From assembly GCA_903813345.2 (NCBI GenBank), contig CAIIXF020000010.1, positions 26,562,425 to 26,626,424 on the forward strand: a stretch of DNA of 64,000 nt. The letters are read 5' to 3'. The translations under genes and the position numbers were made by a program. This document shows, piece after piece, positions 1 through 64,000 of the stretch. The notes beneath the pieces are model-generated. The model was not told where the DNA came from. It saw only the letters and a list, made by a program, of their open reading frames with translations, and searched no databases. The stretch's first letter is position 1. Each line of letters opens with the position of its first letter. Origin of the DNA: Owenia fusiformis. Lineage: Eukaryota > Annelida > Polychaeta > Sabellida > Oweniidae.

Positions 1-2591
1 AAAATATACACGTTTTCTTCAAGAAACGAACAAAAATGAGAGTTCTTCAGTATTCACAGGTCAGTATCAAAAAAAGGTAGCGGCCATCACAGTCTCTCGA
101 AATGGCGGACGATTGATGTCGATTTCGATATTTTTAATCATTGAATCGAACTACTTTGCCGTGGACATCTGAAGCTTTGATATTTGAAATTACTTGAAAT
201 TCCGCAAGCCCATTTCACCTTTGGACACTACGATCAAACGATAGCTTCTCCCGTTTAGGGCACGGTAATGTGAATTCTTCATTCGCTATCATGTAATTCA
301 CGTTACCGTACCCTAAGCGATAGAATGTACCATTACATCGTGGCGTCTTTGGCGTTTTTGTGTCAAACAGGCTTCATATGGTCAACTTTTCAAAACCGAA
401 TGTCCACAACAAAGAAGTTTAATTCAATGAAAACTGATAATATCGAAATCACCACTGCACCTACCGCCCTCCATTTTGAAAGTAACCTTCTCCTGATACT
501 GATGGTATTATGCTGTCATCGTCAATCGTTGCTCATACTGTAACATAACTGTACTCTATTTCCCAAGTTAACATGTCCCCGCTTTGCTGAGCGCTCTGAA
601 TTCATTTTAATGAATGGAACCTTTTCAAATACTTTTTTAACCGACAGACTCGACCCTAAAATTTTTACTTTATTCATTGATTATTTAGGAGTTGATCTAC
701 TCCTTTATACATCAATATTTGATCATCTTTATATTAAACGACCACATTCTCTAGACTGGAATACGTTTCCTGAAATTTTAAAATGAAATATTTTAGAACC
801 ATATTTTTCATATTTCCGAAGAATTAACGTTTTGTTATTGTAATAATATTCAGTAGAAAGTATTCAGCTTTTTAACAGCAGTACCCGATATTTGATATGA
901 TAGAGCAACGTTGTATATTTGTTTTATGTCATGTAATAGAGAGTTTAAGATTGTAATGTTTTTCACAACGGTGTTTTCACGTTGGTGTCAACAAGAATCA
1001 TTATATACCGTGTCTGTTGAATACAATGCTGGCAATTTTGATTTCGATACACAGTAGAATTATTTTTGAACAAGATGATGTTTGTAATGCATGTTTTAGC
1101 TCCAAATATCTTACGAAATGAGCTCGTTTAAAATATATATTAGAAAATCAGCTATAGAACTATTAATGGCATATTATTCCATGCTGGATTGCCATGCCAT
1201 ACCATGCCATACTTAAACTCTCTAATACATTGTTTAAACGTGTACGTCATTAATGCAACACGATGGAACAAAATAGAATGCAATTGCATAATACTATATA
1301 TGGTCTACAATAGTTTATGGTCTAAAAATAGTTTATATTACAAAAAAATAAAAAATACAATTGTTGAAATTATCCTTCTTATATCAGACGGGAAATGATA
1401 AAAGTCCAGATCCCATTTTTTATAAATGGTGATAGTTCAGAAAAATCGTGAATAGAAATAGTAATACCATCAAACCCAAATGCAGTATATTAATTCGCTT
1501 AAAAATGTTTGTTTTAACTTTAATAAAATAAATGTAGCCAAGTTAATGTTTTACACCGGCAAGCTGATAGTATTGGTGGCCTTACGGACCAATGCATTTT
1601 GACTATCACAGTGAACTTTATATATTTAAATAATTAAGTCAGTATATAATAGATTGAGAAAATTATGTGTTTACGAGCAACAAAACATGAAAATGACATA
1701 TTTCCAACCTATTAAGAGCTATTCATTTCCAAAACTCCACCTTGGATCCCTATACTTTCATTTCAAAGTCTAGTCTGCATTCTGCATATAATCATAAAAT
1801 TACAAATGTGTTAGGAAAAATATTTTCAAATATTCAATTCTACGACATCGAAACTTGAAATGTAGGTCTAAACACCATCAAACTCATGGTGGCAGCTGGT
1901 TTTCAAATATCACGAGTATCAGTAGTACAGCGGGCAAAAGTTTAAGTCTCAGCTTCTACAATAAGATGGCGTTTATTGCTAAACTGAATGATGTCCGAGA
2001 ACAACTTAGTCTCCTCTTTCCTTTAAGCCTATATATCTTATAGATTGCTTCCGCAAAAGTTATAACCTGAAAACGGGTCTATACTTCATATCGAATGAAT
2101 CGCAACATTGATGTATTTTCTCATTCTGGGTTTAACTTGTTGAAAACTTCGCCATCTTGCATTGTGCATATTCACTGATCCACGTGTGGTAAATCAATTA
2201 TCAACATTACTCAACATTTTTTCGATGTGGGTCCTATTTTTATAGAATGGTAAAATAAATCGGACTAATTTTGATTTTAAATTTGCCCGCCGCGGTGTTT
2301 ACGCCGAGAAAATGCCATGGCGTTTGGGTTAACATAATTGAATGATACTACATATCCAGTTACTTTCGGATCGATCTTTGTGTTCTATCTGCCTATGTGT
2401 TGATTTTTCTCCTAAGGCGTTTATATTTGTAATATATCGATTCTTAAGCCATGGAGTTTGTTATAGAGTTGTTGCATCCTGTAGTTTGCGCCTCTAGTCA
2501 GAAATATTGAATTCCCATTGTCTAACTGAATTGATATGTTTTCTTGTTTTCTTAGAAAATGGCCATCGGTTCAAAGCTCTATAAAAATACT
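1..2591. other. gene-free stretch
   Basis: I see no convincing coding region here. Open frames are short, AT-rich and without family resemblance. The only structure noted is the small inverted repeat at 255-316. It lies downstream of the minus-strand terminal exon at 2618-3025, so it is probably intergenic. Confidence 0.5.
255..316. repeat. short inverted repeat (hairpin)
   Basis: The left arm (about 255-276) reads TTAGGGCACGGTAATGTGAA and the right arm (about 294-316) is its reverse complement with two substitutions. The loop is about 17 bases. It looks like a small foldback remnant; no target duplication is evident. Confidence 0.6.
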
Positions 2592-2597
2592 TTTATT
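2592..2597 (-). terminator. poly(A) signal AATAAA for the 2618-3025 exon
   Basis: AATAAA on the minus strand, about 20 bases after the stop codon at 2618. The spacing fits a 3' end signal and supports reading the upstream exon as terminal. Confidence 0.55.
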
Positions 2598-2617
2598 TAC
2601 TGCTCAAATCTAAGGTT

Positions 2618-3025
2618 TCATTTTTGTTTAGAAACCTTCGCCCGTTTCTTCTTTTTAACTTTTTGGCCTTCTTTCTCTATAACTACTTTATCGTCACACA
2701 TATTATTTTCCTTCTTTGGTTTTCCCTTTTTTCTTTTCTTTTCTTTGGTAGGTGGCTGGGGCGTGGTAACCTCTTCCTCTTTATCATCCGGCTCCTCACA
2801 ACTACTCTCAGATTCACCAGTTTCTATATCCTGTTGGTTTTTTCGTTTCTCTCGTTCATTAATTTGGCGCTTGGACTCCGCTTCTTTCTGCTCTAACTTT
2901 CTCCGCTCAACTCGTTCTTTCATCAATCGTTTCTGACGTTCCATTTCGTTCTGAGCTTTCTTGTTGACATCATTTAGGTCGCTCAGTAAACGCTCGCTCT
3001 CTTTTTGATGCAGTTGCATTTCATT
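2618..3025 (-). CDS. terminal coding exon, charged coiled-coil protein of unknown identity
   Basis: On the minus strand a good acceptor (pyrimidine-rich tract ending TTTTCAG) precedes 3025. The frame runs open for 135 codons to a stop at 2618, with AATAAA just after. The first ~60 residues are rich in E, K, R and Q with coiled-coil heptad character (it starts NEMQLHQKESERLL). Then comes an acidic SES/EEPDDKEEE stretch, and the C-terminus is a lysine-rich tail (KKKKRAK near the end) resembling a nuclear or nucleolar basic tail. I do not recognise the family. No convincing upstream exon was found between 3026 and 6899. The exon could therefore belong to an undetected gene, or be a distal alternative last exon of the K+ channel gene on the same strand: the acceptor phase (0) matches the donor at 7056. 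That link is inference. An antisense open frame over the same interval is a shadow. Confidence 0.5.
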   Translation of the reverse strand, partial: NEMQLHQKESERLLSDLNDVNKKAQNEMERQKRLMKERVERRKLEQKEAESKRQINEREKRKNQQDIETGESESSCEEPDDKEEEVTTPQPPTKEKKRKKGKPKKENNMCDDKVVIEKEGQKVKKKKRAKVSKQK

Positions 3026-4276
3026 CTGAAAATATTAAGAGTATGAATGTTTAAACAGGAACTTATGAAGCGTACATATTACTTCGGGTCTCTTAATCAA
3101 CTTCAACTTAAAAGCATATAAAACATTTGGACATTGCAGACAACTTACATATTACTAATGTTACATAAAACAAGTTAATGTGGAAAGTTTAACATTGAAA
3201 ATTAAACAAGTTCAACTGCAATTTAGAGGTCCATATTTGTTTCAATCTTTAGAAACCTTTAACATTGTGCCCTTTACCTCTGAGTTGCTTTAATTGATTT
3301 TCATTAATTGTTAAATAGCACTATTCAAACCAATTAAAGTATGTTTCAAATGGAAACCCCATTAAAGTTTCTATTATTCGGTAACCCAATTTCGATATCA
3401 ATATAGCGAACTTTTGCTTTGATCGATCTTCTCTTTAGAGACAAATATATTTTAGAAATGTCAAAAGACATATACTAGTTATACGATACTTTTACCTTAT
3501 AGTGTATTTTTAAAAGGAAGATTTTTTAACCATTTCGATTTTTCCATGGTAATAAAATATTAACCGAATATCAAATTTCAAATTTATTTCAGATTCGTAA
3601 TCCAGTGAAAAGTTACCATGCTTATTTCAATTCAAATACTAATATCGTTGAATTCTCAAAATTTTTAAGATCAAGAGCATTTTCTTGTCTATCATTAAAC
3701 AAGTTCGAGTTAAGGATGTTCCCTGGTCAGATAGGAAAATATTCAATAGTATTTAACTTTTTCTCAAAAATGGTTTTCTGGGATTCTCACGGGCAACAAA
3801 GAATATTAAAACTTTAAAAACCATATGTTAGTGTGCTTTTTTCTGAGCAAGAGGCCTCTAAAGTGTCAATATTTGACAAAAGTGGGCGTGGCACTTTCTC
3901 ATTGAAACCCATGTTAAAAATCAGGTTTTCACCCCAAAACACACTTTTGAATATTTAACTTTTTCTTAAACTCACAGAAACACTTAGTTATGCTATGTAC
4001 TTCACATTTTGAAAAGAAAAATTAGGGGTTGGTGTTCATCGTTTTCAACTTCGTCCAGGGAACATCCTTAAAACAAAAATATGGAAGTGCGGCAATCGCT
4101 TAAACAAATTTAATGACCTCGACTTTGGCCTTGAATTTTGATCTTCAAAATATTGATTCTAAATATCATTTTTTGTTTTCTCGTTAATTTATAAAATCAC
4201 TAAAACGCTGAAATCGCTAAAATAAAAGACCCAATCTTGTTGTTTAACATTTTTATATCGCTTTAACATTGTGATA
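3026..4276. other. gene-free stretch
   Basis: No coding frame with family resemblance on either strand. Composition is AT-rich intronic or intergenic; nothing else is recognised. Confidence 0.4.
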
Positions 4277-4352
4277 TTGATTGATAATGATTGCATTGAT
4301 TGATAATGATTGCATTGAATGATAATGATTGCATTGAATGAAAATGATTGCA
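4277..4352. repeat. 19-bp tandem repeat, four copies
   Basis: Four consecutive 19-bp units of the type TTGATTGATAATGATTGCA. The last two carry an A for T in the fifth position, and the fourth has one further change. Confidence 0.85.
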
Positions 4353-4800
4353 TGTTTTAGTCACTGCGTATCTAGCTTGTAAAAGTATCTCACGTGATTT
4401 TATTAATTATACAGCCCTGCGAAACATCATGCCTGGTAAAAACGACATAGACATGTAGAGTATACCCTAATCAATCAATGTGGAAGATGAAGTGATCAAT
4501 AATGGTGTTTATGGGTAATTTCGATCATTCTGGACATGGGTGAGGATCATCCTGTTAAAGCATGACATCTCATTTTCGTATCACCCATTAGATCATGTTT
4601 CTATTGAATCAGAAAGACGGTATTGCATGTTTTCAAATAAACTCAGACATGTAAAATCCCATTATAGTTAGAGTGAAATGAAACGCAATCCCATAGCTAA
4701 GATGATATCAAAATCGTGTCATTTTATATCTGAAAAAAACAATGAAAAATAATGATTTGCATTATTTCATGGACAACTCCCATGCATTGATTTGATTTCA

Positions 4801-5410
4801 TTAAAGGAATATTCCTTGCCAAACCATCTCTCTCCTCATATGGTAGCTATGACCATATATATGCTTGCCATGTTTAGCAAAACACGCAAAAATGTTTTGA
4901 TATGGTCAAATTTGATCACTTAGAAATGTGATGCTCAATTCCAGTAAGCTGCCATCTTTTAAAATTTCATTCAGGAAGTGATGTCATCGACTCTCAACTT
5001 TGCATATAGCATTAGGTGAGGATGTATTAAGAATTACAAAACCATCTAAATATTCTTTTTCATTTTTGTATCCTTTTTAATCCTTCTGAAAATCTCTTCT
5101 TTTATTCTAAGTTGACAAGCCCTGAAAATATTTTTGCACAGAAAGTAATGATCACTTGTCTAGAAGTGATTTTGTGCTACTTTCCTATACTGTTATGGGC
5201 AAGGTAATAGAAGTTGAGAGTTGATGACATCACTTCCTGCAAGAAATCTTAAAAGATGGCAGCTCACTGGAAATAAGCACTAGATTTTTAAATGATCAAT
5301 ATTGACCATATTAAAGCATTTTCCCATGTTTTGCTAAATATGGAAACTATATATATAATTATAGCTACCATATCAAGAGAGAAAGGGTCTGGCAAGGAAT
5401 ATTCCTTTAA
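4801..5410. mobile_element. MITE with ~200-bp inverted arms and TTAA ends
   Basis: Both ends read TTAAAGGAATATTCCTTGCC inward. The arms remain alignable for roughly 200 bp, including a shared block on AAGATGGCAGC and one on GAAGTGATGTCATCGACTC (left) matched by its complement (right). Each boundary is the tetranucleotide TTAA, which suggests piggyBac-type TTAA targeting. There is no open frame inside, so it is non-autonomous. Confidence 0.8.
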
Positions 5411-6843
5411 TGATGAAAACATACAGAAATACATTTTCTATCGCTAAATCCATTATGAACTTAATGCTTCAGTTTCGCAATCGTCGTACTTTGCATTTGA
5501 TTTGACATGAAATACTCTGAAACAGCATGTGAAATTGCATGTGAAAAAGTAACGTTTGACAGTTGCGCATGCGCCATTTAATTACCATCTAATTGGATTG
5601 GTATATGATTGCATTATATATTGTCGTAGATCAAACTTGACCATATTCATGATTCGTGGTTAGCTGCTATACTATGGTTTGACCAGGGACTATTTCATCT
5701 ATCGATTCACTTGGCTGGGGTTTCAACTTTTCAATCTTCGATTCAAACAACCAGAAATGATTTATGGCACATTTGTTTTCATTATCATAATCTCATCACT
5801 GGATTATAAACATCTACTCATCCAATTCATCATTATAAATGTCTACTAGCTCTTCTGGATGAATGACATTTGGATTAATATCAGGATCTCAAGCTCAATT
5901 CTTTTATGATCCATATATTTGCATACTGATCCGAACTGATGACATTACAATACATATTGAATAACAGATGGTATGATATGATATGATATGATATGATATA
6001 ATATGATATGGTGTGATGTGATAGGAAGAAGACATGTGTCTATCTCCGCATTTTTCTAAAAGGTCCAACACTTCTGAATTTATTTCAGGATATCTACAAT
6101 CTGACAAAACAGTTAAAGTGGACGTTTATTTGATCAGACGTATCAATTCTCTTATAAAGATGTCAAAGAATTGGCATGATTTGAAATGATCGCTTACACT
6201 CTATCCTTTCAACTTGACTTGAATCTAGTAAAATCTGTTATTGTTGTACTCCAATGATCTGTATTTTACATTTAGTCAAACACGAAGCAAACAGACCTTG
6301 GCCGAGAACTAAAGTCAAGTGTTCCCAGTTCTGAAACATCCAATGTTTATCTTCCATTTTGATCAAGTGTCTCAAATGGGTTACCTTACCCTTTCTCACA
6401 AGTGGTGTCACATCCTGAGAAACAATGAAGTCCAATAAATATTTATATGTCATTGATTCACTAATGGGTGTTGGAACTTTTTTGTGTATATAACACGTCT
6501 GCTGTTTTACAGACACCAAGGGTAACTATGGCTGAGTCAGCCATTTTGAATAAAGATATAATTCAAATATGAGGCTCATTTATTAATGCTCGCGAGGGGA
6601 TTAAAACCAACGGGCAGTGTTTCAATTAAAACGAATACTCAAATTGTTGTAAGAGTCTCAAAACATTAAACAATATCATTGGCTACGAGAGTAATTTGTA
6701 CCAACATCCACATTCAGAAATACTGAAAATGACTTTCCCAACTATGTTACTATTTCTGTATTTGCAATTTGAATCTACCTCAATGAGATTGGGGAAAATA
6801 GAAATTAAGCGGAAAGTACATGTTTTTAAAGGGATGAAGATAT
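5411..6843. other. gene-free stretch
   Basis: Two minus-strand open frames (5904-6107 and 6238-6519) lie here. Neither resembles a known family, and the first runs into the pentanucleotide repeat. No supported gene. Confidence 0.4.
5971..6012. repeat. ATATG/TGATA microsatellite
   Basis: About eight pentanucleotide units of the ATGAT type with one irregular unit near 6000. Confidence 0.85.
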
Positions 6844-6849
6844 TTTATT
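6844..6849 (-). terminator. poly(A) signal AATAAA after the K+ channel exon
   Basis: AATAAA on the minus strand about 50 bases beyond the stop codon at 6900. This would make the 6900-8303 exon a terminal exon in its read-through form. Confidence 0.5.
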
Positions 6850-6899
6850 GAAAGTTTATGATCTTCTTCTAGCATCGTATGATGTGAAAACATGAGGTA

Positions 6900-8303
6900 T
6901 TAATCTCCTTCAAGTGAACAATTGAATAGTTTCCAAAATACACCAAAATCAAACTCGAATATGACTGAATGAAGTGCACGTGTTTCCATGCCTTTGGGTC
7001 TCGTCAAATTGGACAACTTGGCCGAAGATGTAAAGTAACTTATTTTCATAAATACCTTGTAAGATGCAGCAATCCCAGAATTATCTAGCGATGAACTGAG
7101 AGATGGTGCGCTTTCAGACTCGCAGTGCACTTCATGATCTTCCATGATTGTATCTGAGATTGTGACGACACCATGCTCAGGTTTCCCATGACTCACTCGA
7201 TGGTGCCTGCTAGATTGATTCCCATATGGAGGTCTTTTGACAGATTGCATCTCCTTCGAATTGTGAAGCTTCTGATATTTAAAAGTCTCTTTCGTTTGCG
7301 GCTGGATGTTAAGATTGTTGAGATTTTTATTGTTTATTTTCGATTTATCAGGAGTTTCAGGAAATCCATTGATCAGTTTAATAACGGGGGTGTCTCCACC
7401 TTCTCTCGGTGTATCATTTGTGTCTACGCTGTGCTCACTTGCTCCACGTCTAAGCTTTTTACGTTTCGGTTTTTTACCTTTTGGGAGTTTTATTCTGCTT
7501 TGGGCGTGGGAATAATACAAAGTAAAGTTGTTAACTACGATTGGGACTGTAAAAGCGATGGTGAGTACTCCGCACCATACACACATTGACCCGATAACGT
7601 AGCCAAGGGTCTCCTCTGGGTATATGTCCCCGTAACCGACGGTCGTCATAGTGACAAGCGCCCACCAGAATCCGAGAGGAATATTTCCAAAATTGTTTGG
7701 CTCAACAATATAAATCAAACTGGCAAAAATCAGCACTCCAACGAATAGAAACATTACCATCAACATCAATTCCTTAGTGCTAACCTTGATAGTGTATGCT
7801 AGGATTTTAAAAGCAGAATAATGTTTAGCAAGTTTGAATATTCTGAGCATACGTATGATTCTCGCAGCTAGAACGGCTTTAACAGCACTTGCAGCGATGC
7901 CCCCGGTCACATCGCCGCTATTAGCCAGCACAATACTTGTATAATGGGGCAACAGGCAAAGTATGTCTATCATGTTTAAGAGATCTTTCAAAAATATCAA
8001 CTTTTTGGGGGCAAGGGCGAAGCGCAATATGACTTCAATTGTAAAAAATCCAACACAGACGTAATCTACATACTCCATGGCAGGGTGGGGTTTATATCCT
8101 GGAATGATTGGAGATTTAGCAGGTGGGCCAGAAGAATCACTGCAGCAGCATGACTGTCCTACTGACGTAGTGTACATTGTGGACGGAGTGGACGCAATCG
8201 TTGCATTGTAGTTTTCATCGACAACACGCATCAATGGATGTGTCTCCATAACGAAAACCCCAATGGACAAGACAACGAAGAACATCGATATCACAGCATA
8301 TGC
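6900..8303 (-). CDS. Shaw/Kv3-like voltage-gated K+ channel, main exon (S1 to C-terminus)
   Basis: This single exon encodes the whole membrane part of a Kv alpha subunit. The acceptor CTGTTTTCAG precedes 8303 and the first codons (AYAVISMFF) continue in phase 0 from the exon ending at 19266. In order: S1 ending METHP; an S1-S2 loop with an N-A-T glycosylation sequon and a CCC cluster; S2 (YVDYVCVGFFTIEVILRF); S3 (IDILCLLPHY); S4 (RIIRMLRIFKLAK); S5; pore helix and intact filter TMTTVGYGD; S6 (VLTIAFTVPIVVNNF); then a basic KKPKRKKLRR stretch and a low-complexity tail. Two departures from Kv3: the outermost S4 arginine is Leu, and the S6 Pro-Val-Pro bend is Thr-Val-Pro. A donor-like AAG/GTATTT at 7056 (phase 0) precedes the last 51 codons, so an alternative C-terminus is possible. 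The exon adds 467 residues; the full protein is 654 or 669 residues. It would act as a tetramer in the plasma membrane, giving depolarisation-activated K+ current. Confidence 0.93.
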   Translation of the reverse strand, partial: AYAVISMFFVVLSIGVFVMETHPLMRVVDENYNATIASTPSTMYTTSVGQSCCCSDSSGPPAKSPIIPGYKPHPAMEYVDYVCVGFFTIEVILRFALAPKKLIFLKDLLNMIDILCLLPHYTSIVLANSGDVTGGIAASAVKAVLAARIIRMLRIFKLAKHYSAFKILAYTIKVSTKELMLMVMFLFVGVLIFASLIYIVEPNNFGNIPLGFWWALVTMTTVGYGDIYPEETLGYVIGSMCVWCGVLTIAFTVPIVVNNFTLYYSHAQSRIKLPKGKKPKRKKLRRGASEHSVDTNDTPREGGDTPVIKLINGFPETPDKSKINNKNLNNLNIQPQTKETFKYQKLHNSKEMQSVKRPPYGNQSSRHHRVSHGKPEHGVVTISDTIMEDHEVHCESESAPSLSSSLDNSGIAASYKVFMKISYFTSSAKLSNLTRPKGMETRALHSVIFEFDFGVFWKLFNCSLEGD

Positions 8304-9153
8304 CTGAAAACAGCAATATAGAACTTAAGGTGGTTTTACACCCACAGGTCTAAAATCAAATGCCATTACATAATACTATTATATTATCAATATCATTATA
8401 TGTATTATTATCGATCAAAAGGTTGATGTCAACGACTTCGTTTTAGCTAGATCCATATCGATCTCCCATCAGGGGTATCGGAGAGTAGGTGACTGTATTA
8501 AGACATGTATTATCTCCAAAACTGAAGAACTGAATCTTTTCATTTTGCACATTAGATATTAATTAGCATATTAAAGGTTATTGAACCTCACACGAACATT
8601 AGCTAAGGTTGTAAACTATAATGCTTTTAAATCGCAAAAAGTATTTTATTGATTAATTATATAGATTTTACAACTTTAAATAACAAGTATTTAACCATGT
8701 TTCAGTCTCTCATAAGTCGAATACCGGCTAGGCTAAATGTTTTGTTTTTAGTATGTATTGTGAAATTTTATTCTAATAAACATGAGACATATATAAATTA
8801 TAAAACTAAAACAAACATTAATTTTTGTTAATCATGAGAAAATAAAAATAGACCACAAACATGTTTTTTATAATTACATTTTGAAAAATACAATTGTCAA
8901 TGTTTTTACATCTTTCACAAAGTTCCCGCCATGTATAGTAACTGAAGAAGTCCTATGAATGTAGGACGAAATATTTAACGTAAATTTTTTTTCAAATATG
9001 TCCGTGTTGGACGAACGTATTACTTCAATACGTCTATATCTTCTTAATGCCTTGGTCACATCTGCTATTTGTTATTTCTGTGAGGAGGTGAAAGGCAGTG
9101 TTTATGCCTCTTAATTCTTTGTTTTAATTATAATTTATATTTCATATACATTA
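8304..9153. other. intron of the K+ channel gene
   Basis: No coding. Near 8325 a TTAAGGTGGTTTTACACCCA block matches the ends of the TTAA MITE at 57030-57716, so a solo MITE end may lie there. The PLE-like motif at 8945-8985 is listed separately. Confidence 0.4.
8945..8985 (+). ncRNA. hammerhead-like motif (degenerate), possibly from a Penelope-like element
   Basis: CTGAAGA (hammerhead CUGANGA box) is followed by a 6-bp stem II (GTCCTA with TAGGAC), then GAAA and a 5-bp helix (ATTTA with TAAAT). An extra A sits between the first box and stem II, and there is no convincing stem I. It is at best a relic. Penelope-like elements commonly carry such cores; the link is inference. Confidence 0.3.
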
Positions 9154-10068
9154 TATAGTGTGTCTCAAAAAAAATGTTACACTCACAAAAAGTTCAATAT
9201 CTTTCATAATTTTGACTTTTCCCTAAAATATACTTTCAAATTCAAATTCAAAATCTGTCATTGATTGGCTCCACATGACAGCTTTTAGTGTCCCATGGTC
9301 AAATCTGACTTGCGCCAACTTCTAAGTGATTGGATGGACCAAATGACAAAAGAGGAACAGTTTCTTTAATATTTAACCTTCTTCTGAGTAGAAGCTTGGC
9401 CTTAAACTGGGTCATTGTGTAATTTTCCTATTTGTCTTACATTTGATCATTGGGTCTATCCACATAAACATGTGGTCCCCTCAACATGTTCTCCAAAGCA
9501 AATCTGAGGTACCCTTGCCCATGCGCACACGAATTGTAATATCACTCTGATTCTATCAATTATTTTGCAGAAGTTCATTTTGGACAGTTTGTGATGCTGT
9601 AAACTGCTTTCAGAGGCCCTTCAAAAACTCAAGGATGTAAAGTGGGATGACCTTCGGGGCCAATCCATTGGGTAACTCAATGCTATCTTCTGATTTCCAA
9701 AGAGTTTTACCAAACGATCTGCACAGGCCTTTGCACCATCCTGTTGCCATCATACATGACAAAATTGAACACTCTGACAATGAAATCTTGTATTTCTATC
9801 CAGGAAAGAAACAACTGGATCATTCACACAAAAAAGAATTGGTCACCACATGTCCAGCCACTGAGAAGTTGGCGCAAATCAGATTTCACATGCCTCTATA
9901 AAATCTGTCCTGTGCAGCCAATCTTGGACGGATTTTGAATCTGATGGTGTGAATTTATTCGAGAAAGACTGGTCTTATGGTATCTAAGTATATTGTAGGG
10001 GAAAAGTCAAAATCATGAAAGATATTGAACTTTTTGTAAGTGTAACATTTTTTTTGAGACACACTGTA
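9154..10068. mobile_element. mariner/Tc1-type foldback element, non-autonomous
   Basis: The ends read TA(C/T)AGTGTGTCTCAAAAAA inward, with a terminal TA at each side. The inverted repeats stay near-identical for ~75 bp (shared block AAAAAGTTCAATATCTTTCA). Weaker symmetry continues inward through blocks such as the ATTGGCT...GACAG pair and the GCGCCAACTTCT/AGAAGTTGGCGC pair at about 9313 and 9868. An 84-codon open frame (9647-9901) shows no transposase motif. TA termini and the GTGTCTCAAA style are typical of the mariner group. Confidence 0.8.
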
Positions 10069-10110
10069 TTAAATATTCATTATTTTCATTGACAGTACAA
10101 GTTACAATAT

Positions 10111-12660
10111 TTTTTTTTTTATTTATTTATTTTGACATACGCTTTTTTAACAGCGGCACACTATTATTAGGTGCGTCAGTATTTGTAATCTACATATATA
10201 TTCTATAAGCACTAAAAATGTTTACATAAAATACTACAGTTTTCTAGGGTTAAAAAGTGTTGCTAAAAACATCTTCACATATTTATCAAACATATAAAAA
10301 ATGTCATGCCCCCATTCCATAAAAACCTTATCACCAAGTAGTGTAAGTAACCTATCATGAATGTTCGAAGACAATAAACTGCTACTTAAAATGGGAGAAA
10401 CATATTTCTCTACATCGTTGTAAAAGTCGGACCTGGCTTTGGCAAAATGGGGACACACCATTAATCTGTGTGATAGAGTATCTCTCAAATTAAGATTACA
10501 CATTATACATATACCATCACTTTTGCCCCACTTTTCATAATTTGTCTCAAGGCAGAAATTATTCGATCTTGCTAGAAATTTCATTTTAGATCCATAAAAA
10601 TCAAGGTCATTCTTAAGGTACCTTTCGGTGCGGTTATGGGTTTTAACCTCCTTATATATTTCAAGGGAGGGGTGTTCAGCTACCCTAGTGTGGAAATTAT
10701 AAATGCTTTGGGATTGAGATATAGTTAAAAATGAGGGGTACCATTCGCTGTCATTCCGAAAAATAACATCATCTAAACCTTTATCTCTTAAAATATTCCG
10801 TGCATTTGATGCAAATTTCCAATATGATTCTTTACCGACTTTTAATAATTTTAGCAAATTCTGTAGGATTTTATGAGGGAGGGATGTAGTTGGTACATTA
10901 AAATTTAGGTAGTTCAAATAGTCAATTTGTCTTTTTTCAATCACCTCTGCTATCGGTTTCCAGCCTAAATCCCCCAATATAGATTCACTGGCGGGTTTAC
11001 TTTTAATTTGAAAAATGGCTTGGGCGGCACCATATTGAAATGAGGTAATTTTGGCAAGGCTTGACTTTGGGAGTACCCAGGTCGGGCATCCATGCAGGAT
11101 AGCAGGTGCCATCATAGAGTTGTAAATCGTACTTCCAAATTCAATGCGCTTGACATTACAATGTTTGGTTAAAGTAGAACTTAAATAATTTTTCATTTTC
11201 CTGGCCTTTTCATATAAATATTTCAGATGTGCAGTTTCTTTGAGACTTCTATTGAACATTACTCCAAGATATTTGTACTCATTTACCTCTGGCAGTCTCA
11301 AATTCCCTAATGACCATACCTTTTCCGAATCAAGTCTTTTCCCTATTATCATTATCTTAGACTTTTTTTCACTGAACTGAAATCCCCATTTAAGTCCAAA
11401 ATTATTAGTGATTGTTAACATTGACTGGAGTTCTTTCTCAGATTGACCCATTAACACAATGTCATCGGCATAAAGAAGACAGGGGATTTTTTTATCTTCA
11501 AAGGGCAGACCAAAACTGGACATTCTTAAACTGTCTTCAAGGTCTGTCATTACTATGGAAAAAAGGGTCGGGGATAGAATACAACCTTGCTTCACTCCAG
11601 ATGAGGAGTCAAACCAGTCAGTTTCATATTGTCCAAAGATGACCTTGTTTGAAGTGTTAGAGTATAGTGATTTCAAAATCCTCCAAGTTTTACCTTGGAT
11701 TCCCTTTTCCCAAAGTTTTAGAAATAGCAAATCACGATCTAAAACGTCAAATGCCTTAGAAATGTCAATAAAAGCTAAATAGGATTTGAGTTTCTTATCT
11801 TTACGAAGGCTACATAGTCCTTTAAGGGAAAAGATATGATTTTCTAATATTTTGCCTTTTTGAAATGCGCCTTGAAGGTCGCCTAAAAGATTGTTTTCAC
11901 GAAGAAAGTCCATTATCTGGTTTTCCAACAGACTCGAGAATAATTTATACATATTGGATGTAATCGTTATTCCACGATAATTATTGAAAACTTCTGGATC
12001 ACCTTCCTTATGGAGGGGTTTGACAATACCTTGTTGCCAATCAAATGGAATTTTTTCAAACATTCTGATAGCATTAAAAAGATCTAAAATAGGCTGCGAG
12101 AGAACTTCTTTACCATTTTTCAAGAATTCATTGGGAATTTGATCTATACCGACTGCTTTTCCATTTGAAAGACCAGATATATGTTTTGATAAACTTGCTA
12201 GATCAAAAGTAATATGACTGAGTGCTCTATCACTTACAATGTTATCAAGCTCAATATTATTGAGGGTGTCTGAAGCTTGATTTGGGAGGGTTTCGGGGTT
12301 TTTACTTTTAGAACCAACATTTTTCCAATATTCTTTAAGTGTTTCGTTAACTTCTTTTGGGTCACATATAATATGGTTGGGGTCATTTGGGTCTTTCATT
12401 CTAATGGGGAAATTGCTCTTTGTATTGAATTTTTTCAGCGCTTTCCAATAACTTTTTGAAGATTTCGACTTATTACGGGCGTTGTTGGTAATTATTCTAA
12501 TGTGATTCTTTATATGGTTTTCTTTAATTTTTGTTGCAACTTGATGTTTAAGATCTTGATAAATCTCCCAAAGTTCCTTAATAACAGTTGGGTCTGCTGA
12601 TTTTGACTTTTGCCAAATTCTATGAAAACGGCTGGCCTCTTTCCTATTTTTAATCAATAT
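10111..12660 (-). mobile_element. LINE (non-LTR retrotransposon), 5' truncated
   Basis: The minus-strand coding region at 10234-12657 is followed by ~120 bp of 3' UTR ending in an A-rich (TAAA)n/poly(A)-like tail at about 10111-10130. The 5' end lacks an endonuclease domain, as expected after incomplete reverse transcription. No clear target duplication was found. It lies within the intron between the channel's exons at 8303 and 19266, on the same strand as the host gene. Confidence 0.85.
10234..12657 (-). CDS. LINE reverse transcriptase ORF (807 codons, endonuclease missing)
   Basis: The frame opens just after a TGA, so the track's first codon (a TTG) is not a real start. Reverse transcriptase motifs appear in order: NYRGI (residues 226-230), IDISKAFD (297-304), GVKQGCILSP (354-363) and the catalytic LLYADDIVLM (YADD at 396-399). 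A thumb/connection region with LGDLGWKPI follows. A C-terminal CIMC...H...C zinc-knuckle-like motif lies near residue 735. The upstream ~100 residues are the linker that normally follows an AP endonuclease, which is absent. The ORF is uninterrupted, so the insertion is fairly young or has been under recent constraint, but it cannot be autonomous as it stands. The clade is not assigned. Confidence 0.9.
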   Translation of the reverse strand: MIKNRKEASRFHRIWQKSKSADPTVIKELWEIYQDLKHQVATKIKENHIKNHIRIITNNARNKSKSSKSYWKALKKFNTKSNFPIRMKDPNDPNHIICDPKEVNETLKEYWKNVGSKSKNPETLPNQASDTLNNIELDNIVSDRALSHITFDLASLSKHISGLSNGKAVGIDQIPNEFLKNGKEVLSQPILDLFNAIRMFEKIPFDWQQGIVKPLHKEGDPEVFNNYRGITITSNMYKLFSSLLENQIMDFLRENNLLGDLQGAFQKGKILENHIFSLKGLCSLRKDKKLKSYLAFIDISKAFDVLDRDLLFLKLWEKGIQGKTWRILKSLYSNTSNKVIFGQYETDWFDSSSGVKQGCILSPTLFSIVMTDLEDSLRMSSFGLPFEDKKIPCLLYADDIVLMGQSEKELQSMLTITNNFGLKWGFQFSEKKSKIMIIGKRLDSEKVWSLGNLRLPEVNEYKYLGVMFNRSLKETAHLKYLYEKARKMKNYLSSTLTKHCNVKRIEFGSTIYNSMMAPAILHGCPTWVLPKSSLAKITSFQYGAAQAIFQIKSKPASESILGDLGWKPIAEVIEKRQIDYLNYLNFNVPTTSLPHKILQNLLKLLKVGKESYWKFASNARNILRDKGLDDVIFRNDSEWYPSFLTISQSQSIYNFHTRVAEHPSLEIYKEVKTHNRTERYLKNDLDFYGSKMKFLARSNNFCLETNYEKWGKSDGICIMCNLNLRDTLSHRLMVCPHFAKARSDFYNDVEKYVSPILSSSLLSSNIHDRLLTLLGDKVFMEWGHDIFYMFDKYVKMFLATLFNPRKL

Positions 12661-12772
12661 GACGATTCAATTTGACAATTCTTACAAGTGAAAACTGTTG
12701 GAATAAAAACATGCCTGGCTTCATGTTAGCAAAACTTGAGTAAAAAGAGCAACATCATCAAATATACTATAA

Positions 12773-13339
12773 GTTATTGAATGACTTGAAGTGCAATACA
12801 GAATTCTGCTCGAGAAATTCTGTATTGGAACGAGACGAAGTCGAGTGCCAATACAGAATGTCCGAACTCCAATGCAGTGTCTCGGTATAGACACTGCGGC
12901 GGGCAGATTATGGAATCCCCAAAATTTGGGGAAGATAGTCCCCCTTTTTGTCACAGATGTACTTGATTTTCATACAACTTATAAAATATATGTTCTTTTA
13001 TGTTCACCAATCATTATTTTGTCAAAACATTCCAAAATTATTGAAATATGAGAAGAAATCACCGCGGAAGGAATTCTGAGTAAAAGTTTTGTTGATAATA
13101 GTTTACCGCACGTGTTGTTTATTTGTTAATACACGCAATTCAACCAATGAAATTGTCTAAATTTTACAATCACGCGACCTGAGCATGGGACTAGAACCAA
13201 TCACGTCAGTTGTTTATTACGAAGTTACCATGCTTACGATGAGATACCTGCCCGCCGCAGTGATATTATCACTGCACGGGAGTTCGCAGAATGTCGAGAC
13301 AGAATATATCCTGTATTGCACTTCAAATCATTTAATAAC
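12773..13339. mobile_element. foldback MITE with nested hairpin
   Basis: The ends pair: GTTATTGAATGACTTGAAGT on the left and its complement with few changes on the right. The arms extend at least to CTGCCCGCCGCAGTG (about 13249) paired with CACTGCGGCGGGCAG (12891). Within the left arm a separate hairpin (12817-12859, stem ATTCTGTATTGG) has a GAC-GAA-GTC apex flanked by CGAG on both sides. No coding capacity. Confidence 0.8.
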
Positions 13340-14523
13340 GTTTTTTATCGTGTGATCTTAGGCCAATACATTTTACTCAGGAGATAATCCCTAAGAATTA
13401 TTCTTTATTCTCTGTATTGCTACTGAGATTGTCCCGCCTCAGAGGACTTCATTTTACAGATCATACGAAAAATTTGTTTATTCATGACGTAGATATGCTA
13501 GTCATTTCAATTTATTTTTTATCCATTAATGAAACATATTTTATAGGATGAGGATGTGGATGTGAATTTATAATGTAAAATGTTACTCTAAATATCACAT
13601 TGGGTACAGCATAATGCATTACAAATAACAAATCAATATGTCGGTTATTCTCGGTATGAGGCCCACCTGTTTTAAAGCAGACGGGCGTTAACCTGAATAT
13701 ATCAAGATTTAGAATATATAAATAAAAGCTTATTCCAAGATGTTTTAATTTGTGTTTTCATAGTCCATCCAGTGGTGTTACACCAAGTGGATATTCACAC
13801 CAATTAAGTGGATATTCATTCAACAACCTTGAATGATGATACAAGCGAGGGAAGGAAGTGCAATGTCATCTTATTCTATATTCACGGGTCACATTCAAAG
13901 TCTTGTTTTTAACTCTGATGAATATACTTATATAGATTTACTTGATTCTTTCAAAATCTTCAATGCTTCTATTTATTATATGGAAAATCCTCCGATAGAA
14001 TTGTACTCGATAGATCTAGTCCTTGGAAAATGCTAGTTGTGGTATAGTATAGGTATAGCCCATTTGCACTGATATAAATCTTTATTACATGGTCAACTAT
14101 AAACTTTCGGTCTTACTTGCTGTCCGTACAGTGTGACATACTGTTAAACCAGCGTATTCCTTCAGTCATACACTGGTATTATTATACAAATATTGACTGC
14201 CATTGAGGGCAATAGTGTAAATTATTATATACCTCAAATGTATTCTAGATGCTCATTGGCTTATTCATGGTCACATGACATGGAATAGATGAACTAATTC
14301 CCTGGAAAGTCCTAAATCCCTGCTTTCAGGGAAGATGAATTGTACTAATCACCAGTTAGGTCATGTGACCAGTCAATACTAAGTAGTACGTTTTATCTTC
14401 CCCCAAATCTGAGATTATAGGAGTTGAAAGGTAAAATGCCTTTAAATGCCAATAAGAATCTGTGAACATTTGATACTGAAATGAAAAGACTTCTCATTTT
14501 GTTTTGTTTACAGAGTACTTATC
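13340..14523. other. intronic stretch with decayed repeat pieces
   Basis: No gene. Around 14177-14232 lies a fragment related to the TIR of the composite element that starts at 14524 (ATTGACTGCC...GGGCAATAGTGTA). Otherwise nothing is recognised. Confidence 0.4.
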
Positions 14524-14576
14524 AGGTATATAATAAAACAAATAGTGACTGCCACATTTTCGGGAAATAGTGTAAA

Positions 14577-14681
14577 AATTTTCCTCTCGGGAATATCCTG
14601 TCCACCGACTTGTTCCCTCGGCCTGCAGCCTCGGGAACATCAGTGGACAGGATATTCCCTTGAGGAAAATATTGGTGATAA
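14577..14681. repeat. palindromic hairpin, copy 1
   Basis: A near-perfect palindrome of about 105 bp. The outer arms are ATTTTCCTC / GAGGAAAAT and the inner arms GGGAATATCCTGTCCAC / GTGGACAGGATATTCCC. On the minus strand the apex is TGTTCCC, GA, GGC, a TGCAG loop, GCC, GA, GGGAACA, so tandem G-A mismatches flank the last three pairs. A second copy in the same orientation lies at 17240-17322. Confidence 0.9.
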
Positions 14682-14920
14682 ATAACCTTGTTATTTTGAT
14701 TTAGAGAGGAAAGGTCATAAAGAGGGCAGCACCTTAATTTAGTTTAGTTTTGCTTATACACTATAGAGGGCCAGTTCCATTGCGCAATAGCAGCATGCAA
14801 AGTTTTGGAAAGTTTTCTTGTTTCTTGGTTTTGTCTCAAAAATAGTCATTGTAAATAGTCAACATGTCATAATTTAATTTCCAACAATGGACAGTGGATA
14901 ATAAGCTACACAATGATACT

Positions 14921-15888
14921 ATAGATTCATTGATGAAGGAAGGTTTTGACACTTTAAATGCCTTGTTAGCCATGCAACTCAGTGACATTGCTGCTCTGAA
15001 AATTAGGCAGATTGGGACTTGAGAGGGCTTTAGAATTCGCAATTGGATCGCTACACAAACCTGTCATCAAGACTCAGGATCAGGCAACACTCGGATCAGA
15101 GAGTGATAGCAAACCTGTCAAACTTAATTACAACATCAGAACTCGCAAGAGACAAAATGTTGGTTGACCTGGTGGACAAGTTAGCCAAGTCAGGTGACCT
15201 GTCAGCGGATATTTTGTCAACAGATAATGCATCAGCTAAGACTCCAGTACCTACAGAGTCTACAGGCCATAATGGTAAGAAACCACTCCTTATTCCAGAC
15301 TTTGTGACTAATGCCTATCTCCCTCAGAACGATCAAGAGGAGATATCAATGGGAAATAACTTGTTTTATCGTCCAGGCAACAAAACAGTGAAACCTCGAT
15401 TGGACAATGTTACGTTACCACAATGGGTGAGCGCGAGTTGTAGGATATTACAACAACTCATTAAGGACGGTGCTGAACTAACAGTCGTAAAGGAGTATGT
15501 ATCGCACATGATAAATGTAGGTGACCACGCACAAACCAACACGGTGACATCCACATTACTATATGAGGACGCATGCAGAAAGAAACAACATGAAAATATG
15601 CTGACATGGGGTGAAGACGACATACATCTGATGAACTTTTATTTGGTGAAGAAACCGACAACGCCTCGTGGCGCCCCCCATCAACGTGGTGACCGTTCAT
15701 CTAATGGGAACCCCACGCAAAATACGCAATCTCAGGTTAAGAACGCAAATATCCCGATATGCCGTCAATGGAATAGTGCACGAGGCTGCAGTTATGGCAG
15801 TTCGTGTAAATTCACACATGGGAAATGTGCAGAAAATAATTGTGGAGAAGCCCACCCACAATATCTTCATGCATCACTCGCCAAATAG
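14921..15888 (+). pseudogene. gag-like ORF of a DIRS-like retroelement, frameshifted N-terminus
   Basis: An open frame runs from 15034 to the TAG at 15886-15888. Before it, two other frames encode an apparent N-terminal helical segment (IDSLMKEGFDTLNALLAMQL, 14921 on) broken by a TGA at 15020 and at least one frameshift. The C-terminal quarter carries a CCCH zinc finger (CRQWNSARGCSYGSSCKFTH: C-x8-C-x5-C-x3-H) and a second Cys/His cluster, CAENNCGEAHPQYLH. CCCH fingers of this kind are familiar from gag proteins of DIRS/Ngaro-type elements. The downstream RT frame begins in the same phase after the stop. Nonfunctional as it stands. Confidence 0.7.
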
Positions 15889-15918
15889 GGACACGTCACC
15901 AGTCCTTTAACAGATAAT

Positions 15919-17237
15919 TTGGATACTTGGAGGCAGGAATTACAAGGTGATAGTGATAAAGATTTTACATTAAATGGCATTGAATTTGGTTTTCATCTAT
16001 TAGATGAAGAATTTGATTCACATAATATACAGGAAAATGATAGTGATAATTATCGTTCAGCTACCAACCCTATCGTCAAACCTAAGGTGGAAAAACAGTT
16101 AAGGGAAGAAATCCTAGAATCACGTTATATCGTAACCGTTGAAAAACCTAAGATAGTGAGTATAGCTTAGGTTCAGTGCCTAAACAAAACAGTGCAGATA
16201 TTCGCTTGATTCATGACGCTAGCCGGCCAATGGACGGCGGAGTGAACTCTATGTCTACTCCCCAATATTTCGCTTATGAAGGCTTAGACACAGCCATTAA
16301 ATACATAAAACCAGGATCTTTTATGGGGAAAGTTGACTTGAGATGGGGATATAGAGTAGTACCTACAAGCCCTAAGTGTCATCAAGCCATGGGATTAAAA
16401 TACAAATTTGGCAAAAATAAGGATTTTACTTATATGATAGACACGAGACTACCTTTCGGCAGCAATAGAAGTCCTGAAATTTTCTCTAGAATAACACGTG
16501 CAGTGGGCCGCAGGATGAAGCGCAGAGGATTTCAGGAGACTGTAGTTTACCTCGATGATTTTCTAGTGATATCAGATTCTAAGGACAAATGCAGGCAAGC
16601 AATTAACATGTTACTATCATTGTTACAGGATTTAGGCTTCATAATTAATTGGAAAAAATTGGTCCCTCCCACACAGTGTTTAACGTTTCTAGGGATCGAA
16701 ATTGACTCTGTTCAGCAATTATTAAGAATACCTGCCTCCAAGCTTTCAGAGATTAAAAGACAGTCTAGTGAAATGGAACAATGCGTCAAAAATGTCTAAG
16801 ACAATGTTGCAGCATATTATTGGGAAACTAAACTGGATCGCAAACATTTTTAGGGCAGCCAGGCCCTTGCTACGCAGCCTTATTGACTCATGCAAACAAC
16901 TAAAGCGTCCCTCGCATAGGACACGTTTAAATGCGCAAACACGAAAGGACCTAGCTGCTTGGTCTAAATTTCTGCAAAGCGACCGCTTCAATGGCGTGAA
17001 TTACATACTAGATAAGTCACAGCCCGACGTCACTTTCTGCACAGATGCATGCGATGATGGTGCTGCAGCTTGGCACTATAATAAAAACCTCCTACCGGAG
17101 TCACGCACTGACTGGATATATATTAATTGGGAGATGGACCTTCCTCAACATAGATCTAGTGATATAAATATCAAAGAGCTTCTAGCCATAAAATTGGCAG
17201 TAGATAGGTGGAGCCACCTATGGTGCGATAATATCGG
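15919..17237 (+). pseudogene. DIRS-like reverse transcriptase / RNase H, frameshifted and 3' truncated
   Basis: Three consecutive frames make one degraded protein. The first (to 16170) holds the pre-RT region ending KQLREEILESRYIV. A shift near 16166 leads into the RT palm (16176-16799) with LIHDASRP, the substrate block LPFGSNRSPEIFSRI, catalytic VYLDDFLVIS, and LTFLGIEIDS. A second shift near 16790 leads to the connection (IIGKLNWIANIFRAARP) and RNase H (TDACDDGAAAWHY, then INIKELLAIKLAVDRW). The order and YLDD/FLGIEID wording fit the DIRS/Ngaro branch of gypsy-like RTs. The coding stops abruptly at about 17237, where the second palindromic hairpin begins. The methylase and tyrosine recombinase expected downstream are missing. 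Confidence 0.8.
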
Positions 17238-17239
17238 GA

Positions 17240-17322
17240 ATATCGGGAATATCCTGTCCACTGACTTGTTCCCTCGGCCTGCAGCCTCGGGAACATCAGT
17301 GGACAGGATATTCCCTTGAGGA
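17240..17322. repeat. palindromic hairpin, copy 2
   Basis: Almost identical to 14577-14681 and in the same orientation (ATATCCTGTCCACTGACTTG against ATATCCTGTCCACCGACTTG). The outer part of the left arm is missing where it abuts the truncated RNase H coding. Confidence 0.9.
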
Positions 17323-17329
17323 AAATATT

Positions 17330-17469
17330 GAACAAATATTTCACTCTATTGAGATGAATACCTGTACATCTTTCACAAGTGATATTCCACGAAGCCCGAA
17401 GGGCAAGTGGAATATCACCTTGTGAAAGTGCTACAGGTATTCACCGAAAATAGAGTGAAATATTTGTTC
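17330..17469. repeat. 140-bp palindrome
   Basis: The left arm begins GAACAAATATTTCACTCTAT and the right arm is its complement. Inner arms GATATTCCAC / GTGGAATATC close on GCCC-GAA-GGGC (GAA at 17398-17400). Arms are about 65 bp with only a few mismatches. Confidence 0.92.
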
Positions 17470-17761
17470 TATTATATCACTGTCTAGCTAAACATCCCTA
17501 ATATTATTAAGTCATTAAGTCTTCAGATATTTTTACGAATCTACTCGGTTCGTCTGCCATTTTGACTTACACTGAACTAAATTATTTACACTGAACGAAA
17601 ACAAATTATTTGAAAATTCCCGGGAGCGTGGAATATCGCTAGATATCTCACGGTTGTCTTATCTGATTAGCGTTGCCATTGAATATCGCCAGATATCCCA
17701 CGACGTGTGACCCGGTTTTGACCAATCATACTGTCGCTAGCTAGATAGTGATATAATAATT
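17470..17761. mobile_element. small MITE abutting the palindrome
   Basis: The ends are TATTATATCACTGTCTAGCT and, on the right, TAGCTAGATAGTGATATAAT, which are mutual complements. The interior has two similar blocks on GAATATCGC(C/T)AGATATC. No coding. Confidence 0.75.
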
Positions 17762-17876
17762 TGCACTATTTCCCTCAATGGCTGTCACTATTTGTACATT
17801 ATCTCCCCGAGGGAATATCCTCTAAAATGTACTATTGCTCGAAATTAGGCAGTCACTTTTTGTTTTATTATATAAT

Positions 17877-19265
17877 AATAATTATACTGTAATACCTTGA
17901 TGGATCAAGATGACAGTGTGATGGAAGGAAGAATTTCTGCCATGTAGTACATGCTGGAACTTTAATTCATAGACTAAGACTTAACCTGTTAACATTGGTT
18001 GGACTGGGAATGCATGGCACTTTTAGTGGCATCAAGTCCCTTAAAATGACCATTATTGTGAGACTCAGAATTTCATCTCTTAATTTTATATTTCAGACTT
18101 CAATGAACCTTTAACCGATTGGGTAGATAAAATTAAGGTCAAAATGGTACACTAACGGAACAACGAAGATTTATCCTTTTGGTCAGGGCATGTTCCATTC
18201 TTGTAAGAAGCGAAGTCAACAAATGCAAAGGGTAAATGAGTTCATAATATTCCACCTGAATTTAAACATATTGTCTTCGATTGATTCCTTTATAAACACG
18301 ACAATGAGAGCATTTGTAATAATATTTATAGAATGGGCCTAATAATATGAAGCCCATTATTTCAATACATGTTGACTCGTTGCAGGTAATGTAGATGACG
18401 TATACATAAGAACCAGACTAGAAATAATTCGATTAATTGCTGGGTGCATGAGTGCATGGCTAATCTAAACCATGTGACAGGGACACGTGGCCTTTTTATA
18501 TCAGATCAAAACCGCCCATATTTTTTATCTTAAAATACTTAAAAGTATAAGTATATCGTACTTATATATAGTACCCCGAACAACCACTTAATGATCGATC
18601 TTATTATATCTATTAGTATCCTTTTTTAAATGGTATGGATTGGTGAAGATAAGAGAATTTCTGACCACAAATTTCTTCTTTTCTATAATATTGATCCATA
18701 TTTATTACATGACATTATAGATGCATATGCCAAATGTTTCTCTCCCGAACAATGAGTGATGTCCCATTATAACAGCTTATATAATATCTGATTCTCACAT
18801 ACTGTACTGGAGATACATATTGAGACCACCGAATGGGTATAGTATTCATGAGTATTGGCGATATATTGAGATCAACAGAACAACCAACGGACAGAATTGA
18901 ACAAAATGGGAGTTGCTATATAGCTGAATAAAGCTGAATAAAAAAGATATCAGCACTTTTAATTTGTTTTTGGTTGGGCCAGACTGCCATATGCCCCAAT
19001 GGTAAAACATGCAAGAGTCACTTAATTTCAACATTTATCAAAAAGGGATTAATCTGAAAATGTTGGTTGTTGAACAAATGAACCAAGGTTTTAAAGAATT
19101 ACAACATTCCTTCGATTGAGATTGATTTTTAGAAAAGTTGAGGGGATATTCTTTCTTCAAATATTCACTGTTTATGTTCAAGTGGGGGGACACAATTTTC
19201 CTACTAAATTACAAAGTCATACCATGGACATTGTGTCACATTACATGTGCAATTATGTTAAGTAC
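17877..19265. other. intronic stretch
   Basis: Nothing recognised except a short block near 18195-18235 (GAAGCGAAGTCAACAAATGC) related to a repeat also seen near 26370 and 29530. Confidence 0.4.
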
Positions 19266-19490
19266 CTTAGCAGCTTTTGATGAACCCGGATCCTCCATGA
19301 AACGCCATGCTTTTCTTCGGAGCATACGCCAATAAGACTCGCCCTTCTCCCAGGCATATTCGTCGTGAAAATCAAACAGAAAATTGTCATCTAGTGCGGC
19401 AAGTGTCTCCTTATGGTCCGTAAATTTGCTATATGAGACCCAACAGCATGGTTCGATGTCTAACTCGTTCAGTCCCCAGAAGCTCATTTC
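19266..19490 (-). CDS. Shaw/Kv3-like K+ channel, shared T1 exon
   Basis: A minus-strand exon with acceptor TTTTGTAG before 19490 and donor AAG/GTACTT after 19266, both in phase 0; 75 residues. It starts EMSFWGLNELDIEPCCW, the end of the T1 tetramerisation domain. The Cys pair is the distal part of the H-x5-C-x20-CC zinc signature of non-Shaker T1 domains; the His and first Cys come from either first exon. It continues into the T1-S1 linker with WRFMEDPGSSKAAK, the usual Kv phrase just before S1. It is used with both alternative first exons by inference from phase and sequence. Neighbouring exons lie about 11 kb away on each side. Confidence 0.92.
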
Positions 19491-21798
19491 CTACAAAAGT
19501 AAATGAGAACCAATGAGAAACGCAAGTTATAACATGGACAGTACAGCAGCTAGATCAGCGTTATCTTCGCACTGTCGTTCTTTGAGAAACCCAACTCAGC
19601 TAAGTGTACGGAAAGATTGAAGACACATGTATGTCTTTATCTCTCATTTACTATTTTTCATGACTTAAAGTTATTTCAGACATTTTTCAAAAAAAGGTTG
19701 TCAGGTTTTTATTTCTTAAATATTCAAATTTACCGCCATTTTTCAAATAAAATCATGAAATATTCGACCATACAATGCAAAACACGTTATCTTTTTTATC
19801 ACCAATGCAAAGATTGAACACACTGTTTCAATAATAAAAGGTCATATCTTATGTTCCACTTTAAAGTTTTAAAATATTAAAAATATTTTGCAACCTAAGT
19901 GACATCGTGACATCACCCATGTGTAAATACTTTTTGAAAAAATCAATTTTTCTATGTTAATATTTTCTAAATATACTAAACTCCAAACAAAGATAAACCA
20001 ATTTTGATTGTCTAGCTAGGTGGAAAAGAAGAATATATTATGTTTTAAATATTATTTTACAATTGGTTACCATAAAAACTAAAAGTTTTGAAATGCGTTT
20101 TTCTCTGAAACACTTTCATGCATGGATGAGTTTATTTCTCGCTCATTTATCAACCAATTACCTTAATTTTTTCGGCAAAAAACACATAAGGATGAATACT
20201 ACGCATTGGTGTGAACCTCTAAAAATTAGTTTTAAATAAATTCACAATTTTCGAACAAAAAAATCCTAACCACTTTTTGACTTTAAAAAACGTTTCACAT
20301 ATCACATTTTGATAACATTGGATATGATTACGGTATTTACCGAAGTGGTTAAAACTTTATGTACGTTCACCTGAACGTGTATTTGGAATATCATGTTCAC
20401 GTTTCGAACAGAGATCCCTAAGTATATCGAAATGAGCTTTTAGAAAACCCGTTAACAGCGCGTACGCGTATTAATCACAAATAATTGCACGTTTTCAATT
20501 TGCTGTATACAAGCAGATTTACCCCTGGTATGCTGATTGTTGGTTGAATGGGCGGATTGTGTTGGCATTCGAGATGGACGGTGGGCGGTTGGTCAATTGA
20601 TATTTGTAAAGTGTTTATAATGTTTGTTGGCTGTTTTTTGCACCGTGGGATAGATAAAAACAATCAAAAGTCGATTCATTGACGATGGTAAATTGTTGTT
20701 GTGTTGATTTTTATCTCTGAATGTTTGTTTGTATATTGGTAATTTATCTATATACAGAGTTGCTTTTGTTAATGTGTTTGTTGTTTGTTAGTGTACTAGT
20801 AAGACTTGTTCTATTTTTGGTCCATTGATTCATTGGTCAAATTTAGTATTGGAAGATAGCACGTGCAAATTATGTGATGGTAACTTTCATAATAATGAAA
20901 TCCACGTTTCCATTAAATGCCATCGTGGTAAGCCACGCTCTCGCCATCTCCATCCTTCTGGAGAAGGCGATGCAACAGAGAGAGGTTCTATGAGTATCAG
21001 AATGATTAAATGCAGGGGGAGATTTCCCTAAGTTCTGAGTTGGTATTGGGTCACGTTTCATCCATGTGATAGATCCATATAAGGCGTATAGGACCATATG
21101 GGAATCTAACGTACTGTTGCCGCCAGGGAGGATTGGCTCCCAGGGACGCTACTCGATATTTTCCAACAATGAAAGATCCCGTTTTCTAATACTGTGACTC
21201 GGATATTTTGACACCGTATCACATTTTTTTGTCTTATGCTCTAAGAACCAATCCAAAGACAATAGACTGCACTTTTCTACAAAATGTTAATGAAAGCAAA
21301 ATTTGATCTTAATCGGTTTTAAACTGCAATATATTAAAAGCTTATTTGATAGCCTAATGTAACAATTCCATATTCATTGTAATGATTGCTCAACCATTTC
21401 TATCTTCTACATTCCAATCAGACGCTAATCATTTTGATTTATATTAACAAAAGAACTATTTTAATCCTCTATATGCATAATGTATGATGCTAAATTTGTT
21501 TATTGATATTTATTGTATGTAAACTGATTTTATTGTACTAAATACTGACAATTATTCATATGAACACTGATACAAACAAATAATTAATAGACAATTTTCT
21601 CATATGCCGATATCAGCTATTTTAACCTATGTGCCATGTATTTGTAACAAATACAATATACCAGTGACACTATGTAACACATCAAGTAAAATTGAAAACA
21701 AAATAATGTACAAATAAACATATTTCAAGTTATTGTCAACTAAAAAAAATCAATTAAAACTTCTGAGCACCTGGAAACCGCTAATATCACGCGGTACT
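19491..21798. other. intronic stretch
   Basis: Several short open frames but no family match and no clear TIR. A GC-richer island at about 20930-21145 (around CTGTTGCCGCCAGGGAGGAT) differs from its surroundings and could be a repeat fragment; I cannot identify it. Confidence 0.35.
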
Positions 21799-21894
21799 AA
21801 AATATATGATTTAAAGCATATATATTAATAAATACGCATTCGAACAATCCCGTATGTTTTTAAATTAGTATATGTGCTTTAAATCATATATTTT
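21799..21894. repeat. 96-bp inverted repeat
   Basis: The left arm begins AAAATATATGATTTAAAGCA and the right arm (about 21868-21894) is its complement ending in TTTAAATCATATATTTT. The loop is about 45 bases. Confidence 0.8.
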
Positions 21895-22129
21895 AATTTT
21901 TTTGATTAAATAATTCAACTGATCTGCTCCGGTTACGTTCCCAGCTCCGGTTACGTTCCTAAGTAATATTTTTAAAACTTTTTTTTTAATTAAACAAATC
22001 AGAGTCGTGTGAATCAGAAATAACAGAATTATTCAAAAGTATAAGGACTATTCTGTACTTTTTTCAAAAGTCTATACTTAAATGTTGTGAAAAGTTATAA
22101 TCGAAAAACCATCTTTCGGAGTAAAGTCC

Positions 22130-23010
22130 GTCTGCGCCGATTTCAATAACTTCGTACTTGATCAGAACTGGGTTCCAACAGAATTCCTACAAACTCATGA
22201 ATGAAATAGTTATTGCATGGAATACTTACTTTTGTCAAAATCAAAATAGAACTCTAGTTAAAAAATATATTGTGCTAAATTATTGCCATTTCTTAGTAAA
22301 ATGTCGTTCTCCGGTACGTTGCCAAAATTATTCGATGGTACCCCGTGATCAACATACATTTATTTAGATCTAGACTTTGAAATTATTAATAAACAAAATT
22401 GTCAGATTAACATTACGTGGTTAGTGAAATTATTGGTAGCCTTATATTATTTCAATTTGGGTACAGTTTTTGGACACCCTGTACTTATCCTAGTTCAATA
22501 AAAAAAATTGCTTACAAAGGTTATGGTGCTAACAGAGTAAAAATGAATTAAAACTTTAAACAAGCTTATAACATGACAGTGAGGTTATCCTACAACTTAA
22601 GAAATAGTGTTAACAAACATTTGCCCAAACCCTACGGCCCTACCCCGTGCCTTAGAGACCCCACCCCATGCCTTGGAGGTTAGGGGGTACATGCAAAAAT
22701 TGGGTTCTGCGCTTCTAGCGACCTCTATTTAGTAGTCTAGCTACAAGTCCAGGGGCTTGACGCAAGACTATTTATCAGGACGTCCTTTATTTGATATTTT
22801 ATGGGTAAAAGCAGACAATAGGCGCAATCCAATCTCCATCTAGATAAGAATAATTAAATAAAACATACTCAGGACGTTTTATATCATGTGTAATAATTAG
22901 AATAATCGCAGCACGGGCTTGTAGGACATCCTTGGTCCAAGGGTATCTCACTTCTTTCCATTTTAAGCATATCAAATGAAGTGCTTTGAAGAAGGATGGC
23001 ATGGGACGTC
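22130..23010. repeat. dispersed repeat fragments shared with 27.5-28.6 kb
   Basis: The block near 22138-22175 (ATTTCAATAACTTCGTACTT, then GATCAGAACTGGGTT) is the reverse complement of a block near 28478-28510. The block at 22931-23005 (TTGGTCCAAGGGTATCTCAC) recurs in direct orientation at 27504-27573. This suggests two scattered copies of one unclassified repeat. Confidence 0.65.
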
Positions 23011-23887
23011 CTATCAAACAATATTGGGACTAAAAACTATACTAAAACGTGAGATGTTAGTAAAAGAATAATTAATCTTAATTGCTCCATGGAACAAATC
23101 CTGCTTCTAGTTACTATGCCAATTGATACAATATGAGTGATGACTCCATAACCTAGATTTATTGTACCAAATCGAATGCGGAAAGGCTAACGCTTGGTAT
23201 GCTCTATCACTAATAGCTTTGTCTCTATTCACCAGCCATATGCTTATTAAACTCGCTCATGGGATTAAGATTTAGTTCTCCTGATCAATGGAAGTTCAAT
23301 TACAGTGATTATCTATATCTTATCTGATATATTTTGTTGTATCGATCATCAACGCCTAACACCTTCTGTAGAATATAATAGTAAATGAGTCAATTAAACA
23401 GAAGTTGCTAAGCGACAAAGCATAAATGCTGACAGTTAAAATCACAACGGAAATCTTGAAGATTTTATAAGACCTACACCAAGCAAATGATAAAACCCTA
23501 TTGAAAATAATATTCCTCATTAAGGACATGTTCTCGAGGTAACGCAAAGTGTGATGGAAATGTGTAGAACAATCGTGGTCACTTATACATTAAAGTTGAT
23601 TGTTATTTACCATTTTCTGATATGATAACCACTTTAGAAGGACAACCTTTCACACTTCACACCGCAAATGTTGTATTTCTAGTGAGTGCCAAAGCAATAT
23701 TAGAGCACACACCTCCAATTGTTTATCAATTGAAATTCATTGGATTAATGGCTTTATTTAAAACCTTTATTTTTGCGTATGGATCAATCTATCAATCCGT
23801 TTTCAATAGTTCATACTCCTACAGCATTATTGAACTTAACAGAAGTGAATGTTACTTGCAACATGTCAATGTCATATTTTCCTGAAT

Positions 23888-24725
23888 ATAATCACAGGCT
23901 GGTATCGAAATATTTGTCCGCTGTGACGGAGCATGCTATTTTTCATAAAAACACTAAGAATACTTCACGATTTATTTTTTAACTCATATGTTTCGTTATA
24001 CCATACAAAATTACTTACTCCATGTAATGGATATATCATTTGCGGGTAACTTTCACTTCTGTTTGAAGTCCAATTACGCTGGGAAGAAAAGCTATTGAAA
24101 ATGGCGCCAGAGTATCATACTTCAAAATGTACCATTTCTTGTTTAACTTTCTAATGGCACGATATAGTGACACGATAATATTTACACATGGTTTCAGCAT
24201 AACTATGAAGGTATAAATGAGATGTTGATGTATTTGGTCTTTTTAATTCGTTTGTAAAAAATAATGTTTTTTTTGTCCGCTGTGACGGAGCAGTTGCAAA
24301 TATGAACTGTGAAAATGCTCCGTCACAGCGGACAAAAAATATTAATATTATTTTTTATTAAAAAAACTAAAAAGACCCAATGCATTAATATCTCATTAAT
24401 ACATTCAGAGTTATGCTTAAAACATATGTTAATATTATCGTGTCACTATATCATGCCATTAAAAAGGTAAAAAAGAAATGGCACATTTTAGAGTTTGATA
24501 CTCTGGCGCCGTTTTCAATAGATTTTACTCCTAGCGTTATTGGACCTCAAACAGAAGTGAAGTTTACACGCAAATGATATATCCATTGCATGGAGTAAGT
24601 GATAATCTTTGATAAAACGAAACATATGAGTTAAAAAATAAATCGTGAAGCATTCTTAGTGTTTTTATGAAAAATAGCATGCTCCGTCACAGCGGACAAA
24701 TCTTTCGATACCAGCCTGTGATAAT
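23888..24725. repeat. ~840-bp near-perfect palindrome (foldback element)
   Basis: Arms of about 400 bp meet at a short loop (about 24294-24312). Outer landmarks are ATCACAGGCTGGTATCGAAA on the left and its complement on the right. The same box, TTTGTCCGCTGTGACGGAGC, occurs four times: outer left (23913), inner left (24275) and, inverted, inner right (24314) and outer right (24681). Mid-arm landmarks (ATGGCGCCAGAGTATCATAC and ATCGTGTCACTATATC with their mates) confirm pairing along the length. No ORF of note. A transcript would form a very long hairpin. It lies in the intron between the T1 exons. Confidence 0.95.
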
Positions 24726-24730
24726 GAACC

Positions 24731-24810
24731 ATACATCTGAGTTAAGAAATAAAGTGTGAGGTTTTCTTAACATTTTCAGTAAGTAGTGTGATCCCCACAG
24801 CGGACAAATT
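24731..24810. repeat. degenerate direct copy of the palindrome's right end
   Basis: The block ACATCTGAGTTAAGAAATAA ... CCCACAGCGGACAAAT repeats, with changes, the last ~80 bp of the preceding palindrome (24627-24702). Confidence 0.7.
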
Positions 24811-25819
24811 CAACCACCGTCCAAATGAAAGGTTCGGGGTGCGGACAACCCAATCCCCTAATGTTCAGAAAAATAATCAACTATTTTGACCGCAAACCTA
24901 AATGTTTTGGATCTCCTTCATGGGAATATGAGGCTCAAACAATATGACCAATTTTCTAACGCAAGGCCAAAGATTTTCAAAGAAGGGGAATTTTTCTCCA
25001 GGCAACCAAAGGAAGGGATTTTCCCAGGTATAAGGGAAAACGAATAACCCCCTTAAAAGCCTGCACAGATTTGGATCCCACGATGTGACCAGAAGGTCAA
25101 CAAAACAAAAGGTCAGATCTAAAAACCAAAACCATAAAAATATTGTTTTACTACATACAAGTAATGTCTCTAGGTCTCCTGGATAATAAAATTATCAATC
25201 CGACTCCCATAAACGCATACCTCTACTCTTTTACCTCAATAGATTTTTCAAAAAAGATGATCTTGTTTTCTCATTTTTATTACATGGAGAGCTATAGATT
25301 CATGAGATTATACAAAAGAGATCTATAATTTTCTCGAAGATAGAATAACGTTGGAAGTCTCATTTTGAAGATTTTGGTGAAACTTTTCAAATTTTTGTGA
25401 CCAAACTTTGGCCGAAACGTAGCCCATGTTATTTCCCCTTCAGAGAAATACAAAATAGCTATACAAATATTTTAACATGTTGTTTTCAACTTTTTCTGCG
25501 ACTTTCCTCTTTTCAGAAGTTACTGGCATAGAGCAGAAAACACTTTTGATATGGTAAAAATGAGATATTGAAATAAAAACATGTTCGTGATTGCCTATAT
25601 TCTGAAGTGCATACGATAGATCACTGCTCAGGCAAGTAATACTATAGAAACAGCTACTGGATATTTCTACTTATTCTATTGATACTCGTCGTGAAAAATT
25701 GGTTACCTTACCCTTTGAAGTTGCGATGGCTTCCGACGAGTCAATATGTTTGGCTGGTGGCATTATAGATTATACTTTTACATATAAGTTTAATTCAAAA
25801 AGGTAATGGGGATTTTACC
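24811..25819. other. intronic stretch
   Basis: No gene. Text near 25380-25450 partly resembles the later block at 25862-25935 (GTGACC...CGAAACGT), so it may be a decayed relative. Confidence 0.35.
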
Positions 25820-26118
25820 TATAATTCGTGCAATCATGAATAGACGAAAATCTTGTCGAAACTTGCAACTCGGATGTTGCGCCATTTTGTGACCGAAACG
25901 TTGTTAACTCTGATGAAGGGTCTTCCTGTTGCCGTGATAACAATATTTATTTACAATTCCAATATGGCTGCCAAAAGGCAAGATGACCGCTGAAAACTGT
26001 AATCAGCTCTGTAACTTGGTACCGTCTGTACAAATTTATATGCAAATATCTGCTTTGTGTTTATTTATATATTGGAAGACACAATAAAGCTTTGAAATCT
26101 GAATCTGAATCTGAATGT
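25820..26118 (+). mobile_element. retroelement 3' end with (GAATCT)n tail
   Basis: CACAATAAAGCTTTGAAATC is followed by tandem TGAATC units ending near 26118, the form of a non-LTR or Penelope-like 3' terminus. Upstream, GACCGAAACGTTGTTAACTC followed by TGATGAAGGGTC has hammerhead-type GAAA and CUGANGA boxes with a GACC/GGGTC pairing. No RT coding is left. Confidence 0.45.
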
Positions 26119-26264
26119 TTGCTGAGTGTGCATATCATTCCTTCAATTGGGTTATAATACAGTAATCAATAATATTGGCCTTAGACAAGACTGGAAGTGC
26201 CATGGTACTTTTTCGATACAATTGATTCCTTATTGAACACTTTTATAGTGTGACTTTAGTCAAT

Positions 26265-26751
26265 TTAAAGGGACTCGGTGTGTTTTTGCTGATTTTAAAT
26301 TGCTACGAAATAAAAAGATTCAAATGAGACTTTTACATGTTGTAACAATTCCCCTTTGCATTCGTTTGACTTCACTTCTTAAAAGAGAGCTTCGTCTTCT
26401 TGTAGTTTATCTAGACTCTGCATGCAGGGTATGTAACAATAGACTGCTACTGCAGTTTTCAAAATATTTAGGTAATAAACGAATTAATGTTCTTATAAAC
26501 TGCAAAATGTGCATGGACTTTTTTCATCTTGGCTCATGCCGCTCACTAGATGAGCAATTCTTTCAATATTTGCATCACGTTTCATTGGTGGAGACATTGT
26601 GTTATGTCTCCAACCTTTTTGTGACGGCATTCGGCGGTTGGCGTTCGGTGTCTGTGACAAATGGTAGGTGGTGACATTTTGCATCTTGATGACTTGTTAT
26701 ACATATTGTAGTAGTATCTTAGAATTAGGAATATGCACCGAGTCGCTTTAA
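26265..26751. mobile_element. MITE with TTAA ends
   Basis: The ends are TTAAAGGGACTCGGTGTG on the left and CACCGAGTCGCTTTAA on the right, with TTAA at each boundary. The interior contains two blocks found elsewhere in the window: a CACTTCTTAAAAGAGAGCTT block (inverse copy near 29520) and an ATGGTAGGTGGTGACATTTT block (related copy in the MITE at 57030). Confidence 0.75.
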
Positions 26752-27503
26752 AAGAGATGTTCATTTTTTCGCTAACGTTCGTATCTGTATTTGTATGCGG
26801 TTGCCACGGACTCCTATATCACATTCAATGGTGTTCTTTTGTCTGGCAGGTTATTTGTGTGGAAACCGAAATAATTATATTCACAATGATTCGGCACGAT
26901 ATTGTCGAAATCAAACTACATGATGTTTTTCAAATTAAGATTATGTCTAAATGTCACTTGGTAGTTTTCTATTATTCAATCCAAATTGATCCGGAATTAC
27001 ATATACAACCACACGTCAATTCTGAAAGGATTATTGACATAAACGCATATACTTTTGTAGTGCATTATAGCCAGACAATCTAGTTGATTAATGTGTTAAT
27101 AATTTATTTATATTACAAAAACCTACGTACAGCTGAGGAACAATAGAGTTATGAAGTGTAACTTATAGTCTCGGGGAACGAATCGAAAGCAGAATAAGGA
27201 CACTGTCCCTTTTTGAATGGGATCAACGTTCCCGAGATGATAGCATGTACTGGTTCAATATTTCATGAATGCAATCTGCATTAGTATTAATGGGATTTGG
27301 TTTCTTGTTTATTAACACTTCAATTTTAAAGTGGAATTTATGTAACCTTAGATCTTATAACAATTTTCATTGTTTAGCTTGTCTCTGTCTTTAAATAGAC
27401 ACTTATCTTCCGAATTTCCCTTTAAAATCAGCCTTGTGTCCCTATACACACATGTCCATCAGCAATTTTACCCTGATTTGTGCTACGACGTGTCAAGTCA
27501 TTC
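26752..27503. other. intronic stretch
   Basis: A 116-codon frame (26733-27083) has no family resemblance. Nothing else recognised. Confidence 0.35.
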
Positions 27504-27573
27504 TTGGTCCAAGGGTATTTCACTTCTTTCCATTTTGAATTTAAGCATAAATGAAGTCCTTTGAAGAAGGATG
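27504..27573. repeat. dispersed repeat copy
   Basis: TTGGTCCAAGGGTATTTCAC ... GAAGAAGGATG matches 22931-23005 in the same orientation. Confidence 0.75.
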
Positions 27574-27924
27574 TATCAAGTAAAATCCATAGCTATGGTA
27601 TTTAGCATTTCTATTGTTATTAGACAAGTGAATGATGTTTTGATTTCTTGCAATAAAGATTAGATATTAATTCTTCATCAATTAGTCAAAGCGATATCAT
27701 AATTGATAATACCTTGTACATACAAAATAACGACATTGGAATGCAGTTTCTAACGTTGTTTATCAACTTTGAAATTTCGATTTTCTTTGAAATTGTGATT
27801 TGAAGGTCGGGTAGCTTCGCCACCCAGGTTCCCCATAGAGTCCATGGAATGCATTTTCTTGTATTCCCAGTGTCATCGACTTATTTGGTCCTCTCAACGA
27901 ACAGGTCGTTTTCCAAGAAATTTC

Positions 27925-28600
27925 AAGATTTTTACACAATTTATTTTGACTCAAAGGCTGCTTATTCGCAGACAAAATGAACCAGCACATGCAATTGACA
28001 ATGCTAATCATGCTTCTGCACGAAACTCATCGGAAGCCTATTACGATCAAATACGAAGTTATTGAAAAAGGTTTCTTCCTTCACTCGGAATGGTCGTTTT
28101 TCATTTATAACTTTTTAAGACTAATTGATAAACATCCTGGATATTCTACACCGAAAACAAGGGAAAACGTTTTCATCAGAATTTCTCGCAGCATTTCCTT
28201 CTTGTATTAACTCGTTACATAGAACAATTTGCTTATAATGAAGAAATTTAACAAGTCTGTGTATCATTTTAAAAGTTTGAAATTACTTTTTAGCGGTTCA
28301 AATAAAGAAATTGAATTGGGCTGGTAATTTTGGGAGCATGATATTTTGCAGAAAAAGCTCAATAATTTCGTACAATTTATTTTCAACTTAAAAGCTGCTT
28401 CTTGTCAGACAAAGTCAACCACCTCATGAAATGCCTAAATCAATCAATCTTTTGTGGCAATTTTGTTGTAACCCAGTTCTGGTCCTATACGAAGTTATTG
28501 AAAACGCAGACGTCCTATATTCCGAAATATCGTTTTTCTATAACAACTTTTTATAACACGAAGACTTTCTAAAAATACATGGAATAGTCTTAATGCTGAT
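27925..28600. repeat. two-copy diverged tandem duplication, period ~420 bp
   Basis: Unit A (about 27925-28175) and unit B (about 28345-28595) share CACAATTTATTTTGACTCAA / CGTACAATTTATTTTCAACT, then GCTGCTTATTCGCAGAC / GCTGCTTCTTGTCAGAC, and ATACGAAGTTATTGAAAA. A third, inverted copy lies near 22138-22175. Confidence 0.65.
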
Positions 28601-30408
28601 GGTTCTTTAAAATTTCTGCGTCTCAGTTTTGCTTTATTTCAAAATGAAATACATATTGAAAATATGTAGCATTTGAATAGATATGTCACCAATATGGGGA
28701 AAATTTTGAATACTCGATTTTTCGACTTTGAATTTCGAATGATGAGTCGGTTACTGAGCCTGAGTTTACATCTAGCGAAAATGAATTGTCTGTTGCTCAT
28801 TCGAAACACCGATGTTGAAATGAACTATATTTCTATCCATGTACACTCCCCTCCATCAGTTCCGCAACACAAATACCCCCATTGAAATACGTTTTAAAGC
28901 CTCCTTATGTTTGAATTTCTATTTGCACAATCTGTAAAGAAATAACTACTTTTAGGCCTGGAAATATAAGTTCCAAACCCTCCAATTTTTCTATTTTTTC
29001 ACCATTTACAAAGGGTCGGATATTGATGACAAATCTAATTGTTGTTTTTTTGAAAATCGACATTACCATGTAAACCAATGGGAAATGGTAGGTTTGCCGC
29101 AAGTCATATGACGGAATATCCATCCATCCAAGTTTTCGCAAAAAACTCCTCCCATTGAAATAACACAAGAGGCGAGATATGATTTTCAAAAATGACTTTG
29201 AGGCTCTGTTTCTTTATTTTAAAAAAGTTCAATTTTCTATATTATGAATTCTTTACTGAATAGAAATCTGATTTGCCCCGAACCAACCATATTCCATTGC
29301 TTTGTCGATTCAAAAAATTGCCAAACTTATGGTGGGATGTGTAATTTTATTCATGGATCAAATATATTTTCATTGTAAGGTTACATTGAATTACATTTGT
29401 GTTGATTTTATTGCACAGTTTCAATGTCAACCCCAACCCAAAATGCGCAAACTCAAACACAGGCTTCCTTATTCTGCGCGCAGAGTCTAGTTATAATAAA
29501 CTACCGAAGACGAAGCTCTCTTTTAAGAAGTGAAGTCGAACGAATGCAAAGGGTAAGGCTTCCTCAGAGGAACAGTTTTTTCAGAAACATTTCAGAAAAA
29601 CCCACGTTTGGTTAAATAGAGAATATGGAACCAATATCCCACGTGGAGCGTGAATGAAAAATAATAACATACTGTACGAATGGCGTACTATAGAAAGGCG
29701 TGGCATTTAACAATAGTAGTTAGATTCATTTCAATGATCGCATCCATCGAGATGATCATCTCACTCAAACTAAAACCACTTATTATATTTCTCTGATCGA
29801 TGCAATACAAACATTTTTCACAATTAACGTCTATAATTTACAAAATGTTAGCTATTAATTAGCATTTGAGAAAACTATCACGTTTTATGAGACGGTCGCC
29901 TGTAAAGCATAATATATTGGCGCAATTAATGAAAATACATTTGTATTGACATAATTATCTTTTATAACAATTCTAGAATTGGATTGGAATTATTTGAGAT
30001 TTGATTTGTTGCAATTTGTTAATCAGTTACGTGCGTCGATAGCCACATCTTTACACATGACAAAATTCTTGCGAATATCACAAAATCATTGACAAACGAT
30101 ATCGAGATCAAGTGATGCAGTTATTGGGTATCGCGAGTTGGGTTAACGAGTATTGGACGCATTTGCAAGGGAAATGACTAGTAAGTAAAGTATGGGTTTT
30201 AAGTGACAAAATAGTTTAAAATTATCTGAGTAAAATCAATCGAAAGTATCTTACATACTCATCAGCTTATTTTGGACCTCACACGAGACGCAAGAGAATT
30301 GACAATTTCAACGTATAATCAATCTATCTTGGTGCGGATGTTGAAATCAGTGCATAGTACCACATACATTATGATATACTGATATAATCAAGATAAAATG
30401 ATGGCTAC
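28601..30408. other. intronic stretch
   Basis: No gene. At 29487-29560 is a fragment (GACGAAGCTCTCTTTTAAGA) of the repeat found inverted inside the MITE at 26265-26751. The remainder is unrecognised AT-rich DNA. Confidence 0.4.
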
Positions 30409-30789
30409 CGTTCGAAAGCTATTCCCACAGATGTTCTGGTCCATATGCAGTTCCTCCGTTCTATAGAAATCTAGAATCGATTGGAAGGCAATCGGATGCC
30501 GATCAAAGAAATATTCATTTGTTGACGGATCATAACTTTCATCTGACTTGAGCAAGTTAGCAAGTAGAGAGAGTCTTGTGCCGGGCAATCTTTCTAGAGT
30601 GGACACAAACACTTCACTCCGCACTCCCCCTACATTGATGATCAGTTTTTCATCTATATTTGATCTATCCAATGACATGATGTTTTTCTCTCGTTCTTTA
30701 GCTTGTTTGGGCACTTTAGTTTGTCTAACATTTTGCGTAATACTAGTGTCCCTTCCAAACGTTGTGGACGCAGCTATTGCCCCTATCAT
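30409..30789 (-). CDS. Shaw/Kv3-like K+ channel, alternative first exon B (T1 domain)
   Basis: The minus-strand first exon starts at an ATG at 30789 and ends at donor ACG/GTAGCC (30409), phase 0; 127 residues. After a ~45-residue polar N-terminus (a second Met lies about 40 residues in) comes the T1 start: IINVGG, STLERLPGTRLSLL, ESYDP, EYFFDRHP, ILDFYRTEELH, DQNICGNSFRT. H-x5-C at the end supplies half of the zinc signature completed by the exon at 19266-19490. About 55 of 80 aligned T1 residues match exon A at 33485-33820. The upstream open frame begins with a TTG, which I do not take as the start. The final codon and phase match exon A, so both can splice to the same acceptor. Confidence 0.88.
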
Positions 30790-33484
30790 ATTAATTTTCA
30801 ATGGTATTTATGAACTTCTTACATTACCATCATTTAAGATGTATCATTTAATCTGAAGGCTTATACTTCGTCATCAATCCGATTACTTGTATTTTCTTAA
30901 CACAAGATTAGCGCCAAGATAAGTTAGTATCGCTAGCTTCCATTGTTCATCATTCCATCCAGCATCGCCGCAAATAGCTCAACTGCTGTTAGCTGTACCT
31001 ACATTGTGTAACATCCACGTGTCACCAGGGATACATGAATACACCAGCCTGTCAATAAATTATAGCTTCACTTTTTCCTTATACATAATTTAAGAGAAAA
31101 TGTAATCGTTTTTAAATGAATAACCTGGTAACATTGAGAAATTCTGAATTAGATAAAAAATATATTTTTACTCCGTTGTGATGGTATAATTAGATGAGTA
31201 AGAAAGAACGGAATGTAACGACGTCATATGCTCACTGATATGGCAAGGTGGACGAGTGGGGCTGCGTTAATTTACAATAGATTGTTGTTCAGATTTATTC
31301 AGAGATTAATGATTGTGGTTACTTGTGGAAAAAGTGTTTACGTATTGTCATGCTAACTTTACACATTTCTCATAATGTTCATATGCATCGTAGCTTACAG
31401 AATGTACTATATCTTAAATGTCTTGATTTGGAAAACCTAACATTTCATTTCATTTTACAATCGCCTATATTTAGGCTATACTGCTTGAAATTACTGAAAA
31501 TAATGAATTTATTCATGGGATTAAAAGGCATCGCCTATATGGCTTTACCGATATAAATAATTAAATACTATAAAATAGATTGTCACGACGCGTATATTTC
31601 AGACTGAATTGCCTGAAACGTTCGTTGTTGTCTGGGCATATATTTTGCTATGGCTACAGCGAATTCATAACTAATGGTTTATTCTTTGAAAACAAAAACA
31701 ACACTAGTTTGAAAACAATACTGGTGTGTAGAATTACTACCCTTACAATTAGAGAGTAAAATGTAGTCAAAGTACTATGCCTTGAATATACATTATAAAT
31801 TGCAGACTAAAATCAAAGTATGACACAATGAAAACAGCACATAATATATCAAAATATTGTGACGGCGCTTAAAAAGTAATTTTGACGGAGTTCAGATTAA
31901 TTTTGACGACGTTTAAAATTCTTAACATCTATCCATTCAGACCATGTTGCCATCATCGTGAGAAATTATGAAGACAGAACGATACGATGAGTATCAGAAT
32001 GTGTTGCCACAAATGTTTAACAACTTTCTGATGCTTACATGGTGATCAAGGCCACGGCGACATTGTTGCATTTATTGCGCGCATTGATTTTTAGGTCTGT
32101 AAACAAACGTGGGATTTATATATGGGGACATCGATTCAGACTCTTTGAACGGAGCTTTTGTGGCAATGTAACAGGTACTTTGTTATAAATAAATGGCGGA
32201 AGCCCAGAATTAAAATATGAACCTATCTTGTTGTACAGATGAACATCTTTTTTATTTTTATTGACCGACTGACATGCGTCACGCCATATCATCGTCGCTG
32301 TCATCATGGTCAAATGATATTTATTGACTGGTCGTTAACAGAAACAAAATACGGCATATCAAAATGTTTTAGACATTTCTAATAACATATTAATGGAATG
32401 TACGAAGAAATCGCTGGTGTAGAAAAACATTTATTATTTTTGTTATAAGCTAAATTAAAATAATTTTCTACAAACGTTTCTGATTGCGCTTTGACCGTTC
32501 CAAGTCTTAAACGCAACAAGAACATAAAGAACATATATATTTCCCGTCTTTCCTCGATTTTACTGTTTACATTGCATATACCATATGGAATTAAAAGAGA
32601 GACAAATGTCTGTCTGACATTGTATTTATTTCTTCAAAAGGCCGTAGCCAGGAGGATGGGGGGGGGGGTTCGAGCCATTTTTTGGCCAAATTTGTAGAAT
32701 GCAAGCTCCCTGGGGAATTTTTAGAAATTGAACGCCCCTTGGCAAACGCTGGCTACAGGCCTGTTCAATGTAACCTATTTGTACCATGCTCAGAGTTTGA
32801 GGTGGAAAATAATTTGCAACTTTATTAATTATGTAATACATATGAGAATGATCTTTGATTATGAAAGAATGGAAAGAATTTAGCACTAATTCTATAAAAA
32901 TGTTGTGACGGCGTTGCGACTCTCGAGCTACAAATGACGCGAGTTTCTCATTTCGTGACATGTTTTTTCGCATCGAGCAGCTCAAGTAACACATCATATT
33001 GTTCGACATTTCACCTATGCAATAGTAGATCGAATTTTGATACTGAAAAAGATTCATTAACAAAAGTGAAGTATCAGTTGTAAGGACACGGCATGTTCTA
33101 GTCGATTTTATCATTTTTTGAGTCTGAAATTTCACGGTCAAACATCACAATAGAAAGTCCATTTCAAGATGGGACACATTCGAGGAGACTTGAGTAACGA
33201 CCAGACAACCAAATATAGTGGAAGAACATTAACTCTACATATTTAGCATGCCCCTTACTCTCTCGATATTTGGACCCCTGGGTCACCTTCCCGGGGTCAC
33301 CTTGTACACACTCCTTCGCGATCATGACATCATTCTACTGGGCCATATGAACCATGCACAGTTTGTACATTACGACGAAGCATATAATTTCTGAATTGCA
33401 AAATCATTGAAACTTCTACTGAGAAACGAAATTAAATCAGGCAAAAAACGTCAGAACTACGAGATAATCACAAAATTAATTTAC
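30790..33484. other. stretch between the two alternative first exons
   Basis: It should hold the promoter of first exon B (upstream of 30789 on the minus strand), but no TATA box or initiator is convincing. A small G/C-rich MITE lies at 32639-32762. No other gene. Confidence 0.4.
32639..32762. mobile_element. short G-rich MITE
   Basis: AGGCCGTAGCCAGG on the left pairs with CTGGCTACAGGCCT on the right. The interior begins with a run of G followed by TTCGAGCC. Short repeats of this GTAGCCAGG style are common in marine invertebrate genomes (general knowledge). Confidence 0.7.
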
Positions 33485-33820
33485 CGTTTTCATGACGTTG
33501 CCGCATATATTCTGATCTACATGTAGCTCTTCAGATCTATAATATTGCAAAATGGCGGCAAACGCTGCAGGGTGGCGATCAAAATAATACTCTCTAGTCA
33601 ACGGATCATAACTCTCGTCAGCCTCAAGGTTTTGTGCCAGGAGAGAAAGTCTGGTATTTGGGAGGCGTTCCAATGTAGATACAAAAGTCTCAAATTTTTG
33701 ACCCCCGACATTGATTACCACCCGCTTGTCTAATGATGTTTCCAGCAGTTTATGAAGTTCTTTATGGTGAGTGTCCTCCATTATGAGAGTACTCCCAGAC
33801 TGGTGGTGTTTAACAGTCAT
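33485..33820 (-). CDS. Shaw/Kv3-like K+ channel, alternative first exon A (T1 domain)
   Basis: A minus-strand first exon from ATG at 33820 to donor ACG/GTAAAT at 33485, phase 0; 112 residues. An in-frame TAA two codons upstream of the ATG supports this start. After ~32 polar residues come VVINVGG, STLERLPNTRLSLL, ESYDP, EYYFDRHP, ILQYYRSEELH and DQNICGNVMKT. The H-x5-C of the zinc signature is present. Joined to 19266-19490 the spacing to the Cys pair is exactly x20, as in the family. The N-terminus differs from exon B, so the isoforms would differ both in cytoplasmic N-terminus and in the assembly face of T1. Confidence 0.9.
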
Positions 33821-35618
33821 AATTTAATGTAAAAATAGCCATCATATCGAGTTATAGAGTTGCATCATTTGCGCCTTTTTTCCTTCTATCACATTCGCCA
33901 TCATTAAATAAAATATTCGTCTCGGATATCAGCAGTTTCATGTAAATAAGCTAATTGCTTTCCTTGTGAATTACTTTATATTAAAAGCGAATTACACTAT
34001 TTGATCAGCAGTCTACAAAGTAACGATTGATGATCTAAACAATAGTATTGTCTTAATCGTATCGCATATTATGATTTTTATTGATAAATGTTTATGGGTT
34101 TGTTTTTTTGTTTATCACGTCTTTAATATCAATTGATGTCTCCATTGGCTAAATTATCTCATTATATTTGCAGTAGTTCATATTTCACAAAGTAAGAATC
34201 TGAATCGCATAGTATGTTATAGATTCCTTGCATCCTTAATTCCGTTTCCTCGGCCATGTCTTTTTTCGATCAAATATGCTGTGGTGACGTCTTGACAAGC
34301 TCTACGTTCCTCATCCCCAGAGAATGTACGTTACAAGACCATTCTAACAATACGATGTAGAGTGTGGACCATTTCACGTTGAACGCCTACTAACGGATTG
34401 CCCAGCGCGATGCAGCAAAAGCACACTGAAATGGCCTTTGACAATAATTGGTCCCAAGACTATTGTTAATTTGTGTAATTATATTCCCAAGTGCAAGCTA
34501 TTGTCATAATCATGCCTATCAAGTGATATCCACATGAGCTTCTCGCTTGTAGTTACACAACTATAGCTGAAGTTGTTTGAAATACATTAAACCATGAAAC
34601 AGTAGCTGAACCATACATGATCGACAGTAGTAATGTTTAATCGTCCAAGCTTGCTTATAGAAACAGTCGCTTATTCAGTTATTGAGAAAACTGGTCGATC
34701 ATCGCATATGTGATGATGTAAGAACTACATATCCTAAAGAATACTAGTATTAACTGTCTCGAGGACTTGTGTTTATTGGGAACGCCACTTACAACGCCCT
34801 GTTTAATTATCGATATCTGATTAAGCTGATTTCTAAAAAGAACACGTTAGTACGCCTACTTTATTTCCATTCTGATTCTGTATTATTTCGTAGAACATTC
34901 TTTGTTCTTATAAATAGAGCATTTCATTAAAAAAAGTATGATCTTAAACTACAAAATGGGTGCTAAGTACCAAAGAAAGTTTGATATTATAGTACCCCGG
35001 ACAGCTAGTTGAGCATTGTGTTCTTCGGCTATCATTTCTCGTACCTATATGGCGCATTGAGCTTAAAGATTTTCTAGTGTTTCTTCATTTTCCTCATATC
35101 CATTTTGAAGCAATTAAAAACTATTCAATATGAGGTGATGCAATGTTCGTGTACGCACCGGGGACATATATTTCCAAGTGAGGAGTTATTTCAGTTTTTT
35201 TTTGGTGCAAAGGAACATACATCGTTTGTTAAAGACTATCTAGGTTCAAGACATTCCGCCAAATTGAGCTATTTCAAATGTGCTATTAGCAGGTCTGCAC
35301 CATAAGCCCATATATGGAAATACCTTGGTCTTTATCATCCTAGGTTAATGATAGTTTTTCCTCTAACATTAGTGACGACCAGTAATAATGTTCAAACTCA
35401 TCCAGGGGCATGGTGTAAGCTTTTAAAATTTGAACGATCATTCATTTAAGAATGATTTCCAACGATTTCATGATGCGGCGGGCTTGATACCGATCTGCTG
35501 AGATTTTTCAAAACATGCTCAATTGAGCTCATTAACCGAGAGATACAATCTTATCATGAATGGTGTGTATTTGTTTGCCCTTTGAAACTGAAAACGTTTT
35601 CAACATATGACCCCATTA
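33821..35618. other. 5' flank of first exon A
   Basis: Presumed promoter and upstream region of the channel gene. No coding and no clear regulatory motif seen. Confidence 0.35.
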
Positions 35619-36201
35619 TACAGGGTGGTCCAAAAATTGGAACATTTTTTAATTGAACACAAAACCTTTATTTTTCCTCTAAAATGTACCAGAATTGTAC
35701 TGAGCATAGTTCAGTCACTTATCTCTCTGATGTTGAGTTTATAGGTGCAAGCCACAAAGTTAATGCATTAAACTAGTCAATGTTTGATATGACCCCCTTT
35801 TCTTAAATATACACTTGTCAATTTCGCCGCTACTTTTTCAAGTTTTCTTTATTTCAAAGCTTTAATGAACATGTTGATTGCTATACACATTTTATAAAAT
35901 CATATTCAGTTGACAAGAGGTATTAACATCTATGGTTTACTAGAAAACTATTGTGTTCTTGTTAACTTAAGAATACCCCAAATCATTATTTTTATTTAAG
36001 AGTAGGAAAGAAAGAACATGTAAGAGGTGAGTGATTGCATAACCCATACAGCTACTAAAGTGACAAAATCATTTGTTTCCACTTTTCAGTAAAGGGGAAA
36101 CTGACCAATTATTTACAAGGCTTTATTAAAGACCACCTCTAGTAGATGTGCATATCTCACGAGGGATGAACCCAATATCCAAACCGATCGTACATAACTG
36201 C

Positions 36202-36536
36202 TTTATCCTATAGCAAGTAGAGTTTTCTAATTTTCTTTCAATTTTTTTCAATTTTTTTTTATTTTTTCAATTTTTTCATATTTTTCAATTTTTTCTATTT
36301 TTTCTATTTTTTTTTCTTTTTTCTTTTTTTCTATTTTTTATTTATTTTTTTTCACATTTTTATTTTTTTCAATTTTTCTTATTTTTTCAAATTTTTTTTC
36401 GAAGCGGGAAGATATGCCCTGGAGCGGGAGATATGGCGGGAGATATGGAGGTTCAGGATATGGAAACCTCAAAATCAGAATACGGGATATATCTTACCAA
36501 CTTATCTCCCTAAAACTCTACTTGGCATAGGATAAA
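36202..36536. mobile_element. nested hairpin element 1 (T-rich core)
   Basis: The end TTTATCCTATAGCAAGTAGA pairs with TCTACTTGGCATAGGATAAA. The core (about 36230-36400) is an almost pure T/(A) tract, followed by GAAGCGGGAAGATATGCCC and related GGGAGATATGG repeats. Confidence 0.75.
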
Positions 36537-36541
36537 TTGAT

Positions 36542-36808
36542 TTATCCTACACTAAGTGTACTAAATGTATAATAACATGAAAAAATAAATTTGATATTTA
36601 TTGGCAAAATGAATATCTGGAGGATATCGTAACGATATACTCCGGGCGGAGGATATCGTGACGATATACTCCGGAAAACCCAATATGCGGAGGATATTGT
36701 CACGATATACTCCGCTTGTTGATTTCCCGCCAAATTGACTCTATCTGGCATGAAATTCATTTTACAATGATATTATACACTCAGTACACTCCTTGTGAGT
36801 GTAGGATA
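36542..36808. mobile_element. nested hairpin element 2
   Basis: Ends TTATCCTACACT / AGTGTAGGATAA. The arms continue through GTACTAAATGTATAATA and its mate. The core is the 36619-36715 hairpin array. Confidence 0.8.
36619..36715. repeat. array of three small hairpins
   Basis: Three near-copies of a ~26-bp palindrome (GGAGGATATCG, one or two bases, then CGATATACTCC), the middle base being A, G or C between copies. Spacing is 5 and about 15 bases. Confidence 0.88.
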
Positions 36809-36812
36809 ATAA

Positions 36813-36955
36813 GAACATCCTATGATTTTTTTCAGAATATCATTTTAATCTTCTCGGTGATATTGATATATGCACTCGTTCGCTTCGCTCTCTCGTGCAA
36901 ATATCAATATCACCTCGTAGATAAAAATGATATTCCTCAAAATCATAGGATATCC
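36813..36955. repeat. nested palindrome 3
   Basis: Arms ACATCCTATGATTTT and AAAATCATAGGATAT, then AATATCATTTT and GATATTGATAT with mates. On the minus strand the apex is GC-GAA-GC (loop about 36884-36886) with tandem G-A mismatches on the stem below. Confidence 0.9.
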
Positions 36956-37454
36956 AATAAATATTCAATGAATATTATTCATATTAGAACAAGAAAGGAG
37001 AGGGCTCATTTACCAGTCAAAACAGACTGCCCTTGCCTCCTTCTGGAGAATATTCAATCAGTAGTTCACCCAACAATAGCCATCAAAATATGCTTGATAC
37101 CCACCCAAAAATGTTGAATATGTTCATATATTTGATCTTCCAAGGCAAAGATATAAGTAGTTTGTTCAAGCTGATTTTTTTAACCAAGATGGCTTGGACA
37201 AAATCGAACGAAAAGCAAGGTGAATGAATCATTTCAAAGTCCCAGGCTTCAACTTGTAATTCAGGAGAAGAGGGGTCATATCAAACATTGGTTAGTTTAA
37301 TGCATTTACGTTGTTGTTTGCACCTATAAACTTTACATCAGATAAATAAGTGACTGAACTATGCTCAGTTAAAGTTTGGTGCATTTTAGAAGAAAAATAA
37401 AGAATCTATAAAGAATTCAATTATTAAATTTCCAATTTTTTGGACCACCCTGTA

Positions 37455-38090
37455 TAAATAAACATTTTGACACTTTAAAGATATCGGGTCTCCTAAAAAC
37501 ACAATTAGAGTAACCCCCTGATTTTTCGTGTTATTTGATGTAAAACAAGTTTGTTTATCAACTTACCAATTCTGAGACTTGAATTAACAGTATCAATTCG
37601 ATGATTGTTCTCAGCCATGAATTTCCACTTTCATCAATAGAAATTCAAAATAAGATTTAAAAAGCCCGCTCAAATTTGTTCCAGTCTGATTCCATTTTCC
37701 TTCATTTTCAACAGATTGGTTTGGCTCAGAGAAGCCATATTTATTACTTCTAAGGGGTTAAAATATAGATAAATCCCAAAAAACATTGTTTTCATTTATT
37801 GTTTTCAACTTATTGCGTTCAATTCTGACAGTTGGTTGTTATGTTGGTTGTCCTGTTGATTTCTTCAATATATTGGTGATATTGTGCTTATGATTTGGTC
37901 TCAAGATATATCTAAGGTATATATAATGTTTTATGAGCAATTATATTGGGACATTAATGATTGTCCAGAATAGAAATCTAGACGACTGGATCTTTTTAAA
38001 GGAACAGATTTGCACCTGAGATGACTATACTGAAACAAAAAAATCGATAAAAAATGCAAAGTACTAGTCTCGGTTTGGAGAATGAAGTTC
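37455..38090. other. gene-free stretch
   Basis: Nothing recognised. Confidence 0.35.
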
Positions 38091-38340
38091 ATCAGTCTAC
38101 TGCACGTTACATCTCTTTTGGACAATTTTGATATTTTTACATATTGTAGATTTAGATATCCTCTTTTGAATATCCATGATAATATAATAAGGGTGTTATT
38201 TATATATTTTTCATAAAAAAATATTAGCGCAGTATGAACTTCGTTCTCCAAACAGACACTTGTCATTTATTGGATCGGACTACTTCACGTTACGCCTACT
38301 TCGGACAATTTTGATATTTTTACATATTGCAGATATGGAT
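38091..38340. repeat. tandem duplication, period ~181 bp
   Basis: The block GGACAATTTTGATATTTTTA, then CATATTG, occurs at about 38118 and 38299 in the same orientation, with flanking CACGTTAC and CTTCxTTCTCCAAAC also repeated. Confidence 0.75.
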
Positions 38341-38596
38341 ATTATTTCTATACTTTTAATAAAAAATTATAAGCCCATTAGACTTTTCTCCAAGTCGAGA
38401 CTTGTCTTTTTCAAATGACTCAGCTTAGGTTATCTTTGACATTTTTAAGCTTGAGATAAAGATCTACATGTAACATAATATAAGTGTTTTCTTTTATATG
38501 TACATGTAGTCTAGATGTCATTTTAATAATTTCTGTTAAACCGCAACATATACCCACTAGGGTGTCTAGCGGCTTGTTTTTATAGTGTATATTATA

Positions 38597-40895
38597 CACG
38601 GGGGATAAGCAAAACGAGGGCGAAGCCACGGACTGCGACTCGCGTAATTCAAAACGAGGTTACAACGCATTATAGCTGAACAATGGCAGTAAGTCCAAAC
38701 TTAATTTGGAAGGCATGTTAGGATTTGGGGTAGATTATTGGTTTGGATATTCTACAGAATAGCTAGTATGTTCCAGTCGGTGATCAACATATTCATACTC
38801 CATCTGCAATGGCATTCTTGGTGCTCGGCTGTCCAATAGTTTAGCATGAACACAAATGAATTCGAAATCTGCCACAAAAAATGTAATTTTGTCAATATTT
38901 GTCCCTAATATACCGATTTAAACAAAGGAATCAGAAATGACATCGAATTAATATAATTATTCATGTTCTGTTGTTACAATTACATCTTCGTGTGATATTT
39001 GGTAAGCGGAAAACGTACAATTACATAGAAAATTGGAATTTATAATAGTCGCAGTCCATCCATCTGCCCAACGCAGTCCGCGACTCAGTGTTGCTTTATA
39101 TCTGAAGCTGAACGCAATCACAGCCAAAGGTAGATAGCACAATGTGAGTACAGGTGTGGCCGAAATGGAGCAACTTTGGACAAAATTGAATATAAAGGGC
39201 TATTTTAATAGACCTACATCGTGTCTCAATCCATTCTGCAAATATATACAAGCTGTCAAATACAGCTGAAATCATGAATTTATGGTAGCTAGCAATATTG
39301 ATGGTCTGTTGGAAAGATCATCCAAATTTACATTAACTCACCAACTCTCCAATTATTTGATATTTTCCTGATATCTTAAATACTAGTTAATGTACCCTTC
39401 CCCAACAGCTTTTATTGCATCATCAAAAAGTTAATTGTTTCGCATTTCTACTTCTTATAAAAAGTCTCACCACTATCCAATTATCTATATATTTAACCCT
39501 ATCCACAAATTGGTTTGTAATAAACATATTACGTTGTCATCTTGCGCTCGACTGTTCTGCCAAATACCATTGCACAGAATTGGTCGAATAGCCGATAGAT
39601 GTCATTCATTGATTAAACATGACGTCATATTCGAGATCTTAAGATAAATCTGACGTCATGACGTCAGTGCCATAGAAACTAAGATTGTCTTATTTTATTT
39701 TGACGTCATTCCAATGTAATGAATCAGTTATATCACCAAAAGTTATCATATTTTGTTTGAAATTGGCCGAAAAGTTAAAGGTATGAGGATTCTAATCTCA
39801 ACGGAATCAAACAGATCTACCTTCAAAGTTACAGAAACCTGAGATGACTAAGATACCATATGATTTTAAGTACCTCTACCAGATCGTTGAATATCCTCAT
39901 TTCACCATTTTGACGCCATTTCTAATGGATTTCAATGGAGTCATGCATGAATTCCTCATGATTTTTTCAAAACAAATTGGCCGAAAAGTGTGTATGTGTA
40001 CATTGCTTAAAACATGTTAAATCAGTAAAGGTTGATGTCTAGTTATAGAAACCTGAGATGACTAAGGTGGCAAATCAATATCATTCGCACAGTAAGCGTT
40101 CGAAAAATGTCTCCATTATAAATCCCATAGGCTTTGGAAAACCGGAAGTAATGGGTCTGCGCATGCGCAGTGAAATATTGGACAAATTTTGTGCAATGAC
40201 GCTATTGAATTGCCATATTTCTAGGTCTTAAACGATACAATATAGCAATTTGGGACATTGATTCAGGTAATAGATATATGTCAATCAACGTAACTTTGAA
40301 TGATAATCTGGATGCTGACTTTTCTTTTCCTGAAACAATAATAGCGTAGGAATATAGTTTACACTATCCTATTTATTTCGTGTTCGCGGCTGGACTGCGT
40401 TACTTAGAATATCAATGGAGGCTGTGTTGCGTTGTTGAAATAGCTTTGTTTACTGGACTGCGTCCACTATGAATGCGCAGTTTGAATCTAATTTTCTCCT
40501 CATGAACACATTCTATTATCAAATCATTTTCACGAATTATACTCGGAGCCTCAACTAACCTTTAGATATCAGAAACGTGTTAAAACTCCTTTCAAATGTA
40601 TAGTAAATTAAATAATATGCACATATTTTACAGGTAAAATCAGAACTTTGCTACTGTTTTAGCTTGATCTGGACAACTGCTTATTTTCTTATCTACAGAC
40701 CAACAGTAGATACAGAGTAATATTTTGGTCACCGATTAGACACTACGATAGCATTTAAAATACCTGGATTTCTCTATTTTGTCGGAAGAAGCAGAAGGCA
40801 CTGCAGGATGTCCCTCCATTTTGGCGCTGGGCTGCGGTGTAAAGTTACGCGAGTCGCAGTCCGTGGCTTCGCCCTCGTTTTGCTTATCCCCCGTG
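38597..40895. mobile_element. 2.3-kb TIR element with 5-bp target duplication TTATA
   Basis: A 51-bp TIR is identical at both ends (it begins CACGGGGGATAAGCAAAACG and ends CTCGCGTAA). It is flanked directly by TTATA at 38592-38596 and 40896-40900. Each TIR contains GGC-GAA-GCC. The interior has no convincing ORF, so it is a non-autonomous copy of an unassigned superfamily. Interior blocks repeat GCAGTCC(A/G) motifs near 39050-39090. Confidence 0.9.
39618..39716. promoter_or_regulatory. cluster of CRE-type palindromes TGACGTCA
   Basis: TGACGTCA occurs at about 39620, 39651 and 39659 (overlapping as TGACGTCATGACGTCA), with TGACGTCATT at about 39709. CREB/ATF proteins bind such sites. An NRF1-like TGCGCATGCGCA lies at about 40157. 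Their presence inside a transposon suggests, but does not show, regulatory activity. Confidence 0.45.
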
Positions 40896-40900
40896 TTATA

Positions 40901-40950
40901 TAAGAATTATGAAATAAATAGAATTGAAATTGAAATTGAAAAAGATTGTT
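40901..40950. repeat. (GAAATT)n short tandem repeat
   Basis: GAATTGAAATTGAAATTGAA immediately after the TIR element; it resembles a non-LTR 3' tail. Confidence 0.5.
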
Positions 40951-41587
40951 TGTTCAAGACAAAGGGTAGGCAAATATATAACATAATTCTCAAATCATCT
41001 GTTTGGGGTACTATTTATGTATAGTTGTATGCTCAAGTGAATTGATTATGCTATGGACATCAGATATTTATCTGTAAATAGCTGTTAAAAGCCTTAACGA
41101 TCAAACCTTTATTGTTTACACTCGACACTCTAATCATTGGAACCGGTTTCACTTATCGGCGAGTATTTCAGTCCCACACAAACTTTTCAGGTCAGTATTG
41201 AGCGCCATCCAAAAAACCTTAACCAGTTGACATAATAATGTTAAAGGTATTTAACGAAGCTTTAAAAGGGACATTTTACGTTGAAAAAAGTTAAATTTTA
41301 TTTCTCAACAAACTTAGGACAATTCACAATTACCTCATCTAAAAACTTTAATAAAAACAGGATTTAACTTTTGTAATTTCAAAATGTATGAAAAAATATT
41401 GATGAAAAAAACTCCTGTAAAAAATCAAATTCTTTTTAAAAAAATCAAATTTATTTGATAAAAATCGGATCCGTAGGATTATTGGCTTTTAAAAGAATGG
41501 TACGGAACTCTGTGTTATAAACACGAGAACTTCAAATGAGCAGTGCCATCCTTCCCTCTTTATGATAATATTTCAATAAGCAATTAT
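40951..41587. other. gene-free stretch
   Basis: Nothing recognised. Confidence 0.35.
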
Positions 41588-42110
41588 ATTTATTTATTTA
41601 TTGCATTACCACAAATACATTGTACATGGTATAGCTAAAATATATACAATATAAGATGATAAAACAAACTACTACAATACTACACTGTTGAAATAAGGGG
41701 GTATATAATACAATAAAATACATAAACTTTTGAGAAGTTTGTTTGACACAGTTTGGAAAATTAGGTACTTAAATGGCTTCATTGATTCGTTTCTGATAGC
41801 ATGTTTTGATGAAGTTGAGTATGTCAGACATATTAGTTTTATATTGCATGATAAATGTGGATGAATTTTTAGCATTGTCTAACGTGGTGAAAGATGGACA
41901 CGATTTTTGGATTGATGAGTAAAGGTATTTCCTTTCATTGCATAAAATTTACATTGTGTCACAAAGTGCATTTCATCTTCCACACTATTATCATTACAAT
42001 ATATACATTTTCGTTCTGTGACTTTTTTATTTTTTCAGTTTCATTCTCAAATGTGTAAAAATGGCCCCTTAAAAGATTCGTCATGTAATACTCGTATACG
42101 TAATGTCTGA
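41588..42110 (-). pseudogene. LINE 3' fragment (RT C-terminus)
   Basis: The minus strand encodes, in broken frames, ERKCIYCNDNSVEDEMHFV then TQCKFYA, the C-x2-C...H-x4-C knuckle with VEDE.HF typical of LINE RT C-termini. It is followed downstream by diverged coding and an (AAATA)n tail at about 41588-41600. It is 5' truncated and nonfunctional. Confidence 0.65.
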
Positions 42111-42149
42111 TTTTTAGTTATTTGAAGACCAATTTCATTATATTAGGAC

Positions 42150-42590
42150 AAGACGGCGACAATATAACTGACAAGATAAGCTGGCTAGTGACGCAATATG
42201 ACAACACTTACAGTTACAGTTATACAAGTTTGTAAGTACATAAAACAAGATGGGCACCAGGAATGAAACTTGCACAACTCCTGAAGCTATAACCTTTACA
42301 AAATAAATTGAATCAGTGTATTTGCATTTCATTCTGAATTATAGATTAGAAATACCAATGATATCTAATTCATTAGAGACTACCAGCTTGCAAGTGTAAA
42401 AAATAAGAAGGGTGCTAGGAGTGAACCCCGCACGACTCATTTATAATTGATACAAACTGAACTTGTTGTAATGCATGCATGCCTATATATAGAACAGTAG
42501 TACCAATGAATGATGTTAAATTTATCAGAGTATGATAACCAATTAGTGAGTATACAAAACAAGAATGGTGCCAGGAATGAATTATTTATT
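42150..42590. repeat. diverged tandem repeat, period ~160 bp
   Basis: The block AAAACAAGATGGGCACCAGG (about 42241) recurs as AAAATAAGAAGGGTGCTAGG (about 42399) and AAAACAAGAATGGTGCCAGG (about 42556), each in the same orientation. Confidence 0.7.
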
Positions 42591-42744
42591 TTGACTTGAG
42601 CTCGTAATATGTATTATGTGTTGTCCTATTAATCCCATTGAAAACAGAGATAAACCTTATATTACAACTGTATTTCCCAACGTATAGCTTAATATGTCAT
42701 CCGAGTTAATTTAGAATGTAATGTAAGTTCGCATTTTTTTTATT

Positions 42745-45046
42745 AGACTCCAGATTGAAAATCTGGAGTCTATTGCTTTTGCCAGTTTTATTATTATTAG
42801 ACTCCAGATGAAAATCTGGAGTCTATTGCTTTTGCCAGTTTTCTTTATTATTATTCTTTCAGAATCTTCCTCCTTCCCAGATTTCTCAGCAACTAGAAGA
42901 GCTTACTTTAAGCTGCTTACATGATTAACTAGGGAATGTATCTGGGATGATGGGAAATTAGGTCAAATTTTTATCTAGGTCAAAGGTCAAGAACTAGGTC
43001 AAATCCAGTACTTTGTCACTTTTTCCCATTATCTCGGTCGTCCTTCAATATTTTTGATCCTTGTTTTTTTCATTGTGTTCCTCATAAAAAAGTAGAAAAC
43101 CTAGGGTCGATTTAGTTTTTTGGTATCTCAAACCGATTTCGAGATATCAGTGTCCGAAAACGAGGTCCAAAAAAAATTTCACCGAATCCAATGTCCGGGA
43201 TATCAGTCTTATAGGAAATCTTCTCAGGATTCCGAATCTGAAAACCAAATTTCGATCTGACTTCCGGTTTAGAAGTTATGGCGTTTTGAAGATTCAAAAT
43301 CGCTAAATTTGGTGCCCCATGTTAATTCAATGGGAAAAAATATTTTTTTGAAGTGTAAAATACGAGATATAGACTAAGCACAGCTAAACATAATGGAAGC
43401 CCATAAAAGAAAGGGACCACAAGACCTTCTTTTCATAAAAATTTGGACACTAAAATGCCTAGGTCAAAATCTAGGTCAAATTCAAAGTTTTTCCTTATTT
43501 TTGCGATTCTGACACTACAGATTAATTATATTCTTCGAAAATTTGTATACATGTAGCCAAGAGTGTGCTAATAGTGTTAGCCTTTTGCCGTCAGAAAGTA
43601 TTTTGACCCACTTTTGAGATATGGTGTCCGAAAAGTAGGTCAAACTAAAAAATTCTCCAAATTTAACGTATGAGTTATGAATTAGGGGTAGAATTTTATC
43701 AGGAATCCGAATCTGCAAACCAAATTTTGATTCGACCTCCTGTTCGGAAGTTATGGCGTTTTGAAAGCTCAAAAATCGCTAAATTTGCTGCCCCATGTTA
43801 TGTCAATGGGAAAAAAGATTTTTTTGAAGTGTAAAATAGGAGATATAAACTGAGTACAGCTTAATATAATGAAAGCCTATTAAAGAAGGGGACCTCGAAG
43901 GCTACTTAGCTTCAAAATTTGGACACCAAAATCCCTAGGTTAAAATCTAGGTCAAATTCATAGTTTTTCCTTATTTTTGCGATTCTGACACTATATTCAA
44001 ATGATTTGCTTTAAAATGTTGTATACAGGTAGCAAAGAGTATGCTCATAGTGTTAGCCTTTTGCCGTCAGAAAGTATTTTGACCCACTTTTGAGATATGG
44101 TGTCCGAAAAGTAGGTCAAAATAAAAACTATCCACATTTAATGTGTGAGTTATGAATTAAAGGTAAAATTTTCTCAGGAATCCAAATCTGCAAACCAAAT
44201 TTCGATCCGACTTCTTGTTCTGAAGTTATGGCGTTTTGAAATCTCAAAAATCGCTAAATTTTTTGAAGTGTAAAAATACGAGATATAGAATGAGTACAGC
44301 TAAACATAATGAAAGCCCATAAAAGAAGGGGACCTCAAAAGCTACTTTCCTTCAAAATTTGGACACCAAAATACCTAGTTCAAAATCTAGGTCAAATTCT
44401 TAGTTTTTTCTTATTGTTGCAATTCGGACACTACACTTCAATGATATTCTTCGAAATTTTGTATACATGTAGCAAAGAGTGTGCTCATAATGTTAACTTG
44501 TTGCCGTCAAGAAGTGTTTTGACCCACTTTTGAGATATGGTGATCGAAATGTATGTCAAAATAAAAAGTTCTCCAAATTTAACGTATGAGTTATGAATTA
44601 GGGGTAGAATTTCCTAAGGAATCCGGATCTGAAATTAAAATTGCAATCCGACCCCCGGTTAAGATTCTAAGCCATTTTGAAGTTTGAAATTCGCACTTGC
44701 CAGTATTCACGATGCAGATTGATCAAATAAACTTTCAAAAATTCCTACATACCCTACTTTACCTCCCTACCTACTCAGCTACTTATTTGACTACTTACTC
44801 AATTGCTTAATTAGTTATTACTTACTTAGCTACTTACTCAGCTACTAACTCAGGTACTTACTCAGCTACTTACTAAGCTACCTACTCAGCTTTTTACCCA
44901 GTTACTTACTCAGCTACTTACTCAACTACTACTAAGGTACTTACTCAGCTAATTACTCAGTTAATTACTCAGCTCTTTACTGATCTATCTAGGTAAAATA
45001 AATCTGGAGTCTTAAATTGAACTTGTTCAATTTCACAAATCTAGTT
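42745..45046 (+). mobile_element. Helentron/HINE-like element, copy 1
   Basis: The 5' part carries GACTCCAGATTGAAAATCTG as a hairpin (duplicated in tandem, 42745 and 42799). The 3' part carries AATCTGGAGTC, then a hairpin (AAATTGAAC-TT-GTTCAATTT), then a few bases and CTAG before T. Inverted subterminal repeats, a 3' stem-loop, a CTRR-like end and an internal minisatellite are the hallmarks of non-autonomous Helitron-like elements. The body is three-plus copies of a ~475-bp unit (AAAAGTAGGTCAAAATAAAA ... TTTTGACCCACTTTTGAGAT). Open frames across the unit are artefacts of the repeat. Confidence 0.6.
44751..44990. repeat. minisatellite, ~15-bp units (TACTTACTCAGC type)
   Basis: About fifteen units of the ACTTACTCAGCT type; a second array lies at 47005-47215 in the neighbouring copy. 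Confidence 0.85.
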
Positions 45047-47265
45047 ATTATTATTCTTTCCGAACCAGTTTTCTCAGCAACTAGAAGATTTTACTCAAAT
45101 CTACTTACAGGGTCAGTAAGGAGATGAGATCTAGTTTCTGGGAAATTAGGTTAAATTTTTATCTAGGTCAAAGGTCAAAATCTAGGTCAAATTTATAGTT
45201 TTCCTTATTTTTACGATTCTGACACTACACTTTAATAATTTGCTTCAAAATTTTGTATACAGATAGCAAAGAGTGTGCTAATAGTGTTAGCCTTTTGCCG
45301 TCAGAAAGTATTTTGACCCACTTTTGAGATATGGTGTCCGAAAAGTAGGTCAAAATAAAAAATTCTCCAAATTTAACGTATGAGCTATGAATTAAGAGTA
45401 GAATTTTCTCAGGAATCCGAATCTGCAAACCAAATTCCGATCCAACTTTCGGTTCGGAAGTTATGGCGTTTTGAAAGCTCAAAAATCGCTAAATTTGGTG
45501 CCTATGTTAAGTCAATGGGAAAAAAGACTTTTTCGAAGTGTAAAATACAAGATATAGACTGAGTACAGCTTAATATAATGAATGCTTACAAAAGAAGGGA
45601 ACCTCAAAAGCTACATAGCTTCAAAATTTGGACACCAAAATGCCTAGGTCAAAATCTAGGTCAAATTCATAGTTTTTCCTTATTTTAACGATTCTGACAC
45701 TACACTTTAATAATTTACTTCAAAATTTTGTATACAGGTAGCAAAGAGTGTGCTAATAGTGTTAGCCTTTTGCCGTCAGAAAGTATTTTGACCCACTTTT
45801 GAGATATGGTGTCCGAAAAGTAGGTCAAAATAAAAAGTTCTCCAAATTTAACGTATGAGCTATGAATTAAGGGTAGAATTTTCTGAGGAATCTGAATCTG
45901 CAAATCAAATTTCGATCCGACTGCCGGTTCGGAAGTTATGGCGTTTTGAAATCTCAAAAATCGCTAAATTTGGTGCCCCATGTTAAGTCAATGGGAAAAA
46001 AGACTTTTTCGAAGTGTAAAGTACAAGATATAGACTGGGTACAGCTCAACATAATGAACTTTTGTAAAAGAAGGGGACCTCAAAAGCTACATAGCTTCAA
46101 AATTTGGACACAAAAATGCCTAGGTCAAAATCTAGGTCAAATTCATAGTTTTTCCTTATTTTTATGATTCTGACACTACACTTTAATAATTTTCTTCAAA
46201 ATTTTATATACAGGTAGCAAAGAGTGTGCTAATAGTGTAAGCCTTTTGCCGTCAGAGAGTATTTTGACCCACTTTTGAGATATGGTGTCCGAAAAGTAGG
46301 TCAAAATAAAAAGTTCTCCAAATTTAACATATGAGTTATGAATTAAGAGTAGAATTTTCTCAGGAATCCGGATCTGCAAACCAAATTTCGATCCGACTTC
46401 CGATTCTAAAGTTATGGCGTGTCCGAAAAGTAGGTCAAAATAAAAATTCGCCAAATTTAACGTATGAGTTATGAATTAGGGGTAGAATTTTCTCAGAAAT
46501 CCGAATCTGCAAACCAGATTTCAATCCAACTATTGGTTCCAAAGTAATGGCTCGAAAATCGCTAAATTTGGTGCCCCATGTTATGTCAATGAGAAAAAAG
46601 ATTTTTTTAAAGTGTAAAATACAAGATATAGACTGAATACAGCTTAACATTCTGAAAGCCTATGAAAGAAGGGGACCCCGAAGCCTATCTAGCTTTAAAA
46701 TTTGGACACCAAAATGCCTAGGTCAAAATCTAGGTCAAATTCATAGTTTTTCCTTATTTTTGCGATTCTGACATTACACTTTAATGATTTACTTCGAAAT
46801 TTTGTATACAGGTAGCAAAGAGTGTGCTTATAGTGTTAGCCTTTTGCCGTCACAAAGTATTTTGACCCACTTTTGAGATATGGGGTCCTAAAAATAGGTC
46901 AAAATAAAAAATTCTCAAAATATCCCTTATGAGTTATGAATTAAAGGTAAAATTTTCCCAGGAATCCGAATCTGCAAACCAAATTTCAATCCGACTTCCG
47001 GTCAAAAATTCCTACTTACCTACCTACCTACATACCTACTTGGCTACCTACTTAGCTACCTACTTCTCAGCTACTTGGCTACCTACTCAGCTACTTACTC
47101 AGCTACCTACTCAGCTGCTTACTCAGCTACCTACTCATCTACTTACTCAATTACTTAATCATCTACGTACTCAGCTTCCTACTCAGTTACTTACTCAGCT
47201 CTTTACTCAAGTAAATCAATCTGGAGTCTTAAATTGAACTTGTTCAATTTACATGTCTAGTTATA
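45047..47265 (+). mobile_element. Helentron/HINE-like element, copy 2 (head to tail)
   Basis: It follows copy 1 without a gap: the TCTAGTT end runs straight into TATTATTATTCTTTC of the next copy. Four ~475-bp units (near 45311, 45786, 46261 and 46858), one with an internal deletion near 46420, are followed by the minisatellite, AATCTGGAGTC, the same stem-loop and TCTAGTT. The 5' GACTCCAG hairpin is absent in this copy. Confidence 0.6.
47005..47215. repeat. minisatellite, second array
   Basis: Units of the CTACTTACTCAGCTACCTA type, matching the array at 44751-44990. Confidence 0.85.
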
Positions 47266-47459
47266 TCTTGGGTTTTGACCAGAAGATATTTTGAATTTCC
47301 ATAATTTATTGTAATGTACGGTTAACTTGTTTAGTAGGGGTTTGATTTGGTTCTTAGTCGTAATGTCGATATTAATAGTTCAAGGCATTTCTTAATGCAT
47401 TTGAACCAATTCAGATTTTCGAATTCTGATTTAATAAATAAAGCTAACTTTGTAAAGTA

Positions 47460-47757
47460 AGCAAAGTCCAACCGCTATGACTCAGTGGCAGGGTCAAGTT
47501 ACCAATATCGCTTGGCCCCGGGTCGATTCCCGGTGTAGACAAGTTTGTTTGTGCGTTATGTAATTCTGGGTGTTTGACTGAGTGGTTCACGACTCGTATA
47601 AAAGGCTGTGGTGTGTACCTGTATGTCTGTGTACCTGTGCACTCAAAAGAACACAGGGCTCCTCAAAGGAGGGGTTTCTGGCTCTATCTTCGAATGTAAA
47701 ATACGGAAAAAAAACAAATATGGCGGTAGCCAAGATATGATGATGATGATGATGAAG
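47460..47757 (+). mobile_element. tRNA-derived SINE
   Basis: The head has a Pol III A box (TGACTCAGTGG, about 47478) and B box (GGGTCGATTCC, about 47520) at tRNA-like spacing, with a T-arm-like CCCGGGTCGATTCCCGG. A ~200-bp body and a (GAT)n tail near 47738-47755 follow. It does not fold as a complete tRNA. Confidence 0.75.
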
Positions 47758-47811
47758 CTTAGACTTTTTTGGGTAAATTGTCTAGGTATATCCAATATTT
47801 AACCATGCATT

Positions 47812-48465
47812 TCACTGGCGGATCTGGATCTGGGGCCCGGGCCCCCAGTCCCCCCCCCCTTGGGTGGGCCCAGAAAAAAAATTGGGCCCAAAAATGTTCT
47901 GCCAAAAAAGGCCTTCAGGCCCCAAAAAAGTTGGCCTTTTTGGTCATTACTGGGCCTTTTTAGCCTTGTTTTTTAATTTCAGGCCAATGGATATGTATCG
48001 ATTTAGAGAAGAAATTTCTGTCTCATCAGGTGCTTATCAATTCCATTCTTGAATTGATTTATATCCGTGGTGTATATTCCCCGGGTGTCTATTACAGATT
48101 GGGGAAGATTGTTCCATGTGTTGACGATTCTTTTTCCGAATACATTTTTCCTTACATCGAGTCTGCTATATCTATGGCTTAGTTTTTCTATATTGTATAT
48201 ATTTTTCAAATCATTAGTGTTACCATTCAAAAGATGACCCTTAATTGACGATGTGTTTTAGATTTTATGACTGGTTTAAGAGAAACGTGTGTTCAAAAAG
48301 TTCTCCATATCGATACAACTCCTTATGACGAAAATGGGCCTCAAAATTTCCAAATTTAGGCCCACTTTTGGGTTTTAGGGTCCCAAAAATCTTTCCCGCG
48401 CAAGCGCGGACGTTTTTTTCTTTGGCATGAAATCTCCCCCCCCCCCCCTTGTTACTTCCCACATC
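47812..48465. mobile_element. G/C-tract repeat element with nested LINE fragment
   Basis: The left end CACTGGCGGATCTGGATCTG, followed by long G/C runs, and the right end with CCCGCGCAAGCGCGG and a C run, bound GGGCCC/GGCCT-rich flanks. Repeats of this GGCGGATC-plus-GGGCCC type are widespread in invertebrates. The LINE piece at 47997-48256 interrupts it. Confidence 0.5.
47997..48256 (-). pseudogene. LINE RT C-terminal fragment (CR1-like wording)
   Basis: The minus strand reads SIKGHLLNGNTNDLKNIYNI, then RLDVRKNVFGKRIVNTWNNL and PQSVIDTRGI, the phrase that closes CR1/L2-type reverse transcriptase ORFs. It is strongly 5' truncated; no catalytic motifs remain. Confidence 0.75.
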
Positions 48466-48469
48466 CGAA

Positions 48470-48792
48470 CCAGCATTTAGATAATTACTCCCGGGGAATT
48501 ACGAGTACCCTCGTATAATCATAGGTTGCAACGCCATCTAAATGTGAAAATATAGTCTAAAATGACTAACCTGTGAGCAGTTTGGTTTTAGCACTATCCA
48601 ATTGGTGGCGCTCTAACGGGCACTTGACCCACAATGCAACGGGCCGAATTCAAATTTCTGAGCGGGTAGAAGTCATAATAAGCTAATCTTTATTTTTTGT
48701 TGCAATTAGTATATTTATCGATACGTCAGATAGCATAGCTCAATGTTCATATAAGAATAGAGTTGATTATCTCAGGATTAGCCAACACAACA
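48470..48792 (+). promoter_or_regulatory. likely promoter / 5' UTR of IQGAP
   Basis: The 320 bp before the first IQGAP codon are less repetitive. There is a GACCCACAATGCAACGG block (about 48628) reminiscent of vertebrate promoter elements, and a weak TATA-like ATATAAGA at about 48750. The true start site is unknown. Confidence 0.35.
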
Positions 48793-48826
48793 ATGGTGGA
48801 CGTCGAGGATGGACATTCGAAGCCGA
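48793..48826 (+). CDS. IQGAP, coding exon 1
   Basis: ATG at 48793 in the good context ACAACAATGG, with an in-frame TAG upstream (about 48738) and no earlier in-frame ATG. It encodes MVDVEDGHSKP plus one base and ends at donor A/GTGAGT. IQGAP is a cytoplasmic scaffold that binds actin, calmodulin and Rac/Cdc42 and shapes the cell cortex. The window holds ten coding exons (387 codons, about a quarter of a typical ~1650-residue protein); the IQ motifs, GRD and C-terminus lie beyond 64000. Exons were found by splice sites, phase continuity and similarity to the IQGAP family. Confidence 0.85.
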
Positions 48827-49185
48827 GTGAGTTGACTTTTTTTACGATTTTTTTCGATTTGATTTTCTGATTTTTAATTTTTTGAATTTCATTCTAGGCT
48901 AGACTTCAAGTACAATTTATAAATGATAGGCTTAACCGAGGCCCTAGAATTTATCGGACTGTCTTTTTCTCTGATGAATCGATTTTAAAACAAATGTCAC
49001 TTTTTTGTGTTGATTTTTCACCCCACATTTATAGGTTACTGAACACAGCTGGCTCAAAAGCCTTCTGTCTGTCTGACTTGTGTCAGCTCGATAGAATGTA
49101 AGGGGTAGGGTAGGCTAGATCTTCAATGTGCCCTATAAACTAAAGTGGAGATAAATGACAGGATCCCTATTCGAGACCCTATCTG

Positions 49186-49884
49186 TTGCAAGACTTATGA
49201 AGTTATGCCTGGCAGTGGCACAACCGTCACCAAACCATGTTATTAAGCGTTTTTAAGTTTCGCAAGGATCCTGCCTAGTTCAACAAGTTAAACACAATAC
49301 CACGGCTTTCATTTATTAATCTGAACTTTATTGTTGCCGTGATTGGGTTAAACTCCCGTGCTATGCTTTCTTTAGTTGCAAATTAGTTACAATATGACTG
49401 TGACAATGGTTATATTATTGACATTTAGATATAGTAGCATGAGAATACTGTAATGAAAAGTTTCATCGTTTATCTACCTTAAATATGTATATCTAGACTA
49501 CTACTACATGTACTACTACTTTAACTCATAATAAATTCATTTCCACAAACTATAATTCTAATCTCATTCAAGAATGTGAACATTGTCACGGTCATATCAG
49601 GGTTTAACATTACCACGGTCATGATATGCCTTACAACCATTGCCACAGTCATATAAGGCTTTAACATTACCATGACAGGCCTTGCAATATAATATAGCAT
49701 TGTCACTGTCATATCAGGCTTTAACATTACCACGGTCATGTCAGGCCTTGCAATTTAATATAGCTTGTCACGGTTATACCAGGCTTTCACATTAACAATA
49801 CCATGGTCATGGCAGGATCCTTGCGAAACTTAAACACACATAATAACATGGTGATGGTTGTGCCAGGCATAAGTCTTGCAATAG
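49186..49884. mobile_element. foldback element with repeated ACGGTCAT units
   Basis: The left arm TGCAAGACTTATGAAGTTATGCC...CAAGGATCCTGCC (broken here into two short landmarks) is matched by the inverted right arm at about 49813-49880. The interior (49575-49800) has several copies of TTTAACATTACCACGGTCAT. Confidence 0.75.
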
Positions 49885-51326
49885 ATAGCATGTGCACTAT
49901 TCTGCCGTCACTGAGTACTTTTAAATTATTGGTTCTTCCGAAGTTGCACATCATTTCCGTGCCACATGCCATCTCAGTTCCATATACATCATCTTATTCT
50001 CAGTACTCATTTTCTTTAAGCGCTTTAAAGCTCAATTTTAAAGATAGATTCTATCATTTATAAATAATTTCAGGGTGAAATATAGTCCAAAATCTTCAAA
50101 CCAGCGCCCGTGGCGCCCCTACCTGCAAACAGTTCTGTAAGGAAAACATAGCTAAGTAATTCGTACCTGTTATCTCAGTTATCCAATCAAATTAGTTCAT
50201 TTGCCAATTAAATCAACATTTTTTACATCACAACCATTGGTAATTTCCTGAAATTCTGATTTGACAGCCTAATAGTATCACCCATGTGCTATTCACTTGC
50301 CTTCAAATGCCCTTCTATTAGAGACTACTAATGGTTAAATTAGGGTTGGTGTCCACTTTAGCCTCCCCCTTCCCCGTACCATTGGCGCAGATTCCCAGTG
50401 CCAATAAGTAGCACAATAATTTGATTGGGTCAATGTCCCAGTTGTCAGTTATCACTAAGTCTAACAACTTACATTCCTGAGGCCAAAAATAATGTTTCAT
50501 CAAGCATTCTCTCTCCCCCAAGGCCCTGGCCCTTCCACAACTGAGTCACTAAGGCATGTTAATATTGTAACTCATGTAAGGTATTCTTGAATCAAATCTG
50601 TTCTGTTACTGTTAAGGGATGTTCAAATTTTTAGCTCAAAAGTGTTTATACAAATTACTTTGTTTTGCTTATTGTGACTTTAGAAGCATCCCTTGAGTAC
50701 AAGGCAAAGCCATGGTTCTACATTTTCTAACATTAAACAATCAATTTAAATCATTGCCTGTTAGAATTGCCCTTCGCATTCATTAAAATAAAAAATCCAG
50801 TGTGTTATTACTAATATTATACATGTAAATATTCCTTCAGTTTAAAACATTACCTGTTAGAATTGTCAGTTAAAAATACACATGCGTTAAAATAAAAAAC
50901 CAATATGTAATTATTAATATAAACATTCATTCAATGAGTCATTTGAGTTTAAATTCAAACAGTTATTAACGGTTGTTTAATATCATCTGCAGCATGTAGA
51001 TAACAGCAACAATATTGAAAAATACCATTTAGCTCCATGATCATACAAGATGTAAATCAAACTTGCATGAATTTGGATTTAATTAAAAGGATTTTAAATA
51101 TGATATATAAAAGGGGAGATGTAACAGAATAAACATTTAGCGAGTATTAAAGTAAGATAACAGTTTTCAGGATTATGGCAGAATTTAAGCATGGTATGTG
51201 TCTTTTTTGTTTTGATGCCACCTTTTTTAAGTGATGAGGTTTTGATACTTCTTTTAACACGAACAAACGGTCAATGTCACAATGTAAAGGGCAACAAAGG
51301 TGCCAGAGCAAAAGAATAAAGCAAAT

Positions 51327-52927
51327 CACTAGGGCAGAGCATTTGTACTGAAAGGAGCGTTTTCAGTACAAATATGTACTGAAAAATTTACTGAATTTTT
51401 AAGTATATACTGAAAAATATACTTAAAATTTCAGTGCAAATTTCAGTATAAATATGTACTGAAAAATGTACTGAAATTTTAAGTACATTTTTCAGTATAT
51501 ATTTATACTGAAAAATATACTGAACTTTAAGTGTGATTTTAAGTGCAAATATGTACTTAAAAATATACTGAAATTTAAGTGTGATTTTAAGTGCAAATAT
51601 GTACTGAAAAATATACTGAAATTTAAGGGCATATTTAAGTGTAAATTTATACTGAAAAATATACTTAGATTTTGAATTTCGACATCTTCCTGACTTTGAC
51701 ATCTATACCATGGATTTTGCTATACTCTAACAAATGAGGTTCTATGTTCATGTTATATATTTTAATTTTGATATCAATTAATTAATTTGCTCAAGCAATA
51801 TGAGTGAAAATCTCATGAAAAACTTATTTTTAAGACTGAGAAAATGTGTACCTTTAATGTTTTTGAATTTTAGAACTTAATAAGGTAGAATGTATCTAGA
51901 AACCTCAAAAGGTATGGAATACACATGTTATGTACGATCAGTTTTAAATAAAGGGTTTATCCCTCAGGAAATATGGGTATCCAAAACCTCCCAGTACATA
52001 ACCCTTATATATGCATTATATTTGATAGGTTTGATCGGGCTAAAAAGAAATTTATTGATGGAGAAAATGCAATCAGATATTATTACAGGATGCGTCTTAA
52101 ATAATTTAATCCAAAAACATAACTTAATTATTAAAAGGAAAACACTTGATTACAGTAAACCTAGCCTCTCCAGTTTGATTGGAGTCTGCTTCAAAGGATG
52201 TGTCTGAAGAAACTTTATTAATCCATTAACAAAACAAAATATTTTGACAAGGCAAAACAAACCTGATTACAGAGAGACTCTTTTAAGTTTGGTTAAAGTC
52301 TGCTGTAAAGGAAGCATCCAAAATAATTTCATAATGTAATAGCATTCCTGGGGTGGGGGGGGGGGTTCAGGGGTCCAAGCGAACCCCCCCCCCCCCCCAG
52401 CCAAAAATTCTTTTAAAATCATGCACTTTTCACCATTCTAAGAACTTTTTGAGTGATTTAGAGTTTATAAAGTATGCCTTACATTTACGTTTTCTCTTAT
52501 TTCCATTATTGGGCACAAATATTTCTCATTGCATATATTTATACTTAAAATTATCCTTGAATTTCAGTATATTTTTCAGTACATTTTTATACTGACTTTT
52601 GCACTTAAATTTCAGTACATTTTTCAGTATATATTTGTACTTAAATTTATCCTTAAATTTTCAGTGCATTTTTCAGTATATTTTTGCACTTAAATTTGTC
52701 CTTAAAATTCAGTACATTTTTCAGTACATATTTATACTTAAATTTGTACTTAAAATTCAGTATATTTTTCAGTACATGAATTTGTACTGAAAAATATACT
52801 GAAAAAATTCAGTGCATTTTTCAGTACAAAAATATACTTAAATTTGTACTGAAACAAAACTAGTACATTTTTCAGTACATATTTGTACTGAAAACGCTCC
52901 TTTCAGTACAAATGCTCTGCCCTAGTG
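51327..52927. mobile_element. CACTA-type (CMC/EnSpm) element, non-autonomous
   Basis: The ends CACTAGGGCAGAGCATTTGT and their inverted copy are flanked by AAT on both sides (3-bp duplication, as expected for CACTA elements). Each end is followed by a long zone of subterminal repeats (TACTGAAAAATATACTGAAA type; 51370-51665 and 52555-52890). The ~1 kb interior has a 105-codon frame (51890-52207) without transposase motifs. A G-run/C-run pair at 52350-52400 is a separate insertion. Confidence 0.88.
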
Positions 52928-53542
52928 AATAGATGGCACATTTTGCCCCAAGTTGTCAATACACTATTTGAAAGCTGGGAGTGTCAGTCTGTGTGGTTGG
53001 TTAATCAAATTAGACTAGGTTGTTATAATATTAACCATTTCATGTTAATTGCAATAACTTATCTTGTAAAAAGAAGTTCAAGTAGGGATATAGAGTAGCT
53101 ATCCATCCATCTGTCTATCTATTCCTCCATGAATACAGATCAAACTTGTGCAGTTATCTTAGTCACCTGGTATTTATTTTTTGTTAATTCCATCAGGCAA
53201 TATAATACTACAACAAGATGTGGATTGTTTGTTATTTGCATCTTACCTTGACCTAGAAATTATTTGAATCTGAAGTATATAGAGACGTTATAATTAAAAT
53301 GACTAAGTCCTTCTCAAGGGAAAAAGCATCAATGCATATTTAAATGGTTTTATTTTGTCTAAAATTGTAGATGAAACTCTCTTTTAAGGAAGACAAAATA
53401 AAACTATTGGAATTTTGGAAAGGTTATGTATTTGCCAAGTTTCTGATTTCGATTAAATTACATGTACATGTATGTCTAAAACTTGTGAATGGCTTTCCCA
53501 ACAAATATTAATATTAAACATTTGATTTCTTTGTATCCCCAG

Positions 53543-53651
53543 ACATGGCTGATGGAGAGGTGTATGGGAGAATGTCTGCTGAGCAGATGGACCTACAGAG
53601 GACAGAGAATGTGGCCTACCAGTACCTCTGTCATCTAGAAGAGGCTAAAGT
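53543..53651 (+). CDS. IQGAP, coding exon 2
   Basis: Acceptor TATCCCCAG, donor AAAGT/GTAAGA, 109 bp. It encodes MADGEVYGRMSAEQMDLQRT, then ENVAYQYLCHLEEAK, the conserved lead-in to the CH domain. The last two bases join exon 3 to give K-V-W. Confidence 0.9.
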
Positions 53652-53917
53652 GTAAGATACTTAAAGTGCAAAATATAGTGAAACATAACACAGACACTCT
53701 TGTCACAATGTGCTATAATTTGTTTGATAGGCTTCACTGGTATCTGAACTAAAAAATTAAAAAAAATTAATTGATTTAAATCTTGAGAGCCACCTATTTT
53801 TAAGGGGTTGACTATGTTTTAGAGATAGTTGGGCATGAAAGAAACAAAATTGTGAGCTGAAATTAACACCAAACATGTCGCAATATATGTTTCAGGATAT
53901 AAGTCACTATTTTATTA

Positions 53918-55005
53918 TCCCACCAAACGAAGTTCGAGAGGGATATAGGAAAGCCGTCCGTTCGTCCGTCTGTTTGTCCGGGCGATAACTCAAATACGGA
54001 TTTGATTCAAATTTTATAGGCCTTTGCCTTATGGGTGTAGGACCTCTGCTTGAGAAGGAATTTTCAATATGGCCGCTCAATTAAAAATGGCCACCATTTT
54101 TCTTAAAAAATGTGATCAATCATAACTCAAATACAAGTTGACGGATTTGGTTCAAATTTTATATGCTGATGCCTAGGGACACAGTAGCTCTGTTCAAGAA
54201 ATAATTTTCAAGATGGCAGCTGAATTTCAAGATGGCGGCCAATTTTCGTAAAAAACGTAATTAAGAAATATAGACCAAAGAGCAGGGTTACTAGTTTCGA
54301 ATAACACCCCGCTGGTCTCGGCACAAACGTTTTCTGTACCCCGAACGACCGAAGGGAGTGAGGGGTTCGAAAGCTTTTATGCCGCGACCAGCGGGGTGTT
54401 ATTCGAAACTAGTAACCCTGCTCTGAGGTCTATATTACGGTTCGAACATGAAAACTCACCAAATTGTTTTGAATATTCATCGTGGTCCGCCATTACTACG
54501 AACCACCGTTATGACGTCACACATTACACGTATTAACTGGGTTATTGATCTCGAATATAACCCAGCTGAAGCATTGACTTTGTTTACAGTTTATAGAAGG
54601 CGTGAATACAGTCATGTTCGAATCTTTGATAACTCATATACCAGTGAAGGGATTTGGTTCAAATTTTATATGATGATGGCTAGGGACACAGTTGCTTTGT
54701 TCAAAAATGAATTTTCAAGATGGCCACTGAATTTCAAAATGGTGGCCATTTTTCGTAAAAAATACATTAAATTTTGATAAATCTAACACCAGCGAACGGA
54801 TTTGTTTTAAATTTTATATGATAATGCCTAGGGACACAGTAGCTCTGTTTGAGGAAGAATTTTCAAAATGGCAGCTGAATTTTAAAATGGTTGCCATTTT
54901 TCTTAAAAGAACGTAATCTTTGATAACTCAAATATCAATGGATGGATTTGGCTCAAATTTTATATGGCCGCTATTTATCAAAACATGTTTTGTTCGGTGG
55001 GATTT
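53918..55005. mobile_element. CCCACC-ended interspersed repeat with internal ~140-bp tandem units
   Basis: It starts ATCCCACCAAACGAAGTTCG and ends TTTTGTTCGGTGGGAT, mutual complements. Inside are tandem units built on ATAACTCAAATAC, GGTTCAAATTTTATATG, GGGACACAGTAGCTCTGTT and AAGATGGC(A/C)GC. They are interrupted between about 54258 and 54630 by a second element that includes the 54268-54436 hairpin. Fragments of the family recur in introns 5 and 7. Confidence 0.75.
54268..54436. repeat. near-perfect hairpin with 40+ bp arms
   Basis: The left arm begins GAGCAGGGTTACTAGTTTCG and the right arm is its exact complement over ~38 bp, continuing with one mismatch. The apex (54339-54365) is four C-G pairs, tandem G-A, two pairs, tandem G-A, two C-G pairs and a GAA loop at 54351-54353. 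Confidence 0.95.
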
Positions 55006-55431
55006 GCTACTCCGTGGAGTTGCTGTTTTTTCTAGTTTGTTTAGAAATCTTAGTGGTTCCTGTTAGGTCCTGGTGGTGCCATAATACCCAGGCCCTTTTG
55101 GTTTCTTTGAAGCCATTTAGATTTCCCAAGAATGCCCTGACAATGTTTTGATAGTCCGCAATAATTTTCTAGTAGCCCTTAAGTGATTCACTTGTATGCT
55201 GCAGGGCATCATGTGTTACTTTAGTACTCAATAATGGTGCTCTAAGAGTTGTTCCTTGTAAGTCTTGAAGTTTTGACAACTTGTCCAATCCCTAACAGAA
55301 TAGTCACTAGTGTTCAATAAGTTGTCAAAGCGTAGGTGCTAATGTTTTAAGCATGCAGTAGACTGTTAAAGTGTATGTGATTTGTCAAGTATACAATGGG
55401 TTATTCATAATAATATGGATGGTGTTTTTAG

Positions 55432-55588
55432 GTGGATCCAGGCTTGCATAAATGAGCAGCTCCCAGCAACTACAGAGCTAGAAGAGGGACTCAGAAATGG
55501 AGTTGCCCTGGCTAAGCTCGGTCATTTCTTCTCCAAACAAACTGTCCCTTTCAAAAAGATCTATGATCCCGACCAGAAGAAATATGAG
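55432..55588 (+). CDS. IQGAP, coding exon 3 (CH domain)
   Basis: Acceptor TTTTTAG, donor GAG/GTATGT, 157 bp. It encodes VWIQACINEQLPATTELEEG, then LRNGVALAKLGHFF, the first half of the calponin-homology domain that binds F-actin. Residues about 48-100 of the protein. Confidence 0.95.
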
Positions 55589-55826
55589 GTATGTAAAGTC
55601 AACTATACATGTATTTTAGAGTACCCCTATATGTACTTATTTCCTAATGGAAAATAATATTATCATCTTATGTTTTGCCCATACAAATATTTTCGGCTCC
55701 TTAAAGTATATGCTATTGTTCACACTGTGCTTACTATTTTTTTAAAAATTTGAATTTCTATTTGAATTCCAACTACATTTTAATGAATTGTGATTTTCTT
55801 AAATGGTATTGTTTTCTGATTTCTAG
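55589..55826 (+). other. IQGAP intron 3
   Basis: Short intron of 238 bp; nothing notable. Confidence 0.8.
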
Positions 55827-55904
55827 ATGAGGGGATTGCATTTCAGACATACTGACAACATAAACCATTGGTTGAAGGCAATGGAAGAAATCAAGTTCCC
55901 AAAG
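55827..55904 (+). CDS. IQGAP, coding exon 4 (CH domain)
   Basis: Acceptor TTTCTAG, donor AAG/GTAGGA, 78 bp, phase 0 to phase 0. It encodes MRGLHFRHTDNINHWLKAME then EIKFPK. Confidence 0.94.
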
Positions 55905-56303
55905 GTAGGAATAGTTGTAACTTTCTAACTTTTTTGCTTTTTTATTTGATCTTTAGGGACTATGTTTTGATCAGGGCAGACCTCCAAACTTTCTGGAACT
56001 TGTTATGAATTTCAAGATTAGGAACTTAGAGATCATTTGAATGGCATAAAAATCTTGAAAATGGACTTAGACTAAGATCCACAAATGACTGTTTCATTTC
56101 TTGATTGTTTTACAATATTTGAATTGAAATAATAACTCAGTAAATTAATTTCAAGTTAGCAAAGGGTCATTGATTGATCACTGTTTAGATTAATTTTTGA
56201 ATGACCATGATGTCCTGGTGTCACCTCTAGCCCTAAGATCAATATGTACTATCATTAGCATGAATCTTGTACAATATTCACAAACTTCTCTACTTGTCAG
56301 ATA

Positions 56304-56901
56304 TAGTGGTGTAACGAGTGACTCGGGTAATCGACTAGAACTCGAATGAGCCTAGAAAAATGATCAATCGATTGAAAATTTGAAAATCGTGATCCTGAAA
56401 ATTTCTGAGAAAAATCGCGATTTACCCTCCATACTCACGATTTAAGCAAGGAATGTAGCTGCCTTTATGTTTTTTTAATAAATTACATACTTCTGACTAT
56501 ATTCTGCAGATTGTTTTGTTGATTTAATGGTAATTTGATGAGAATAACGTATGAGAATCGTATTCATTGCTTTTTATGTTTGTTTACATCCGGTATATCG
56601 CATGCGCATGTGCATATATATTTTGACGGAAGTGGGAATTTCAAAGTCGAAAAAATCTATGAAAGGCTTATATCATCGCTAATATACGGTAAATGTGCGT
56701 CTAAAACATCCAAAACGGAACCCAATCTGTTCAGAACTACATCATTGAGTGGTCATTAAACCAAAAGTCGACAAATGCCTTGATTTTCCAGGTTCTAATT
56801 TTTTGTCAATTTTTTCTAAAATAATCGCCAAAATCGTCTACTCGATCGTCAAATTTATCATTTTACTCGAGTAGAGATTTTGGTGGCGAGTCCCACCACT
56901 A
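56304..56901. mobile_element. hAT-type element with 8-bp target duplication
   Basis: It is flanked on both sides by GTCAGATA (56296-56303 and 56902-56909). The ends TAGTGGTGTAACGAG and, inverted, TAGTGGTGGGACTCGCC form short TIRs of hAT style. At 598 bp, with no transposase frame, it is non-autonomous. Confidence 0.88.
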
Positions 56902-57029
56902 GTCAGATATCCATTATAACACAAAACACAGATCTATAACATTCACTTTTGCAAAACAAAAACATGTTAATTTGTTGAGCCATGAATGCAATATACATAC
57001 TATTATTTGTTGACTTTAGTTGTATTCAA

Positions 57030-57716
57030 TTAAGGTAGTTTTTTACTGGCAATAGGTCGCTCCATGCTATAGCATAGGAACAATGATTTGAAGTCAGTGT
57101 TCAGCTTTAGGACATATACATTTCGTGAAACCACACTTTTGGAAAATGAGTTTTTATGTCACCATTAGAAGTGTTTGCATATTGTTATAGTCTCCCACCT
57201 ATGTGGATGGTGTTCGGTGGTCTGCGTTCGGCTGTCAGCATCTGTAAGAAATGGCAGGTGGTGACAATTTGCATGCCTTGTTTACTTTATATTGATACAT
57301 GATTTAATGGATTTTATCAATTTTGCCCATTTAATGGCATTTAAACATATTTTTGGCACTTTAGGTTTACAATTAGCAACACGTTAGATAAAAACATACA
57401 AAAAATGTTAAATTGTATTTTTTGAAGAGATATAATAATAAAAAGTATAGACCATTGATTTTTATTTTCTAAAACTTAACAACTTTTCAAAATTTTATAT
57501 TCCTGTCATTCAGTTTTGGAGAAAATAAATCCTACCTACTCTTATATTCCCTAACATGGGGGATCAAATTGTTTTCTAGATTTAGAAAAAAGTGGGTGAC
57601 ACCAACTTTTATTTGTTTGATTATGAAGCATAATTATGTCATCGTCATTTTAATATAAAAATATATGCACTTTATCACAAAGTTATTTTAGGCCTCTGGG
57701 TAAACAACCACCTTAA
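57030..57716. mobile_element. MITE with TTAA ends
   Basis: The ends TTAAGGTAGTTTTTTACTGG and (inverted) TTAAGGTGGTTGTTTACCCA. It includes a TCTCCCACCTATGTGGATGG ... GGCAGGTGGTGACAATTTGC block related to one in the MITE at 26265. Confidence 0.75.
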
Positions 57717-58839
57717 TAGTAAATTCATTATATGCCCTCACCAAGTACTCAGCCTCGGGTTCAAAGTAACCTTTGTTTTACAATTCAAATTACAGTGATG
57801 TGAAAATAACAATTTGGTGGTAGTTGCTCACTTTCTCAAAAAGAGTTGAAAAAGTGTGTAATAATGTGTAAATATCCACATGAAACTGTGAAAATGTAAA
57901 AAAAACTACACAAAACTTCTCATTTGCAGTTATAAATGAATTAACTAAAGTGGAGATGGGCTCATTTAACCATTAACAGCTCACTTTCATTTCAACACTT
58001 ATATTAGTAAAAATGCATGTTAAATGAGAGTACACTAATGAGTTGTCATTAACTGAATAACATTTCAATAAACTAACAGAGTAACTAGATTCTGCATGAT
58101 TGTATATCCTGCTTCACTGCATGTAGTCTGTGTTGTATTAACTGAAGTTTTATTATGAAACATTCCAATGCATTCAAGCCATAATATAAAGCATTAGATG
58201 CAGCTGACACAATGTTAATGGGATGAAATCAATATTCAGGCTGCTAACTTACTGTATAGCTCATAGTATAACTTCAATTTAAATAATTTAATATGTTATT
58301 TCAATAATTATATCAAAACCTTTACTATATCTGATCCTTAAATCTATTAATTAAAAAAATCAGAATAACCTCTAACTTTTTTCTACAAACTGACAAACCT
58401 ATGAGACTGTTAATACTGAAGCTTTAAAAATTGCTTGCATAGTTGCGGAAAGATGTACATTTGTACATGTATAATGGTAAACCTTGTGTACAAAATCTGT
58501 CATATTGGCTGCTGCTTCAAAAATGGCAAGATTTACATGATAGACTTTCTCAGAATAGTAAAGACAATTTTTGAGTTAGCAGCCCCACGCCACTGCTGGT
58601 GGCCATCACACCCTGCCTTGGTCATGAATCAATTCAAACTCATCATGCTGACATCTCAAACAACCAGCAAGCAGAAAGAAACATTTTTCAATTTTAACTC
58701 TTCTCTTCATTTCAAACATGGACATGATGAGCTTGGACATGGACATGATGAGCTTCCCTCAATTTTGAGTATGCATTCATTGACCTAAATAACTCCAAGA
58801 TAAATAATCTTACGATATAATGTTGATCTGTCATTTCAG

Positions 58840-58984
58840 ATATTTTATCCCGAGACTACAGACATCTATGACAGAAAGAATATGCCAAGGACAATATACT
58901 GCATCCATGCACTCAGCCTCTATCTGTTTAAGCTTGGCCTGGCTCCACAAATACAAGACCTCTATGGCAAAATCAAGTTCTCAG
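58840..58984 (+). CDS. IQGAP, coding exon 5 (CH domain)
   Basis: Acceptor CATTTCAG, donor TCAG/GTAAAT, 145 bp ending phase 1. It encodes IFYPETTDIYDRKNMPRTIY then CIHALSLYLFKLGLAPQIQD, the most conserved part of the IQGAP CH domain and the clearest identification in the window. Confidence 0.97.
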
Positions 58985-60223
58985 GTAAATGACTAGAGTA
59001 CATAGTTAAACCCATTTTATAAAAGAAAATAACATTTTGAAATTATGGTTCACTCCTGGCCTACTCACAGTTTGACAAATGACTGAGTTATCTTCTATTT
59101 AAATGCTGTTGTGTGTACAGGTTTATGTCTAACAACAAAACAATCAATTAGAAACAAGAAAATATGAATATTTAATTCTGCATACAAATATATACAATCA
59201 ACTATTAATTGGCTTTATTCCCTATGCCTCAAAAGAATGTCCATTGAAAAATGATAGCGAAGTCACCCTTGTGATGCAATTGCGTATATGCATAAGTCAT
59301 TAAGTGGTATTAACTTAGGAGACAATCGGTGCTAGAGTTGAGACCATGCGCGGGGTCCTCCAGCCAGCTCTGCGGAACTGTAGCCCTGCGGGACCGTGAT
59401 TGTCGGGAAACAGCCCAAGTAAACCTAATTCACTTTCAAACAATGAAGACGGTAAACCGTAGAGTGTACCTATCTTATCAGCTAGATAAGTCGCGTTGCG
59501 AACATGATTGTTTGAAATTGGAGACAATTATGTACATAGAAAGCGATATATATTTACATAATCGAATACTATGAACTGGTTTATCTTGAAGCAGCTGCAC
59601 TATCATTAAAATGTAATGAATTGCAGTTGGGGAAGAATGAATTGAAACGAATAATTGCAACTTGAAAACAAACTATGCCAAAACGTACTAGCAAAATTCA
59701 ATGAAGGTGATGAGGATGGGGATGACGGTGGATACTTGAATTCCAAATGTAGACCAACGTGTATTCAGCTTGGTTACATTTGAAAGAAGAAAGAACATTA
59801 CAAATATAGCTCTAATAATATGTGTGCATCCGTGTGCAACCACAACATGTCAAACAAGTCACGCCAAACTCTATATAAGGTTAAGCAGGCATGGTTTATT
59901 TCGTTATCCATAAACTAAACTTATTAAAATAAGTTAAAATTTGTATGAGTCTGTAATTTCTCAGTGCATAACATAAATTGGATAACTCAAATACCAGTCA
60001 TTAGATTTTTTGTTCAGATGCACTCTTCTCAAGTAGGAATTTTTAAAATGGGTGCATATTTTCAGGGGGAAAAATAATTGATGATAACCCAATGGGATAT
60101 ACTATTCCAGGTGTTTTTCTAGTTTTTTTTGTAATTAAACTACTAGAGCCCTACGCCAGACTGATTGAGTACTTGTAGAATTTATAAAGATTAAACTTTA
60201 CTAGAGCTGAATTGTGTTTCCAG
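58985..60223 (+). other. IQGAP intron 5
   Basis: It contains a fragment of the CCCACC-ended repeat family at about 59975-60085 (GGATAACTCAAATACCAG, TTCTCAAGTAGGAATTTTTA). At 59320-59420 is a GC-richer block that I could not classify. Confidence 0.55.
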
Positions 60224-60337
60224 ATGAGGAGATCAGTGCTATGAGGAAAGAGTTGGACAAGTATGGCATCCAGATGCCTGCCTTCAGCAAGATAGGAGGA
60301 ATTCTTGCCAATGAGATGCCAGTTGATGAAGCAGCAT
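60224..60337 (+). CDS. IQGAP, coding exon 6
   Basis: Acceptor TTTCCAG, donor GCAT/GTAGGT, 114 bp. It encodes DEEISAMRKELDKYGIQMPA then FSKIGGILANEMPVDEAA, the segment following the CH domain. Confidence 0.95.
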
Positions 60338-60763
60338 GTAGGTTACCATTCACTTATATCACACATAGATCCCCTAGTTCAGCATACACGTCTTAGAAAT
60401 AAATATATAGGGTAACCCAAAAGTGAAACCCATGAATAGAGATATCCATAACTTCTCCAAAAATGGAGCATTGCATTTTTGGGTCACTCTGTATTTGTAT
60501 TAAAACCTAATGATTTCATGAATGAATTCTGGATGCTCTCACTCATAGCTTATGCATGTTAGGTTGTAAGTTGTCATTGAAATTTTGCTTGTCTTCAGAT
60601 TGGATGAACATTACATTATTGACTAGCCTGTCATCTAGTGGACCAGTACAGCCTGAGCTGCACCCACTAAAATAAAAGAAATATATAAGAAATATATTTC
60701 ATTTGAAAAATGTTTCTTGAAGTCAAACCACATTGTCTATCTCTTTTAATTTCTTACTCTTAG
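60338..60763 (+). other. IQGAP intron 6
   Basis: It contains a mini mariner MITE at 60406-60493; otherwise unremarkable. Confidence 0.7.
60406..60493. mobile_element. miniature mariner-type MITE (88 bp)
   Basis: The ends TATAGGGTAACCCAAAAGTG and (inverted) TACAGAGTGACCCAAAAATG, with TA at each boundary. Confidence 0.75.
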
Positions 60764-60942
60764 TGCATGCTGCAGTAATTGCTATCAATGATGCTGTGGA
60801 GCATGATGATGTGGCTGGTACCATTCAAGCTCTGCAGAACCCTGCAGCCCACTTGGTGCAGATCATACCAGAATATGCAGATGACTACCAGGAGATCATG
60901 TATATTGCCAAAAATACTAAAGCTGAAAACTCAGGAAACAAA
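60764..60942 (+). CDS. IQGAP, coding exon 7 (first IQGAP repeat)
   Basis: Acceptor CTCTTAG, donor AAA/GTATGT, 179 bp. It encodes LHAAVIAINDAVEHDDVAGT, then IQALQNPAAHL and QIIPEYADDYQEIMY. This is the AINxAVE...ALxxPxAxL pattern of IQGAP-specific repeats. Confidence 0.93.
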
Positions 60943-61246
60943 GTATGTAATATTGAAGATAGATTAAACTTTTGGGATTGGATTGTTAGTGCATTTTGAG
61001 AATAATTAACTTCTTTATTCAATTTTAATATTAATTTTGAAAAACAAAGCCTACCACTTCCAGTGAAACATGTACATTGTACAACTAGAAAAAACAGCAA
61101 CTCTCCAGAGTAGCAAATGACCAAGATTAGAAATTCTCCATTAGAGGCCCAATGCCCATAAGCAGCCTATAATTTGATTCAAATATGACAACAAGTTTTT
61201 TGAGTTATTGCCCAGACAGACAAACAATATTTGTTTTATGTTTTAG
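60943..61246 (+). other. IQGAP intron 7
   Basis: It includes an inverted fragment of the CCCACC-ended repeat family (about 61050-61235; AGAAAAAACAGCAACTCTCC, AATTTGATTCAAATATGAC). Confidence 0.6.
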
Positions 61247-61337
61247 TCCATTGATCCAGATGTTACATTTGAGCCTGATGTTTATGATGAGCTGCTAACA
61301 CAGGCAGAGATACAGGGAAACATCAACAAAGTCAACA
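61247..61337 (+). CDS. IQGAP, coding exon 8
   Basis: Acceptor GTTTTAG, donor A/GTGAGT, 91 bp. It encodes SIDPDVTFEPDVYDELLTQA then EIQGNINKVN, a hallmark phrase of IQGAPs. Confidence 0.94.
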
Positions 61338-61620
61338 GTGAGTCAACACTAGCAACTATTGCTTTGTAATAACCAATATTTCTTAGATGCACTTCAGTAC
61401 ACATAATTGTAAATCTAATCTAAACTAAAGGGCATTTGTATTCCATTTTAAAGTATTTTTGGGTAAAAAGGAAATCTAGTTCTGGCATAATCCTAAAAAA
61501 ATAGATATTGAAATTCAAAAAAGTAATCTTTTGACCCTGTGAAGGTCAACAAAGCTCAAATCTGATATGAACTTGTGTAGATGATTTTGAAAAGGCTCTC
61601 AATGAATGTTTGTATTCTAG
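61338..61620 (+). other. IQGAP intron 8
   Basis: Short AT-rich intron; nothing notable. Confidence 0.75.
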
Positions 61621-61781
61621 CCCTGCAGGCTCTAGCAATCCTGAATGAAGCTGTGGAGAGTAACAGTCCAGACCTATTGAGTAGCAGTCTCAGGTCACAT
61701 CATTTAAACCTGATGAAGGTGAATACACAGTATGCTCCCCAATACCTGCTACAACTCAGACAAATACAAAAGGACAAGAGG
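61621..61781 (+). CDS. IQGAP, coding exon 9 (second IQGAP repeat)
   Basis: Acceptor TATTCTAG, donor AGG/GTATGT, 161 bp. It encodes LQALAILNEAVESNSPDLLS then SSLRSHHLNLMKV and YLLQLRQIQKDKR. Confidence 0.92.
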
Positions 61782-62274
61782 GTATGTATTGCAGTTAACT
61801 GGTTTACTATTCACTGCACTTATATGTTCAGGTGTATTCTTAATATTCCATAAATGTTTGAAAAAGAATAACCTGCAAAATAAAAATATATATTTGTTAT
61901 GTGTAAACTATTGCTAAATAATGTCAATACAATTAAAGTTTCATATTAAATAGTTCACATAACACATTTTGATAACATTTGGTAAGACTACAATATACAC
62001 CCAAACTTTACATGCAGGCCTCGACACTCAGATATTTTGCCTGGTGCCAAAATAACTACCTGGCCAATTTTCAGGTAGTTATTTGCTTCTGTCAGGTAGT
62101 TGTATATAAAATTTCAAAAATAACATATACCCAGCATATAATGTTTATCTTGTGCCAATGTAGGCTAATAATGCACCGATGCACACATTTATAAAAATTT
62201 GACTCACTGTATTGAAATTCTCTCAAATTAATGCATAACTTCCAACATTCAAAAATTCGGAGAGTTTAAAAGCT

Positions 62275-62500
62275 ATTGGAGGGTAGTGCACCTACAGCAG
62301 TTATACTGTGCCTATTGCAATTGTTTAAAATTTTGGAAGGGAGTGCACCTATTACAATTGTTTCCAAACTTTTGGAGGGAGTGTACCTACTACATTTCTT
62401 TCCAAATTTTTTAGGGGAGTGTTCCTTTATAACTGTTTCCATACTTTTAGAGGGTAGTATTCCTACTACAATTATTTCCAAACTTTTGGGAGGGGAATTT
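62275..62500. repeat. minisatellite, ~47-bp units, about five copies
   Basis: Units built on TTTTGGAGGGAGTG, AC/TCCTA and ACAATTGTTTCCAAACT. The plus strand stays open over it, giving a repeated LEGS(A/I)PT-like peptide, probably by chance. Confidence 0.8.
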
Positions 62501-63087
62501 ATTTGTCTTTTTGGTTTATGTGGGTTTCTTAGGGAGTAGTTTTTATTGTTACACTTTTTTTTTTCTTATTAGCTAAAAATAAAATAGTACATCTGATCAA
62601 TACCATGGTGATTACTTTGGTTGCTTACCTTCATGTACCACTAACAATAACTATCTTACCATTTCTTGATCTCACCTTAGTTGGGGGATAATTCATGGGT
62701 GGTAAATGGGGGAGGGATGGCGGGCGAGATTCACTCAGATAACAACCTGCTTTCTCCTTGTATCAAGAAATGAATGGAAAATGGCGTTCTTCTGCGCATG
62801 TGCGTTGACCTACATTCAACTCTACTTCCTAGTAACCGATTTGTTTACATCAAATTCTGACAATCGCAACAACAATTAACTACTCCCATAAAACACACAT
62901 AAAACCAATTAATTTTCAATTAATTGACATTTACCTATTACCTATAGTGCACACCCAGTGCACCCTAAAAAGCACAGGAACAATAGTTCAAACCCCGCCC
63001 CCACTAGATCCCTAGATTATAGTAAGCATGGGACTTGGTGGCTTGATGCTACTACTGACTTCTAAATGCACATTTAATTTAATTGAA

Positions 63088-63121
63088 TTTTATTGGATCT
63101 AAAAGATAGATCCAATAAAAC
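63088..63121. repeat. small hairpin
   Basis: TTTTATTGGATCT and its exact complement AGATCCAATAAAA, separated by about 8 bases. Confidence 0.8.
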
Positions 63122-63786
63122 ATCATAGGGATTTCAAGTTCTTATAATTTGAAGTTTAGATTCCATCTTTGAGATCGGTATTATTTATTAATTAGCTGTA
63201 AAGCATTGTTTTAGTATGACGGCAATATACATGATTTGATTGGTTGTTGGCTGACTCTGGGCACACTTCACATACTAGGTTGTTTACATTGAAATGCTAA
63301 AATCTGATTGGTCAAACGTCAGAGCTGGGAGGTTTTGTTTATGTGTTGATTGACAGATTTGAATTTCATTTTCACTGATCAGATTTTCTCACGCTAAGAC
63401 AAAGAAGAGGTACTTTTCCATGACCCCAGATGAACCCTCCTTGGCCAATCAATGATCTAGTTTACATCAGAGAAGTGTGCATCTATGAATTCTGGGGTAT
63501 TCCCCTTTCCTTAAAACAAGTGAAGGATAAAATTGATTTATACATGTACAGGGCCAGGGGTATTTTGATATAAGTTGAACTATGTAAAGTATAAGTGTTA
63601 CTGAGTAACCCTTTGCAAAATTGGTAAAAATTGCTTCAAATCATGCAATACTTGGCTCAATCTAAGAGTGTGGGTGGCCAAAATAACTACTGGGTAAAGT
63701 AATAGGTAGCTTTTCTTTAAAATCAGGTAGTTATTAACTACCATAGCAACCGATTGCCTAAATGTTTTTATTTTATTTACCTTCAG

Positions 63787-63880
63787 AATAACAATGGAGC
63801 AGAGTCAGGTTTCCTTGACAAGAATGATGTCCAGACTGCTATTTTGACAGCCAACATGGCAGGAGACTCAGAACAACTTA
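63787..63880 (+). CDS. IQGAP, coding exon 10
   Basis: Acceptor CTTCAG, donor A/GTAAGT, 94 bp, ending phase 1. It encodes NNNGAESGFLDKNDVQTAIL then TANMAGDSEQL. The gene continues beyond the window. Confidence 0.88.
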
Positions 63881-64000
63881 GTAAGTGCTTATTATTTTAA
63901 AAATATGCATTTAAATGATAGCATTTTGGTGTGCATATATGTTAATACAAATGTACAATGTCATTTTAAATTTTAAAGTAAGCTACATCTCATGATTAAG

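Follow-up and report, generated by a model that had tools for sequence, protein, structure and literature searches.

Two probable alternative first exons carrying homologous T1 segments in a divergent Kv3/Shaw-like channel gene of Owenia fusiformis

In the annelid Owenia fusiformis, we describe a locus that is likely to be a divergent Kv3/Shaw-like gene in which two alternative first coding exons, A and B, lie in tandem. That both exons feed one channel body is well supported by the anatomy of the locus, by homology, by the signature of selection and by a search of the genome. The T1 domain is usually regarded as an invariant part that labels a Kv subunit. The new aspect of this gene is that its alternative first exons carry homologous and, as it appears, anciently duplicated parts of T1. 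Probably, the same pore can be built with either front end, and the choice would govern assembly and perhaps the speed of channel closing.

RESULTS

All positions refer to the window, that is, the whole stretch of 64,000 nucleotides that was analyzed; it has an N content of 0 and belongs to an assembly of 498 Mb in 525 contigs. On the minus strand, the gene reads 5' to 3' from exon A through exon B and exon 2 to the body exon (Table 1), with distances of 14.0 kb from A to exon 2, 10.9 kb from B to exon 2 and 11.0 kb from exon 2 to the body. The initial annotation had proposed two first exons, each closing in phase 0 with a GT donor, and we recovered them with the same coordinates, frames, phases and donors. 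Exons A and B have the features by which alternative first coding exons are recognized: each possesses its own ATG, an in-frame stop upstream by one codon (A) or six codons (B), and a phase-0 donor that is compatible with one common acceptor, that of exon 2. The acceptors of exon 2 and of the body exon have 15 and 14 pyrimidines, respectively, among 20 positions. All three donors are middling by matrix score, in that 3.7%, 8.4% and 7.6% of the minus-strand GTs in the window do as well as the donors of A, B and exon 2, respectively. The C-terminal tail of the body exon runs to a stop, and additional 3' exons are conceivable.

Table 1. Positions in the window of the features of the channel gene
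Feature	Position	Strand	Description
Alternative first coding exon A	33485..33820	minus	336 nt; 31-aa arm + 81 aa T1
Exon A T1 coverage	BTB_2 positions 1-77 of 94	minus	profile match
Isoform A N-terminal arm	33728..33820	minus	charged, His-rich, not ball-like
Exon A donor GT	33483..33484	minus	ACG/GTAAAT
Alternative first coding exon B	30409..30789	minus	381 nt; 46-aa arm + 81 aa T1
Exon B T1 coverage	BTB_2 positions 2-78 of 94	minus	profile match
Isoform B N-terminal arm	30652..30789	minus	candidate N-type inactivation ball
Exon B donor GT	30407..30408	minus	ACG/GTAGCC; weaker than donor of A
Shared exon 2	19266..19490	minus	T1 end with zinc-motif CC, then T1-S1 linker; phase 0 at both ends
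Shared body exon	6900..8303	minus	S1-S6, TVGYG filter, S6 motif TVP, open C-tail to stop

From this layout, we infer that A and B are transcribed as mutually exclusive first exons from separate promoters. A promoter lying 5' of A would give rise to a transcript composed of A, exon 2 and the body, while a promoter between A and B would yield B, exon 2 and the body. Each first exon would contribute its own N-terminal arm along with the initial ~80% of T1, in which the His and one Cys of the zinc site lie. From the common exon 2 would come the other two Cys, the final helix of T1 and the linker, and from the exon after it the pore. Because A and B each open the coding sequence with an ATG of their own, the choice between them is probably made by promoter and not by splicing alone. 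Splicing of A into B as an internal exon was considered and rejected: the interval 30850-30560 holds one phase-0 AG, at 30687, with 5 pyrimidines among 20 positions, far fewer than the 15 and 14 of the exon 2 and body acceptors.

The encoded proteins have the features of a Kv channel alpha subunit. Taken alone, the exons score 73.3 bits (A) and 71.2 bits (B) against BTB_2, each above the cut-off of 21.4 bits; once they are joined to exon 2, the scores rise to 90.7 bits (A) and 91.8 bits (B) and the domain end is reached. The isoform made of A and the body gives an Ion_trans score of 135.3 bits and carries the K+ filter TVGYGD. When A plus exon 2 and B plus exon 2 were aligned with the T1 domains of Kv3.1 and Aplysia Shaw, the alignment was free of gaps at the junction. 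The motif HX5CX20CC is restored across both junctions, with H and the first C coming from A or B and CC from exon 2, and the zinc half-site H-X5-C is identical in the two first exons. According to one study, this motif is conserved in Kv2, Kv3 and Kv4 and has no counterpart in Kv1 (PMC9159280); both products thus have a T1 of the Kv2/3/4, non-Shaker type. In Kv3.1, the zinc is coordinated by H77 and C104/C105, and helix alpha6 touches the S4/S5 linker and S6, as described in PMC9287412. Our alignment maps alpha6 to the shared exon 2, so a swap of first exons would alter T1 before alpha6 and leave the gating contact common to both isoforms.

The best PDB matches of both T1 isoforms and of the whole protein are human Kv3.1 (7pqt) and the Aplysia Shaw T1 (3kvt). 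S6 carries TVP rather than PVP, Thr having replaced the first proline of PXP. TVP also occurs in seven paralogues. A tree of 25 bodies (the channel body, Kv3.1 and 23 of the 29 other body matches listed from the genome) unites these seven with the channel body at 84/74. Kv3.1 and the Shaw of this genome cluster elsewhere in that tree, with its Shab and others (95/94), which leaves the Shaw/Kv3 affinity suggested by the PDB matches tentative. Among the other paralogues, one has TIP and three have AIP at this site. The eight TVP paralogues may constitute an expanded channel group with an altered gating hinge. Within that group, one tandem paralogue (C12:3586600-3587500 and C12:3584050-3585100) is interrupted by a TAA in the T1 match and by a TGA in the match to the body and is possibly a recent pseudogene; its neighbor at C12:3572-3574 kb has no flagged stops. 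In silent mammalian subunits, the second proline of the S6 PXP is missing (PMC3440756). We rejected the idea of a silent, KvS-like subunit here, given that the second proline is kept and only the first is replaced.

A single downstream body is central to the proposed arrangement, and the initial annotation had named both a single shared exon and one channel body. In the window, tblastn with exon 2 hit the exon and, beyond it, only three places at the level of chance (best E 0.14). Genome-wide, we found no second copy of exon 2, the next best being 40% identical among the matches listed, and no second copy of the body, the next best being 51% identical, again among the matches listed. Both statements were borne out to this extent. 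In addition, each of at least 42 BTB_2 matches was assigned to the nearest downstream body on the same strand (at least 30 body matches) within 100 kb. Among at least 26 loci with T1 and pore, this locus is the only one with two T1 exons; the other 25 receive one each. At least four body matches lack a T1, namely C4:20713680, two on C5, and C1:44093961; the first is the second piece of a neighboring match, and the two on C5 comprise 48-49 residues. Conversely, at least 15 BTB_2 matches have no body nearby, including the one on C238, which sits at the edge of a 25-kb contig.

These data bear on the alternative that A and B belong to two separate genes, with one of them serving another body that lies outside the window or is absent from the assembly. 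In its favor, the C1 body that has no T1 exon in the assembly indicates that gaps exist. However, that body, a TVP paralogue, is preceded by 9.9 kb of which 4,000 positions are N, and it groups inside other paralogues, the closest other exon 2 and body are as distant as given above, and no exon 2 copy lies between A and B in the window by tblastn. We therefore regard two separate genes as highly improbable. The same tblastn search led us to reject the idea that the stretch between A and B holds what is left of a duplicated whole gene, and the 4,000 N beside the C1 body led us to reject C1:44093961 as a possible partner. The C1 TVP body (C1:44094500-44104400) and the bodyless T1 exon on C238 (C238:1-9900) are possibly two pieces of one gene.

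A and B are identical at 55 of the 81 residues of the T1 core (68%), in line with the figure of about 55 of 80 that had been noted before; BLAST gives 61% identity over 95 residues. Identity by codon position is 68% (first), 81% (second) and 31% (third). The estimate of dN is 0.28 by NG86 and 0.24 by maximum likelihood, and dS is saturated (undefined and 15). Since the protein matches at 55 of 81 residues while third positions are only 31% identical, both exons have probably been maintained by selection, which agrees with the original proposal. A and B were sisters in each of two T1 trees: 98/97, with end branches of 0.27 and 0.21, in the tree for which two rows had been completed by hand, and 91/78, with end branches of 0.33 and 0.21, in the tree without hand additions, where support falls below the tool's star. 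Both trees comprise 21 N-terminal parts: those of A and B, three PDB entries, and 16 taken from the 40 further BTB_2 matches listed. The 16 were drawn for the most part from the higher-scoring matches, though C6:17008051, C5:18063738 and two on C494 stayed outside while each outscores the weakest row used. Among 19 other T1 domains compared, the closest has 51% identity to A and 53% to B, as against 68% between A and B.

The sister position of A and B along with the constraint on the protein points to an old duplication within the gene: most likely, exon 1 was duplicated long ago inside the channel gene, and both copies have stayed constrained. An alternative is that one of the two is a relic, an old duplicate that has lost its transcription. 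The weaker donor of B would fit such a history, but the frames of A and B are both open, the protein is conserved while third positions are near random, and the end branches are of similar length in either tree. We consider a relic quite unlikely. When 4.5-kb regions around A and B were compared by blastn on the plus strand, one coding stretch was recovered (86 bp, 70%, E 3e-5) together with eleven weaker hits, each 13-23 bp long (E 0.06-0.7), and clearly conserved flanks, whether promoter or intron, were not found in this plus-strand comparison. A non-coding similarity of 32 bp links 32882-32913 with 31836-31867 on the minus strand (81%, E 0.005), downstream of A and upstream of B; it might stem from a dispersed repeat or from an element in common. 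In the paralogue C12_256, an intron lies three bases from the same T1 site behind a single first exon, judging by its splice signals.

The initial annotation had described the switch as a swap of T1. The T1 part does differ between the isoforms, but the N-terminal arm is replaced as well, and it is ball-like in B only. The first 12 residues of the B arm are uncharged and mostly hydrophobic, with a mean hydropathy of 1.46 over residues 2-11, and are followed by a net charge of +4; by the same measures, the A arm has 3 uncharged residues, a hydropathy of -1.30 and a net charge of -2. Among A and the 14 genome arms scored, the tip of the B arm has the highest hydropathy, and it ranks next to the Shaker B control. 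The arms scored were 14 of 16 from paralogues, those of C4_2071 (open to the edge of its stretch) and of the Shab-like C1_709 being left out. Other arms show parts of the pattern. C12_3587 has a longer uncharged start (14 residues) followed by a net charge of -3, and C238 begins with a hydrophobic stretch followed by +2. The arm of C12_146 is more positive than that of B, at +8, without a hydrophobic tip, and the arm of C12_256 is Met only. If B is translated from its second Met, the ball is lost. Matches in the PDB to the A or B arm alone were absent at E up to 10, a search in which such short queries are insensitive.

As a general rule, an effective ball peptide is hydrophobic and positively charged, according to one study, which also describes conserved negative charges in Kv1 balls (PMC3634772); the rule is consequently not a strict one. 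A second source reports that the plug of Shaker touches I470, P475 and V478 (PMC12460158). By our own alignment numbering, the S6 residues of the body at these positions are I, P and V. Based on the composition of the arms, we infer that isoform B would undergo fast inactivation through an N-terminal ball and that isoform A would not.

These findings allow an explanation of the exon pair as a switch of inactivation or regulation, in which the functional difference lies in the arms, with a ball in B and none in A, and the two T1 parts can replace each other, having diverged under relaxed but real constraint. The opposite character of the two arms and the general rule for balls speak for it, as does the Drosophila Shaker gene, whose alternative splicing yields inactivation variants (PMC3519636). 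On the other hand, 15 of the 292 open ATG frames in the window, B included, pass a loose filter for the ball-like pattern, the arms of C12_3587 and C238 are themselves partly ball-like, and negative charges are conserved in Kv1 balls. Furthermore, the T1 part would have needed no duplication had the arm alone mattered. We hold this explanation as a tentative one, with the odds somewhat against it.

The other explanation concerns the faces of T1. The initial annotation had suggested two assembly classes that share one pore; in such a scheme, A would assemble with A (and some partners) and B with B (and others). T1 controls subfamily-selective assembly, according to two studies (PMC9159280, PMC3519636). 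Of the 26 differences between A and B, four change the charge, and two of these are full and reciprocal reversals from A to B, K1 to E and E35 to K. The first reversal sits at the N-terminal end and the second in the alpha3-beta3 loop, segments that correspond to those of an intersubunit salt bridge between R31/R32 and D74/D75 in the T1 pentamer of Kv2.1, as reported in PMC9159280. In those segments, the reversals would favor like-with-like pairing. Position 1 aligns with R31 of Kv2.1, and position 35 lies three residues before D74 in a gapped loop alignment, which makes this mapping of the salt bridge uncertain. In addition, B outscores A against the Kv2.1 T1 (98.1 vs 82.3 bits), and with Kv3.1 and Shaw as targets their scores are similar.

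Against separate classes stand the zinc half-site that A and B have in common and their 68% identity, above that to any of the 19 other T1 domains, which together suggest compatible variants rather than two classes. While the two first exons and the one body of the proposed isoform switch stood up to analysis, the two assembly classes are a conjecture, which we see as unlikely. We think that mixing of A and B is likelier than exclusion on the basis of the same identity and zinc site. The exon swap may serve to tune subunit assembly. A more specific proposal is that A/A and B/B sort themselves through K1/E35 versus E1/K35, with the promoter making the choice and each class being tied to its own mode of inactivation. 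We rate this as rather improbable. If self-sorting and a ball restricted to B were both true, one neuron could carry two non-mixing currents from one pore-coding sequence.

DISCUSSION

The Owenia gene resembles Shaw/Kv3 (KCNC) genes in having a T1 with HX5CX20CC, six transmembrane segments and a K+ filter. It departs from them in the intron that interrupts T1 inside the zinc motif, in its two alternative first exons, and in the TVP of S6 where they have PVP. In Shaker, the variable N-terminus precedes T1 and T1 itself is common, whereas the Owenia gene swaps most of T1 too, with exons that are homologous duplicates. The Drosophila gene offers a parallel in that alternative splicing of one channel gene leads there to distinct inactivation, as described in PMC3519636. 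Mutually exclusive tandem duplicated exons provide homologous exons for one position in the protein, according to a further source (PMC9741552). A and B differ from those in being first exons, each with a start codon of its own. A common channel body with alternative N-termini is also known from KCNH2, in the form of hERG1a and hERG1b. Both there and in Kv-beta1, the alternative N-termini are not known to be related to each other, whereas those of the Owenia gene are paralogous parts of an assembly domain. The resemblance to Kv-beta1 lies in N-terminal variants on a common subunit body, as given in PMC7239824. Among the open-licence PubMed Central papers listed, judged by title and the opening lines of the abstract, we recognized no Kv gene with two T1-coding first exons.

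Such a gene would have value beyond its own biology. Two conserved assembly faces, combined with one and the same set of gating helix, voltage sensor and pore, would amount to a natural experiment. With the two isoforms that nature provides, one could test what T1 contributes to assembly and to gating.

ADDITIONAL OBSERVATIONS

The intron between exon 2 and the body contains an open reverse-transcriptase frame of 810 aa at 10237-12666 on the minus strand, the strand of the channel gene (RVT_1, 117.5 bits). The same intron holds three frames at 15034-17316 on the plus strand, one with a CCCH zinc finger, one with RVT_1 and an adjoining one that has no match in Pfam; these pieces resemble a second retroelement, oriented opposite to the channel gene. 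Finally, upstream of the channel gene, an exon with a calponin-homology domain (CH, 30 bits) lies at 55370-55654 on the plus strand and may be IQGAP-like.
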